From NCBI GenBank assembly GCA_020073615.1, contig JAIQEX010000056.1:1-40907 (forward strand): 40,907 nt of DNA, read 5' to 3'. Below are positions 1-40,907 of this stretch, one piece after another. The notes under the pieces are model-generated. The model made no database searches, was not told where the DNA came from, and saw only the letters and a program-made list of their open reading frames with translations. Each line of letters begins with the position of its first letter. The first letter of the stretch is position 1. A program made the translations under genes and the position numbers. The stretch is from Terriglobia bacterium (lineage in GTDB: Bacteria > Acidobacteriota > Terriglobia > Bryobacterales > Bryobacteraceae).

Positions 1-11
1 CCCGGATCTGT

Positions 12-132
12 TCCAGGCTCAACTTCTCTGGTGCTTGCATGCTGATGATCAACTCCCAGCATGCCGGATCGCTCCTCCAGGCTCATCTTGTATGAGAAAC
101 GCACCCCCACTCCAGGCTCATCTTGTATGAGA
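12..132. repeat. short direct-repeat cluster with a hairpin, upstream of tRNA-Arg
   Basis: TCCAGGCTCA occurs three times (12-21, 76-85, 111-120). The last two copies extend to a 22-bp identical repeat (76-97 and 111-132) spaced 35 bp apart. Between the first and second copies lies an inverted repeat, GCATGCTG (37-44) and CAGCATGC (57-64), with a 12-nt loop. No ORF runs through it. Clusters of short repeats like this occur at the ends of some insertion sequences (IS21-type ends carry several short repeats), and the tRNA gene starts only 50 bp further on. I infer an IS end or remnant, but the transposase would lie to the left of the window and cannot be seen. Confidence 0.55.
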
Positions 133-142
133 CAAGACTGCG

Positions 143-173
143 TCTGGCGCACTCAGATCTGGCGTGGTAAAAT
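143..173 (+). promoter_or_regulatory. candidate promoter of tRNA-Arg
   Basis: TAAAAT at 168-173 lies 8 nt before the first base of the tRNA and fits a -10 box. TCTGGC at 143-148 is a weak -35 candidate with a long 19-nt spacer. The position is right for a tRNA promoter but the match is modest. Confidence 0.3.
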
Positions 174-181
174 TTCGTTAT

Positions 182-258
182 GCGCCCGTAGCTCAGTTGG
201 ATAGAGCGACTGGCTACGAACCAGTAGGTCGGCAGTTCGAATCTGTCCGGGCGCACCA
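182..258 (+). tRNA. tRNA-Arg (anticodon ACG), CCA encoded
   Basis: The acceptor stem GCGCCCG (182-188) pairs perfectly with CGGGCGC (248-254), followed by discriminator A and an encoded CCA (256-258). The D-arm has AGCTCAGTTGGATAGAGC. The anticodon stem ACTGG/CCAGT encloses the loop CTACGAA, giving anticodon ACG, which is read as ICG after deamination and decodes CGN arginine codons. The TpsiC arm contains GTTCGAATC. The gene stands alone, 50 bp after a cluster of direct repeats. It is single-copy here, with no other tRNA nearby. Confidence 0.97.
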
Positions 259-489
259 TCTTCCTGCACGGTGCTTGACCCTCTGGTCATTTTCCCCTAC
301 CCAGCCCCGGTACACGATCTGGTGCAAATGGTTCCAGTCCACTTGGTGAGTTCGCCGTCCATTGTTTCTACACCTTAGCCTGAGGCCGAGCCTGGCGCAC
401 CGGCTGGACGGGCGAGCGAGGTTGGAAGGCAGCGCGGCCCTTCAAAAACATTTGCGTTACCGAACAGGCTCCGCGGAGTATATATCGAC

Positions 490-2928
490 ATGCCCTCTGC
501 CTCCGTTTGGAACGATTGCCGGCATGCGATCCGCACTCTGGTCAGGACCCCCGCCTATGCGCTGGTGGCGGTGGCTACGCTGGCGCTCGGTATCGGCGCC
601 AACACCGCGATATTCAGCGTCGTAAACCAGGTTTTGCTGAACCCCGCCGGCGTCTCGGACCCGGGCCGCGTGGTGGCGCTGCGTGTCAAGTACGAGAAGC
701 TGGCGCTGCTCAACATCGGGGTCTCCATCCCCGATTTCGCCGACGTGCGGAACAGCACGCAACTCTTCGATGCAGCAGCGCTCATTAGTCAGGGCGACTA
801 CAACTACACCGGCTCCACCGTTCCCGAGCGGTTGCGCGGCGCGAACGTGACGTGGCGCTGGTTCGACGTCTTCGGCGCCAGAGCGCGTCTGGGGCGTGTC
901 TTCACCGCCGAAGAAGACAAGCCGGATGCGAATCGCGTCGTGGTCTTGTCGTACGCCGCCTGGAAGCACCTTTATGGGGAGGACGCCGGCGTGTTGGGGC
1001 GCACCCTCGAGCTGAATCGGATTCCATACCGCATCGTGGGCGTCATGGGGCCGGAATTCCGCTGGCCGGTGGACATCGACCTGTGGGTGCCGTTAGGCCT
1101 GCGCGACAGTCAATATTCCGAGAACAACCGGTTCAACGAGAACTACAACGCCGTGGCGCGACTGAAGCCCGGCATCGTGTTCTCACGCGCCAACGCTTTC
1201 GTGCGGGTGCTGGCCGACCGCGTGAAGAACGGCGGCACCCGGGACGGCGGCTACGCCAAAGACTCCGAGTGGGGCATGTTCCTGCTGCCCTTTACGGACT
1301 TCATCGCGGGAGACACCAAGAAGCCCATGCTGGTGCTGTTGGGCGCGGTGGGCTTCGTGCTGCTGATCGCCTGCTCGAACATCGCCGGCCTGACGCTGGC
1401 GCGCGCTTCGGGGCGCAGCCGGGAAATCGCCGTGCGCGCCGCTCTGGGCGCGGGCCGTTGGGACCTGATCCGCCAGACCCTGGCGGAGAGCCTGGTGCTG
1501 GCCCTGGCAGGCGCGGCCGCCGGTTTGGGCGTGGCTTTGGGCGCCATCCGCGGCTTGCTGGCGTTGGCGCCAAAAGGCCTGCCGGTGGCGGTGGGTGTGC
1601 GCATGGATGGCGCCGTGCTGGCCTTCACCGCGCTGGCCGCCATCGGCGCCGGCATTCTGTTCGGCATCGCGCCCGCCTGGCACATTTCGCGTCTCAACCG
1701 CTACGATTTGTTGAAGGAAGGCGCGCGTTCCAACACCGCGGGTCTGGGCCGCCAGCATCTGCGCTCCAGCCTGGTGGCCGGTGAAGTGGCCCTGGCGCTG
1801 GTGCTGTTGGTGGGGGCGGGACTGTTTCTGCGCAGCCTTGCCGCCCTGCAGGAAGTCAATCCCGGATTCCAGCCCAACGGCGTGATTACCGCCGGCCTTT
1901 CCCTGCCACCGGCGCGGTACGCCGATGACGCCAGCCGCACGGCTTTCTATCGCGCGGTGGTGGACAACCTGGCAACTACCCCCGGGGTCAGCGAAGCGGC
2001 CGCCGGCATCCCGGTGCCCTTCAGCGGCAACGGCGGTTCGGCGTCATTCGAGATCGATGGGCGGCCCTCGCCTCCCGGCGATCCCGGCCCGCACGGCGAT
2101 CTGGGCGCCGTCGGTCCGGGCTACTTCGCGGTGCTCCGCATTCCCATCCGCCAGGGCCGTGTGTTTACTCCCTCGGATCGCTCCGGCACGCAGCAGGTCG
2201 CCGTGATCGACGAGACCCTGGCGCGGCAATACTGGCCCGATGAGAATCCCGTTGGAAAGCACATCCGCCGCGGTTCCGGGGCGCCGTGGGCCACGATTGT
2301 GGGCGTGGTAGGCCATGTCAAGAATGCCGATCTGGCAGGCGACGAAGTCAAGGGCAAGTATTACTTCCCGCTGGAACAGGTCACGCCGCCGTTCACTACC
2401 TTCCTGGCCCGCACGCCGGCCGACCCGGCGCGCCTGGCCGCCGGCCTGCGCGAAGCGGTCCGCAAGGTCGATCCCACGCAACCGGTGTCGCAGATCCGCG
2501 TGCTTTCCGAGATGGTCGAAAGCTCTCTGGCCCCCCGCCGTTTCGTGGTCACGGTGCTGTCGGTATTCGCCGGCATGGCGTTGCTGATGGCGGTGATCGG
2601 ACTGTATGGGGTGATCAGCTACGCGGTGACCGCGCGCACCCAGGAACTGGGCGTCCGCATGGCCCTGGGAGCGCAACCGGGCGAGATCCTGCGCCTGGTG
2701 ATTTCCCAGGGCCTCCGGCTGGCGGGAATGGGTGCGGCCCTGGGACTGGCGGTATCGCTGGGGTTCAGCCGCCTGCTGGCCAGCCAGTTGTTCCACGTCA
2801 GCGCCTTCGATCCCCTGACTTTCGCCGCCATGGCCGCGGTGCTGTTGGCCGCGGCGTTGCTGGCGAGCTACATCCCCGCGCGCCGCGCCACGCGTGTGGA
2901 TCCCATGGTGGCGCTGCGCTATGAGTGA
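490..2928 (+). CDS. ABC transporter permease, ADOP family (MacB/FtsX-like)
   Basis: This 812-aa protein has the layout of the acidobacterial duplicated orphan permeases: two MacB-type halves fused in one chain without an ATPase gene beside it. The N-terminal membrane segment (about 24-45, containing LGIGANTAIFS) is followed by a MacB periplasmic core domain. An FtsX-type membrane block follows at about 281-400, a second anchor at about 428-450 and a second periplasmic domain. The last FtsX block, at about 687-797, ends in the family signature RVDPMVALR.E. A related permease lies at 18626-21112. Substrate is unknown; members are thought to work in export or cell-envelope processes. The start ATG has GGAG (475-478) upstream. 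The gene stands alone between the tRNA and the AlaX-like gene. Confidence 0.93.
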   Translation: MPSASVWNDCRHAIRTLVRTPAYALVAVATLALGIGANTAIFSVVNQVLLNPAGVSDPGRVVALRVKYEKLALLNIGVSIPDFADVRNSTQLFDAAALISQGDYNYTGSTVPERLRGANVTWRWFDVFGARARLGRVFTAEEDKPDANRVVVLSYAAWKHLYGEDAGVLGRTLELNRIPYRIVGVMGPEFRWPVDIDLWVPLGLRDSQYSENNRFNENYNAVARLKPGIVFSRANAFVRVLADRVKNGGTRDGGYAKDSEWGMFLLPFTDFIAGDTKKPMLVLLGAVGFVLLIACSNIAGLTLARASGRSREIAVRAALGAGRWDLIRQTLAESLVLALAGAAAGLGVALGAIRGLLALAPKGLPVAVGVRMDGAVLAFTALAAIGAGILFGIAPAWHISRLNRYDLLKEGARSNTAGLGRQHLRSSLVAGEVALALVLLVGAGLFLRSLAALQEVNPGFQPNGVITAGLSLPPARYADDASRTAFYRAVVDNLATTPGVSEAAAGIPVPFSGNGGSASFEIDGRPSPPGDPGPHGDLGAVGPGYFAVLRIPIRQGRVFTPSDRSGTQQVAVIDETLARQYWPDENPVGKHIRRGSGAPWATIVGVVGHVKNADLAGDEVKGKYYFPLEQVTPPFTTFLARTPADPARLAAGLREAVRKVDPTQPVSQIRVLSEMVESSLAPRRFVVTVLSVFAGMALLMAVIGLYGVISYAVTARTQELGVRMALGAQPGEILRLVISQGLRLAGMGAALGLAVSLGFSRLLASQLFHVSAFDPLTFAAMAAVLLAAALLASYIPARRATRVDPMVALRYE

Positions 2929-2974
2929 TGCCGTGAAGTTCCGGTGATCGTTCTGCCACAATAGCAGTGTCGCT

Positions 2975-4147
2975 ATGACCGAACGCCTCTATTACACCGA
3001 CTCCTATTTGCGCGAATTTCACGCCTCCATCGTCGAACGCTCCGCCGACGGCCTCACCGTGTACCTCGATCGCACCGCCTTCTATCCCACTTCCGGCGGT
3101 CAGCCGTTCGATACCGGGGTCATCGGCGGCATCCCCGTTCGCGAAGTGATCGACCAGGGCGAGCGCGTCGCGCACCAGGTCGCCGCGCCGCTCGGGACCG
3201 GTCCGGCCGAGTGCGCCATCGATTGGCCCCGGCGCTTCGATCACATGCAGCAGCACACCGGCCAGCACCTTCTCTCCGCCGTCTTCGAAGAGCTGTTCTC
3301 CATGCACACGGTGAGCTTCCATCTGGGGGCCGCGACCTCCACCATCGATCTGGAGGGCGGCGCCTGCGAAGCGCCCGCGGCGAAGGAGGCCGAGCGGCGT
3401 GCCAATGAAATCGTCTGCGAGAACCGTCCCGTTACCGTGGCCTTCCAGCACGCCGCCGAGACCGAGGGGTTGCGCAAGCCGTCGGACCGCGAGGGTACGC
3501 TGCGCATCGTCTCCATCGACGGGCTCGACCGCAGCGCCTGCGGGGGGACCCACGTGCGCTCCACCGGCGAGATCGGAGCCGTGCTCATCCGCAAGCTGGA
3601 AAAGGTGCGGCAGGCCGTGCGCGTGGAATTTCTATGCGGCGCGCGCGCCACCGCGCGAGCGCGCGCCGATTACGAAGCGCTCGCCGCCGTGGCGCACCTG
3701 TTCTCCGCTTCGCTCGACGACGCCGCGCCCATGGTGGCGGCGCAACTGGAAGCTGCGCGCGCCGCCGACAAGGCGCGGCGCAAGCTGGAGCTCGATCTCG
3801 CCGCCTATCAAGGCAGGGAGCTCTACCAGACCACGCCGCCCGGCCCGGACGGCGTGCGGCGCGTCTCGCGCCGCGTCGAGCACGGCAGCCTCGAGGAGTT
3901 GCGCGCCATCGCGCAGAACTTCACGGCCCAACCGAAGGCCGTGTTCATCGCCGCGTTGGCCAGTCCGCCTTCGGTGCTGCTGGCCGCTTCCGGCGATGCG
4001 GGCATCGATGCCGGCCAGGCGCTCAAGGCCGCCCTCGCCGCGGCCGGCGGACGCGGGGGCGGCAACGCGCGCATCGCCCAGGGCAGCGTGGCCGGCCAGG
4101 CGCAGCTCGAGCGCGTCCTGGCCGCGGTGGCCGGGGAGCAACCGTGA
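2975..4147 (+). CDS. alanyl-tRNA editing protein, AlaX-like with DHHA1 domain
   Basis: This 390-aa protein resembles the stand-alone editing factors that hydrolyse mischarged Ser-tRNA(Ala) (and Gly-tRNA(Ala)). The zinc site is intact: HTGQH (His94, His98) and CGGTH (Cys189, His193), as in the AlaRS editing domain. The N-terminal part (about 1-80) matches the AlaRS/AlaX beta-barrel, with the YPTSGGQPFDTG motif. The C-terminal part (about 235-390) is a helical linker plus a DHHA1-like domain ending in a GGRGGG.....G segment, which fits the long AlaX class. No aminoacylation domain is present, so it is not AlaS. It lies 46 bp after the ADOP gene and converges with the thioredoxin-like gene, 15 bp from its stop. 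Confidence 0.92.
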   Translation: MTERLYYTDSYLREFHASIVERSADGLTVYLDRTAFYPTSGGQPFDTGVIGGIPVREVIDQGERVAHQVAAPLGTGPAECAIDWPRRFDHMQQHTGQHLLSAVFEELFSMHTVSFHLGAATSTIDLEGGACEAPAAKEAERRANEIVCENRPVTVAFQHAAETEGLRKPSDREGTLRIVSIDGLDRSACGGTHVRSTGEIGAVLIRKLEKVRQAVRVEFLCGARATARARADYEALAAVAHLFSASLDDAAPMVAAQLEAARAADKARRKLELDLAAYQGRELYQTTPPGPDGVRRVSRRVEHGSLEELRAIAQNFTAQPKAVFIAALASPPSVLLAASGDAGIDAGQALKAALAAAGGRGGGNARIAQGSVAGQAQLERVLAAVAGEQP

Positions 4148-4162
4148 TGGCCCCGCGCGCCC

Positions 4163-4750
4163 TCAGTCCTGCTTCTTCTTGGGGGCGCTCTTGCGGGTGG
4201 CGCTCTTCCCGGCCGGCGCGCTGGCGGGCTTCAGCAGCTCCTCGATCTGGTCGCGGAAGGTCTTCTCCATCTGCGCCTCGGTGAGCAGCGGAGAGTCGCC
4301 TTCGTATTGCGCGCGGATCATGCCCTGCCGGTCCACAAACGCCACCAGCGGCATGTGCGGGATCAGCGCCATGGGGTGTTCCATGAAGTCGAGCGCCGTC
4401 TTTTGATCGTTGAGCCCCACCGGGAACGTGGGATTGAAGGTCTTGAGGAAATTCGGCAGCGCCACCGCCGCCATGCCTTCAATGGCCGACGCCAGCACCT
4501 GGAAGCCGCGCGGGCCGAGCTCGTTCTGGTCCTTGATCAGATACCCGATGGCCCTCTGGCAGTGCGGGCAATAAGTGAGGATGAAGGCTACCGCCACCAC
4601 CTTGCCCCGATACTGGCTGAGCAGCGCCTGCTTGCCGCCCGGGAGGTTGATGGCCAGTTGCGGCGACGGGCGGGGCAACTCCGCCCCCGGTGCCTGCGCC
4701 ATCAGCACAAACCACAAAGCCATGGCCTTGAAAGACGAGCGCCCTGACAT
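4163..4750 (-). CDS. thioredoxin-fold (TlpA/redoxin-like) protein with CPHC motif
   Basis: This 195-aa protein has an N-terminal hydrophobic stretch (about 8-23, likely signal or anchor), then a redoxin-type domain. The active-site motif CPHC (Cys61, Cys64) sits in the expected place after the first beta-strand (VVAVAFILTY). The segment HMPLVAFVDRQGMI near residue 138 is the usual cis-Pro strand followed by the hairpin. The tail is Lys/Ala/Pro-rich. CPHC is typical of DsbA-like or oxidative centres, but the fold is more like TlpA/AhpC-TSA. I chose the ATG at 4750, 5 bp after the stop of the metallopeptidase gene; longer in-frame starts would overlap that gene. The spacing suggests translational coupling and a joint envelope role. 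Confidence 0.85.
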   Translation of the reverse strand: MSGRSSFKAMALWFVLMAQAPGAELPRPSPQLAINLPGGKQALLSQYRGKVVAVAFILTYCPHCQRAIGYLIKDQNELGPRGFQVLASAIEGMAAVALPNFLKTFNPTFPVGLNDQKTALDFMEHPMALIPHMPLVAFVDRQGMIRAQYEGDSPLLTEAQMEKTFRDQIEELLKPASAPAGKSATRKSAPKKKQD

Positions 4751-4755
4751 AAGCT

Positions 4756-6000
4756 TCAGTGTATCGCAGGGTCCAGCCCTTCCATGCTGGTGACCGTCGC
4801 CCCATCGCGCCGCAGCAGGAACCGTCCGTCGTCGCCCGTCCCGCTGACCGAGTCGGCGCTTTCGGAAGCCACCGCCAGGTTGCGCCACTTCTTGCCCAGC
4901 GCCTCACGATAGACGGCGAAGTAGGCGCGCGCGCTCTCCTCGCTGTCCCATTCCGCGGCGTACAGCAGCACCACGCGGCGCGCTTTCTTATTCTCGCGCA
5001 GCTCGAATATCGACCCTCGCCAGTGCGGCGCGATCTCCGCCGCGCGCTCCTTGCCGGCGTACTGTTCGATCAGAATGCCGTGTTCCAGTTCCCCCAGCGA
5101 GCCGCCCACCAGGCCTTTGTAGCCGCGCGGCAAATGCGGGTCGGGGAGCGCGGGCCGGGTGGGCTTGAGCCCGGCGAAATACTTCTCGGGGTGAACGATT
5201 TGCTGCGTGGAAACCGGCGCGCGCCGGAAGACTTCGCCAAAGCCTTCTTCTCCGTCGCGCTGAAACACGGCGTTCTGGAACAGCATGCCCTTCGTATAGG
5301 GAAACACCAGCGTGCGGCGCAGGTAGAGCGGAGCGTTCTCGTAGATGGGATACTGCCCGGCCCCGCTGTCGCTCAGGTTACTCATGGCGGCCACCAGGGC
5401 GGGCGAATCCTTCAGGGACTGGCCGGATTTGCGGGCCAGGTATTCGGACATCAGCCACGTGGCCTGGCCTTCCATCACGGCCAGCCGCGCGGTGGCGCCG
5501 TCGTCGCTCTTGCGCCCCTGGCGGATGAACCGCGCCAGATTGAAATTCTGGTCGGCCAGGGCGTGCGAAAGCTCGTGCGCGAGCACCGGCTCCTGGGTAT
5601 CGGAGGGCGTGGATTCGGTGATGAACAGCTTCTTCTTGTTGTAATCGTAGAAGGCCGCCGCCTGCTCGGTGAGCAGTTCCACGGTGCTCTTGGCAAGGTC
5701 GAAATCGCGCGGCACCAACCCGAATTTCTTGAGCGTCAGCTCTTCGGCGCGGATCTCCTCCGGGCTGGCGACGTCTTTCACGCGCTTGTTCAGGAACTGG
5801 TTGATCTTCTCCTTGCTGATGAAATCGCAGGGAACGCGGCGCCGCAGTTTCATGCCGGAGATGCGCGTCAGATCCTGGGCGATGGCGTTGGCCTGCCCGC
5901 ACAGGGCCTGCGCGCGCGGACCGGATTGCCCCGCGCCCGGCGCCGCCCACACCAGCAACGCCGCCACGAGCGCGGCAAAGCGGAGCCTCAACCGCGACAC
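4756..6000 (-). CDS. secreted zinc metallopeptidase-like protein (HELSH motif)
   Basis: This protein is 414 aa from the GTG at 6000. The motif HELSH (about residues 142-146) fits HExxH, and an EGQATWLMSEY helix about 30 residues later offers a Glu as third zinc ligand, as in gluzincin-like peptidases. A signal peptide (RLRLRFAALVAALLVWAAPGAGQ region) starts right after the GTG, which is why I prefer it. An upstream ATG at 6180 keeps the frame open, but it adds a Pro/Gly/Ala-rich, repeat-like segment in front of the signal peptide. The exact family is not recognised and the substrate is unknown. It is the first gene of a two-gene unit with the CPHC protein. Confidence 0.82.
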   Translation of the reverse strand: MSRLRLRFAALVAALLVWAAPGAGQSGPRAQALCGQANAIAQDLTRISGMKLRRRVPCDFISKEKINQFLNKRVKDVASPEEIRAEELTLKKFGLVPRDFDLAKSTVELLTEQAAAFYDYNKKKLFITESTPSDTQEPVLAHELSHALADQNFNLARFIRQGRKSDDGATARLAVMEGQATWLMSEYLARKSGQSLKDSPALVAAMSNLSDSGAGQYPIYENAPLYLRRTLVFPYTKGMLFQNAVFQRDGEEGFGEVFRRAPVSTQQIVHPEKYFAGLKPTRPALPDPHLPRGYKGLVGGSLGELEHGILIEQYAGKERAAEIAPHWRGSIFELRENKKARRVVLLYAAEWDSEESARAYFAVYREALGKKWRNLAVASESADSVSGTGDDGRFLLRRDGATVTSMEGLDPAIH

Positions 6001-6230
6001 CCCGTAAGAAAATCCGTCGACGGGTCCGGCAGGCGGCACTGCCTGCCCCTCCGCTCGAAGCCCAGGATCCGTTGTGGTGGCGCAGGCGGTGCCGCCAGCG
6101 GGAGCAGTGGGCGTGGGCGGTATCCGCTCCCGTACGGCCGCGGCTCCGATCTTTGGCACGCTGCTCAACTCTATCAGCATAATGCGCGCTACAATGAGGG
6201 ATCAATTCACACGGTTAGAGGAGAGTCCTA
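6001..6230. repeat. intergenic stretch with palindromic, repeat-like sequence
   Basis: This 230-bp interval upstream of the metallopeptidase holds an inverted repeat, GCAGGC (6029-6034) and GCCTGC (6041-6046). It also holds the GC-rich string CGCTCCCGTACGGCCGCGG at about 6125-6143, which looks like a dispersed intergenic element of this group; I have only memory for that, not a search. The frame of the metallopeptidase stays open through it, but the encoded residues look non-protein-like. The far end carries the ribosome binding site of the small gene at 6231. Confidence 0.3.
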
Positions 6231-6362
6231 TTGGCGGAAGATAAAGTGTACAAGGCCGAGTACCTGGGAAGCGGCACCTTCGTGATCAGCAAGCCCAAAC
6301 GCAAGAAAATGAAGGTGCGCCAGTCGCAGTTGAAGAACCCGCAGCGCGGCTCGCGCAAGTAG
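6231..6362 (+). CDS. small basic protein, 43 aa, TTG start
   Basis: The sequence AGAGGAGAG (6217-6225) lies 5 nt before a TTG start that opens a 43-codon frame ending in TAG. The product is half beta-like (KVYKAEYLGSGTFVIS) and then strongly basic (KPKRKKMKVRQ, ending RGSRK). Such a tail would suit binding to nucleic acid or the ribosome, but I recognise no family. Support for being a gene comes from the very good ribosome binding site, the periodic charged composition and the clean intergenic position. It is convergent with the small membrane ORF at 6383-6505, with only 20 bp between the stops. Confidence 0.55.
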   Translation: MAEDKVYKAEYLGSGTFVISKPKRKKMKVRQSQLKNPQRGSRK

Positions 6363-6382
6363 CGGGCGCGTTTCGCGGGCCG

Positions 6383-6505
6383 TTACCGGCGGCCCCGGCG
6401 GTCCCCCTGCATCATGCGCAGCAGGCCCTGCAGAGCCGCCCTCTGCACCACAAAGGCTCCCAGAAAGCTGCCGACCAGCGTTGCGCCTACCACCAAGGCA
6501 TCCAT
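6383..6505 (-). CDS. small single-span membrane protein, 40 aa
   Basis: An ATG at 6505 is preceded by GAGAGGAAG about 6 nt upstream and opens a 40-codon frame. Residues 3-20 form a Gly/Ala/Val-rich hydrophobic helix (ALVVGATLVGSFLGAFVV). A short amphipathic part and a basic end (RRGRR) follow, so by the positive-inside rule the C-terminus would be cytoplasmic. No family is recognised. It lies upstream of and close to the MBL-fold gene but is not clearly in an operon with it. It is shorter than most gene callers accept and could be missed. Confidence 0.55.
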   Translation of the reverse strand: MDALVVGATLVGSFLGAFVVQRAALQGLLRMMQGDRRGRR

Positions 6506-6591
6506 AAATTGCTTCCTCTCTGAATTGTGCCTTCTCGGGTTCAATTTCTCTCATTTATTTGAGGAGCAATTGACGTGCCAGGGCACGGGGC

Positions 6592-7488
6592 TTACCAGCC
6601 GGGCACCCATTCCCAACCGCCCGCCGGGCGCGCAGCCACGCGCCCCACGCTGGGAAACGGGAAATGGAACGCCATCAGGTGCATGTTCTCCGCCACGGCG
6701 CGCTCGAGCAGCGCGCGGCGCGTGGCGGCCGCCTGTTCCGCTGCCAGGTCGAACCCATTGCCCCACTCGGGATGCTCCAGGTGCAGCGGGTGCACGGCGG
6801 CATCGCCCAAATTCAGGAGTTGCTCGCCATCGGAGGAAAGCAGCACCGCCAGGTGCCCCGGAGTGTGTCCGGGAGCGGGGATGGCGCGCACGCCAGGGAC
6901 GATTTCGATTTCCTTTTCGACCGGCTCGATCTGCAGGCGTAACGGCGCCAGGCAGCGCCTGGCCGTGGCATCGAGTTCGTACTTCAGATCGTTGGGCAGC
7001 GGCAACGCGCGCAGGTCCGTGCGCGCGGCCGTCCAGAATTCCCATTCCAGATCGGAGAGCATGTACAACGCGTTGCGAAAAGCCGGACGGGGCGATCGCG
7101 GATTCCGCGTATCGATGGCCCCGCCGACGTGATCCGGGTGGGCGTGGGTCAGCACCACGGTATCGACGTCCTGGGGCCTTACGCCGGCCATCTCCAGGCG
7201 GGCCATAATCGCCCCGGTGGTGCGCGAGGAATCGCCCGCGCCGGTATCCACCAGCACCACGTGGCGGCCGGTTTCCACTAGCAGGCAGGTGTAGGGGCTC
7301 AGAATCGAGTCGTGCGGCAGTTGCCGGTTCTCCAACTCGCGCGCGAGTTCGCCGGCATCGGCATTGGGGAAGAACCACGACGCCGGGTAGCGGAAGTACC
7401 CGTCGCTGAGAACCGTGCAGCGGATGGAGCCGACCTGAAAGGCATGGGAACCGGCGGGCATGCGGAGCCTATCCGTAGATGATATCAA
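6592..7488 (-). CDS. MBL-fold metallo-hydrolase
   Basis: This 298-aa protein belongs to the metallo-beta-lactamase superfamily. The metal motif HAHPDH (His115, His117, Asp119, His120) is intact. A GHTPGH segment carries the next His ligand near residue 208, NLGDAA provides the bridging Asp near residue 227, and AFHFPFP near the C-terminus offers the last His. The VLVDTGAG strand before the metal site is also typical. The class resembles lactonase/quorum-quenching and glyoxalase-II-like hydrolases of about 300 aa, but the substrate cannot be read from the sequence. No signal peptide is seen. ATG 7488 and ATG 7461 are both possible starts; neither has a strong ribosome binding site. Confidence 0.9.
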   Translation of the reverse strand: MISSTDRLRMPAGSHAFQVGSIRCTVLSDGYFRYPASWFFPNADAGELARELENRQLPHDSILSPYTCLLVETGRHVVLVDTGAGDSSRTTGAIMARLEMAGVRPQDVDTVVLTHAHPDHVGGAIDTRNPRSPRPAFRNALYMLSDLEWEFWTAARTDLRALPLPNDLKYELDATARRCLAPLRLQIEPVEKEIEIVPGVRAIPAPGHTPGHLAVLLSSDGEQLLNLGDAAVHPLHLEHPEWGNGFDLAAEQAAATRRALLERAVAENMHLMAFHFPFPSVGRVAARPAGGWEWVPGW

Positions 7489-8039
7489 GGTTAAAAGGGT
7501 ACGGATTATCTTTTTTGCCGGGACGGCGGACGGCGGGAGGCGATTGGTAAGCGAAGAGGGAGTCCGGAATGGAAGGGAACGCTCACAAGGAGCGGAAGGG
7601 CATTGGGGAAGCTGTTGAGGACTCAGAGGTTAGAATGATGGGACCGGACTCTCTCTTTGCCCCCAGCATAGCCCGCCGACAGGAGGGACTCTTTTTTTCG
7701 ACCGGCCAAGCTGCTGAAAAGACACCGCAGAAATCGTGAGATCCGTTGTCACCGGTGTCCGCCGGAATCGGTTCTCGGCCACAAGCCCGGCGACGATTTC
7801 TACCTGGCCAATTACGACGAGTCGCGAGCCTACTTCCACCGCCTGGCCGCCGCCTCCGACCGCATCCGCGTCATCCCGGTCGGCAAGACCACGCGCGGGC
7901 TGGATTGGGAGATAATGACACACGAACTGTCCGCACAGCGGCGAGCGGCGTCGCCCGCATTCGAATCACGTGCGAGTCGGCGGGCATCACGACTCGGGCG
8001 CTCAATGTCGCTACTGCGCCGCTTCGATAAGCTAAGGCG
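7489..8039. other. gene-free interval containing a gene fragment
   Basis: No intact gene is seen in these 551 bp. The first part has loosely related inverted stretches: GGGAGTCCGG near 7558 and CCGGACTCTC near 7645. The middle holds the M14 peptidase fragment listed separately (7760-7913). The rest (7914-8039) shows nothing recognisable. Confidence 0.6.
7760..7913 (+). pseudogene. truncated copy of the M14 peptidase gene N-terminal region
   Basis: These 154 bp match 9352-9505, inside the M14 peptidase gene, without gaps and with 7 mismatches by my count. The matching part encodes residues of about 23-74 of that protein (from ESVLGH to RGLDWEI). Six of the seven differences are synonymous; the seventh changes Ser to Pro (VISVG to VIPVG). 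There is no start codon, signal peptide or zinc motif, and the match ends abruptly on both sides. It is therefore a fragment of a former paralogue rather than a gene. It is in the same orientation as the full gene and separated from it by the membrane-repeat protein gene. Confidence 0.85.
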
Positions 8040-8951
8040 TCACTTACCGTAGTGAACCGTCTTCGGCCTACCCAGAAGGTCTGTCTCCTCGCGGCTCTCG
8101 CCGATCACGTTCCCTTCTGCGTCGGTGTGGACCGTCTTGGGACCGCCCAACCAGTCCGTATCCGGCTTACTCTCGCCATTCTTGTTGCCCGCTGCGTCGG
8201 TGTGGACCGTCTTAGGATTGCCCAACCAATCGCGGTCCGGCTTGCTTTCGCCAGTCTTGTTGCCTTGAGCGTCCGTATGCACCATCTTCGGCCGCCCCAG
8301 CCAATCTGTATCCGGCTTGCTCTCGCCCACCTTTTCGCCGGTGTTGTCGAAATGCTCCTGCTTTGGCCGGCCCAGCCAGTCGCTGGAATAACGCGTGACC
8401 CGGACCACGCGACCGGAAGACCCGGAATTTCCCGACAGCGATAAAGCCCACCCAATAATCGCAATGGTCAACATCAATACAACTATGGCGACGATGATGT
8501 AAACCGCCATCACGAGCAGGGTCACGGCGATGCCGGAGACGAAAATGAACGCTGTGACGCGCACGCCGGCCCGTAGATGAGCGTCCCGTATGGGCGCGGT
8601 CCAATGCCAGATCGCGAGGCTGGCGCCGAAAAAGGGCCGTTGGAAAAACCGCGCGAACTTCCCCTGGCGCGACGCCGCCCTGGCGGAGCCCGCCTTCAGC
8701 CAATTCTCGACGGAATCGACCGCGCCGGATACCTCCGATAGACGCAGGGCCGTTACAAACGCGCCCGCGATCAACGGGGCCAAAACGAGCAGTGCAGACC
8801 CGTTGTACTGATTTTGATATGCGAACCAGAAGAGCAGAACAATTGCGAGACCTGCCGCTCCTCGGAGAATCCACTCCTGGCGTTGTGCATCCGACGGCTG
8901 TCTGGCCGTCGAGGGTTGGGTGGGTTCTGTGGAAGATCCTATCGGCGACAT
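8040..8951 (-). CDS. membrane protein with C-terminal 25-residue DWLG-PK repeats
   Basis: This protein is 303 aa. After a Pro/Ser/Thr/Gln-rich start there are hydrophobic segments at about 28-45 and 51-69, a soluble stretch, and a long hydrophobic region at about 130-173. Residues 191-290 are four tandem 25-residue repeats, and a 13-residue partial copy ends the protein. Each unit reads roughly D-W-L-G-x-P-K-x-x-H-x-D-x-x-G-x-x-x-G-E-S-K-P-D, which suggests short beta-hairpins as in MORN- or YD-like repeats, although I cannot assign a family. I chose ATG 8951 because AAGGAGGT stands 3 nt before it; the longer open frame has no such site. It is divergent from the M14 peptidase. Function unknown. 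Confidence 0.85.
   Translation of the reverse strand: MSPIGSSTEPTQPSTARQPSDAQRQEWILRGAAGLAIVLLFWFAYQNQYNGSALLVLAPLIAGAFVTALRLSEVSGAVDSVENWLKAGSARAASRQGKFARFFQRPFFGASLAIWHWTAPIRDAHLRAGVRVTAFIFVSGIAVTLLVMAVYIIVAIVVLMLTIAIIGWALSLSGNSGSSGRVVRVTRYSSDWLGRPKQEHFDNTGEKVGESKPDTDWLGRPKMVHTDAQGNKTGESKPDRDWLGNPKTVHTDAAGNKNGESKPDTDWLGGPKTVHTDAEGNVIGESREETDLLGRPKTVHYGK
8043..8381 (-). repeat. 4.5 tandem copies of a 75-bp coding repeat
   Basis: Within the membrane protein, codons 191-303 repeat with an exact 75-bp period (units begin at residues 191, 216, 241, 266 and 291). The inner units differ at only a few residues, while the first and last are more diverged, as expected for growth by unequal exchange in the middle of the array. 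Confidence 0.9.
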
Positions 8952-8954
8952 GGC

Positions 8955-8962
8955 ACCTCCTT
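8955..8962 (-). promoter_or_regulatory. strong ribosome binding site fixing the start at 8951
   Basis: On the minus strand this reads AAGGAGGT, a full Shine-Dalgarno match, 3 nt before the ATG at 8951. It decides the start of the repeat protein against the 27-codon longer open frame. Confidence 0.8.
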
Positions 8963-9045
8963 GCCTGGCTAATCCGAGTTTCCGCTCGAAACGCCTTAAA
9001 TGAATTGTGCATGACTTGAGCTCCCATTTCAAGCTCTTTTTTAAT

Positions 9046-9076
9046 TTCAGGACCTGAATATATCAATCAAGATTGA
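9046..9076. promoter_or_regulatory. two adjacent perfect inverted repeats, candidate operators
   Basis: TTCAGGACCTGAA (9046-9058, 6-bp arms around one base) is followed 4 bp later by TCAATCAAGATTGA (9063-9076, 6-bp arms around AA). Both lie in an AT-rich island in the divergent space between the repeat membrane protein (start 8951) and the M14 peptidase (start 9285). The arrangement suits a regulator site for one or both genes. The regulator is unknown. Confidence 0.45.
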
Positions 9077-9284
9077 AACTGTTGCGGTCGCACCTCATCC
9101 TGCGATCGGAGCCGCAGCGCCGACGTCAGTACGGGCGCAATCGATTGCCGTTCGGCACAATTGCACGCTTGTAATGGCACACGTCGATTTCGTTGCCCGG
9201 ACCCGGAGTGGCGATCTTCCATTCAACGCCAGGTTCAGGCCCCACCGCTCGGAGCCCCTCCCGCCGCGCTGTACAATCTGAGGG

Positions 9285-12212
9285 ATGCCGGCAAAGCTCG
9301 CGGTCCCTTGTTTTCTCCTGGTTTGCGTTTCTCTCGCGGCGCAGGTTCCCACGCCGGAATCGGTTCTCGGCCACAAGCCCGGCGACGATTTCTACCTGGC
9401 CAATTACGACGAGTCGCGCGCCTACTTTCATCGCCTGGCCGCCGCCTCGGACCGCATCCGCGTCATCTCGGTCGGTAAGACCACGCGCGGGCTAGATTGG
9501 GAGATCGCGCTGATCTCTTCGCCGCGGAATCTCGCACAGTTGGACCAGTACAAGTCCATTTCGCAGAAACTGGCCCAGGCGCGCGGGCTCACCGACGAAT
9601 CCGCCCGGGCGCTGGCCCGCCAGGGCAAGGCCATCGTGCACATCGATGGCGGCATGCACTCGACCGAAGTGGCCGGCGCGCAGCAGTCCATTCTGCTGGC
9701 CTACAAGCTGGTGGCTACCGAAGGCGATCCCGAAATCGACGCCATCCTGGACAACGTGATCGTGATGCTCTGGCCCACGCTCAACCCGGACGGCCAGAAC
9801 GAGGTGGTGGCATGGTATCGCAAGAACCTGGGCACGCCGTACGAGGTGAGCCCCCTGCCGGACCTCTACCAGGAATATGTCGGCCACGACAACAACCGCG
9901 ACGGATACATGAACAACATGCTGGAGTCGCGGGACGTGACACGCGCCGAGCTCGACTGGGCGCCCGTCATTTTCTACTGCCACCACCAGACGGCGCCCTT
10001 TCCCGCGCGTATCTTCATCCCCCCGTTCACCGAGCCGATCTCCTCCAACATTCACCCGCTGATGCTGCGCTGGCTGAACGTGCTGGGCATGAATATGGGC
10101 GCGTATCTGGACGAACGCCAGATGCCCGGCGCCGTCCACCGGGTGGGCTTCGACAACTGGTATGCCGGGTTCCTCGACTTCACGCACATATTTCGCAACA
10201 GCATCGCCTTCTTCACGGAGACGGCGCTGTACCGCTACGCCACGCCCCATTTCTACACCGTCGAAGATTTTCCCAGGGACCGGCAGCCCCTGCGGACGGA
10301 GGTGTTTTACAGCAGCCCGTGGAAGGGCGGCTGGTGGCGTCTGGGCGATGCCGTGCGCTATATGCTGGGCGCATCGATGTCGGTGCTGGACACGGCCGCG
10401 AAGTATCGCGAGACGCTGCTCTACAACCGCTACCAGGCGGGGCGCGACAACATCGCGCGCTTCCGCAGCGAGCCGCCGTTCGCGTACGTCATTCCGCAGG
10501 AGCAGCGGGACCTTCCCACGGCGGCCACGCTGGTGGAGAAACTGCTGATCGACGGCATCGAAGTGCACCAGGCCGCACAGCCGTTTGCGGCCAACGGGCG
10601 CGAATATAAAGGCGCCTGGGTGATTCTCATGGACCAGCCTTTCGCCCCGCTGGTGAAAGAACTCTTCGAAGCGCAGCGCTACCCGGACCTGCGGGATGGA
10701 CCCAACGGGCCGCCCATCCGGCCGTACGATGTGGCCGGATGGACCCTGCCCATGCAGATGGGCGTCGAGACGGCCGCCGTGCTGAAACCGGTGAGTGCGG
10801 AGCAGCGCGCCGGCTTGCGCGCGATCCACCAGGTGACGCCGCCCGAGGGCGGCGTGCAGGGAACCGGCGCGGCTTACTGGTTCAGCCATCAGCCCAATGC
10901 CGTTTTCAAGGCGCTGCATGCCGTGCTCGCGGGCGGCGGCAAGGTGAGCTTCGGCAAGGTGGACAAGGAAGCTGGCGCGGTGGTCGTCTCCGGCATGGAT
11001 CGGGAGCGCGTGGCCGCCATTGCGCATCAATTCTCGCTCCAGGCCGCGGCGGCCGCCAAAGCGCCCGACGACGCGGTCTCCACCGGCAAGGCCCGAGTGG
11101 GCCTGTATCGCTCGTGGGCGGCCTCCATCGACGAAGGATGGACCCGCTGGATCCTGGAGGAGTACGGCTTCGCTCCGGTCACGCTGCGCAACGGCGACAT
11201 TCAGGCCGGACACCTGCGCGACCGCTTCGACGCCATCGTCATTCCCGACGCCTCTCCGCGCGGCATCCTGGACGGATTTGCGCCGGGTTCGATTCCCGGC
11301 GAGTACGCCGGCGGCCTGGCCGGGACCGGGGTCGACGCCCTGCGCGCGTTCGTCAACGGAGGCGGCACGCTGATCGCGTTGAACAACGCTTCGATCATGG
11401 CCATCGACGAGTTGCACCTGCCGGTGGCCAATATTCTCACCGGCGTGCCCAACGACCAGTTCTACTGCTCGGGTTCGCTGCTGCGCGTGGAACTGCGCGA
11501 GGCGCCGCATCCGGCGCTGTGGGGCATGCCGCGCGAGCCGGTGGTGATGTTCGAGCGCGGGCCCGTCTTCGAGCAGAAGAGCGGTTTTCGCGGCACCGTG
11601 CTGGCGTCGTATTCCAAGGACCGGAATCCGCTGGAGAGCGGATACCTGCTCCACCCCGAGCGCATCCAGGGGAAAGCGGCGGCGCTCGAAGTTTTCCTGG
11701 GCGAGGGACGCGTCTATCTGTTCGGTTTCAAGCCGCAGTGGCGCGGGCAGGCGCACGGCACCTACAAGCTGATCTTCAACGCCATCTACGATTCACCGGC
11801 GGTAGCCAAGCCAACCTCGTTTCAAAAGCCGGCGGAGGCGGCCGCGCCGTCGCTCGAAAGCTGGAACGCCGCGGTGAACAAGGTGCACGCCGAACTGCCC
11901 GCGCTGCTCCGCCAGAACCAGGCGTTCTTCGCCGCGCGCGGGGCCAAAGCCGTGGAAGAGCGCGGCAAGCTCTCTGCCGCGGTGGATCAGTTTGAGAAGG
12001 ACCGCGTGGCGGAATTGGAAGATGCCGCCTCCGCGCTGGACGAAGCCGCCAAACGCAAGACCGCCGACTATATTCGCCAGTTGCGGCGTATGGCGGCCGA
12101 CCTGAAGAGCAAGGAATTCGAGAGCTCCGTGGATACCGGTGTGCTGACGGAGCGATACCGCCTGGCGGCGCTCGAGCAGGAGATCGCCGCCCCCGCCGCC
12201 AAGCCGAAATAA
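9285..12212 (+). CDS. secreted M14-family zinc carboxypeptidase-like protein
   Basis: This 975-aa protein has a signal peptide (about 1-20, ending SLAAQ), so it is exported. The M14 catalytic part lies at about 30-350: the zinc motif HSTE (His125, Glu128) follows the strand IVHIDGGM. TLNPDG and the NNRDGYMNN segment are also typical, and FYCHHQ near residue 230 offers the third zinc His. The central part (about 600-830) resembles a glutamine-amidotransferase-like or other Rossmann-type accessory domain, with a VGLYRSWAASIDEGWTRW segment common in large M14 proteins of this phylum. The C-terminus (about 850-970) is helical and charged. The ATG follows GAGGG. The amidohydrolase starts 4 bp after its stop, so the two are co-transcribed and probably act together on peptides. 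Confidence 0.9.
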   Translation: MPAKLAVPCFLLVCVSLAAQVPTPESVLGHKPGDDFYLANYDESRAYFHRLAAASDRIRVISVGKTTRGLDWEIALISSPRNLAQLDQYKSISQKLAQARGLTDESARALARQGKAIVHIDGGMHSTEVAGAQQSILLAYKLVATEGDPEIDAILDNVIVMLWPTLNPDGQNEVVAWYRKNLGTPYEVSPLPDLYQEYVGHDNNRDGYMNNMLESRDVTRAELDWAPVIFYCHHQTAPFPARIFIPPFTEPISSNIHPLMLRWLNVLGMNMGAYLDERQMPGAVHRVGFDNWYAGFLDFTHIFRNSIAFFTETALYRYATPHFYTVEDFPRDRQPLRTEVFYSSPWKGGWWRLGDAVRYMLGASMSVLDTAAKYRETLLYNRYQAGRDNIARFRSEPPFAYVIPQEQRDLPTAATLVEKLLIDGIEVHQAAQPFAANGREYKGAWVILMDQPFAPLVKELFEAQRYPDLRDGPNGPPIRPYDVAGWTLPMQMGVETAAVLKPVSAEQRAGLRAIHQVTPPEGGVQGTGAAYWFSHQPNAVFKALHAVLAGGGKVSFGKVDKEAGAVVVSGMDRERVAAIAHQFSLQAAAAAKAPDDAVSTGKARVGLYRSWAASIDEGWTRWILEEYGFAPVTLRNGDIQAGHLRDRFDAIVIPDASPRGILDGFAPGSIPGEYAGGLAGTGVDALRAFVNGGGTLIALNNASIMAIDELHLPVANILTGVPNDQFYCSGSLLRVELREAPHPALWGMPREPVVMFERGPVFEQKSGFRGTVLASYSKDRNPLESGYLLHPERIQGKAAALEVFLGEGRVYLFGFKPQWRGQAHGTYKLIFNAIYDSPAVAKPTSFQKPAEAAAPSLESWNAAVNKVHAELPALLRQNQAFFAARGAKAVEERGKLSAAVDQFEKDRVAELEDAASALDEAAKRKTADYIRQLRRMAADLKSKEFESSVDTGVLTERYRLAALEQEIAAPAAKPK

Positions 12213-12215
12213 ACC

Positions 12216-13634
12216 ATGATGCGATTCGCACTCGCCGCCATCGCCGCGCTGAGCCTGCTGCACCCGTTGCGCGCGCAACCCTACGACATCGTGCTCGCCA
12301 ACGGGCGTGTGATGGACCCGGCCTCCAACCTGGACGCCCGGCGGTATGTCGGCATTCGCGGCGATAAGATCGCGGCCGTTTCCGCCAGCCCGCTCGACGG
12401 CCGCACGGTGGTCGATGTGAGTGGGCTGGTGGTGGCGCCCGGCTTCATCGATTTGCACCAGCACGGGCAGACGCCGGAGAACTACCGCTTCAAAGCGCGC
12501 GACGGCGTCACCACGGCGCTCGAAATGGAAGCGGGCGCGTCGCCGGTCGAGCCGTGGTATGCGGCGCGCCAGGGGAGGGCTCTAATCAACTTCGGAGCGT
12601 CGTCCGGCCACATCCCCGCGCGCATGGCCGTGATGCACGACAGCGGAACGCTGCTGCCGCGCGATGCGGCGCAGAACCGCTTCCCCACGGCCGAGGAGCG
12701 GCGGCAGACCTTCGACCTGCTGCGCCGCGGTCTGGATGCGGGCGCGCTCGGCATCGGTCTCGGGATCGCCTACGTCAAAGCCACGCGGGAAGAGATCCTG
12801 GACGTGTTCCGCCTGGCGGCGGAGCGCGGCGTGCCGGTGTACGTTCACCTGCGCGCGAGCGGGCCGGAGACCGGGAGTGCGGGTGCGGGCGCGATCGATT
12901 CCGTGCAGGAGGCGCTGGCCGATGCCGCCGCCACGGGGGCCTCGCTGCACATCGTGCACATCACCAGCACGGCGCTCGGCGAGACGGCGCTCTGCTTGCG
13001 AATGATCGCGGGCGCCCGCGAGCGCGGCCTCGATGTCACCACCGAGGCGTATCCCTATACCGCCGGCATGACCGACCTGGCGTCGGCCGTGTTCGATGAG
13101 GGCTGGCAGCATCGCCTGGGCGACATCGGCTTCGGCGACCTGCAATGGGCTGCCACCGGCGAGCGGCTGACGGCGGAATCGTTCGCGCGCTACCGCAAGC
13201 AGTCGGGGATGGTCGCGATCCACGGCATCCCGGAAGAGGCGGTGCGGCTGGCCCTCGCCGACCCGATGGTGATGATCGCAAGCGACGGCATTCTCGACAA
13301 TGGTAAAGGCCATCCCCGCGCGGCCGGCACATATGCCCGCGTGCTGGGCCGCTACGTGCGCGATGAGCGCGCGCTCACCCTGATGGACGCCCTCCGCAAA
13401 ATGACCCTGCTACCGGCGGATCGCCTCGGGATGAAGAACAAGGGCCGCCTCGCGCCCGGCGCCGACGCCGATATAACCGTCTTCGACCCAGCGCGCGTGC
13501 GCGACCGGGCGACGTTCGAAGATCCCGCGCAGGCATCCGAAGGGATCGTTCACGTGCTGGTGAATGGAACCTTCGTGGTGCGCGATGGCGAAGTGCAGAC
13601 GGGCGTGATGCCGGGGCGGGCGGTGCGGCGGTGA
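12216..13634 (+). CDS. secreted amidohydrolase, N-acyl-D-amino-acid deacylase-like
   Basis: This 472-aa protein has a short signal peptide (about 1-21). The amidohydrolase metal site HQH follows the strand GLVVAPGFIDL near residue 75, GVTTALEMEAG offers the usual next segment, and LHIVHITS carries a later His. SDGILDNGKGHPRAAG near the C-terminal third and the NKGRLAPGADADITVFDP segment are signatures of the D-aminoacylase/dihydroorotase-like branch. The likely reaction is hydrolysis of N-acyl-D-amino acids or related amides; substrate is not settled. Two ATG codons stand side by side (12216 and 12219). It is coupled to the M14 peptidase ahead, with 3 bp between stop and start, which suggests a peptide-scavenging pair. 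Confidence 0.9.
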   Translation: MMRFALAAIAALSLLHPLRAQPYDIVLANGRVMDPASNLDARRYVGIRGDKIAAVSASPLDGRTVVDVSGLVVAPGFIDLHQHGQTPENYRFKARDGVTTALEMEAGASPVEPWYAARQGRALINFGASSGHIPARMAVMHDSGTLLPRDAAQNRFPTAEERRQTFDLLRRGLDAGALGIGLGIAYVKATREEILDVFRLAAERGVPVYVHLRASGPETGSAGAGAIDSVQEALADAAATGASLHIVHITSTALGETALCLRMIAGARERGLDVTTEAYPYTAGMTDLASAVFDEGWQHRLGDIGFGDLQWAATGERLTAESFARYRKQSGMVAIHGIPEEAVRLALADPMVMIASDGILDNGKGHPRAAGTYARVLGRYVRDERALTLMDALRKMTLLPADRLGMKNKGRLAPGADADITVFDPARVRDRATFEDPAQASEGIVHVLVNGTFVVRDGEVQTGVMPGRAVRR

Positions 13635-13734
13635 GGAGCGCGCGGCGCCCCCCCTCCCGAAATTACACAAGTCTTACAAACCATTGGGGCAGCCCCTGTT
13701 AGCCTGGAAGTGTAGGTTTACATACGAGGGGAGA

Positions 13735-14591
<857 letters not shown>

Positions 14592-14592
<1 letters not shown>

Positions 14593-14604
14593 GGCCTGAG
14601 GCCC
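14592..14604 (+). terminator. small hairpin at the desaturase stop codon
   Basis: GGGCCTGAGGCCC is a perfect 6-bp stem with a 1-nt centre that begins on the last base of the stop codon. There is no T-tract, so it is only a weak terminator candidate. Confidence 0.25.
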
Positions 14605-15170
14605 ATAAGCGCCGCGATGCGCCGGGGGCCACGGCCGCTTCTTCGGTACTGGCGTTCTACGTGTCCGTGCGGTCATGCCGGCGTAGTTTGCTAACTCCTG
14701 GCCGTCCTGATCGAGCGCGGCGGCCTTCACGGAATCGCCAGCGCGATACCGCCGAGGTCAACGGGAGTCGACGTCGAGGTGTAATCCGCCTTTCCGGATA
14801 TCTGGAATAGCCCTTCTTATCGCTGAGTTGCGGCTGAGTCAAGGCAAGGGTCACATCCAACCTGGCGCCCTGCTTCGGAGGCGGCGCAGTGGCCGGAGCT
14901 TTGTTGTTGGCCGGCGGCGGAGCCTGCTTGTCCGGTGCGCCTGCTTTGCCTGGCGGCACGGGTTTCCGAACCGCCGGTCAATGTTCCGCCAGGCGGGCGG
15001 CGCGGCCAGACGTCTCGCGCCGGCGAGGGCGTCTGCCCCGCACCCGGGACTCTACTCCTCGCGGAGGGCAATGGAAATCACGAGAAAGCTGAAAGAGGCG
15101 GGCGGCAGCGGAATCCGGAAGTCTTCGTTGGTTGGCTAGTTGGGGTCGGCGTCGCGGGGGGGTAGACACG

Positions 15171-15260
15171 ACGCGGAGGCGCGGAGATCGGCGCGGAGGG
15201 GGAACGCAAGATCAAAAGCAAGATATTTGAGGACGCGGAGGGGACGGAGAGACGGAGAGA
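15171..15260. repeat. GCGGAG-rich intergenic repeat element, copy 1
   Basis: The motif (A/C)GCGGAGG recurs several times (GACGCGGAGGCGCGGAG, then GGCGCGGAGGG, then GGACGCGGAGGGGACGGAG). The same word family builds the element at 22722-22836, so this is probably one dispersed repeat family of the genome. Confidence 0.5.
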
Positions 15261-15727
15261 GAGACACTTTGGCTGTAAGGGGCGGGTGAAAAGGGGTTCG
15301 TTGCGGCGGCCGGGGCTTGCGGACTTATCACCGTGCGTGTCCGGCCGCCAATGGTTTGAGCCGCGTCTTCGATGATCTAGGATCTAGGCCCGCTGGATGG
15401 CGGACATATCGTTGCCGATTCGACGCCTGGCTCTCTGAGATCCGATGGGACGGCAATAATAGCTATCCGTTCTCCACCGGGTGTGCTGGGATCGATCCCA
15501 ACCGTCTCCCCGTCGACACCATCCATATAGGTGCATGCCGCATGGCTTTAAAGGCCGCCGGGGAGTTCAGTACCACCTGAGTTGCAACGCTTCGTGGCCA
15601 CGAAGAAAACTGTTGGGGCCTACGCGGTGGGGCGCAAGCCTCTCTTACAATTTCAGGGTAGCAGAGGGGTGGGAGGGGGAAGGCAGGCGGAGAGCGGCAA
15701 GCTGTTGACACGGCACAAGAAAGATTT

Positions 15728-15758
15728 TTGCGAAGTGACGTGACAACTACAGTATTCT
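15728..15758 (+). promoter_or_regulatory. candidate promoter for the NACHT gene, possibly leaderless
   Basis: TATTCT (15753-15758) fits a -10 box and ends 8 nt before the ATG at 15767, so a transcript from it would start at or next to the start codon. TTGCGA (15728-15733) is a weak -35 with a 19-nt spacer, and a perfect TTGACA stands further up at 15705-15710. No Shine-Dalgarno sequence precedes the ATG, which agrees with a leaderless mRNA. Confidence 0.3.
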
Positions 15759-15766
15759 GAATTTCA

Positions 15767-18562
15767 ATGGCCCGGATCGTTACCCTATTCGTCGCCTCTC
15801 CCGGGGACGTCGCCATTGAGAGGAATCACGTCGCCGACGTCGCCACAGCCCTCAACCGCAACATGGCCGACGAACGCAATGTGCAATTCAAAGTGCTCGG
15901 CTGGAAGACCGACGTCCGTCCTCGTGTCCACCAGCAAGGCCCGCAAGGACCCATTGACGAAGATCTGCCGATCGAGAAATGCGACATCGTCGTAGGCATC
16001 CTCTGGAAGCGCTTCGGCACGCCCATGCCGAAGATGGGCGGCGAGACCGGGACCGAGCACGAGATTCGCGCCGCCATTGCGGCCTCGGGCAAATCTGGCA
16101 AACCGGAAGTTGTGATCTGTTTCAACGACGCCCCCTACCGCCCCAAGGACGTGGCCGAGTCGAAGCAAGCTACGCGGGTTTTGGAGTTCCGCGAGGAGAT
16201 CCCCGGCCTGGAACTGGCCTACGATGGCGCGGAGGATTTTCGCGACAAGATTCGCGACTATCTGGAGAAATACCTGAAAGCGCACTACCCCGTCACGCCC
16301 GGCAGAGTGACGGCCGCCATCGCCGGCGACCCGACCCGCTACGTCCAGGCACTGCGCGAAGAGACCTCCCATTTCGATGTGCAAGGACTCAAATTCGGCG
16401 ACAACCGCGCGTGCCGGTTCCCGATCGAAGAGTTCTACATCCCACTCACCACCTCGCCGGGCGCCGGCGTGGACGCTGCAAAGCATGGCGAGATGCGGGC
16501 CGGGCCGATCCCGCTGCAGGAAGCCATGCTGGCGCATCGCAAACTGCTGGTGGTGGGGGACCCCGGCTCCGGCAAGAGCACGTTCCTGAAGCGCGTGGCG
16601 TTTCAGTTGTGCAAGGAATGGGTGGACGGCGCGCCTCTCCCTGTGCGCATCGAGGCGGCGGTGCTCTCCGGCTACATCGCGCAGCAGCACACGAAGTGGG
16701 GGCCCGCGGATGCCTCGTCACCGGACTGGATCGCCGTATTCCTGGGCGCGCAGTGCGACGAAAAGAATCGCGGGCTGCCCGCGGACTACTTCCGCGCGAA
16801 GCTGAAGGCCGGCGGCTGCCACGTGCTGATCGACGGGCTGGACGAAACGCCGGACGAGCCTTCGCGCGAGCGGCTGGCGAGACTGATTCGCGAAGCGGCG
16901 GCGGCGTTCGACGGGTGCCGGTTCGTGGTCACGTCGCGGCCGGAAGGGAAGGTCCCGATCGCGGACTTCGAAGAGGCGTTGATCGGGGATCTGGAGCCGC
17001 AGGCGATCCGTGCCTTCCTGGCGAAGCTGGCGAAGCAGTTGTACTCCACCGATGAGACGAGGGAGCGAATGTTCCGGGAAGACCTGGAAGCGGCGGTGAA
17101 CGGGCGCCGCGAGATCCGGAAGATGACGCGAAACCCAGTGATGCTGACGGCGCTGGCGGTGTTGCAGCACAACAATGTGAAGCTGCCGGAGAAGCGCGTG
17201 GATCTGTACGGGTCGATCCTGGAGTGGTTGAGCAAACAGCGCGCCAAACCGGGGCGGATGCCCGCGAGCGATTGCCTGCTGCGGCTGCGGGAGTTGGCGT
17301 TGGAGATGCAGAACCACGAAGAGGGCCGCCAAAAGCAAGTGACGCTGGCATGGGCCGGAGAGCAACTGGCAAGCCGGTTCGCGAACCGCGGGGCGGCGGA
17401 GCGGTTCCTGCGCGCGGAGCAGACCGATAGCGGGATCGTGGTGAGCCGCGGGCGGGATATCGCATATTGGCACCTCACGTTTCAGGAGTATCTGGCGGCA
17501 CTGGAAATCGCGGGGTGGGAGGACGCCGATCAATACAAGCTGCTGCTGGGTGGGGGACCGCGGATCTACCAGCCGGAGTGGCGGGAGACGGCGCTGCTGT
17601 ATGGCGGCCTGTTGCACAACATGGGTCCGCGCAAGGTGGACGCACTGCTGCGGAAGGTGTTGGACAAGATGGGCGGGCAGCCCAGCCTGGCGGATCGCGC
17701 AAAGTGCGTGGGGTTGATCGGTGCGCTGCTGCCGGATCTGGTGGGATACACGGTATCGGACGAGCGTTACGGCGAATCCTTGCGGCTGGTGATGGATATC
17801 TTCGACGCGGAGAAATCGAAGAGCGTGCCGTTCCAGGACAGGCTCGCGGCAGCGGAAGCCCTGGGACAAGCGGGCGATCCACGGCTGGCGAAACACGAGT
17901 GGGTGACGATCCCGGCGGCCAGGAACTATTGGATCGGGGCGCAGAAAAAGGATCCGAAGGGCCGGAACTACGATAAGGAGGCGTATGGAGACGAGGAGCT
18001 CCGCAAAGTGAACCTGGCGCCGTTCCGCATTGGGAAGTACCCGGTGACGGTGGCGCAGTACCAGACGTTCGTGGAGGAAGGGACCTCGCCGAACCGGGAA
18101 CCGGAGAACTGGGACGAGCAGCAGGAGCATCCAAATTGGCCCGTGGTGAACGTAACGTGGCATCAGGCCACGGCATATTGCGAATGGGCGGTGGCGGGAG
18201 GAAGGCTGCCCACCGAGGAGGAATGGGAACGCGCGGCCCGTGGCCCGAAGGGTACGAAGTATCCGTGGGGGAAAGAGGACATCGATCCTTCGCGTGCGAA
18301 CTATGACGAGAGCAAGATCGGACACCCCACACCGGTAGGATTGTATCCCTCCGGAGCGAGCACGGAGGGCGCCTGCGATATGGTCGGGAACGTGTTGGAA
18401 TGGACGTCTTCGGAGTGGGACAAGGGCAGTGGGACTTACGTGTGGCGGGGCGGTTGCTTCGGCGTCGGTCGGAGGTACGCGCGCCCGTCGTGTCGCAACT
18501 TCCTCCGACCGGTCGAACTGGGCGGTTTCCTGGGGTTCCGGCTGGCCGGGGGAATCACTTGA
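15767..18562 (+). CDS. DUF4062-NACHT ATPase-FGE/C-type-lectin-fold protein (NLR-like conflict protein)
   Basis: This 931-aa protein has three parts. Residues 1-170 resemble DUF4062 (LFVASPGDVAIERN, then IVVGILWKRFGTP). Residues about 255-585 form a complete NACHT NTPase: Walker A GDPGSGKST (264-272), Walker B LIDGLDE (354-360), a VVTSRPEG sensor (387-394), the NPVMLTALAVL segment, and the YWHLTFQEYLAA signature (567-578). Residues about 707-928 form an FGE-sulfatase/C-type-lectin-fold domain (FRIGKYPVTVAQYQTF, RLPTEEEWERAAR, DMVGNVLEWT, RGG...GFR). The catalytic Cys spacing of true formylglycine-generating enzyme is missing, so a binding role is likely. NACHT proteins of this layout act in anti-phage or other conflict systems, where ligand sensing triggers ATP-dependent assembly. 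The gene stands alone; no effector partner is nearby. The target is unknown. Confidence 0.92.
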   Translation: MARIVTLFVASPGDVAIERNHVADVATALNRNMADERNVQFKVLGWKTDVRPRVHQQGPQGPIDEDLPIEKCDIVVGILWKRFGTPMPKMGGETGTEHEIRAAIAASGKSGKPEVVICFNDAPYRPKDVAESKQATRVLEFREEIPGLELAYDGAEDFRDKIRDYLEKYLKAHYPVTPGRVTAAIAGDPTRYVQALREETSHFDVQGLKFGDNRACRFPIEEFYIPLTTSPGAGVDAAKHGEMRAGPIPLQEAMLAHRKLLVVGDPGSGKSTFLKRVAFQLCKEWVDGAPLPVRIEAAVLSGYIAQQHTKWGPADASSPDWIAVFLGAQCDEKNRGLPADYFRAKLKAGGCHVLIDGLDETPDEPSRERLARLIREAAAAFDGCRFVVTSRPEGKVPIADFEEALIGDLEPQAIRAFLAKLAKQLYSTDETRERMFREDLEAAVNGRREIRKMTRNPVMLTALAVLQHNNVKLPEKRVDLYGSILEWLSKQRAKPGRMPASDCLLRLRELALEMQNHEEGRQKQVTLAWAGEQLASRFANRGAAERFLRAEQTDSGIVVSRGRDIAYWHLTFQEYLAALEIAGWEDADQYKLLLGGGPRIYQPEWRETALLYGGLLHNMGPRKVDALLRKVLDKMGGQPSLADRAKCVGLIGALLPDLVGYTVSDERYGESLRLVMDIFDAEKSKSVPFQDRLAAAEALGQAGDPRLAKHEWVTIPAARNYWIGAQKKDPKGRNYDKEAYGDEELRKVNLAPFRIGKYPVTVAQYQTFVEEGTSPNREPENWDEQQEHPNWPVVNVTWHQATAYCEWAVAGGRLPTEEEWERAARGPKGTKYPWGKEDIDPSRANYDESKIGHPTPVGLYPSGASTEGACDMVGNVLEWTSSEWDKGSGTYVWRGGCFGVGRRYARPSCRNFLRPVELGGFLGFRLAGGIT
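18446..18541 (+). other. candidate DGR-type variable region at the C-terminus of the NACHT protein
   Basis: Codons 894-925 (RGG to GFR, 32 residues) align without gaps to the usual variable-region layout of C-type-lectin-fold DGR targets. There the frame RGG, R, R, RN, P, GFR is constant and the Asn-rich positions vary. Here the frame residues are kept (R894 G895 G896, R903, R906, R910 N911, P915, G923 F924 R925). The usual Asn positions carry GTC, GGT, TAC, CTC, CGA, GAA, GGC, GGT and TTC. Seven of nine are NNC or NNT, as adenine mutagenesis of AAC/AAT template codons would give. High GC also favours NNC, and no template repeat or reverse transcriptase is in the window, so this is inference. 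Confidence 0.5.
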
Positions 18563-18625
18563 TTTTTTTCCCTTTTCCCTTTGCCGAGGCACCGAAAGCC
18601 ACGTGGGGGAGTGCGAGGGCCACCT

Positions 18626-21112
18626 TTACTCCTCGCGGAGCGCGGCGGTCGGGTCCAGGCGGGCGGCGCGGCGGGCGGGCAGCCAGCAGGCTACGGCGGC
18701 CACCAGGAAAAAGAGCGCCGCCATGGTGGCGAAGGTAGCCGGGTCGGCCGGTTTCACCCCCACCAGCATGGTGATCATGGCCCGCGTGAGGCCCAGGGCC
18801 GCGATCACACCCAGCACGATACCGGCCGCGCTGAGCTGCAGGCCCTGGCCGACCACCAGGCGAAAAATGCTGATGGGCGCCGCGCCGAGGGCCACGCGCA
18901 CGCCGATTTCCGCCGTCCGCTGCCGTACCGCGCTGGCCAGCACGCCGTAGAGCCCGACGGTGGCCAGCAGGGCCGCGATGGCCGCGAAGATACCGATCAG
19001 GATCAGGGCAAAGCGGGTCTGCGCCTGCGCGCGCGCGACGTACACGGTCATGGGCAGGACATCGGCCACCGCCAGACGCTTATCGAAGCGGGCGATTTCG
19101 GCGCGGATCGAGGGCGCCAGGCGCATGGGGTCGCCATCGGTGCGCACTTCCCAAAGGATGGCATTGCCGAACCGGCCGTAGCCATCGGTCACGTACATGG
19201 CCTCGTGGCCGTCCACGGCGAGCGAGTCGTGGCGCTGGTGGGCCACCACGCCGATCACCTCGAAGGTCTCCGCCTGCGGCGTCTGAATGCGCGCCAGCAG
19301 GCGTTTGCCCACGGCGGATTCGTGCGGGAAGGCGCGCGCCGCCAGGAGTTGGTCGATGATAATCAGCCGCGGCTCCGGGGCATTGTCGGCCTCGGTAAAG
19401 GTGCGGCCCGCCAGGAGGCGCGTGCCCAGGGTATCGAAATAGCCGGGGAGCACACGGAACACGTTGGCCTGCTGGAACTTCGCCGGGTCGGCCGCGGCCG
19501 CTTCGGTGCCCCACCGCGCCAGGGGGGTGGTCCCGTCCAGCGGGAGGGTAGAGGATGCGGACACGGACTTCACGCCCGGCAAGGCGCGCACGCGGCCGCG
19601 AAAGTCGTTCATGAAGGCCGCGCGCTGTTGCGGTCCGCGGGCGGTAGTTACGGGGAGCAGAAAAGTGAGCACGCCGCGGGCGTTGTAGCCGGGGTCGGTG
19701 CGGGTGAGGGCGATGAAGCTGCGCAGCATGAGGCCGCAGCCGATCAGCAGCACGAAGGAGAGCGCCACCTCGGTGACCACCACGGCATTGCGCAGCAAGC
19801 GTCCGCTGCCCAGGCCGGTGGTGCGCCCGCTGGCGCGCAGCACGTCCATGATGTCCGGCCGGGAGGCGCGCAGGGCGGGCAGCAGGCCGAAGGCAACGGC
19901 GGCGGCGGCGGCGGCCACGGCGGTGAAGGCCAGCACTGCGGGGTCGATGGCGACGGCGTCGAGGCGCGGCAGGTTGCGCGGGCCAAGCGCGACGAGGAGG
20001 TTGATGCCGAGGCGCGCCAGGCCGAGGCCCAACAGCGCGCCCGAGCCCGCCACCAGCAGGCTCTCGGCCAGCATCTGGCGCACCAGGTCCCAGCGGTTGC
20101 CGCCCAGGGCCGCGCGCACGGCCAGTTCACGGCCGCGGGCGGCGGCGCGGACCAGCAGCAGGTTGGCCACGTTGGCGCAGGCGATCAGCAGCAGGAAGGT
20201 GACGGCGCCCATCAGCGCCAGGATGGCGGGGCGCACTTCGGCCACCAGGTGCTGCCGCATGGGCTCCACGCGGAGATACATGCCGGCGGTTTGCTTGATG
20301 GCAAAGCGCTGCCGCAGGTCGGCGGCGATCCGGTCGGCCTCCGCCTGCGCGGCCTGCGTGGTAACGCCCGGCCGCAGGCGCCCGATGACGCGCAGGAAGA
20401 CGTCATTCCTTGGGCCGCCCGCGAAATCCACGCGCAGGGCCGCCCAAGTCTCGGCCTGCCGCTCCACTCCGGCCTTGGGCGGGAGCAGCAGTTCGAAGCC
20501 CGGTTCCAGAATGCCCACCACTTGCCCCTTGCCGCCGCCTCCGAAATCGATGGTGCGGCCCAGAATGTTGGGATCGCCGCCATAGCGCCGCTTCCAGAAT
20601 TCATGGCTGAGGATGGTCATGGCAGGAGGGGGCGGCGGACCGGGCGGAGCCGCTGCCCCCGGCGGAGGGGGCGCGACGGGCGGCGGCGGGGTGGCATCGG
20701 CATCCACGAAATCGCGTCCCAGTTCGATGCGCGCGCCCAGCATGCGGAAGAAGTTGGGGGTGACGGCGCCGGTGCGGATCTGCTCCGATTCGGCATTCTC
20801 GCCGGTGACCACCACGCGGCCGGTATTGACCGCGGCGAGTTCTTCGAACAGCGTCGCCTGGTGGCGCAAATCGTCGAAATCGGGCGCCGAGAAGGGAAAA
20901 TTGACCACGTTGCGGTGCCGCAGATCGCTCTCCACCAGAGCCAGCCGCCCGCCATCGCGGTAGGGCAACGGCTGGAGCAGGACGGCGTTGACCACGCTGA
21001 AGATGGCCGTGCTGGCGCCGATGCCGAGCGCGATGGTGACTATCGAGGTGAGGGCGAAGGCGGGACTGTTCCGCAACCCGCGCGTGGCGTGCAATAGATC
21101 TTTGGCAAGCAT
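18626..21112 (-). CDS. ABC transporter permease, ADOP family, with a proline-rich insert
   Basis: This 828-aa protein is a second orphan duplicated MacB/FtsX-type permease, similar in layout to the one at 490-2928. The first membrane segment lies at about 18-46 (IALGIGASTAIFS). The periplasmic core is followed by an FtsX block after residue 270 (LLLIACANVANLLLVRAAARGRELA), a second anchor near 435-455 and a C-terminal FtsX block with GLYGVLASAVRQRTAEIGVRV. It ends RLDPTAALREE. Unusual is a Pro/Ala/Gly stretch at residues 141-163 (bases 20624-20692) placed between two conserved parts of the periplasmic domain. No ATPase gene is near. It lies 66 bp after the pseudopilin gene on the same strand and converges with the NACHT gene. 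Confidence 0.93.
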   Translation of the reverse strand: MLAKDLLHATRGLRNSPAFALTSIVTIALGIGASTAIFSVVNAVLLQPLPYRDGGRLALVESDLRHRNVVNFPFSAPDFDDLRHQATLFEELAAVNTGRVVVTGENAESEQIRTGAVTPNFFRMLGARIELGRDFVDADATPPPPVAPPPPGAAAPPGPPPPPAMTILSHEFWKRRYGGDPNILGRTIDFGGGGKGQVVGILEPGFELLLPPKAGVERQAETWAALRVDFAGGPRNDVFLRVIGRLRPGVTTQAAQAEADRIAADLRQRFAIKQTAGMYLRVEPMRQHLVAEVRPAILALMGAVTFLLLIACANVANLLLVRAAARGRELAVRAALGGNRWDLVRQMLAESLLVAGSGALLGLGLARLGINLLVALGPRNLPRLDAVAIDPAVLAFTAVAAAAAAVAFGLLPALRASRPDIMDVLRASGRTTGLGSGRLLRNAVVVTEVALSFVLLIGCGLMLRSFIALTRTDPGYNARGVLTFLLPVTTARGPQQRAAFMNDFRGRVRALPGVKSVSASSTLPLDGTTPLARWGTEAAAADPAKFQQANVFRVLPGYFDTLGTRLLAGRTFTEADNAPEPRLIIIDQLLAARAFPHESAVGKRLLARIQTPQAETFEVIGVVAHQRHDSLAVDGHEAMYVTDGYGRFGNAILWEVRTDGDPMRLAPSIRAEIARFDKRLAVADVLPMTVYVARAQAQTRFALILIGIFAAIAALLATVGLYGVLASAVRQRTAEIGVRVALGAAPISIFRLVVGQGLQLSAAGIVLGVIAALGLTRAMITMLVGVKPADPATFATMAALFFLVAAVACWLPARRAARLDPTAALREE

Positions 21113-21178
21113 GGGGTGAGGCAGCTTTCAGCGACTTCAGGTTAGACGGATGTACTAGCGGATTGGTGTGGGGAAAGG

Positions 21179-21643
21179 CTACCACTCGGAATACGGCGGC
21201 CCCTCGTGCGGCCTCTCGGTAGTCTTGCTGTACACGTCGAAGACGTTCTCGCCGCCCCAGGTCAGGGCCGTCGCCTCGTCCTGGTCGCTGCGCAGGCCCC
21301 ATTCCGTGGAGCCGGTGAACGGATCGCGCGGGATGCTGCGCAGGAACTTCATCTTCTTGCCATCCGGGGTGTTCGTTTTCACACCCTCTACCAGGATGTC
21401 CAGGTTTTCGGGGTAACAGCGCGTGTCCGCTTTGGGCTGCCCGAGATACCCCTGGTCGCAAATATCCTTGTATTTGTCGATGGCCGCGCGTATTTCCCGC
21501 AGGGCGTGGTGCAGGGTGCGCTCGCGTTCCACGCGCACCTTGTAGCGCGCCATCGGCACCGCCATGGTGGTCAGGATCAGCATGATGGTGAAGGCCACGA
21601 TGAGCTCCACCAAGGTCATTCCGCGCTGGTTCGGCCGCTTCAT
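21179..21643 (-). CDS. type II secretion / type IV pilus pseudopilin, GspG-like
   Basis: This 154-aa protein carries a class III prepilin signal: a short basic leader, cleavage after Gly in QRG-MTLVELIVAF, Glu5 of the mature protein, and an N-terminal hydrophobic helix (about 10-30). The rest is short and globular, with ALREIRAAIDKYK and FLRSIPRDPFTG segments that match GspG-like major pseudopilins. Two Cys (CDQGYLG...RCYP) could form a disulfide. It would need a prepilin peptidase and an assembly machine encoded elsewhere. It sits in a minus-strand run between the E1 beta gene and the ADOP gene, with no other secretion gene in view, so it may be an orphan pseudopilin. Confidence 0.88.
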   Translation of the reverse strand: MKRPNQRGMTLVELIVAFTIMLILTTMAVPMARYKVRVERERTLHHALREIRAAIDKYKDICDQGYLGQPKADTRCYPENLDILVEGVKTNTPDGKKMKFLRSIPRDPFTGSTEWGLRSDQDEATALTWGGENVFDVYSKTTERPHEGPPYSEW

Positions 21644-21719
21644 ACACTACCGGCTTTCCGGTACCTCTATTCTATAGACGATTCGCCGCCCGCCGCCGTT
21701 GAGCTGTTTTGTGTGCCAC

Positions 21720-22691
21720 TCAATAGCGCAGCAGCCAGCGCGCTTTCTCGACGACCTTTTCGGCATTGGGCAGGAAGGCGTCCTCCAGCGGCGGGCTGTA
21801 GGGGACGGGGGTATCGGGCGCGGTCACCCGCAGAATGGGCGCGTCCAGATAATCGAATACGCTCTCGCTAATGCTGGCAGCCAGTTCTCCGGCCATGCCG
21901 CCGGTGCGCGTGTCCTCGTGCAGCAGCAGCGCCTTGGACGTTTTCTTGACGCTGGCGCAGACGGTCTCGCGATCGAGCGGCAGCAGGGTGCGCAGGTCCA
22001 CCACCTCGACGGACGCTCCCTCCGCGGAGAGCTTTTCGGCGGCTTCGAGCGCCACCCAGACCATGGCGCCATAGGTGATGATGCTCAAGTCCCGGCCTTC
22101 GCGCACCACCTTGGCCAGGCCGATGGGCACGGTGTACTCTTCGGCCGGCAGGTCCTCTTTGATGCGGCGATAGAGCCCCTTGTGCTCGAAGTAGATCACC
22201 GGGTCGTTGTCGCGGATGGCGGATTTGATGAGGCCCTTGGCGTCATAGGCGGTGGCGGGGGCGACCACCTTCAGGCCCGGGGTGCGCACGAACCACATCT
22301 CGGGATTCTGCGAGTGGTAGGGCCCGCCGTGGATGCCGCCTCCCGAGGGCGCGCGCACCACCATGGGCACGGACGCGCCCCAACGGTAGCGGCACTTGGC
22401 GGCGAAGTTGACGATCTGGTCGAAGCCGCAGGAGATGAAATCGGCGAACTGCATTTCGGCCACCGGCCGCAGGCCCATCAACCCCGCGCCGATGGACGCA
22501 CCCACGATGGCGGCCTCGGAAATGGGGGTATCCACCACGCGCTTTTCGCCGAAATGCTCGAAGAAGCCGGCGGTCACTTTGAACGCGCCGCCATAGACGC
22601 CGATGTCTTCCCCGAGGAGGAACACGTTGGGGTCGCGCTCCATCTCTTCCCACAGGCCCTGGCGGATGGCTTCGAGGTAGGTGGTGGACAT
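21720..22691 (-). CDS. 2-oxoacid dehydrogenase E1 component, beta subunit
   Basis: This 323-aa protein matches the beta subunit of the thiamine-diphosphate-dependent E1 of pyruvate, branched-chain 2-oxoacid or acetoin dehydrogenase complexes. The N-terminal pyrimidine-binding domain shows LLGEDIGVYGGAFKVT and the catalytic-site segment DTPISEAAIVGASIGAGLMGLRPVAEMQFADF. VVRAPSGGGIHGGPYHSQ is also typical. The C-terminal transketolase-like domain has LLLHEDTRTGGMAGELAA. Length fits the family (about 325). It lies downstream of the alpha subunit gene on the same strand, separated by a 149-bp repeat-containing gap. No E2 or E3 gene is in the window, so the exact substrate is open. Confidence 0.93.
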   Translation of the reverse strand: MSTTYLEAIRQGLWEEMERDPNVFLLGEDIGVYGGAFKVTAGFFEHFGEKRVVDTPISEAAIVGASIGAGLMGLRPVAEMQFADFISCGFDQIVNFAAKCRYRWGASVPMVVRAPSGGGIHGGPYHSQNPEMWFVRTPGLKVVAPATAYDAKGLIKSAIRDNDPVIYFEHKGLYRRIKEDLPAEEYTVPIGLAKVVREGRDLSIITYGAMVWVALEAAEKLSAEGASVEVVDLRTLLPLDRETVCASVKKTSKALLLHEDTRTGGMAGELAASISESVFDYLDAPILRVTAPDTPVPYSPPLEDAFLPNAEKVVEKARWLLRY

Positions 22692-22721
22692 GGGTTAGCG
22701 AGACTCCGGCGAGTGGGCGAG

Positions 22722-22838
22722 ACTTGACGCGGAGACGCGGTGACGCGGAGGAATAAACGCGGAGATTGCAAAGTCAGGATGGCTTCTCCGCGTGGATCTC
22801 CGCGCCTCCGCGCCTCCGCGTCGAGATTGGAATTCCGG
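22722..22838. repeat. GCGGAG-type inverted repeat element between E1 alpha and beta genes
   Basis: The left arm has repeated CGCGGAG words (GACGCGGAGACGCGGTGACGC), and the right arm has their complement (CTCCGCGTGG, CTCCGCGCCTCCGCGCCTCC), so the transcript could fold into a long imperfect hairpin. The same word family occurs at 15171-15260. It fills most of the gap between the two E1 genes and may tune expression of the beta subunit or act as a dispersed element. Confidence 0.6.
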
Positions 22839-22840
22839 GC

Positions 22841-23854
22841 TCATTGCGGGCTCTCGTAGACGTCGTCCAGCAGCGTGGCGGGGTCGGGGTACGGGCTCTT
22901 CTCAGCCCACGCCACGGCGTCGTCCACCTCCTGGCGGATGGCGGCGCGCAGGTGTTCGAACTCGCCGGCGCCGGCCCAGCCTTCCTCCAGCATGCGCGCT
23001 TCGCAGCGGGTGATGGGGTCGAGCTTGCCCCACTCGTCGAACATGCCGCTGGGGACGTAGTGGGCGGCATCGTGCGCCGAGTGGCCGGTCATGCGGAAGG
23101 TCTTGCACTCCAGGAGGTAGGGGCCCAGGCCCGCGCGGGCGTGCGCCACGGCGCGCTGGGTGGCCGCGTGTACGGCGAAGACGTCGTTGCCGTCCACGAT
23201 CTCAGCCGGCATGTTGTAGGCGGGCCCGCGGTCGGCCACGTTGGCGCAAGCCATCTGCGCGCTGAGGGGCGTGGAGTAGGCGTACTGATTGTTGTTGCAG
23301 ATGAAGACCACGGGCAGTTTCTGCACGGAGGCGAAGTTCACGCCCTCGTGCCAGTCGCCGCGGCTGGTGGCGCCATCGCCGAAATAACTGAACGCGACGC
23401 CGTTCTTGCCTTGATAGCGTAGCGCCAGGGCGCAGCCGGCGGCCACGGGGACGGTGGCGGCCAGCGCGCTGATGATGGAGACCAGGTTGAGCTTCATGTC
23501 GCCCATGTGCATGTTGCCCTCGCGGCCGCGCGTGGGGCCGTCCACGCGGCCCATGTACTGCGCCAGAATTCGGCCGGCGGGAATGCCGCGAATCAGGAAC
23601 GCCGCCATATCGCGGTGCGCGGGCAGCAGCACGTCGTCCTCGCCCGCCAGCAGCGCGGTGCCGACGGGGATGGCCTCCTGCCCGCGCCCCACATACACGC
23701 CGCCCACGATTTTGCCTTGCCGGTAGAGCTTGCGCTCGATGCGGTCTTCGAGCTCGCGCATCAGCGCCATGTAGTACAGGCAGGTATGCGCCAGTTCGGC
23801 CTGCCCGCCCGCGCGATCGCTCGAAAGCGGAGGGAAGGCGCGGATCGCGCTCAT
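22841..23854 (-). CDS. 2-oxoacid dehydrogenase E1 component, alpha subunit
   Basis: This 337-aa protein carries the thiamine-diphosphate motif, starting at GDGATSRGDWHEGVNFA and ending at the FICNNN segment, as in the alpha subunit of heterotetrameric E1. GREGNMHMGD and the phosphorylation-loop-like RMTGHSAHDAAHY are also characteristic. It would decarboxylate a 2-oxoacid and pass the acyl group to a lipoyl E2. I chose ATG 23854, with GAGGT about 6 nt upstream; a 14-codon longer frame lacks a site. It precedes the beta subunit gene and is divergent from the S9 peptidase gene (86 bp). Pyruvate, branched-chain acids or acetoin are all possible substrates. Confidence 0.93.
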   Translation of the reverse strand: MSAIRAFPPLSSDRAGGQAELAHTCLYYMALMRELEDRIERKLYRQGKIVGGVYVGRGQEAIPVGTALLAGEDDVLLPAHRDMAAFLIRGIPAGRILAQYMGRVDGPTRGREGNMHMGDMKLNLVSIISALAATVPVAAGCALALRYQGKNGVAFSYFGDGATSRGDWHEGVNFASVQKLPVVFICNNNQYAYSTPLSAQMACANVADRGPAYNMPAEIVDGNDVFAVHAATQRAVAHARAGLGPYLLECKTFRMTGHSAHDAAHYVPSGMFDEWGKLDPITRCEARMLEEGWAGAGEFEHLRAAIRQEVDDAVAWAEKSPYPDPATLLDDVYESPQ

Positions 23855-23940
23855 AGGGTGACCTCGCTCGGAATGATAGGGCCAGTATAACGCCATCGCC
23901 GGGGACGGACCGTGACATAATCTCGGGGAGGGAGGGGACT

Positions 23941-25983
23941 ATGAACGTTCGGGTTCTCGCACCGTTATTGCTTGCCGCCGTGGCCTGGGGACAGCCGAAG
24001 CCGCGCTACCTCGACAAGGAGACCTTTTTCCAGATGGAGACGCTCACGGCGCCCGATATTTCGCCCGACGGCGCGCAGATCGTCTTCACGCGCGGTTGGA
24101 CGGACACGATGAAGGACCAGGCGCAGGCGAACCTGTGGCTGGTGGGCTCCGATGGCGACCGGCCGCGCGAGCTCACGCAGGGCGCGTGGCGCGACTCCGA
24201 GCCGGCCTGGTCGCCCGACGGCAAGCGCATCGCGTTTCTCTCCACGCGTTCCGGCACGCCGCAGATCCACGTCATGTGGGCCGATACGCACGAGGCCAGC
24301 CAGCTCACGCACCTCGATTACACGCCCTCGGGCCTGCGCTGGTCGCCCGACGGCAAATGGATCGCGTTCAACATGACCATGCCCGATGAAACGCCCATAT
24401 TGCCGATCAAGCTGCCCAAGACGCCCAAGGGCGCGCAGCTCGCCAAGCCGGCGGTGATGGTGGACCGGCTGGTGTGGGGACGCGATGGCGTAGGGCCGGT
24501 GGCCAAGGGCTACGCGCACGTCTTCGTCATCGATTCGTCGCTCGGCGGCACGCCGCGCCAGATCACCCAGGGCAACTACAACCACAGCGCCGCGGAGTGG
24601 TCGGCCGACGGCGGCACCGTGTACGTCTCCGGCATCCGCAAGCCCGACGCCGAATACCTGAAGGGCGATTCGGAGATCTACGCCATCGACGTGAAGACGC
24701 TCGCCGTGAAGCAACTCACCGACCGCAAGGGCCCCGACACCAATCCGCGGCCATCGCCCGATGGCAAGTGGATCGCCTACACCGGGTATGACGAGCAGCA
24801 GCTCACCAATACCATTTCGAGCCTGTACGTGATGGATTCGGCCGGCGCGCAAAAGCGTCTATGGGCGGGCAAGCTGCCGAGCTCGCCGAACGACCTGCGC
24901 TGGGCCGCGGACAACTCCGGGGTCTACTACCTCATGCAGGAAAACGGCGTCGAGAACCTGTACTTCGCGTCGCTCAAGATGGACTACGGCGACAAGCCGC
25001 GCCCCATCACCAGCGGCACGCAGGTGCTCAGCGGGGTCTCCCTCGCGCGCAACGGCCGCGCCGCCGCGGTGCGAACGAGCTTCGCTGAGCCAGGTTCGCT
25101 GGTCGCCTTCTCCATCGACCGGCCCGGCGAGATGAAGAAGCTGGTGGACGTCAATGAAGACGTGCTGGCGGGCGTCAAGCTGGGCGAGAGCGAGGAACTG
25201 CGCTTCACCGCGCCCGACGGCCTCAAGGTGCAGGGCTGGCTGATGAAACCGGCCGAGTTCGACGCATCCAAGAAGTACCCGCTCGTGCTCTACATCCATG
25301 GCGGGCCGTGGTCCATGTACACCGTCGGCTTCAACTGGGACTTCCAGAACTTCGCCGCCAGCGGCTACGCGGTGCTGTGGCTGAACCCGCGCGGCTCCAC
25401 GGGATACGGGCAAGAGTTTGTGAACGGCATCCAGCACTCGTACCCAGGCAAAGATTACGACGACCTGATGGCGGGCGTGGACGCCGCGCTGGCCAAGGGG
25501 TGGATCGACAAGGACAACCTGTTCGTGTGCGGCGGCTCGGGCGGCGGTGTGCTGACGGCGTGGATTGTGGGCCACACCAACCGCTTCCGCGCGGCGGTCT
25601 CCATGCGCCCGGTAATCGACTGGGGCTCGTTCGTGGGCAACACCGACGGCCAGAACTGGTACGACCAGTTCACCAAGTATCCCTGGGAAGACCCGGTGCA
25701 ATACGCCGAGCGCTCGCCCTTGCACTACGTGGCCCACGTGACGACGCCGACCATGGTGATGACCGGGGAGAGCGATCTGCGCACGCCCATCACGCAAAGC
25801 GAGCAATTCTACCGCGCCCTGAAGATCCTCAAGAAGGAGACGCTGCTGGTGCGCATGCCGGAGGAGTTCCACGGTTGGCGGCGCCCGTCGCACCGCGTGA
25901 TGCAGCAGCTCTACCTGCTGGCCTGGTTCGAAAAATGGCGGACCAAGGAGAGCAAGGCTGCAGCGGCGGCTGGCGATAATTAG
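23941..25983 (+). CDS. secreted S9-family serine peptidase (prolyl oligopeptidase type)
   Basis: This 680-aa protein has a signal peptide (about 1-17). Residues about 30-410 form a beta-propeller of TolB/WD40-like blades with repeated SPDG(K/A) motifs (for example WSPDGKRIAF, WSPDGKWIAF, PSPDGKWIAY). The C-terminal alpha/beta-hydrolase domain carries the nucleophile in GGSGGG (Ser533), the acid in GESDLRTP (Asp612) and the His in EEFHGW (His644). Length and order fit acylaminoacyl- or dipeptidyl-peptidases of family S9. The ATG follows a good GGGAGGGAGGGG stretch. It stands alone. A periplasmic or external role in peptide breakdown is likely; specificity cannot be read. Confidence 0.94.
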   Translation: MNVRVLAPLLLAAVAWGQPKPRYLDKETFFQMETLTAPDISPDGAQIVFTRGWTDTMKDQAQANLWLVGSDGDRPRELTQGAWRDSEPAWSPDGKRIAFLSTRSGTPQIHVMWADTHEASQLTHLDYTPSGLRWSPDGKWIAFNMTMPDETPILPIKLPKTPKGAQLAKPAVMVDRLVWGRDGVGPVAKGYAHVFVIDSSLGGTPRQITQGNYNHSAAEWSADGGTVYVSGIRKPDAEYLKGDSEIYAIDVKTLAVKQLTDRKGPDTNPRPSPDGKWIAYTGYDEQQLTNTISSLYVMDSAGAQKRLWAGKLPSSPNDLRWAADNSGVYYLMQENGVENLYFASLKMDYGDKPRPITSGTQVLSGVSLARNGRAAAVRTSFAEPGSLVAFSIDRPGEMKKLVDVNEDVLAGVKLGESEELRFTAPDGLKVQGWLMKPAEFDASKKYPLVLYIHGGPWSMYTVGFNWDFQNFAASGYAVLWLNPRGSTGYGQEFVNGIQHSYPGKDYDDLMAGVDAALAKGWIDKDNLFVCGGSGGGVLTAWIVGHTNRFRAAVSMRPVIDWGSFVGNTDGQNWYDQFTKYPWEDPVQYAERSPLHYVAHVTTPTMVMTGESDLRTPITQSEQFYRALKILKKETLLVRMPEEFHGWRRPSHRVMQQLYLLAWFEKWRTKESKAAAAAGDN

Positions 25984-26087
25984 CCTGGGTAGGCTTACCT
26001 GCGAGGAACAGCAGTCCGACTTCCCCGCAAGGAGGTTTTGATTGCGCTTCCACGTCAACCGTTGGAGTGCGGAGGTGTGTGCGGATC

Positions 26088-26567
26088 ATGAGCGAAATCG
26101 AAAGCAAGTCTGGATCAGAACAGGTTTACGTCGCGGCCCTTATTTGCGAAAGAGTGATTGAGAGCAAAGACGGAATCTATTCCGCCATCAACATTTTTGA
26201 CAAGTTCGAGATCGATGTTCCAGAGGGAATGGAGGTGCCCGAATCGTTCCCTGCGCCCACCGTATACTGCATGTCGATCTTCAGGTCCCCAGTCCCATTG
26301 GGATTTACGGTTGTTTGGCGAATTGTGCGCCCAGACGGTGTAGTCCGGGAAAGCCCGCCGGAACGGATTGACATTTTGCCGGGGAAAACCGGCCATACCT
26401 CAGTGTTTGAGATCAGCCTGAAGAACGCCGCCCTGACGGGAACCTATCTGGTAGAGGTGCTGGTTGATGGTCGGCGAGCCGCTTTCACGCCGCTAAGTAT
26501 CGCCCACGTGCCATCTCCCTCGTCATTGCTTGCCGAGGATGCACCCGATTCTGCTCCGGACCAATAG
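26088..26567 (+). CDS. uncharacterised protein, DUF6941-like
   Basis: This 159-aa protein starts with VYVAALICERV followed by GIYSAINIFDKFEIDVPEG, a pattern I associate with the DUF6941 type of small beta-rich proteins of unknown function (ALLCE-V...G...L.G.F). The later part (FEISLKNAALTGTYLVEVLVDGR) fits a beta-sandwich. There is no signal peptide or membrane segment. I chose ATG 26088 because GGAGGT (26071-26076) lies 11 nt upstream; the frame is open from GTG 26067. Its 3' end overlaps the end of the opposite-strand gene 26485-26883 by 83 bp. Function unknown. Confidence 0.78.
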   Translation: MSEIESKSGSEQVYVAALICERVIESKDGIYSAINIFDKFEIDVPEGMEVPESFPAPTVYCMSIFRSPVPLGFTVVWRIVRPDGVVRESPPERIDILPGKTGHTSVFEISLKNAALTGTYLVEVLVDGRRAAFTPLSIAHVPSPSSLLAEDAPDSAPDQ

Positions 26568-26883
26568 GTTTCGAGGTATGGGGAACCTGTGAGGTCGAGA
26601 TTCGAAATTGCGGCCAAAACGCCTTTGGCTCGCGCTTCGCCCGGACATGCACAAAAGGGCGGATGGCGCATTCCAGGTCAGCGCGCAACGCGGCTTCGTC
26701 TAAGTCGTCCTCGTGCAAGTTCAGGATGGATCGGAGCCGGTACGCAATGCCCTGGGATTCGGGATCGCCTGTCTCAAGGATATTCCACGAGTATTCGGCG
26801 GACCAGTCCTCAAGTTCTTCCAGCGAAGCCTTATCCGCTAAGAAGTCCGAAATCCGCTCTACGGCTTCCAGTGAGTTAGCCAT
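26485..26883 (-). CDS. uncharacterised acidic protein, 132 aa
   Basis: The frame from ATG 26883 encodes an acidic, largely helical N-terminal half (LEAVERISDFLADKASLEELEDW, residues 4-27; RLRSILNLHEDDLDEAALRADLE further on) that looks like real protein. The C-terminal 40 residues are less ordered and lie antisense to the end of the DUF6941-like gene. The start ATG overlaps the ATG of the divergent gene at 26882 in the palindrome CCATGG. A TTG at 26904 with GAGG upstream is an alternative start. Helical acidic proteins of this size are common as antitoxin or immunity-type proteins, but no family is recognised, so this stays open. Confidence 0.6.
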   Translation of the reverse strand: MANSLEAVERISDFLADKASLEELEDWSAEYSWNILETGDPESQGIAYRLRSILNLHEDDLDEAALRADLECAIRPFVHVRAKREPKAFWPQFRISTSQVPHTSKPIGPEQNRVHPRQAMTREMARGRYLAA

Positions 26884-27286
26884 GGGCAAGGGCAGAATCT
26901 CCAACCCGCCTCACCCTAGATTACCAGAGGAGGAGATGCAGCGGCGATTCAATGAAGGGCGGTACTGGCAGCGGATGATGGAGGGGGAATTCACCGAAGT
27001 CATTATCGATTGGCACCCAGACACTATGTATCCCGAGGTGATTGCCCGCCACCCGGGAGCACAGAGCGTTACCGCGCATTACAGGGATCGCTCGGATAGG
27101 ACAATTGCTGAGGTTCACTATTTTCGGATGCCGGATGGGTCTGTGATTCCTGGCAAGCGGCCCGATCCAAAACTGCTTTTTGAAGACGGCGTTTTGTACC
27201 CTCGGGAGAAGAAGAAGGACCGCCAAAAACGTCTCGCGGCCGAAGCTGCCTCACGAACGAAAGGCGGTGAAATCGAATCGGAGTGA
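26882..27286 (+). CDS. uncharacterised protein, 134 aa
   Basis: The frame from ATG 26882 encodes a protein with many aromatic and charged residues (RRFNEGRYWQRMMEGEFTEV, then DWHPDT and VTAHYRD) and a Lys/Arg-rich end (REKKKDRQKR). It reads like a small soluble protein, without signal or membrane segment, and no family is recognised. A second ATG at 26936 has AGGAGG 2 nt upstream, which is close but possible. It overlaps the opposite-strand gene 26485-26883 only at the start codons, so the two form a head-to-head pair with no promoter space between them; each promoter must lie inside the other gene. Confidence 0.68.
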   Translation: MGKGRISNPPHPRLPEEEMQRRFNEGRYWQRMMEGEFTEVIIDWHPDTMYPEVIARHPGAQSVTAHYRDRSDRTIAEVHYFRMPDGSVIPGKRPDPKLLFEDGVLYPREKKKDRQKRLAAEAASRTKGGEIESE

Positions 27287-27337
27287 AGGCACGAGATACC
27301 AACCGGAGCCGTGTCAACTCGTCTTGCGGGGATAATT

Positions 27338-27552
27338 TCAAGAGGTTTGTGACGCGGCGCGGCGGACGTCCTCCAGCGCGATTTCCATGTCGCGGGCGGT
27401 GGTGCGGTAGTTGAGCACGCAGCCGCGCAGGGCGAAATGGCCGTGGACGCGCGCGTTCGAAAGGTAGGTGCTGCCGCCGCGCTGCAGCGCCACCGGGATG
27501 CGTTCGTTGAGGGACAGCAGCGTCTCCTTCCTGAGGATCTTGAGCGCTAGCG
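27338..27552 (-). pseudogene. truncated PLP-dependent decarboxylase, C-terminal remnant
   Basis: On the minus strand about 70 codons read as the C-terminal end of group II pyridoxal-phosphate decarboxylases. The segments LNERIPVALQRGG, STYLSNARVHGHFALRGC, VLNYRTTARDMEIALEDV match the family ending, and a TGA follows. The catalytic Lys and the whole large domain are absent. The match stops near 27552, where the sequence changes to the other-strand gene. The upstream start MTSRATGTLAL is not family sequence. The gene was cut by an insertion or deletion with its break near 27545-27560. Confidence 0.75.
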
Positions 27553-28133
27553 TTCCCGTCGCCCTGCTTGTCATAATCGGCGGTTATGCCGGATGCCAAT
27601 ATGCAGGACAGAACATTACGCCGCCAACGGTCGCAGTAGGCGAGTATGTGAGATCGGACGGCACGCACGTCTCAGCGTACAACAGAAGACCTCCAGGCTC
27701 AGTCCAGCACGATCGGCCTTACGAGCAAATTCAGTTCTCGGCTTTCATCGCCATCCTCGGCGCTATGTTTTGGGCAGGTCGCTCGTTTTATCGGTTTGTC
27801 GGCGCCCCGCCACTTTCACTTCTTCCACAGTTGGATCCAACCCTGCTGCCCCCGCAGCCCATCGACATTGCCGTACCGGTCAAAACGGCTGCGGCGAGAA
27901 AGAGGTGGTCCTGCGAGGACTGCCGCGCCGGACTCCGCCCTGGTGCGACCTATTTCTACTACGAGAGCGGGCGGCCATACACGCGTCGCCACCGTTACTG
28001 CGGTTCATGCGCCGCCGAACGAAGTCGTCGCGCGAAAGAAATGACTTCACTCAGAAGGGATGCTGTAGCGAAGGCGCGTCGGAAGCAATGTCTGGCGTTG
28101 TACGGCCTACCGCCGGAATCGCTTCGCACTTAG
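27498..28133 (+). CDS. membrane-anchored uncharacterised protein with a Cys-pair zinc-ribbon-like end
   Basis: The 3' part of this frame looks like a real protein. A hydrophobic segment (SVPVALLVIIGGYAG) is followed by an EYVRSDGTHVSAYNRRPPGS motif, which resembles the GYxRxDGTxVxPHxR motif of many small secreted proteins. A second hydrophobic segment (FIAILGAMFWAGRSFYRFVG) comes next, then a possible zinc ribbon with CEDC and CGSC pairs (WSCEDCRAG, HRYCGSCAAERSRR) and a basic end. The first 15-20 codons from ATG 27498 are antisense to the decarboxylase remnant and may not be original. TTG 27540, preceded by GAGG, is a likely alternative start. No family is assigned. Confidence 0.6.
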   Translation: MRSLRDSSVSFLRILSASVPVALLVIIGGYAGCQYAGQNITPPTVAVGEYVRSDGTHVSAYNRRPPGSVQHDRPYEQIQFSAFIAILGAMFWAGRSFYRFVGAPPLSLLPQLDPTLLPPQPIDIAVPVKTAAARKRWSCEDCRAGLRPGATYFYYESGRPYTRRHRYCGSCAAERSRRAKEMTSLRRDAVAKARRKQCLALYGLPPESLRT

Positions 28134-28146
28134 ACCGTTGCAGCAG

Positions 28147-28162
28147 GCGCCGGGGAAGGCGC
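28147..28162 (+). terminator. weak hairpin after the zinc-ribbon-like gene
   Basis: GCGCC (28147-28151) and GGCGC (28158-28162) enclose a 6-nt loop, 14 bp after the stop of the preceding gene, and TTTT follows a few bases later. The stem is short, so this is a weak candidate. Confidence 0.25.
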
Positions 28163-28322
28163 TTGACTGATTTTGGACCGGTCGGAAACTGCGTTGGATG
28201 AGGGCCCGGATCGGATCAGGCTGGCTATCGACGTACGGTGCCCCACGCTGGCGGCCGCTGGTCTGGTCATCATCACGATCGGTGCGGCCGTGGTCACTTT
28301 GGCGACGGGCGGCGCCGCGCTG

Positions 28323-30302
28323 ATGCCGCTTTGTGCCATCATCGAGTACGTGCGCGACCGCATCTTCGATTCGGGCGACCCCTCCCTCTACGATGTCCGC
28401 TCCAAAGCTCCCGGCCCCCAAGGCGCGCTGCCCATCACCGCCGCCATGCTCCGCGAACGGCCCTCGGGCGACCTCTTCGGGTGGAGCCAGGATGCCGGTA
28501 TGGGGTGGAATCCCTCGTCGCTCGGCGGCAAGGAATTCCTGATCCTCAGCACCCACGGCGGGTTGCGCGCGCCCGGTGGCACGCCCATCGCCCTGGGCTA
28601 TCACACCGGCCACTGGGAAGTCGCGTTGCTGGTGGAGGCTGCGGCGCGGGAGTTTCAGTCGCTCGGCGCCATCCCCTTCGCAGCATACTGCACCGACCCG
28701 TGCGACGGCCGCACGCAGGGCACCGCCGGCATGTTCGATTCCCTGCCCTACCGCAACGACGCGGCGGCGGTTTTCGGGCGACTCATCCGCTCGCTGCCCA
28801 CGCGCCGCGGCGTCCTCGGCATCGCCACCTGCGACAAGGGCCTGCCCGCCATGATGATGGCGCTGGCCGCGGCGCACAGCCTGCCCGGCGTACTGGTTCC
28901 CGGCGGGGTCACGCTGCTGGCCGATGAGGGCGAGGACGCGGGCAAGGTGCAATCGGCGGGCGCCCGCTTCGCCCATGGGCAGATCACCCTCGAGCAGGCC
29001 GCGCAGGATCTCTGCCGCGCCTGCGCCACTCCCGGCGGCGGCTGCCAGTTTCTCGGCACCGCGGCCACCTCCCAGGTGGTGGGCGAGGCGCTCGGCATGG
29101 CGCTGCCGCACGCCGCGCTCTCGCCTTCCGGACACCCCATCTGGAGCGACATGGCGCGCCGTTCGGCGCGCGCCGCCCTGGCGCTCGAAGCGCGCGGCCT
29201 CGCCATGAAGGACATCCTCAGCGGCGCCGCCGTGCGCAACGCCATGGTGGTGCAGGCCGCGTTCGGCGGTTCCACCAACCTGATTCTGCATCTGCCGGCC
29301 ATCGCCTTTTCCGCCGGCTTGCAGCGTCCCTCCATGGAGGACTGGCAGCGCGTCCACCGCCAGACACCGCGGCTCGTCGACGCGCTGCCCAACGGGCCGA
29401 AGATGCATCCCACGGTGCAGGTCTTCCTGGCGGGCGGCGTGCCGGAGGCCATGCTGCACCTACGGCGCGCCGGACTGCTCGAAACCGGGGCGCTCACCGT
29501 GAGCGGCGAAACGCTGGGCGCGAACCTCGACTGGTGGGAGCAGTCGGAGCGCCGCGCGACGCTGCGGCGCGTGCTGCGCGAGCGCGACGGCGTCGACCCG
29601 GACGATGTGATCATGGACCCCGATGCCGCCCGGCGCCGCGGCCTCACTTCCACCGTCACCTTCCCCACGGGCAACCTCGCCCCCGGCGGATCGGTCATCA
29701 AAAGCACGGCGCTCGACCCGAGCGTAGTGGATGCCGCGGGCGTGTTTCGCATGGAGGGTCCGGCGCGCATCTTCCTCACCGAGAAAGCGGCCATCGAAGC
29801 CATCAAGAGCAACCGCATCGGCGCCGGCGACGTGCTGGTGCTTATGGGCCGCGGGCCCATGGGCTCGGGCATGGAGGAGATCTTCGAAATCACCGGCGCG
29901 TTGCGCTACCTGCCGTTTGGCAAGCACGTCGCGGTAATCACCGATGCGCGCTTCAGCGGCGTCTCGACCGGCGCCTGCATCGGCCATGTGACGCCCGAAG
30001 CGCTGGCCGGCGGCCCCATCGGCAAGCTCCAGGAAGGCGACCGGATTGCGATCGCGATCGACCGCATAAGCCTGGAAGGCTCGGTCAACGTGGTAGGCTC
30101 GGGCGGCGTCCGGTTCGGAAGGGAGGAGGGAGCGCGCGTGCTCGCGGCCCGCGCGCCGCGCAGCGACCTCGCGCCCGACCCCGCCCTGCCCGACGCCACG
30201 CGCCTCTGGGCCGCCCTGCAACAGGCCAGCGGCGGCACCTGGGGCGGCTGTGTCTACGACCCGGATGCCATCATCGTGGGACTGAGTGGGGGCACGCGAT
30301 AG
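28323..30302 (+). CDS. IlvD/Edd-family dehydratase, YjhG/YagF (D-xylonate dehydratase) type
   Basis: From ATG 28323 the product is 659 aa, the length of the YjhG/YagF branch (about 655 aa). It shares that branch's segments throughout: [104 protein letters not shown]. The three conserved Cys that bind the iron-sulfur cluster (in DPCDG, TCDKG, GGCQF) are present. The likely reaction is dehydration of a sugar acid such as D-xylonate to a 2-keto-3-deoxy acid. The frame is open to 28173, but the added 50 residues are not family-like; GTG 28350 is another start. No other sugar-acid gene is adjacent. Confidence 0.9.
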
Positions 30303-30314
30303 CATGCCCCCACT
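30285..30314. terminator. hairpin between convergent dehydratase and TonB receptor genes
   Basis: AGTGGGGGCA (30285-30294) pairs perfectly with TGCCCCCACT (30305-30314) around a 10-nt loop that contains the stop codon of the dehydratase. The receptor gene ends at 30320 on the other strand. A 10-bp GC-rich stem between two convergent ends would serve both directions. There is no clear T-tract. Confidence 0.6.
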
Positions 30315-30319
30315 GGCAA

Positions 30320-33300
30320 TCAGTACGACAGCTTGAGGCCGAACTGCACCACGCGGGCGTCGCGCGCGGCGGTAACCGTGCCGTACGTGGAGGAGCCCAG
30401 CGTGGCGCCGATGCTCGACCAGTTGGTGTGGTTGAACGCGTTGAAGGTTTCGGCGCGGAACTGCACCTGGCCGCGTTCCTTGAAGGTGAAGTTCTTGAAC
30501 AGCGACCAGTCCCACTTCTGATAGCCCGGCCCGCGAATGGTGTTGCGGTCGGAGTTGCCCGGACGCACCACGCCCGCCGGCACCTCGGCCAGGCATTGCG
30601 TGTTGAACCACTGGGTGAACAGGTGCGGGGCGCCGGCGTTGGGATTGCAGATGGTGTCGGCGCGCGGCGTGGCGCCGCTGCCGGCTCCGAGAATCCCCAG
30701 CCCGCCGGGATCGGTGCCGAGCGAACTGTCGGAGGCGTTGAATGGCAGCCCGCTGGCCACCGAAAGGATGCCCGAAATCTGCCACTCGGCCGCCACGGCC
30801 TTCAGCAGGCCCTTGCTGGATTTCAGGAAGGGCAGCTCGTAGCTCCAGAAGGAGCTGAAGACGTGCGTGCGGTCGAAGGGCGAGAAGCCGCGGTCGCCCG
30901 CGCGGTTGTAGAAATTCTGCGGCGTGGCGGCGTTGGTGCCGGCATCGGTGATTTCCTTGGCAAAGGTGTAGTTGGCGCCCAGGAATCCGTTGTTGGCGAA
31001 CTGCTTCTTGAAGGTCGCCTGGAGCGAGTTGTAGTTGGAGTTGAACCACGTCTCGTACACGTTGATGGCGCGGTAGCCCACGAACGGGCGGAAGCCGTTC
31101 ACCTTGGGATCGGTGGTAGTGGTCAGCGGCACGTTGGCGGTGGTGATGCCGAGCGCCACGGCCAGCCCCGGCGGCAGTTGGTTGATGTCCGGCTCACCCA
31201 CCAGGTGGGTGCCCTTGGAGCCGAAGTAGCCCACGTCCAGGAACGATTTGGAGGGCAGCTCGCGCTGAATGTCGAAGCTCCACTGCTGCATGTAGGGCGT
31301 CTGGTAGTGGGTGGCAATGGCGGTGAGCGACGGCGGCGAGGTGGGCGGCGGCACGGTGCCGCTGGTGATGCTGGCGAAGGTCGTGTTGGTGTATGTCACC
31401 GATTGCACCGACGGAGGATTGGCGGTGATGGGATCCTCCCAGCGTCCCGGCGGCGGCGTATCGTAGGCAATGCCATACCCGGCGCGGATGGACGTCTTCT
31501 GGTCGCCGAACGGATCCCAGGCGATGCCCAGGCGCGGCGCGAAGTTGTGATAGTTTTCGTTCGAGATCTTGCTGCCGAAGGGCGAGTTCTTGCCGGCGAC
31601 GATGAAGCCGTTCAGCGGGTCCCCTGTGCCCGGCACCAGGTTGCCGGCGGCGGTGATCTGCGGCGCCTTGGCCGGGTTGTAGGCCGACGGGTCGAAGGTG
31701 TTCAGGAAGCCGTTGCCGTCCGTGGGCTGGCGGAACAACCCATAGCGCACGCCCAGGTTCAGCGTCAGGTTGCGGCGCACGCGGAAATCGTCCTGCACGT
31801 ACATCTCGGCCTGGTTCTGGTGGATGTCCGGGGTGATGTCGCGCGCCACCTGGCTGAAGTTCGACACGTTGCCCAGCAGGAAATTGGCCCAGCCCTGCGT
31901 GGTGGCATCGCCGCCCACCGCGCGCGGCGTGGTGGCGAAGGTGAACGTGCCGGTGTTGTTGCCGGCCGCATTTTCGCGCTTCTCGTACTTGTTGATGGAC
32001 ACGCCGGCCTTCAGCGTGTGCCGTCCCATGATCTTGGTGATGTTGTCGAACCAGTTGTGGTTGCGGTTGTAATCGCGATAGGGGCCGAAGCCGGTGACCG
32101 CCGAGATTCCGCCAAAGCTGAGGCTGGGAACGCGGCCGAGGGTGTTGGTGAACGGCAGTTTCAAGTTGATATCGGGCGAGTTCACCGAGGCACCGAGACC
32201 GATCGGGTCGCTCAACACGGCCCCATAAGAGTAAGCGTATCCGACCTCGTTGACCAGGCTCGCGGAAATGCTGTTAGTGAGGTGGAAGCTGAGGCCGCGG
32301 CCGGGCGAGTTGGTTGAGGTGGTGGAAACATTGGGCAGGGACGCACCGGTGAACAGGCCGCGCGGCTCGATGGTGGGAATGGCGTCCTGGATGTAGCGGG
32401 CCGAGAGCACCCACTTCTGCGAGAAGCTATGGTCCACTTTGATGTTCTCCTGGCGCGCGTCGAACACGTTGCGCAATGCGAGGTTGAGCACGTGGGCGGA
32501 GGTGGCATCGGGAACCTGCGAAAAAATATCCTTGATGTACGCCTGCGCCACCGGGTCGATGTTAGGAATCTGCGTCGCTTCCTGCGTGCAGGTGGAGCCG
32601 GTGAACGCCACGCACACCGGTTTGGCGAAGATGCCCTGTTTTTCGCCGGCGGTGGGCCCGACGCCCTGCACCGGCGTGTAGGTGATCACGCGGCGCACCT
32701 CTTCGGAGAAGAAGAAGAAGGTCTTGTCCTTGCCGTTATAGACCTTGGGGATGTAAACCGGGCCGCCGAGGGTGCCGCCGAAATCGTTGTAGCGCAGGGG
32801 TGGAACCTTGGCCGTGCCATCGGGGTTCTTGAACGTGGGGCTCAGGTTGGTGAAGAAGTTGTTGGCCGCCAGCTTGTCGTTGCGGAAGAACTCGTAGAGG
32901 TTGAAATGCGGCGCGTTGGTGCCGCTCTTGGTGATCACGTTGATGTTGCCGCCGGCGTTGCGCCCGTACTCGGCGCTGTACTCGCCGCGGATCACGCGGA
33001 ACTCGGCGATCGAGTCCACGCTCGGATAATTGAGCAGCGTGAGGTTGGCGCCGCGGTCCACGTTATCGGCGCCATCGATGGTCCAGTTGTTCTGGTCGGT
33101 GCGCCCGCCGTTGATGGCGAAGGTCACGGCGTTGGACTGGCCCGAGAGCGGGTTCGACACGCCGACGTAGATCTGGTCGCCGGTGGCGGTGTTGGTGACG
33201 CCGGGCTGGAGCGCCACCAGTTGCTCGTAGTTGCGCGCGTTGAGCGACAACTCGCGGATCTGGTTGCCTTCCATGAGGCTCATGGGCGCGGGCGCCTGCA

Positions 33301-33682
33301 ACTCCACCTGCACCGGGTTGGCGGCGACGTTGACCTCCTGCTGCACATCGCCCACCACCAGGGCCAGGTTGATCGTGAGCTTATCGCTCACGTTGAGCAT
33401 GATGTCGCGCTGCACCGACTTCTTGAAGCCGCGGGCTTCGACGGCCACCGAATAATGGCCGACGGGCAGCAGCGGAGCGCTGTAATTGCCGTCGGTATCG
33501 GTGGTCGCAGTGCGGATCACCGCGTTGCGGTCGGTATTGGTGACGGTCACCTTGGCGCCCGGCACAGCGGCGCCGGTCGGGTCCTGCACGGTTCCGACAA
33601 TGGAACCGGTAATTTCCTGGGCCAAGAGCGTTGACCCGCAAAGGAGTGCCGCAAACAGGCACAGCCACACTGCACGTCTCAT
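30320..33682 (-). CDS. TonB-dependent receptor, Oar-like, with carboxypeptidase-regulatory domain
   Basis: This 1120-aa outer-membrane protein has a signal peptide (about 1-21). A carboxypeptidase-regulatory-like beta-sandwich follows at about 24-110 (GSIVGTVQDPTGAAVPGAKVTVTN). Next come a plug domain (FAINGGRTDQNNWTIDGADN, then EFRVIRGEYSAEYGRNAGGNINVITKSG) and a long beta-barrel. It ends in aromatic-rich VVQFGLKLSY, as expected for outer-membrane insertion. This is the receptor type that Acidobacteriota carry in many copies. The ligand is unknown; large oligosaccharides or peptides are usual. The ATG has a G-run upstream. It is preceded on its strand by a hairpin array and the LarA-like gene. 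Confidence 0.94.
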   Translation of the reverse strand: MRRAVWLCLFAALLCGSTLLAQEITGSIVGTVQDPTGAAVPGAKVTVTNTDRNAVIRTATTDTDGNYSAPLLPVGHYSVAVEARGFKKSVQRDIMLNVSDKLTINLALVVGDVQQEVNVAANPVQVELQAPAPMSLMEGNQIRELSLNARNYEQLVALQPGVTNTATGDQIYVGVSNPLSGQSNAVTFAINGGRTDQNNWTIDGADNVDRGANLTLLNYPSVDSIAEFRVIRGEYSAEYGRNAGGNINVITKSGTNAPHFNLYEFFRNDKLAANNFFTNLSPTFKNPDGTAKVPPLRYNDFGGTLGGPVYIPKVYNGKDKTFFFFSEEVRRVITYTPVQGVGPTAGEKQGIFAKPVCVAFTGSTCTQEATQIPNIDPVAQAYIKDIFSQVPDATSAHVLNLALRNVFDARQENIKVDHSFSQKWVLSARYIQDAIPTIEPRGLFTGASLPNVSTTSTNSPGRGLSFHLTNSISASLVNEVGYAYSYGAVLSDPIGLGASVNSPDINLKLPFTNTLGRVPSLSFGGISAVTGFGPYRDYNRNHNWFDNITKIMGRHTLKAGVSINKYEKRENAAGNNTGTFTFATTPRAVGGDATTQGWANFLLGNVSNFSQVARDITPDIHQNQAEMYVQDDFRVRRNLTLNLGVRYGLFRQPTDGNGFLNTFDPSAYNPAKAPQITAAGNLVPGTGDPLNGFIVAGKNSPFGSKISNENYHNFAPRLGIAWDPFGDQKTSIRAGYGIAYDTPPPGRWEDPITANPPSVQSVTYTNTTFASITSGTVPPPTSPPSLTAIATHYQTPYMQQWSFDIQRELPSKSFLDVGYFGSKGTHLVGEPDINQLPPGLAVALGITTANVPLTTTTDPKVNGFRPFVGYRAINVYETWFNSNYNSLQATFKKQFANNGFLGANYTFAKEITDAGTNAATPQNFYNRAGDRGFSPFDRTHVFSSFWSYELPFLKSSKGLLKAVAAEWQISGILSVASGLPFNASDSSLGTDPGGLGILGAGSGATPRADTICNPNAGAPHLFTQWFNTQCLAEVPAGVVRPGNSDRNTIRGPGYQKWDWSLFKNFTFKERGQVQFRAETFNAFNHTNWSSIGATLGSSTYGTVTAARDARVVQFGLKLSY

Positions 33683-33864
33683 AGTTCCCCCCCCAAAAGC
33701 GCAGACAGCGGTCGATTGAAAGTCTTAGGTGGACATATTACCGCGAAAACGGCCTGAAATCGAGCGGTTTTTGGGGGGGCGAGCGGGTGGGTGGCCGGGG
33801 GCGGTCCCAACGGCCCGGTGGCGGACTGGGCGACACGGTTGCAAGCCTCGCCAGCCCGTGTGGG

Positions 33865-33918
33865 GCGGGATGGAATCCCGCGGCGGGTTGGCAACCCGCC
33901 CGGTGGCCCTTCGGGCCA
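33865..33918. repeat. array of three hairpins with 3-nt loops
   Basis: Three perfect inverted repeats stand nearly end to end. GCGGGAT/ATCCCGC lies at 33865-33881 with loop GGA. GGCGGGTT/AACCCGCC lies at 33882-33900 with loop GGC. TGGCCC/GGGCCA lies at 33904-33918 with loop TTC. They lie between the stop of the LarA-like gene (33938) and the start of the receptor gene (33682), both on the minus strand, so the array may end or process the upstream transcript. It resembles REP-type intergenic repeats; the copy number in the genome is unknown. Confidence 0.75.
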
Positions 33919-33937
33919 TGGGGACAGGCCCGGAGGC

Positions 33938-35215
33938 TTACCCCACCGGCTCCGCCACCGGCGCGAAGGGGCTGACCAGGTTGTCCTGGCCGTCGAAATC
34001 GAATTCGATGGCGGCTTCGATTTCGAGCGCGGGATTCGATGCAATTTGCGGGCGCAGGTTTTCGCTGAGTGCGATGCGGCCCAACTCCATGGTGTTGCGG
34101 ATCCATCCGTAGGTGACCTCGCCCAGGTCGATCTTGCCCACGGTGGGCGCGATGCGCTCCAGGCATTCGCGGTCGGTGGGGAAGTGAATGGGGGTGCGGA
34201 TGGCGGCCGGGGTATTGGCGGTCAGGGAGTTGATCCAGGTGGGCTCCCAGTCGATGCGCTTCACCAGGCGGTCGGCGACCACGTCCGCCATGCCCATGCC
34301 GATGCCGCTGTTGTAGGTGAGCTCGCTCAAGTCGCGCACGAAAATACGCTGGATGCGCGGCGTGCCGGGCCAGGGATTGTACTCGCCGTTGACGCCACGG
34401 TTGACCACTTTGGTATCCATTCCGGCGCCGCTGATGTTCTTGCCGATCTCGTCCATCAACAGGATGTCGAGATCCACGGGTATAGTGGCCATCCACGATT
34501 TCACCAGCGCCAGGTTCTCTTCCTCGCGCCGCTCCATGGCCTCCACCGGCACGGCGTCGAGCCGGGCGGTGTTATGGCAGGCGTCCTCCAGGATGGCGAG
34601 GCCGCCCAGGATTTTGCCGGAGGCGAGCACCTGGCGGCCCACGCTGCGGATCACGTGCTCCAGCCCAAGCCGGTAGGCATAGGCGTGATACTGCTGCGCG
34701 CCGGCGAACTTACCGAGCCCGATGGCCATCATTTTGAACAGACCGCTTTCGATTTTGCCGGCGAAATCGGTGTGCCACTTCACGCGCCCCACCAGCATGA
34801 CGCCGTCGGAATCGTAGGCGGTCTTGTCCATGAAGGCTTCGATGCCGTCGGCCGTCTTGCCGAGGGAAACCACGGCAAGCTGGCTGACGATAGCGCAGCC
34901 CATGGCGGCTTCGGTGATGCCGTAGTGCGCCAGCACTTCGGCCTGTCCCTCGGCCGAGGCGGCGCCGTGGCTCCCCATGGCGGGAAACAGGAACGGGCGC
35001 ATTCCCTGGTCTTTCCAATAGCGAACCACCTCGCGCACGATGGCGGCGATATTGTGGATGCCGCGGCTGCCCACGCCGATGGCGATGCGCGACCCGGGCC
35101 GCAAGCGCGCGGCGAAGGCGGCGCCGGCAAGCTGCTTTTGCACCTCGGCGGCGACATCGGGAATCGGGCGGCCGGGAAATTTCTGGCGGACCACGAGCAT
35201 GCGCGGAAATTGCAT
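33938..35215 (-). CDS. LarA-like (DUF2088, nickel-pincer type) protein
   Basis: This 425-aa protein resembles the lactate-racemase superfamily. RIAIGVGSRGIHNIAAIVREVV and FPAMGSHGAASAEGQAEVL match the DUF2088 N-terminal region with its His. VKWHTDFAGKIESGLFKMM supplies a His/Lys pair of the kind that holds the nickel-pincer cofactor. The rest is a long alpha/beta C-terminal domain ending in an acidic stretch. Characterised relatives are racemases or epimerases of 2-hydroxy acids, but most branches have unknown substrates. Cofactor-making genes (LarB, LarC, LarE types) are not in the window. The gene stands alone and is divergent from 35284-35835 (68 bp). Confidence 0.85.
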   Translation of the reverse strand: MQFPRMLVVRQKFPGRPIPDVAAEVQKQLAGAAFAARLRPGSRIAIGVGSRGIHNIAAIVREVVRYWKDQGMRPFLFPAMGSHGAASAEGQAEVLAHYGITEAAMGCAIVSQLAVVSLGKTADGIEAFMDKTAYDSDGVMLVGRVKWHTDFAGKIESGLFKMMAIGLGKFAGAQQYHAYAYRLGLEHVIRSVGRQVLASGKILGGLAILEDACHNTARLDAVPVEAMERREEENLALVKSWMATIPVDLDILLMDEIGKNISGAGMDTKVVNRGVNGEYNPWPGTPRIQRIFVRDLSELTYNSGIGMGMADVVADRLVKRIDWEPTWINSLTANTPAAIRTPIHFPTDRECLERIAPTVGKIDLGEVTYGWIRNTMELGRIALSENLRPQIASNPALEIEAAIEFDFDGQDNLVSPFAPVAEPVG

Positions 35216-35283
35216 AACGTACTATTCTAAAACGGCGCCGGCATTGACAGCAGTGCCCACCCTGACTAGACTTGTGCTCACCG

Positions 35284-35835
35284 ATGATCCTCAACGAGGC
35301 GTATTCGTTCCGCGATGTCCGCTATCTGATCAGCGCCCGAATTGGTGAGCGAATGCCGGCGCGCGATGCCGATGGCAACCGGCCTCCCGCCAACCTGCCT
35401 CCCGACTTACGGCCAATCAGCTATGATGTGGAGCTTTCGTTCCTCGATTATCCGGTGAAGACTCTCCTGGACGCCGGGACGGTGCTGGTCCGTCTGGATT
35501 TCCCGGTCAGCTTCGCGCTTTTCATGAACGTCTGGTGGATGAGGAAGGCGGTGCTGGAGACCATACTTCACGGCGCCGATCCGGGATCCGCCGCCCTGCG
35601 CCGGGAATGGCAGCATGCCACGGCGTTGCCGAAAGCTGCCAAGGGAACGCGCACCCGGATCGTCGAAATCATACTCACCGGGCAAGTATATGCGTGGGTC
35701 GGGAAGGCCAGCCCGCTTTTCAACAAACGCGGCGGAGCGGAGCAGATCTACCTTCCCAATCTGGCGAAAGGCGCTGGGCCGAACCGCAGCGACTTCGCAC
35801 GATTGCACACCACCTGCACGCTGCCGGCGATTTAG
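35284..35835 (+). CDS. uncharacterised protein, 183 aa
   Basis: The frame starts at ATG 35284 (MILNEAYSFRDVRYLIS). It encodes a mixed alpha/beta protein without signal peptide. A mildly hydrophobic segment (FALFMNVWWMRKAVLETIL) lies near residue 80, and several Arg/Lys-rich turns follow (GTRTRIVEIILTGQVYAW). No family is recognised. The amino-acid pattern (charged residues spaced among beta-like stretches) and a full frame without shadows support a real gene. Shine-Dalgarno support is weak. It is followed by a 336-bp gap before the kinase gene. Confidence 0.6.
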   Translation: MILNEAYSFRDVRYLISARIGERMPARDADGNRPPANLPPDLRPISYDVELSFLDYPVKTLLDAGTVLVRLDFPVSFALFMNVWWMRKAVLETILHGADPGSAALRREWQHATALPKAAKGTRTRIVEIILTGQVYAWVGKASPLFNKRGGAEQIYLPNLAKGAGPNRSDFARLHTTCTLPAI

Positions 35836-36171
35836 TCTGCCTGGCGCCGGCCATGCCGCAAAGCAATGCCCGGCGGGGCACGGCGTGCGCTATCGGCCCC
35901 GGCCCGGCCGGACCCCGCGGCTGATCGGGATGGAGATATAAGATAAACAGCTCTAATTTAGATGGTTGGATGTATAATTGCTACTGGCCGTTAGGCCGAG
36001 ACGGAAATCCTGGTTCAGAACCGAAGACGGACGTCCGATGGCGATTGTGGCATTGGCCAGGGGGACAGAGCGAGGTCGGGACCGTTCCTCATGCCGGCCG
36101 AGCCGGCCCCCCCGGACGGTCGCATTACAATGACTTCTAACGTTTGTGATTGGCCGATCTCGGGGTGAAGC
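35836..36171. other. upstream region of the kinase gene
   Basis: This gap of 336 bp has no ORF that looks like a protein. The first 100 bp are GC-rich with short inverted words. An AT-rich part follows at 35938-35980, which holds the -10 candidate listed separately. Nothing further is recognised. Confidence 0.6.
35973..35978 (+). promoter_or_regulatory. candidate -10 box for the kinase gene
   Basis: TATAAT is a perfect -10 word in the only AT-rich patch of the gap. No good -35 stands 16-18 bp upstream. The resulting leader would be about 190 nt. Confidence 0.4.
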
Positions 36172-39100
36172 ATGGCAGCAAAGCGGACCAACCTAAAGGA
36201 CCGGTATGAACTGCGCGAAGTCCTCGGCAGGGGCGGGATGGGCGTGGTCTACAAAGCGCTCGACCGGCTGATGAAGCGCGAAGTGGCGCTCAAGACGATT
36301 CTCGACATCGACGATCCCGCCTCCGCCGACCTGTTCTATAAGGAGTGGAGCATCCTGGCGACCATGGTCCACCCGAACATCATCGGGATCTACGATATCG
36401 GCGAATTCGAAGAAAAGGGCATGAAGAAGCCGTTCTTTGTCATGCCCATGCTCCCGGGCGTGGCTCTGGACCAGTTGATTCGCGACGGCAGCCCGCGGCT
36501 CACGGTCGAAAACGTGGTCAACATTATCGATCAGGCCTGCCGGGGACTGCACGCCGCCCACGAGCAGGGCCTGGTACACCGCGATGTCAAGCCCAGCAAC
36601 ATCTTCGTGATGGACGACGATTCGGTGAAGATCATCGATTTCGGAATTGCGCGCCTCGCCTCCACGCAGAAGACCGGCATCCGGGGAACGCTGTTCTACC
36701 TGGCGCCGGAGTTTCTCGAGAGCAAGCCGCCCACCCCGCTCTCGGATCAGTTCGCCCTCGCAGTGGCGGCCTACGAGGCTCTGACGCGGCGCCGGCCGTT
36801 CGACGGCGCATCCGACGCCGAGGTTTTCGAGGCCATCCGGCGGCACAGCCCGCCTCCCGTCTCGGAGCTGAACCCCAACGTGAGTTACCCCATCAGCCAG
36901 GTGATTCACAAAGCCATGGCGAAGCAGCAGTACCATCGCTTCCTCACCATACGCGAGTTTGGCGATGCGCTCCAGAAGGCCCGGCGCAACGAACCTCTGG
37001 AGCTGTTCGACCATTCCAAGATCAAGCCCCGGTTGGAAAAGGCCCGGCTCAGCTTCGAGCAAGGCGATTACAGCTTTGCGCTGGAGATCCTCACCGAACT
37101 GGAGACCGAGGGCCGTCTCGATCAGGAGGTCGCCCTGCTGCGCCGCCAGGTGGACCAGGCGGCGCGCCAGACGCGGATCCGGCAATCGTTGGAAAGCGCG
37201 CGCCGATTCTTCGAGGCCGCGGAATACTCGCTGGCCCTGCGCAAGATCCAGGAGGCGCTGGATCTCGATCCCGAGGATACCGACGCCCTCTCGCTCAAGG
37301 CGCAGATCGAACGGGAGCGCCGGGAAAAGAAGATCGAGGAGTGGATCCAGATCGCGCATCAGCACCTCGACAACCTGGCGTTCGGCCAGGCTCGCGACGC
37401 GCTGAACAACGTGCTGAAGCTGAAACCCAACGACACCGTGGCGCTGGCGCTGGTGGCGGAAACGGGCCGGCGGGAACGCGAGGTCTCGCAGGCCCGCGAG
37501 GAGAAAGTGCGTCTCTACCAGGCCGCCATGCAGGCCTGGGACAAGGGCGACGTCACCGCCGCCCTCAGCAGGCTCGAGAACCTGATGAATCTGGATCGCG
37601 ACCGGCCGGACACCGACGCGGGGCGCACCGGGACCTATCACAACTTCTACAATCAGGTCCACTCCGAGCACAACTCCATCAAGAACGCCTACGAGGAGGC
37701 CCGGCGAAACCTGTCCGGCGAGAATTACGAAGCGGCCCTGGCGGCGTGCCGGCAATATCTGGCGAAATATCCCAACCACGCGCTCTTCCAGGCGTTGCAA
37801 TTCGACATCGAGGAGCGGCAGCGCCAGGCCCTCTCGGCGGTCATCGCGGAAACGGACCGCCGCGTGGAAGCGGAAGCCGACCTGCACCGGCGCCTGGGCA
37901 TTGTGGATGAGGTTCTCAAGCTTTATCCGGGCGAGCCGCACTTTGAGCGCGCCATGAAGCTGGTGCGCGATAAGCGCGACCTTGTAGACTCCATCGTCTC
38001 CAAGGCGCACTACTTCGAGGAACGGGGCCAGTTCAACGAGGCCCTGGACCAGTGCCAAATCCTGCGCTCCATCCACGAGCGGCAGCCCGGGCTGGCGTTC
38101 GAGATCGAGCGGCTCATGAAGAAGCGGGATCAGCAGGCCCGCGAAAACGCCAAGGCCATGTGGGTCCAGCAAACGGACCGATATCTCGAAGCGGGCGAGT
38201 ATGAACGGGCGGTCCGAACCGTGGAGAGCGCTCTGGCCGAGTTTCCCGGGGAGCCCGACCTCCTGGAGCTCGGCAACGTGGCGGGCAAGGGACTGGCGCG
38301 CGCCGCCGAGGCGCAGCAACTGCTGGCGCGCGCCCGCGAGCTCAGCGAAACCGGCGCGGTGGAGGCGAGCCTCGATCCCCTCCGGCAGGCGGCCGAGCTC
38401 GATCCCCGCAATACGGTGATCCGCACGGTGCTGGTGAACTCGCTGCTGGAGGACAGCCGCCGGCTGATGCAGATACCGGATTGCGAGGCGGCCGAGGCGC
38501 GCCTGCGTGAACTGCTGGTCCTGGATCCGAATCACGCCGGGGCGCGCAGCCTGGCCAGCGAGATCGCCGACCGCAAGCGCGAGGAGTTCGTGTCCCTGTG
38601 CATCACGCATGCGCGGCGCCTTCAGGGAGAGGGCGATATCGGCGGCGCGCTCACGGTGGTGGCGCAAGGCTTGCAAGCCTACCCCAACGACCCGCGGTTC
38701 GAGCAGTTGCAGGCTACCTTGCAACGCGCGCAAACGAGTGCCGGCGGCGGAGCGGATGCGCCGCCGAAGCCGCCCGAAGGGCCGGCGGGGAATCTGCCGG
38801 CAGCGGCTCCGGCTGCTCCGCCGCCAACATCCGGGCCTTCCGCCACGGTGATGTTCGGCAGCGCTCCGGCGCTGCCGCCACCCCCGGCCGGCGCCACACC
38901 TTTCATCCCGGGCGATGCCGCGCCCCCTCACGCCCCGCCAGCGATGGGGGCGGAGGCGACGCCGGGCCCTTCCAAGCGCCTGGTATACGCCGTGGCCGGC
39001 CTCGCCGTCATTGTGATTGTCCTGGTTTGGGGCATGGTGGTCGCCCGGCCGCGCCGGCAGCCGCCCAAGCCCGGCGCCGCCGCAGCCTTCAAAGTAGTTC

Positions 39101-40907
39101 TGCGCTCTTCTCCCGAGGGCGCCGCCATTACGGTCAACGGGAAACCGTGCGCTTCCTCCCCGTGCGAAGTCCAGTTGCCTCCGGGTAGCTACCAGGCGGA
39201 AGCGGCTTTGGCCGGGTATCAGAACGCAAAGCTGCCATTCACCGTCACTGCCGGCAAGGGCGCCCCGCCCGAGGTCCGCCTGATCCTGGAAGCCCCGCCA
39301 GCCCAGATCTCCCTCTCGACTGATCTGACCGACGGCACGCTCTCGCTGGACGGCGCGCCTGCCGCTCAAATCCAGGGAGGCGAGATCGAGGTGCCGAGCC
39401 TTGGGCCGGGCCAGCACACGCTGGAAATCCAGGGCGGCGGCGCGAAGGCGACTCTCGCGTTGGACTTTGCTTCCGGCGCGCTGCCCAAGCTGACGGCGCC
39501 GATCCAGGCGCAGGGCATGCACGCCGTAATCGTCTCGCGGCACGGCTCGCAGGCGATGGTCTACAGCAGCACGGAAGGCGTCCCGGCCATGCTTGACGGC
39601 AAGCCCGCGGGCACGGCGGGCGCCGCGGGCCTGGAACTCAGGGACTTGGCGCCAGGCAACCACGAACTCCAGATCACGATCAACCGGTTGACGCGCAAGA
39701 TTCCGTTCGAAACGTCCGCTACTTCGGGGATCGTCGCGTGGCTGTTCACGGAGCGCAACGTGGGGTGGCTGGTCATCCATACAGGCGACGACGATGTGGC
39801 CGTTTACTTGAACGGGCAGAAATACAGGCGAACCACGATGCGCGGACGCCTGCTGCTGTTCCTGGCACCGAAACAGTACACCGTGCGCGTCGAAAAACCG
39901 GGGCTTTGGGCGGCGGACCAGCCCGTGGACGTGCGCCGCGGCGAAGAAGCGCAACTGACCTTCCAACTGGTTCCGGCCAAGGCCACGCTCGAAGTCCGCG
40001 GCGCGCCGCCGGGATCGGAGGTGTGGCTGGACGGCGCACTGGCCGGCAGCGCGCGGGATGGCGCCTTTACGTCGGCCAACATCGAGCCGGGCAAGCACAC
40101 GGTGGTCCTCAAGAAAGACGGCTTCAGGCCGCTGCCAGGAGAGTATGTCTTCGAGCCGGGCAAGTCCATTACGGTGGAAGGCGCGTTGCAGACCGCGCTG
40201 GGCAGCCTCAAGATCGAGGTGACTCCGGCGGGCATTGAAGGTCTGCAGATCCGCCTGCTGCGCGAGGGCGAAGCGCAGGAGCGCGCCGTCCCGGAGATGG
40301 CGCTGAGCCTGCCGGAGGGCACCTACCGGGTGACCGCATCGGCGCCGCAGTACCAGGGCGACGCCACGGCAGTGACCGTGGTGGCGGGCCGCGGCGCCAC
40401 GGCGACGCTCGCCCTGAAGCGCGTGGAGAGAACGCCGGTGCAGGTCAAGGCGTCAGCCGCATTCAGCATGGAGGAGTGGGCGAAGGCCGGTGGTGCCACT
40501 CCGGGCGTGCCGGGTTGGACGCGCGCGGGCAAGCTGTGGGTGAGTCGTGGCGGCGAGTTCGTGGTGGCGCCCATCGGCCCGGCGGCCGGCGCGTACGCCT
40601 TCACGGCAATCCTGATAAAGGGCAAGCGCCTGGAATGGGTGGTGAACTACCGGGACGCCAGGAATTACGACCTGTTCCAGTTGGAGGACAAGAACCTCGT
40701 CCGGACCCAGGTCGTCAATGGCAAGAAAGGCGACCCCGTCAAGAGCCCGCATTCCATCAAGACCAACGACTACGTCAGTGTCACGATCGCGGTCACCGCC
40801 AGTTCGATCGTTCACAGCTTTTTCGTGAAGCAGCAGTGGCAGGCCGTAGACAAGTGGGAAACGCCGGGCGGCGGGTTGCAGGGGAAGTTCGGGTTCCATA
40901 TACCGGG
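36172..40907 (+). CDS. large membrane Ser/Thr protein kinase with helical repeats and PEGA-like domains (partial, runs off the window)
   Basis: The frame is open from ATG 36172 to the right edge (1578 codons so far), so the true C-terminus is outside. The kinase domain (about 12-270) is complete: GRGGMG (19-24), catalytic Lys41 in VALK, HRDVKPSN (136-143), DFG (156-158), APE (178-180). Residues about 290-850 form repeated helical hairpins like TPRs (FEQGDYSFALEIL, LDLDPEDTDAL, LKLKPNDTVAL). A Pro/Ala-rich linker leads to one membrane span (about 936-957). The external part has several PEGA-like repeats (SSPEGAAITVNGKP, APPGSEVWLDGALAG) and near the edge a concanavalin-like segment. PknB-type kinases of this layout sense the envelope. 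GGGGTG lies before the start. Confidence 0.93.
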   Translation, partial: MAAKRTNLKDRYELREVLGRGGMGVVYKALDRLMKREVALKTILDIDDPASADLFYKEWSILATMVHPNIIGIYDIGEFEEKGMKKPFFVMPMLPGVALDQLIRDGSPRLTVENVVNIIDQACRGLHAAHEQGLVHRDVKPSNIFVMDDDSVKIIDFGIARLASTQKTGIRGTLFYLAPEFLESKPPTPLSDQFALAVAAYEALTRRRPFDGASDAEVFEAIRRHSPPPVSELNPNVSYPISQVIHKAMAKQQYHRFLTIREFGDALQKARRNEPLELFDHSKIKPRLEKARLSFEQGDYSFALEILTELETEGRLDQEVALLRRQVDQAARQTRIRQSLESARRFFEAAEYSLALRKIQEALDLDPEDTDALSLKAQIERERREKKIEEWIQIAHQHLDNLAFGQARDALNNVLKLKPNDTVALALVAETGRREREVSQAREEKVRLYQAAMQAWDKGDVTAALSRLENLMNLDRDRPDTDAGRTGTYHNFYNQVHSEHNSIKNAYEEARRNLSGENYEAALAACRQYLAKYPNHALFQALQFDIEERQRQALSAVIAETDRRVEAEADLHRRLGIVDEVLKLYPGEPHFERAMKLVRDKRDLVDSIVSKAHYFEERGQFNEALDQCQILRSIHERQPGLAFEIERLMKKRDQQARENAKAMWVQQTDRYLEAGEYERAVRTVESALAEFPGEPDLLELGNVAGKGLARAAEAQQLLARARELSETGAVEASLDPLRQAAELDPRNTVIRTVLVNSLLEDSRRLMQIPDCEAAEARLRELLVLDPNHAGARSLASEIADRKREEFVSLCITHARRLQGEGDIGGALTVVAQGLQAYPNDPRFEQLQATLQRAQTSAGGGADAPPKPPEGPAGNLPAAAPAAPPPTSGPSATVMFGSAPALPPPPAGATPFIPGDAAPPHAPPAMGAEATPGPSKRLVYAVAGLAVIVIVLVWGMVVARPRRQPPKPGAAAAFKVVLRSSPEGAAITVNGKPCASSPCEVQLPPGSYQAEAALAGYQNAKLPFTVTAGKGAPPEVRLILEAPPAQISLSTDLTDGTLSLDGAPAAQIQGGEIEVPSLGPGQHTLEIQGGGAKATLALDFASGALPKLTAPIQAQGMHAVIVSRHGSQAMVYSSTEGVPAMLDGKPAGTAGAAGLELRDLAPGNHELQITINRLTRKIPFETSATSGIVAWLFTERNVGWLVIHTGDDDVAVYLNGQKYRRTTMRGRLLLFLAPKQYTVRVEKPGLWAADQPVDVRRGEEAQLTFQLVPAKATLEVRGAPPGSEVWLDGALAGSARDGAFTSANIEPGKHTVVLKKDGFRPLPGEYVFEPGKSITVEGALQTALGSLKIEVTPAGIEGLQIRLLREGEAQERAVPEMALSLPEGTYRVTASAPQYQGDATAVTVVAGRGATATLALKRVERTPVQVKASAAFSMEEWAKAGGATPGVPGWTRAGKLWVSRGGEFVVAPIGPAAGAYAFTAILIKGKRLEWVVNYRDARNYDLFQLEDKNLVRTQVVNGKKGDPVKSPHSIKTNDYVSVTIAVTASSIVHSFFVKQQWQAVDKWETPGGGLQGKFGFHIP

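Follow-up and report, generated by a model that had tools for sequence, protein, structure and literature searches.

What kind of protein ends in one short sequence copied several times over: a variable array displayed outside the cell, or a folded domain of set size? The question is posed by a gene in the 40,907-nucleotide stretch of a Terriglobia bacterium contig that was analyzed here (the window), which encodes hydrophobic helices followed, at the C-terminus, by four full 25-aa units and a half unit. Our reading, held with somewhat better than even confidence, is of an inner-membrane protein whose C-terminal five-hairpin domain most likely closes into a five-fold pseudosymmetric barrel and serves as a cytosolic binding module. 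The gene and its parts are laid out as follows.

8040..8951, minus strand: gene for the 303-aa repeat protein, with its ATG at 8951 and its stop codon at 8040-8042
8430..8870, minus strand: membrane part, residues 28-174 (hydropathy; AlphaFold2 helices)
8043..8411, minus strand: five-hairpin domain, residues 181-303 (AlphaFold2; hairpin split)
8382..8408, minus strand: leading strand, residues 182-190, the first strand of hairpin 1 (AlphaFold2)
8307..8381, minus strand: unit 1, 25 aa (lag identity; split)
8232..8306, minus strand: unit 2, 25 aa (lag identity; split)
8157..8231, minus strand: unit 3, 25 aa (lag identity; split)
8082..8156, minus strand: unit 4, 25 aa (lag identity; split)
8043..8081, minus strand: half unit 5, 13 aa (lag identity; split)

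The gene has the marks of a translated one. An AGGAGG, read from the sequence, lies at 8956-8961, just upstream of the ATG, and when the units are compared with one another, the first two codon positions agree more than the third in 11 of 12 comparisons, with a tie in the twelfth. Against the relative in genome G049, with which the protein shares 67% identity, dN is 0.235 and dS 1.28, and the repeat part alone gives 0.227 and 1.32, in a comparison where dS is saturated for part of the other pairs. Because of this codon-position pattern and the dN/dS against G049, we take the gene to encode a real protein under purifying selection.

The repeats themselves are well defined. The original prediction placed them at 8043-8381 with an exact 75-bp, or 25-aa, period; the repeat part maps to 8043-8384 on the minus strand, and identity at lag 25 is 0.72 versus 0.01-0.07 at the other lags between 18 and 32, with 20,000 shuffles reaching at best 0.23 over lags 10-40. 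The predicted W-L-G-x-P-K core is borne out in the window units, the G-E-S-K-P-D unit end is recognizable as GES[KR], and the long hydrophobic region said to precede the repeats is evident in the hydropathy profile. A description of the units as near-perfect does not hold, since the four full ones share only 52-80% pairwise identity in protein (60-75% in DNA). The count of four and a half units is right as far as it goes and is incomplete: residues before unit 1 are also modeled as a strand by AlphaFold2, which completes five beta-hairpins and makes these the structural unit. Each hairpin of the window domain carries a [WFL][LFW]G turn and an H-[YTF]-D-x-x-G turn. Across 27 units from seven proteins (leaving out G417, G640, the stand-alone proteins described below and one G531 unit), the consensus is D-[WF]-[LW]-G-x-P-[KY]-x-[VE]-H-[YTF]-D-A-x-G-N-K-[VT]-G-E-S-[RK]. 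As anticipated, the protein resembles no family that can be named: no Pfam or NCBIfam model reaches its cut-off, the best PHROGs match has E 0.054, and a sequence search of the PDB gives no match at E <= 10.

Relatives of the gene are few. In counts that include the window's own genome, the window protein found matches in 2 of 101 genomes, a two-sequence profile (A1) in 5 of 399 genomes of the class and profile A2 in 5 of 237 of the family; G178 was matched by A1 in the membrane part only and again by A2, which also matched G531 in the repeats only. A two-unit profile (A4) pointed to 6 of 396 genomes of the phylum, from which the window's own, G563 and G640 were accepted and three rejected, and a search around G563 pointed to 3 of 97, with G563 and G938 accepted. 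By eye, the frames at L023, L024 and L025 (in G876, G254 and G759; E 5.2e-4 to 6.3e-3) are unrelated or stop-bearing, and the protein of G916, matched by the G563 repeats at E 2.1e-4, is a YD-repeat protein. A pattern search of genome contigs matched 61 stretches, four of them with a relative (G049, G237, G344 and G417). With so few genomes carrying a relative in the class, family and phylum searches, the gene is sporadic in the Acidobacteria phylum.

These relatives combine the domain with other parts in several ways. A four-helix membrane part precedes it in the window protein and in those of G049, G237, G344, G417 and G938, and G640 has the same layout preceded by two CxxC pairs, as judged by eye (Pfam gave no match at E 0.001). 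In G531 the domain comes without a membrane part and behind a CxxC...CxxC motif, where a zf_Tbcl match stays below its cut-off, and in G563 the domain comes first and is followed by one hydrophobic segment, as judged by eye. Over the domain in the G344, G417 and G531 proteins, all Pfam and NCBIfam models stayed below their cut-offs, as did all Pfam models in the proteins of G563, G938 and G640.

A second branch came to light in viral contigs. Searched with profile A3 and the G938 repeats, these contigs held no relative, and a DNA pattern for 25-aa units found none, a weak negative since the pattern excluded a Phe codon. Nor did phages and plasmids yield relatives by tblastn: the window protein and the G938 repeats gave nothing at E <= 1, hits from the L007 repeats and from L014 were confined to E 0.3-9 and are taken as chance, and the G563 repeats gave one phage place at E 1 and none in plasmids. 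A DNA pattern for H-Y-D-x-x-G-x-K-x-G with a following F-G picked out six viral contigs encoding short proteins of ~21-aa units, and a profile search of viral contigs gave eight loci (L044-L051) from 33 stretches. The encoded proteins, of 104-112 aa, consist of the domain only; that of L045 is 97% identical to that of L044, and those of L046 and L047 are the same. Four of them were scanned without any Pfam or NCBIfam model reaching its cut-off, the best PHROGs match having E 0.089.

Profile comparison ties the two branches together. The Acidobacteriota domain aligns in register with the stand-alone profile over 89 columns (probability 99.0, score 102.7), and the comparison with A8 gives 97.8 and 73.9. 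Among 100 column permutations that keep the period, the maxima were 60.5 and 30.8, with one above 50% probability; 100 full shuffles reached at most 0.9 and 15.6, and the reversed alignment 0.1 and 10.1. A search in the reverse direction, with the stand-alone profile as query, recovers the window protein (E 2.1e-5), G563 (1.7e-8) and G640 (1.9e-12). Judged by these profiles, the membrane-bound and stand-alone branches are kin. The stand-alone profile matched 6 of 347 genomes at E <= 0.01, three of them weakly; the weak matches, at E 0.0017-0.0084, are in G579, G786 and G736 and at a second place in G563. A tblastn search with a stand-alone protein returned nothing at E <= 0.01.

The surroundings of the stand-alone genes vary. 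In L049, L050 and L051 a DnaE polymerase gene stands immediately before the stand-alone one (304-3802, 2596-6333 and 4535-6318, respectively; in L051 a 257-aa frame separates two DnaE pieces). Further on lie thyX and nrdD in L049 (Pfam), nrdD in L050 (Pfam, which recognized no thyX there), and thyX (Pfam) with an nrdD-like gene (by eye) in L051. An integrase N-terminal fragment is found near the L044 gene, and in L046 a cytosine methylase gene, at 1242-2435, precedes the stand-alone gene. By eye, the L048 gene sits among sugar-transport genes, and this contig may be cellular DNA.

With both branches in hand, the size of the domain can be compared. All 15 domains that were split, nine from Acidobacteriota and six stand-alone (L045 and L047 left out), consist of five hairpins and lend no support to the earlier suggestion that copy number could vary between strains. 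The splits were made by eye and each read back from DNA, with the single odd units of L050 and G531 the weakest, and the searches did not select for five. Within a protein, full units are of uniform length in 11 of the 15 (25 aa in seven, 21 in two, and 24 and 26 in one protein each); the other four, all stand-alone, mix units of 20-27 aa. An array that looks variable thus keeps its hairpin number in distant relatives and one unit length in most proteins.

Structure prediction bears out the beta-structure that the original prediction expected. AlphaFold2, working from alignments of five sequences for both models, places ten strands between residues 182 and 302 of the full-length protein (mean pLDDT 77.9, pTM 0.40) and models the domain alone as all-strand, again with ten strands (mean pLDDT 92.4, pTM 0.78). 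We propose that these predicted strands close into a barrel with five-fold pseudosymmetry, chiefly because the number of hairpins is fixed. A closed barrel would require a set hairpin number, and any change in hairpin length would have to be common to all units; closure would thus explain both a count held at five and a unit length that is mostly uniform per protein. In such a barrel the [DG][WFL][LFW]G turns would make up a hydrophobic rim, with the D-x-x-G turns on the opposite one. In a VIA-align comparison with 995 chains, the better-ranked structures include barrels (Tubby, prenyltransferase, AbyU, nitrobindin, NanoLuc); the highest Z is 6.5 (RsfG), where the tool asks for 8 and notes that lower values may reflect only a common arrangement. 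Uncharacterized proteins of giant viruses in BFVD (Tupanvirus, Dasosvirus, Pithovirus, Terrestrivirus and Yasminevirus) also resemble the domain model: Foldseek gives them a probability of 1.00 and TM values, relative to query length, of 0.53-0.61, and one has E 4.5e-4, the sole row at or below 0.001; these proteins and the domain possibly share the barrel fold.

The hairpins could instead lie in one open layer, a beta-sheet or shell segment of the OspA or Rhs/YD type that never closes, a live reading that we nevertheless rate as unlikely. Foldseek against the PDB gives no row at E <= 0.001 for either model, and its first ranks are taken by TULP1, Rhs cores and OspA for the domain and by OspA and Rhs for the whole protein, in keeping with an open sheet; however, the OspA and Rhs rows come at a large rmsd of 10.8-20.4 A. 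The repeat stretch is rich in charged residues, a further point for this reading, and the unit resembles YD repeats in its T-D-x-x-G ... Y-D-x-x-G pattern, a likeness echoed by the match between the G563 repeats and the YD-repeat protein of G916. Compared as profiles, eight segments of one YD protein reach a probability of 33-53% and scores of 26.8-28.9, which fall under the best of 100 permuted controls (30.8) yet lie well over their median (9.4), so that there may be a distant kinship with YD repeats. The count itself also tells against an open sheet: open repeats need no set number, yet all 15 domains have five hairpins.

If the closed barrel is accepted, a broader and more tentative proposal can be built upon it, which we regard as possible but not likely. 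The domain may be an unnamed five-fold barrel common to bacteria and phages, a cytosolic ligand- or protein-binding module that occurs free in phages, immediately behind dnaE and beside replication and nucleotide genes, and in Acidobacteriota as a sensor or adaptor tethered to membranes or zinc fingers.

The locus adds evidence of another kind. The neighbors of the repeat gene in the window encode an M14 peptidase, an amidohydrolase and a hydrolase of the metallo-beta-lactamase fold, and part of the peptidase gene recurs on the far side of the repeat gene.

9285-12212, plus strand: M14 peptidase gene (Peptidase_M14 match)
7760..7913, plus strand: 154-nt M14 peptidase fragment, downstream of the repeat gene (95.5% match to its direct-repeat partner, 9352-9505)
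9352..9505, plus strand: matching stretch inside the M14 peptidase gene (direct-repeat partner of 7760-7913)

The 154-nt direct repeat brackets the repeat gene, and by eye six of its seven differences are synonymous. In G001, of the same genus, the peptidase region aligns from window position 9262 on, where synteny ends; within the 7.3 kb before that region, no other part of the window's first 14 kb aligns. In G344 a 543-nt direct repeat (91.8%; L016 12258-12800 and 15610-16152) brackets the gene and its neighbors, one copy reading, by eye, as the end of an rpoC-like frame and the other giving an RNA_pol_Rpb1_5 match below cut-off. The G049 gene lies beside an ISAZ013-type transposase and a cytosine methylase (L004 7070-8404). 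No bracketing repeat was seen in the stretches examined, some of them short, from G049, G237, G417, G531, G563, G640 and G938. In sum, some of the loci show signs of horizontal insertion, misassembly of metagenome bins being a further conceivable source of the bracketing repeats. Two other observations concern the surroundings: the window carries an inverted repeat of ~355 nt at 70% identity (1325-1677 and 19874-20226), and in G938 (L036 407-5089) caspase (C14), DUF4384 and zinc-ribbon/YARHG genes directly precede the repeat gene.

Insertion signs and sporadic distribution would also suit a role in a conflict or signaling system, with the protein as its membrane effector or sensor: the domain would sense a ligand, and the helices would act on the membrane. 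Such a role is compatible with the barrel, and some neighborhoods lend it color: the caspase, DUF4384 and zinc-ribbon/YARHG genes within a few kb in G938, a protein kinase near the G640 gene, a TPR protein near that of G563, and cytosine methylases, one close to the gene of G049 and one adjoining the stand-alone gene in L046. The hydrolase, peptidase and amidohydrolase of the window speak against it, however, and no neighbor is common to all loci; we consider this role improbable.

On which side of the membrane, then, does the domain lie? Hydropathy peaks near residues 28-46, 52-70 and 130-174, and AlphaFold2 places helices at 19-46, 51-69, 72-94, 98-117 and 124-174. The last hydrophobic stretch could cross the membrane twice, with the domain inside, or form one long helix; the model has residues 124-174 as a single helix, and with the N-terminus inside this would place the domain outside. 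A cytosolic domain is favored nonetheless, because the loop 72-131 between helices is basic (9 K/R versus 4 D/E) and because no export signal is visible in G531, in the stand-alone proteins or in G563, where the domain is N-terminal. The exposure first proposed for the domain is thus doubtful, the long modeled helix being the point in its favor. An exposed surface repeat, its membrane part exporting a C-terminal array of drifting copy number, would accord with the order of the parts, with that one long helix and with the sporadic distribution, yet it is the least probable of the readings weighed here, given an equal hairpin number in all 15 domains, no signal peptide visible by eye in the window protein, and relatives that have no membrane part.

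We return to the inner-membrane protein that ends in one compact ten-strand, five-hairpin domain. Its barrel would bind a partner at the inner membrane, perhaps as an adaptor or sensor, with the membrane helices, or zinc-finger-like parts in relatives, positioning the domain in the cell; closure, cytosolic position and binding role are all inferred from the evidence above. Should an experimental structure agree, the domain would offer a clean natural five-fold pseudosymmetric barrel that evolved by duplicating hairpins while their count stayed fixed. One and the same module occurs beside replication genes of phages and on membrane proteins of bacteria, and the stand-alone protein, small and easily made at 104-112 aa, provides a handle for finding its function.

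The domain can be set beside several known systems. DUF1543 (PF07566) is matched weakly by 14 unit residues (20.9 bits against a cut-off of 22.9, E 0.00032), which cover only model positions 25-38 of 52; G563 scores 16.7 bits and the repeats alone 21.9, so that membership was rejected for want of the gathering score over the domain. Rhs/YD repeats share short beta-hairpin units, a Y/H-D-x-x-G turn and the place of Rhs cores among the top Foldseek rows, but differ in their ~21-aa units set in long arrays (in the one example) and in weak profile probability; the Pfam RHS model (PF03527) was likewise rejected, at 10.3 bits for the repeats alone against a cut-off of 27.9. The G178 protein (NF041770, zinc-ribbon/CFI_box_CTERM; gene at L008 1330-2736) is alike in its membrane part (E 1.9e-8 and 2.2e-10), which about five hairpin-like units follow, by eye; it differs in that these are ~22 aa long and of other sequence, with a zinc ribbon before and a CFI box after (NF041770 E 9.3e-12). 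A limited literature search found nothing on CFI-box-CTERM or on zinc ribbons with repeats in Acidobacteria, and for hairpin repeats its sole match concerns phytoplasma effectors.

Among folds, Tubby, nitrobindin and the ABBA prenyltransferases, barrels of ten to twelve strands, give a barrel-like match over most of the domain. The Tubby rows are 1i7e (Z 6.4 with 101 residues aligned at 4.0 A) and 3c5n_B (Z 6.2), with a Foldseek E of 6.2e-3; the prenyltransferase 1zb6 (Z 6.2) covers 114 of the 126 residues at 3.6 A, and the nitrobindin rows have Z 4.8-5.2. All stay under 8 in VIA-align, and the Tubby, prenyltransferase and nitrobindin rows shown share just 4-9% sequence identity with the domain. 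The Tubby C-terminal domain is built around a central helix and ABBA prenyltransferases have outer helices, elements that find no counterpart in the all-strand domain model. We assign the domain to none of DUF1543, Rhs/YD or the other families compared; by the proteins scanned, where no model reached its cut-off, and the limited literature search, it is an undescribed domain family. Its closest match is within that family: the stand-alone proteins (L044-L051) differ from the window domain in having ~21-aa units instead of 25 and no membrane part, yet they share with it the same turn and strand motif, five hairpins and an alignment that runs from end to end.
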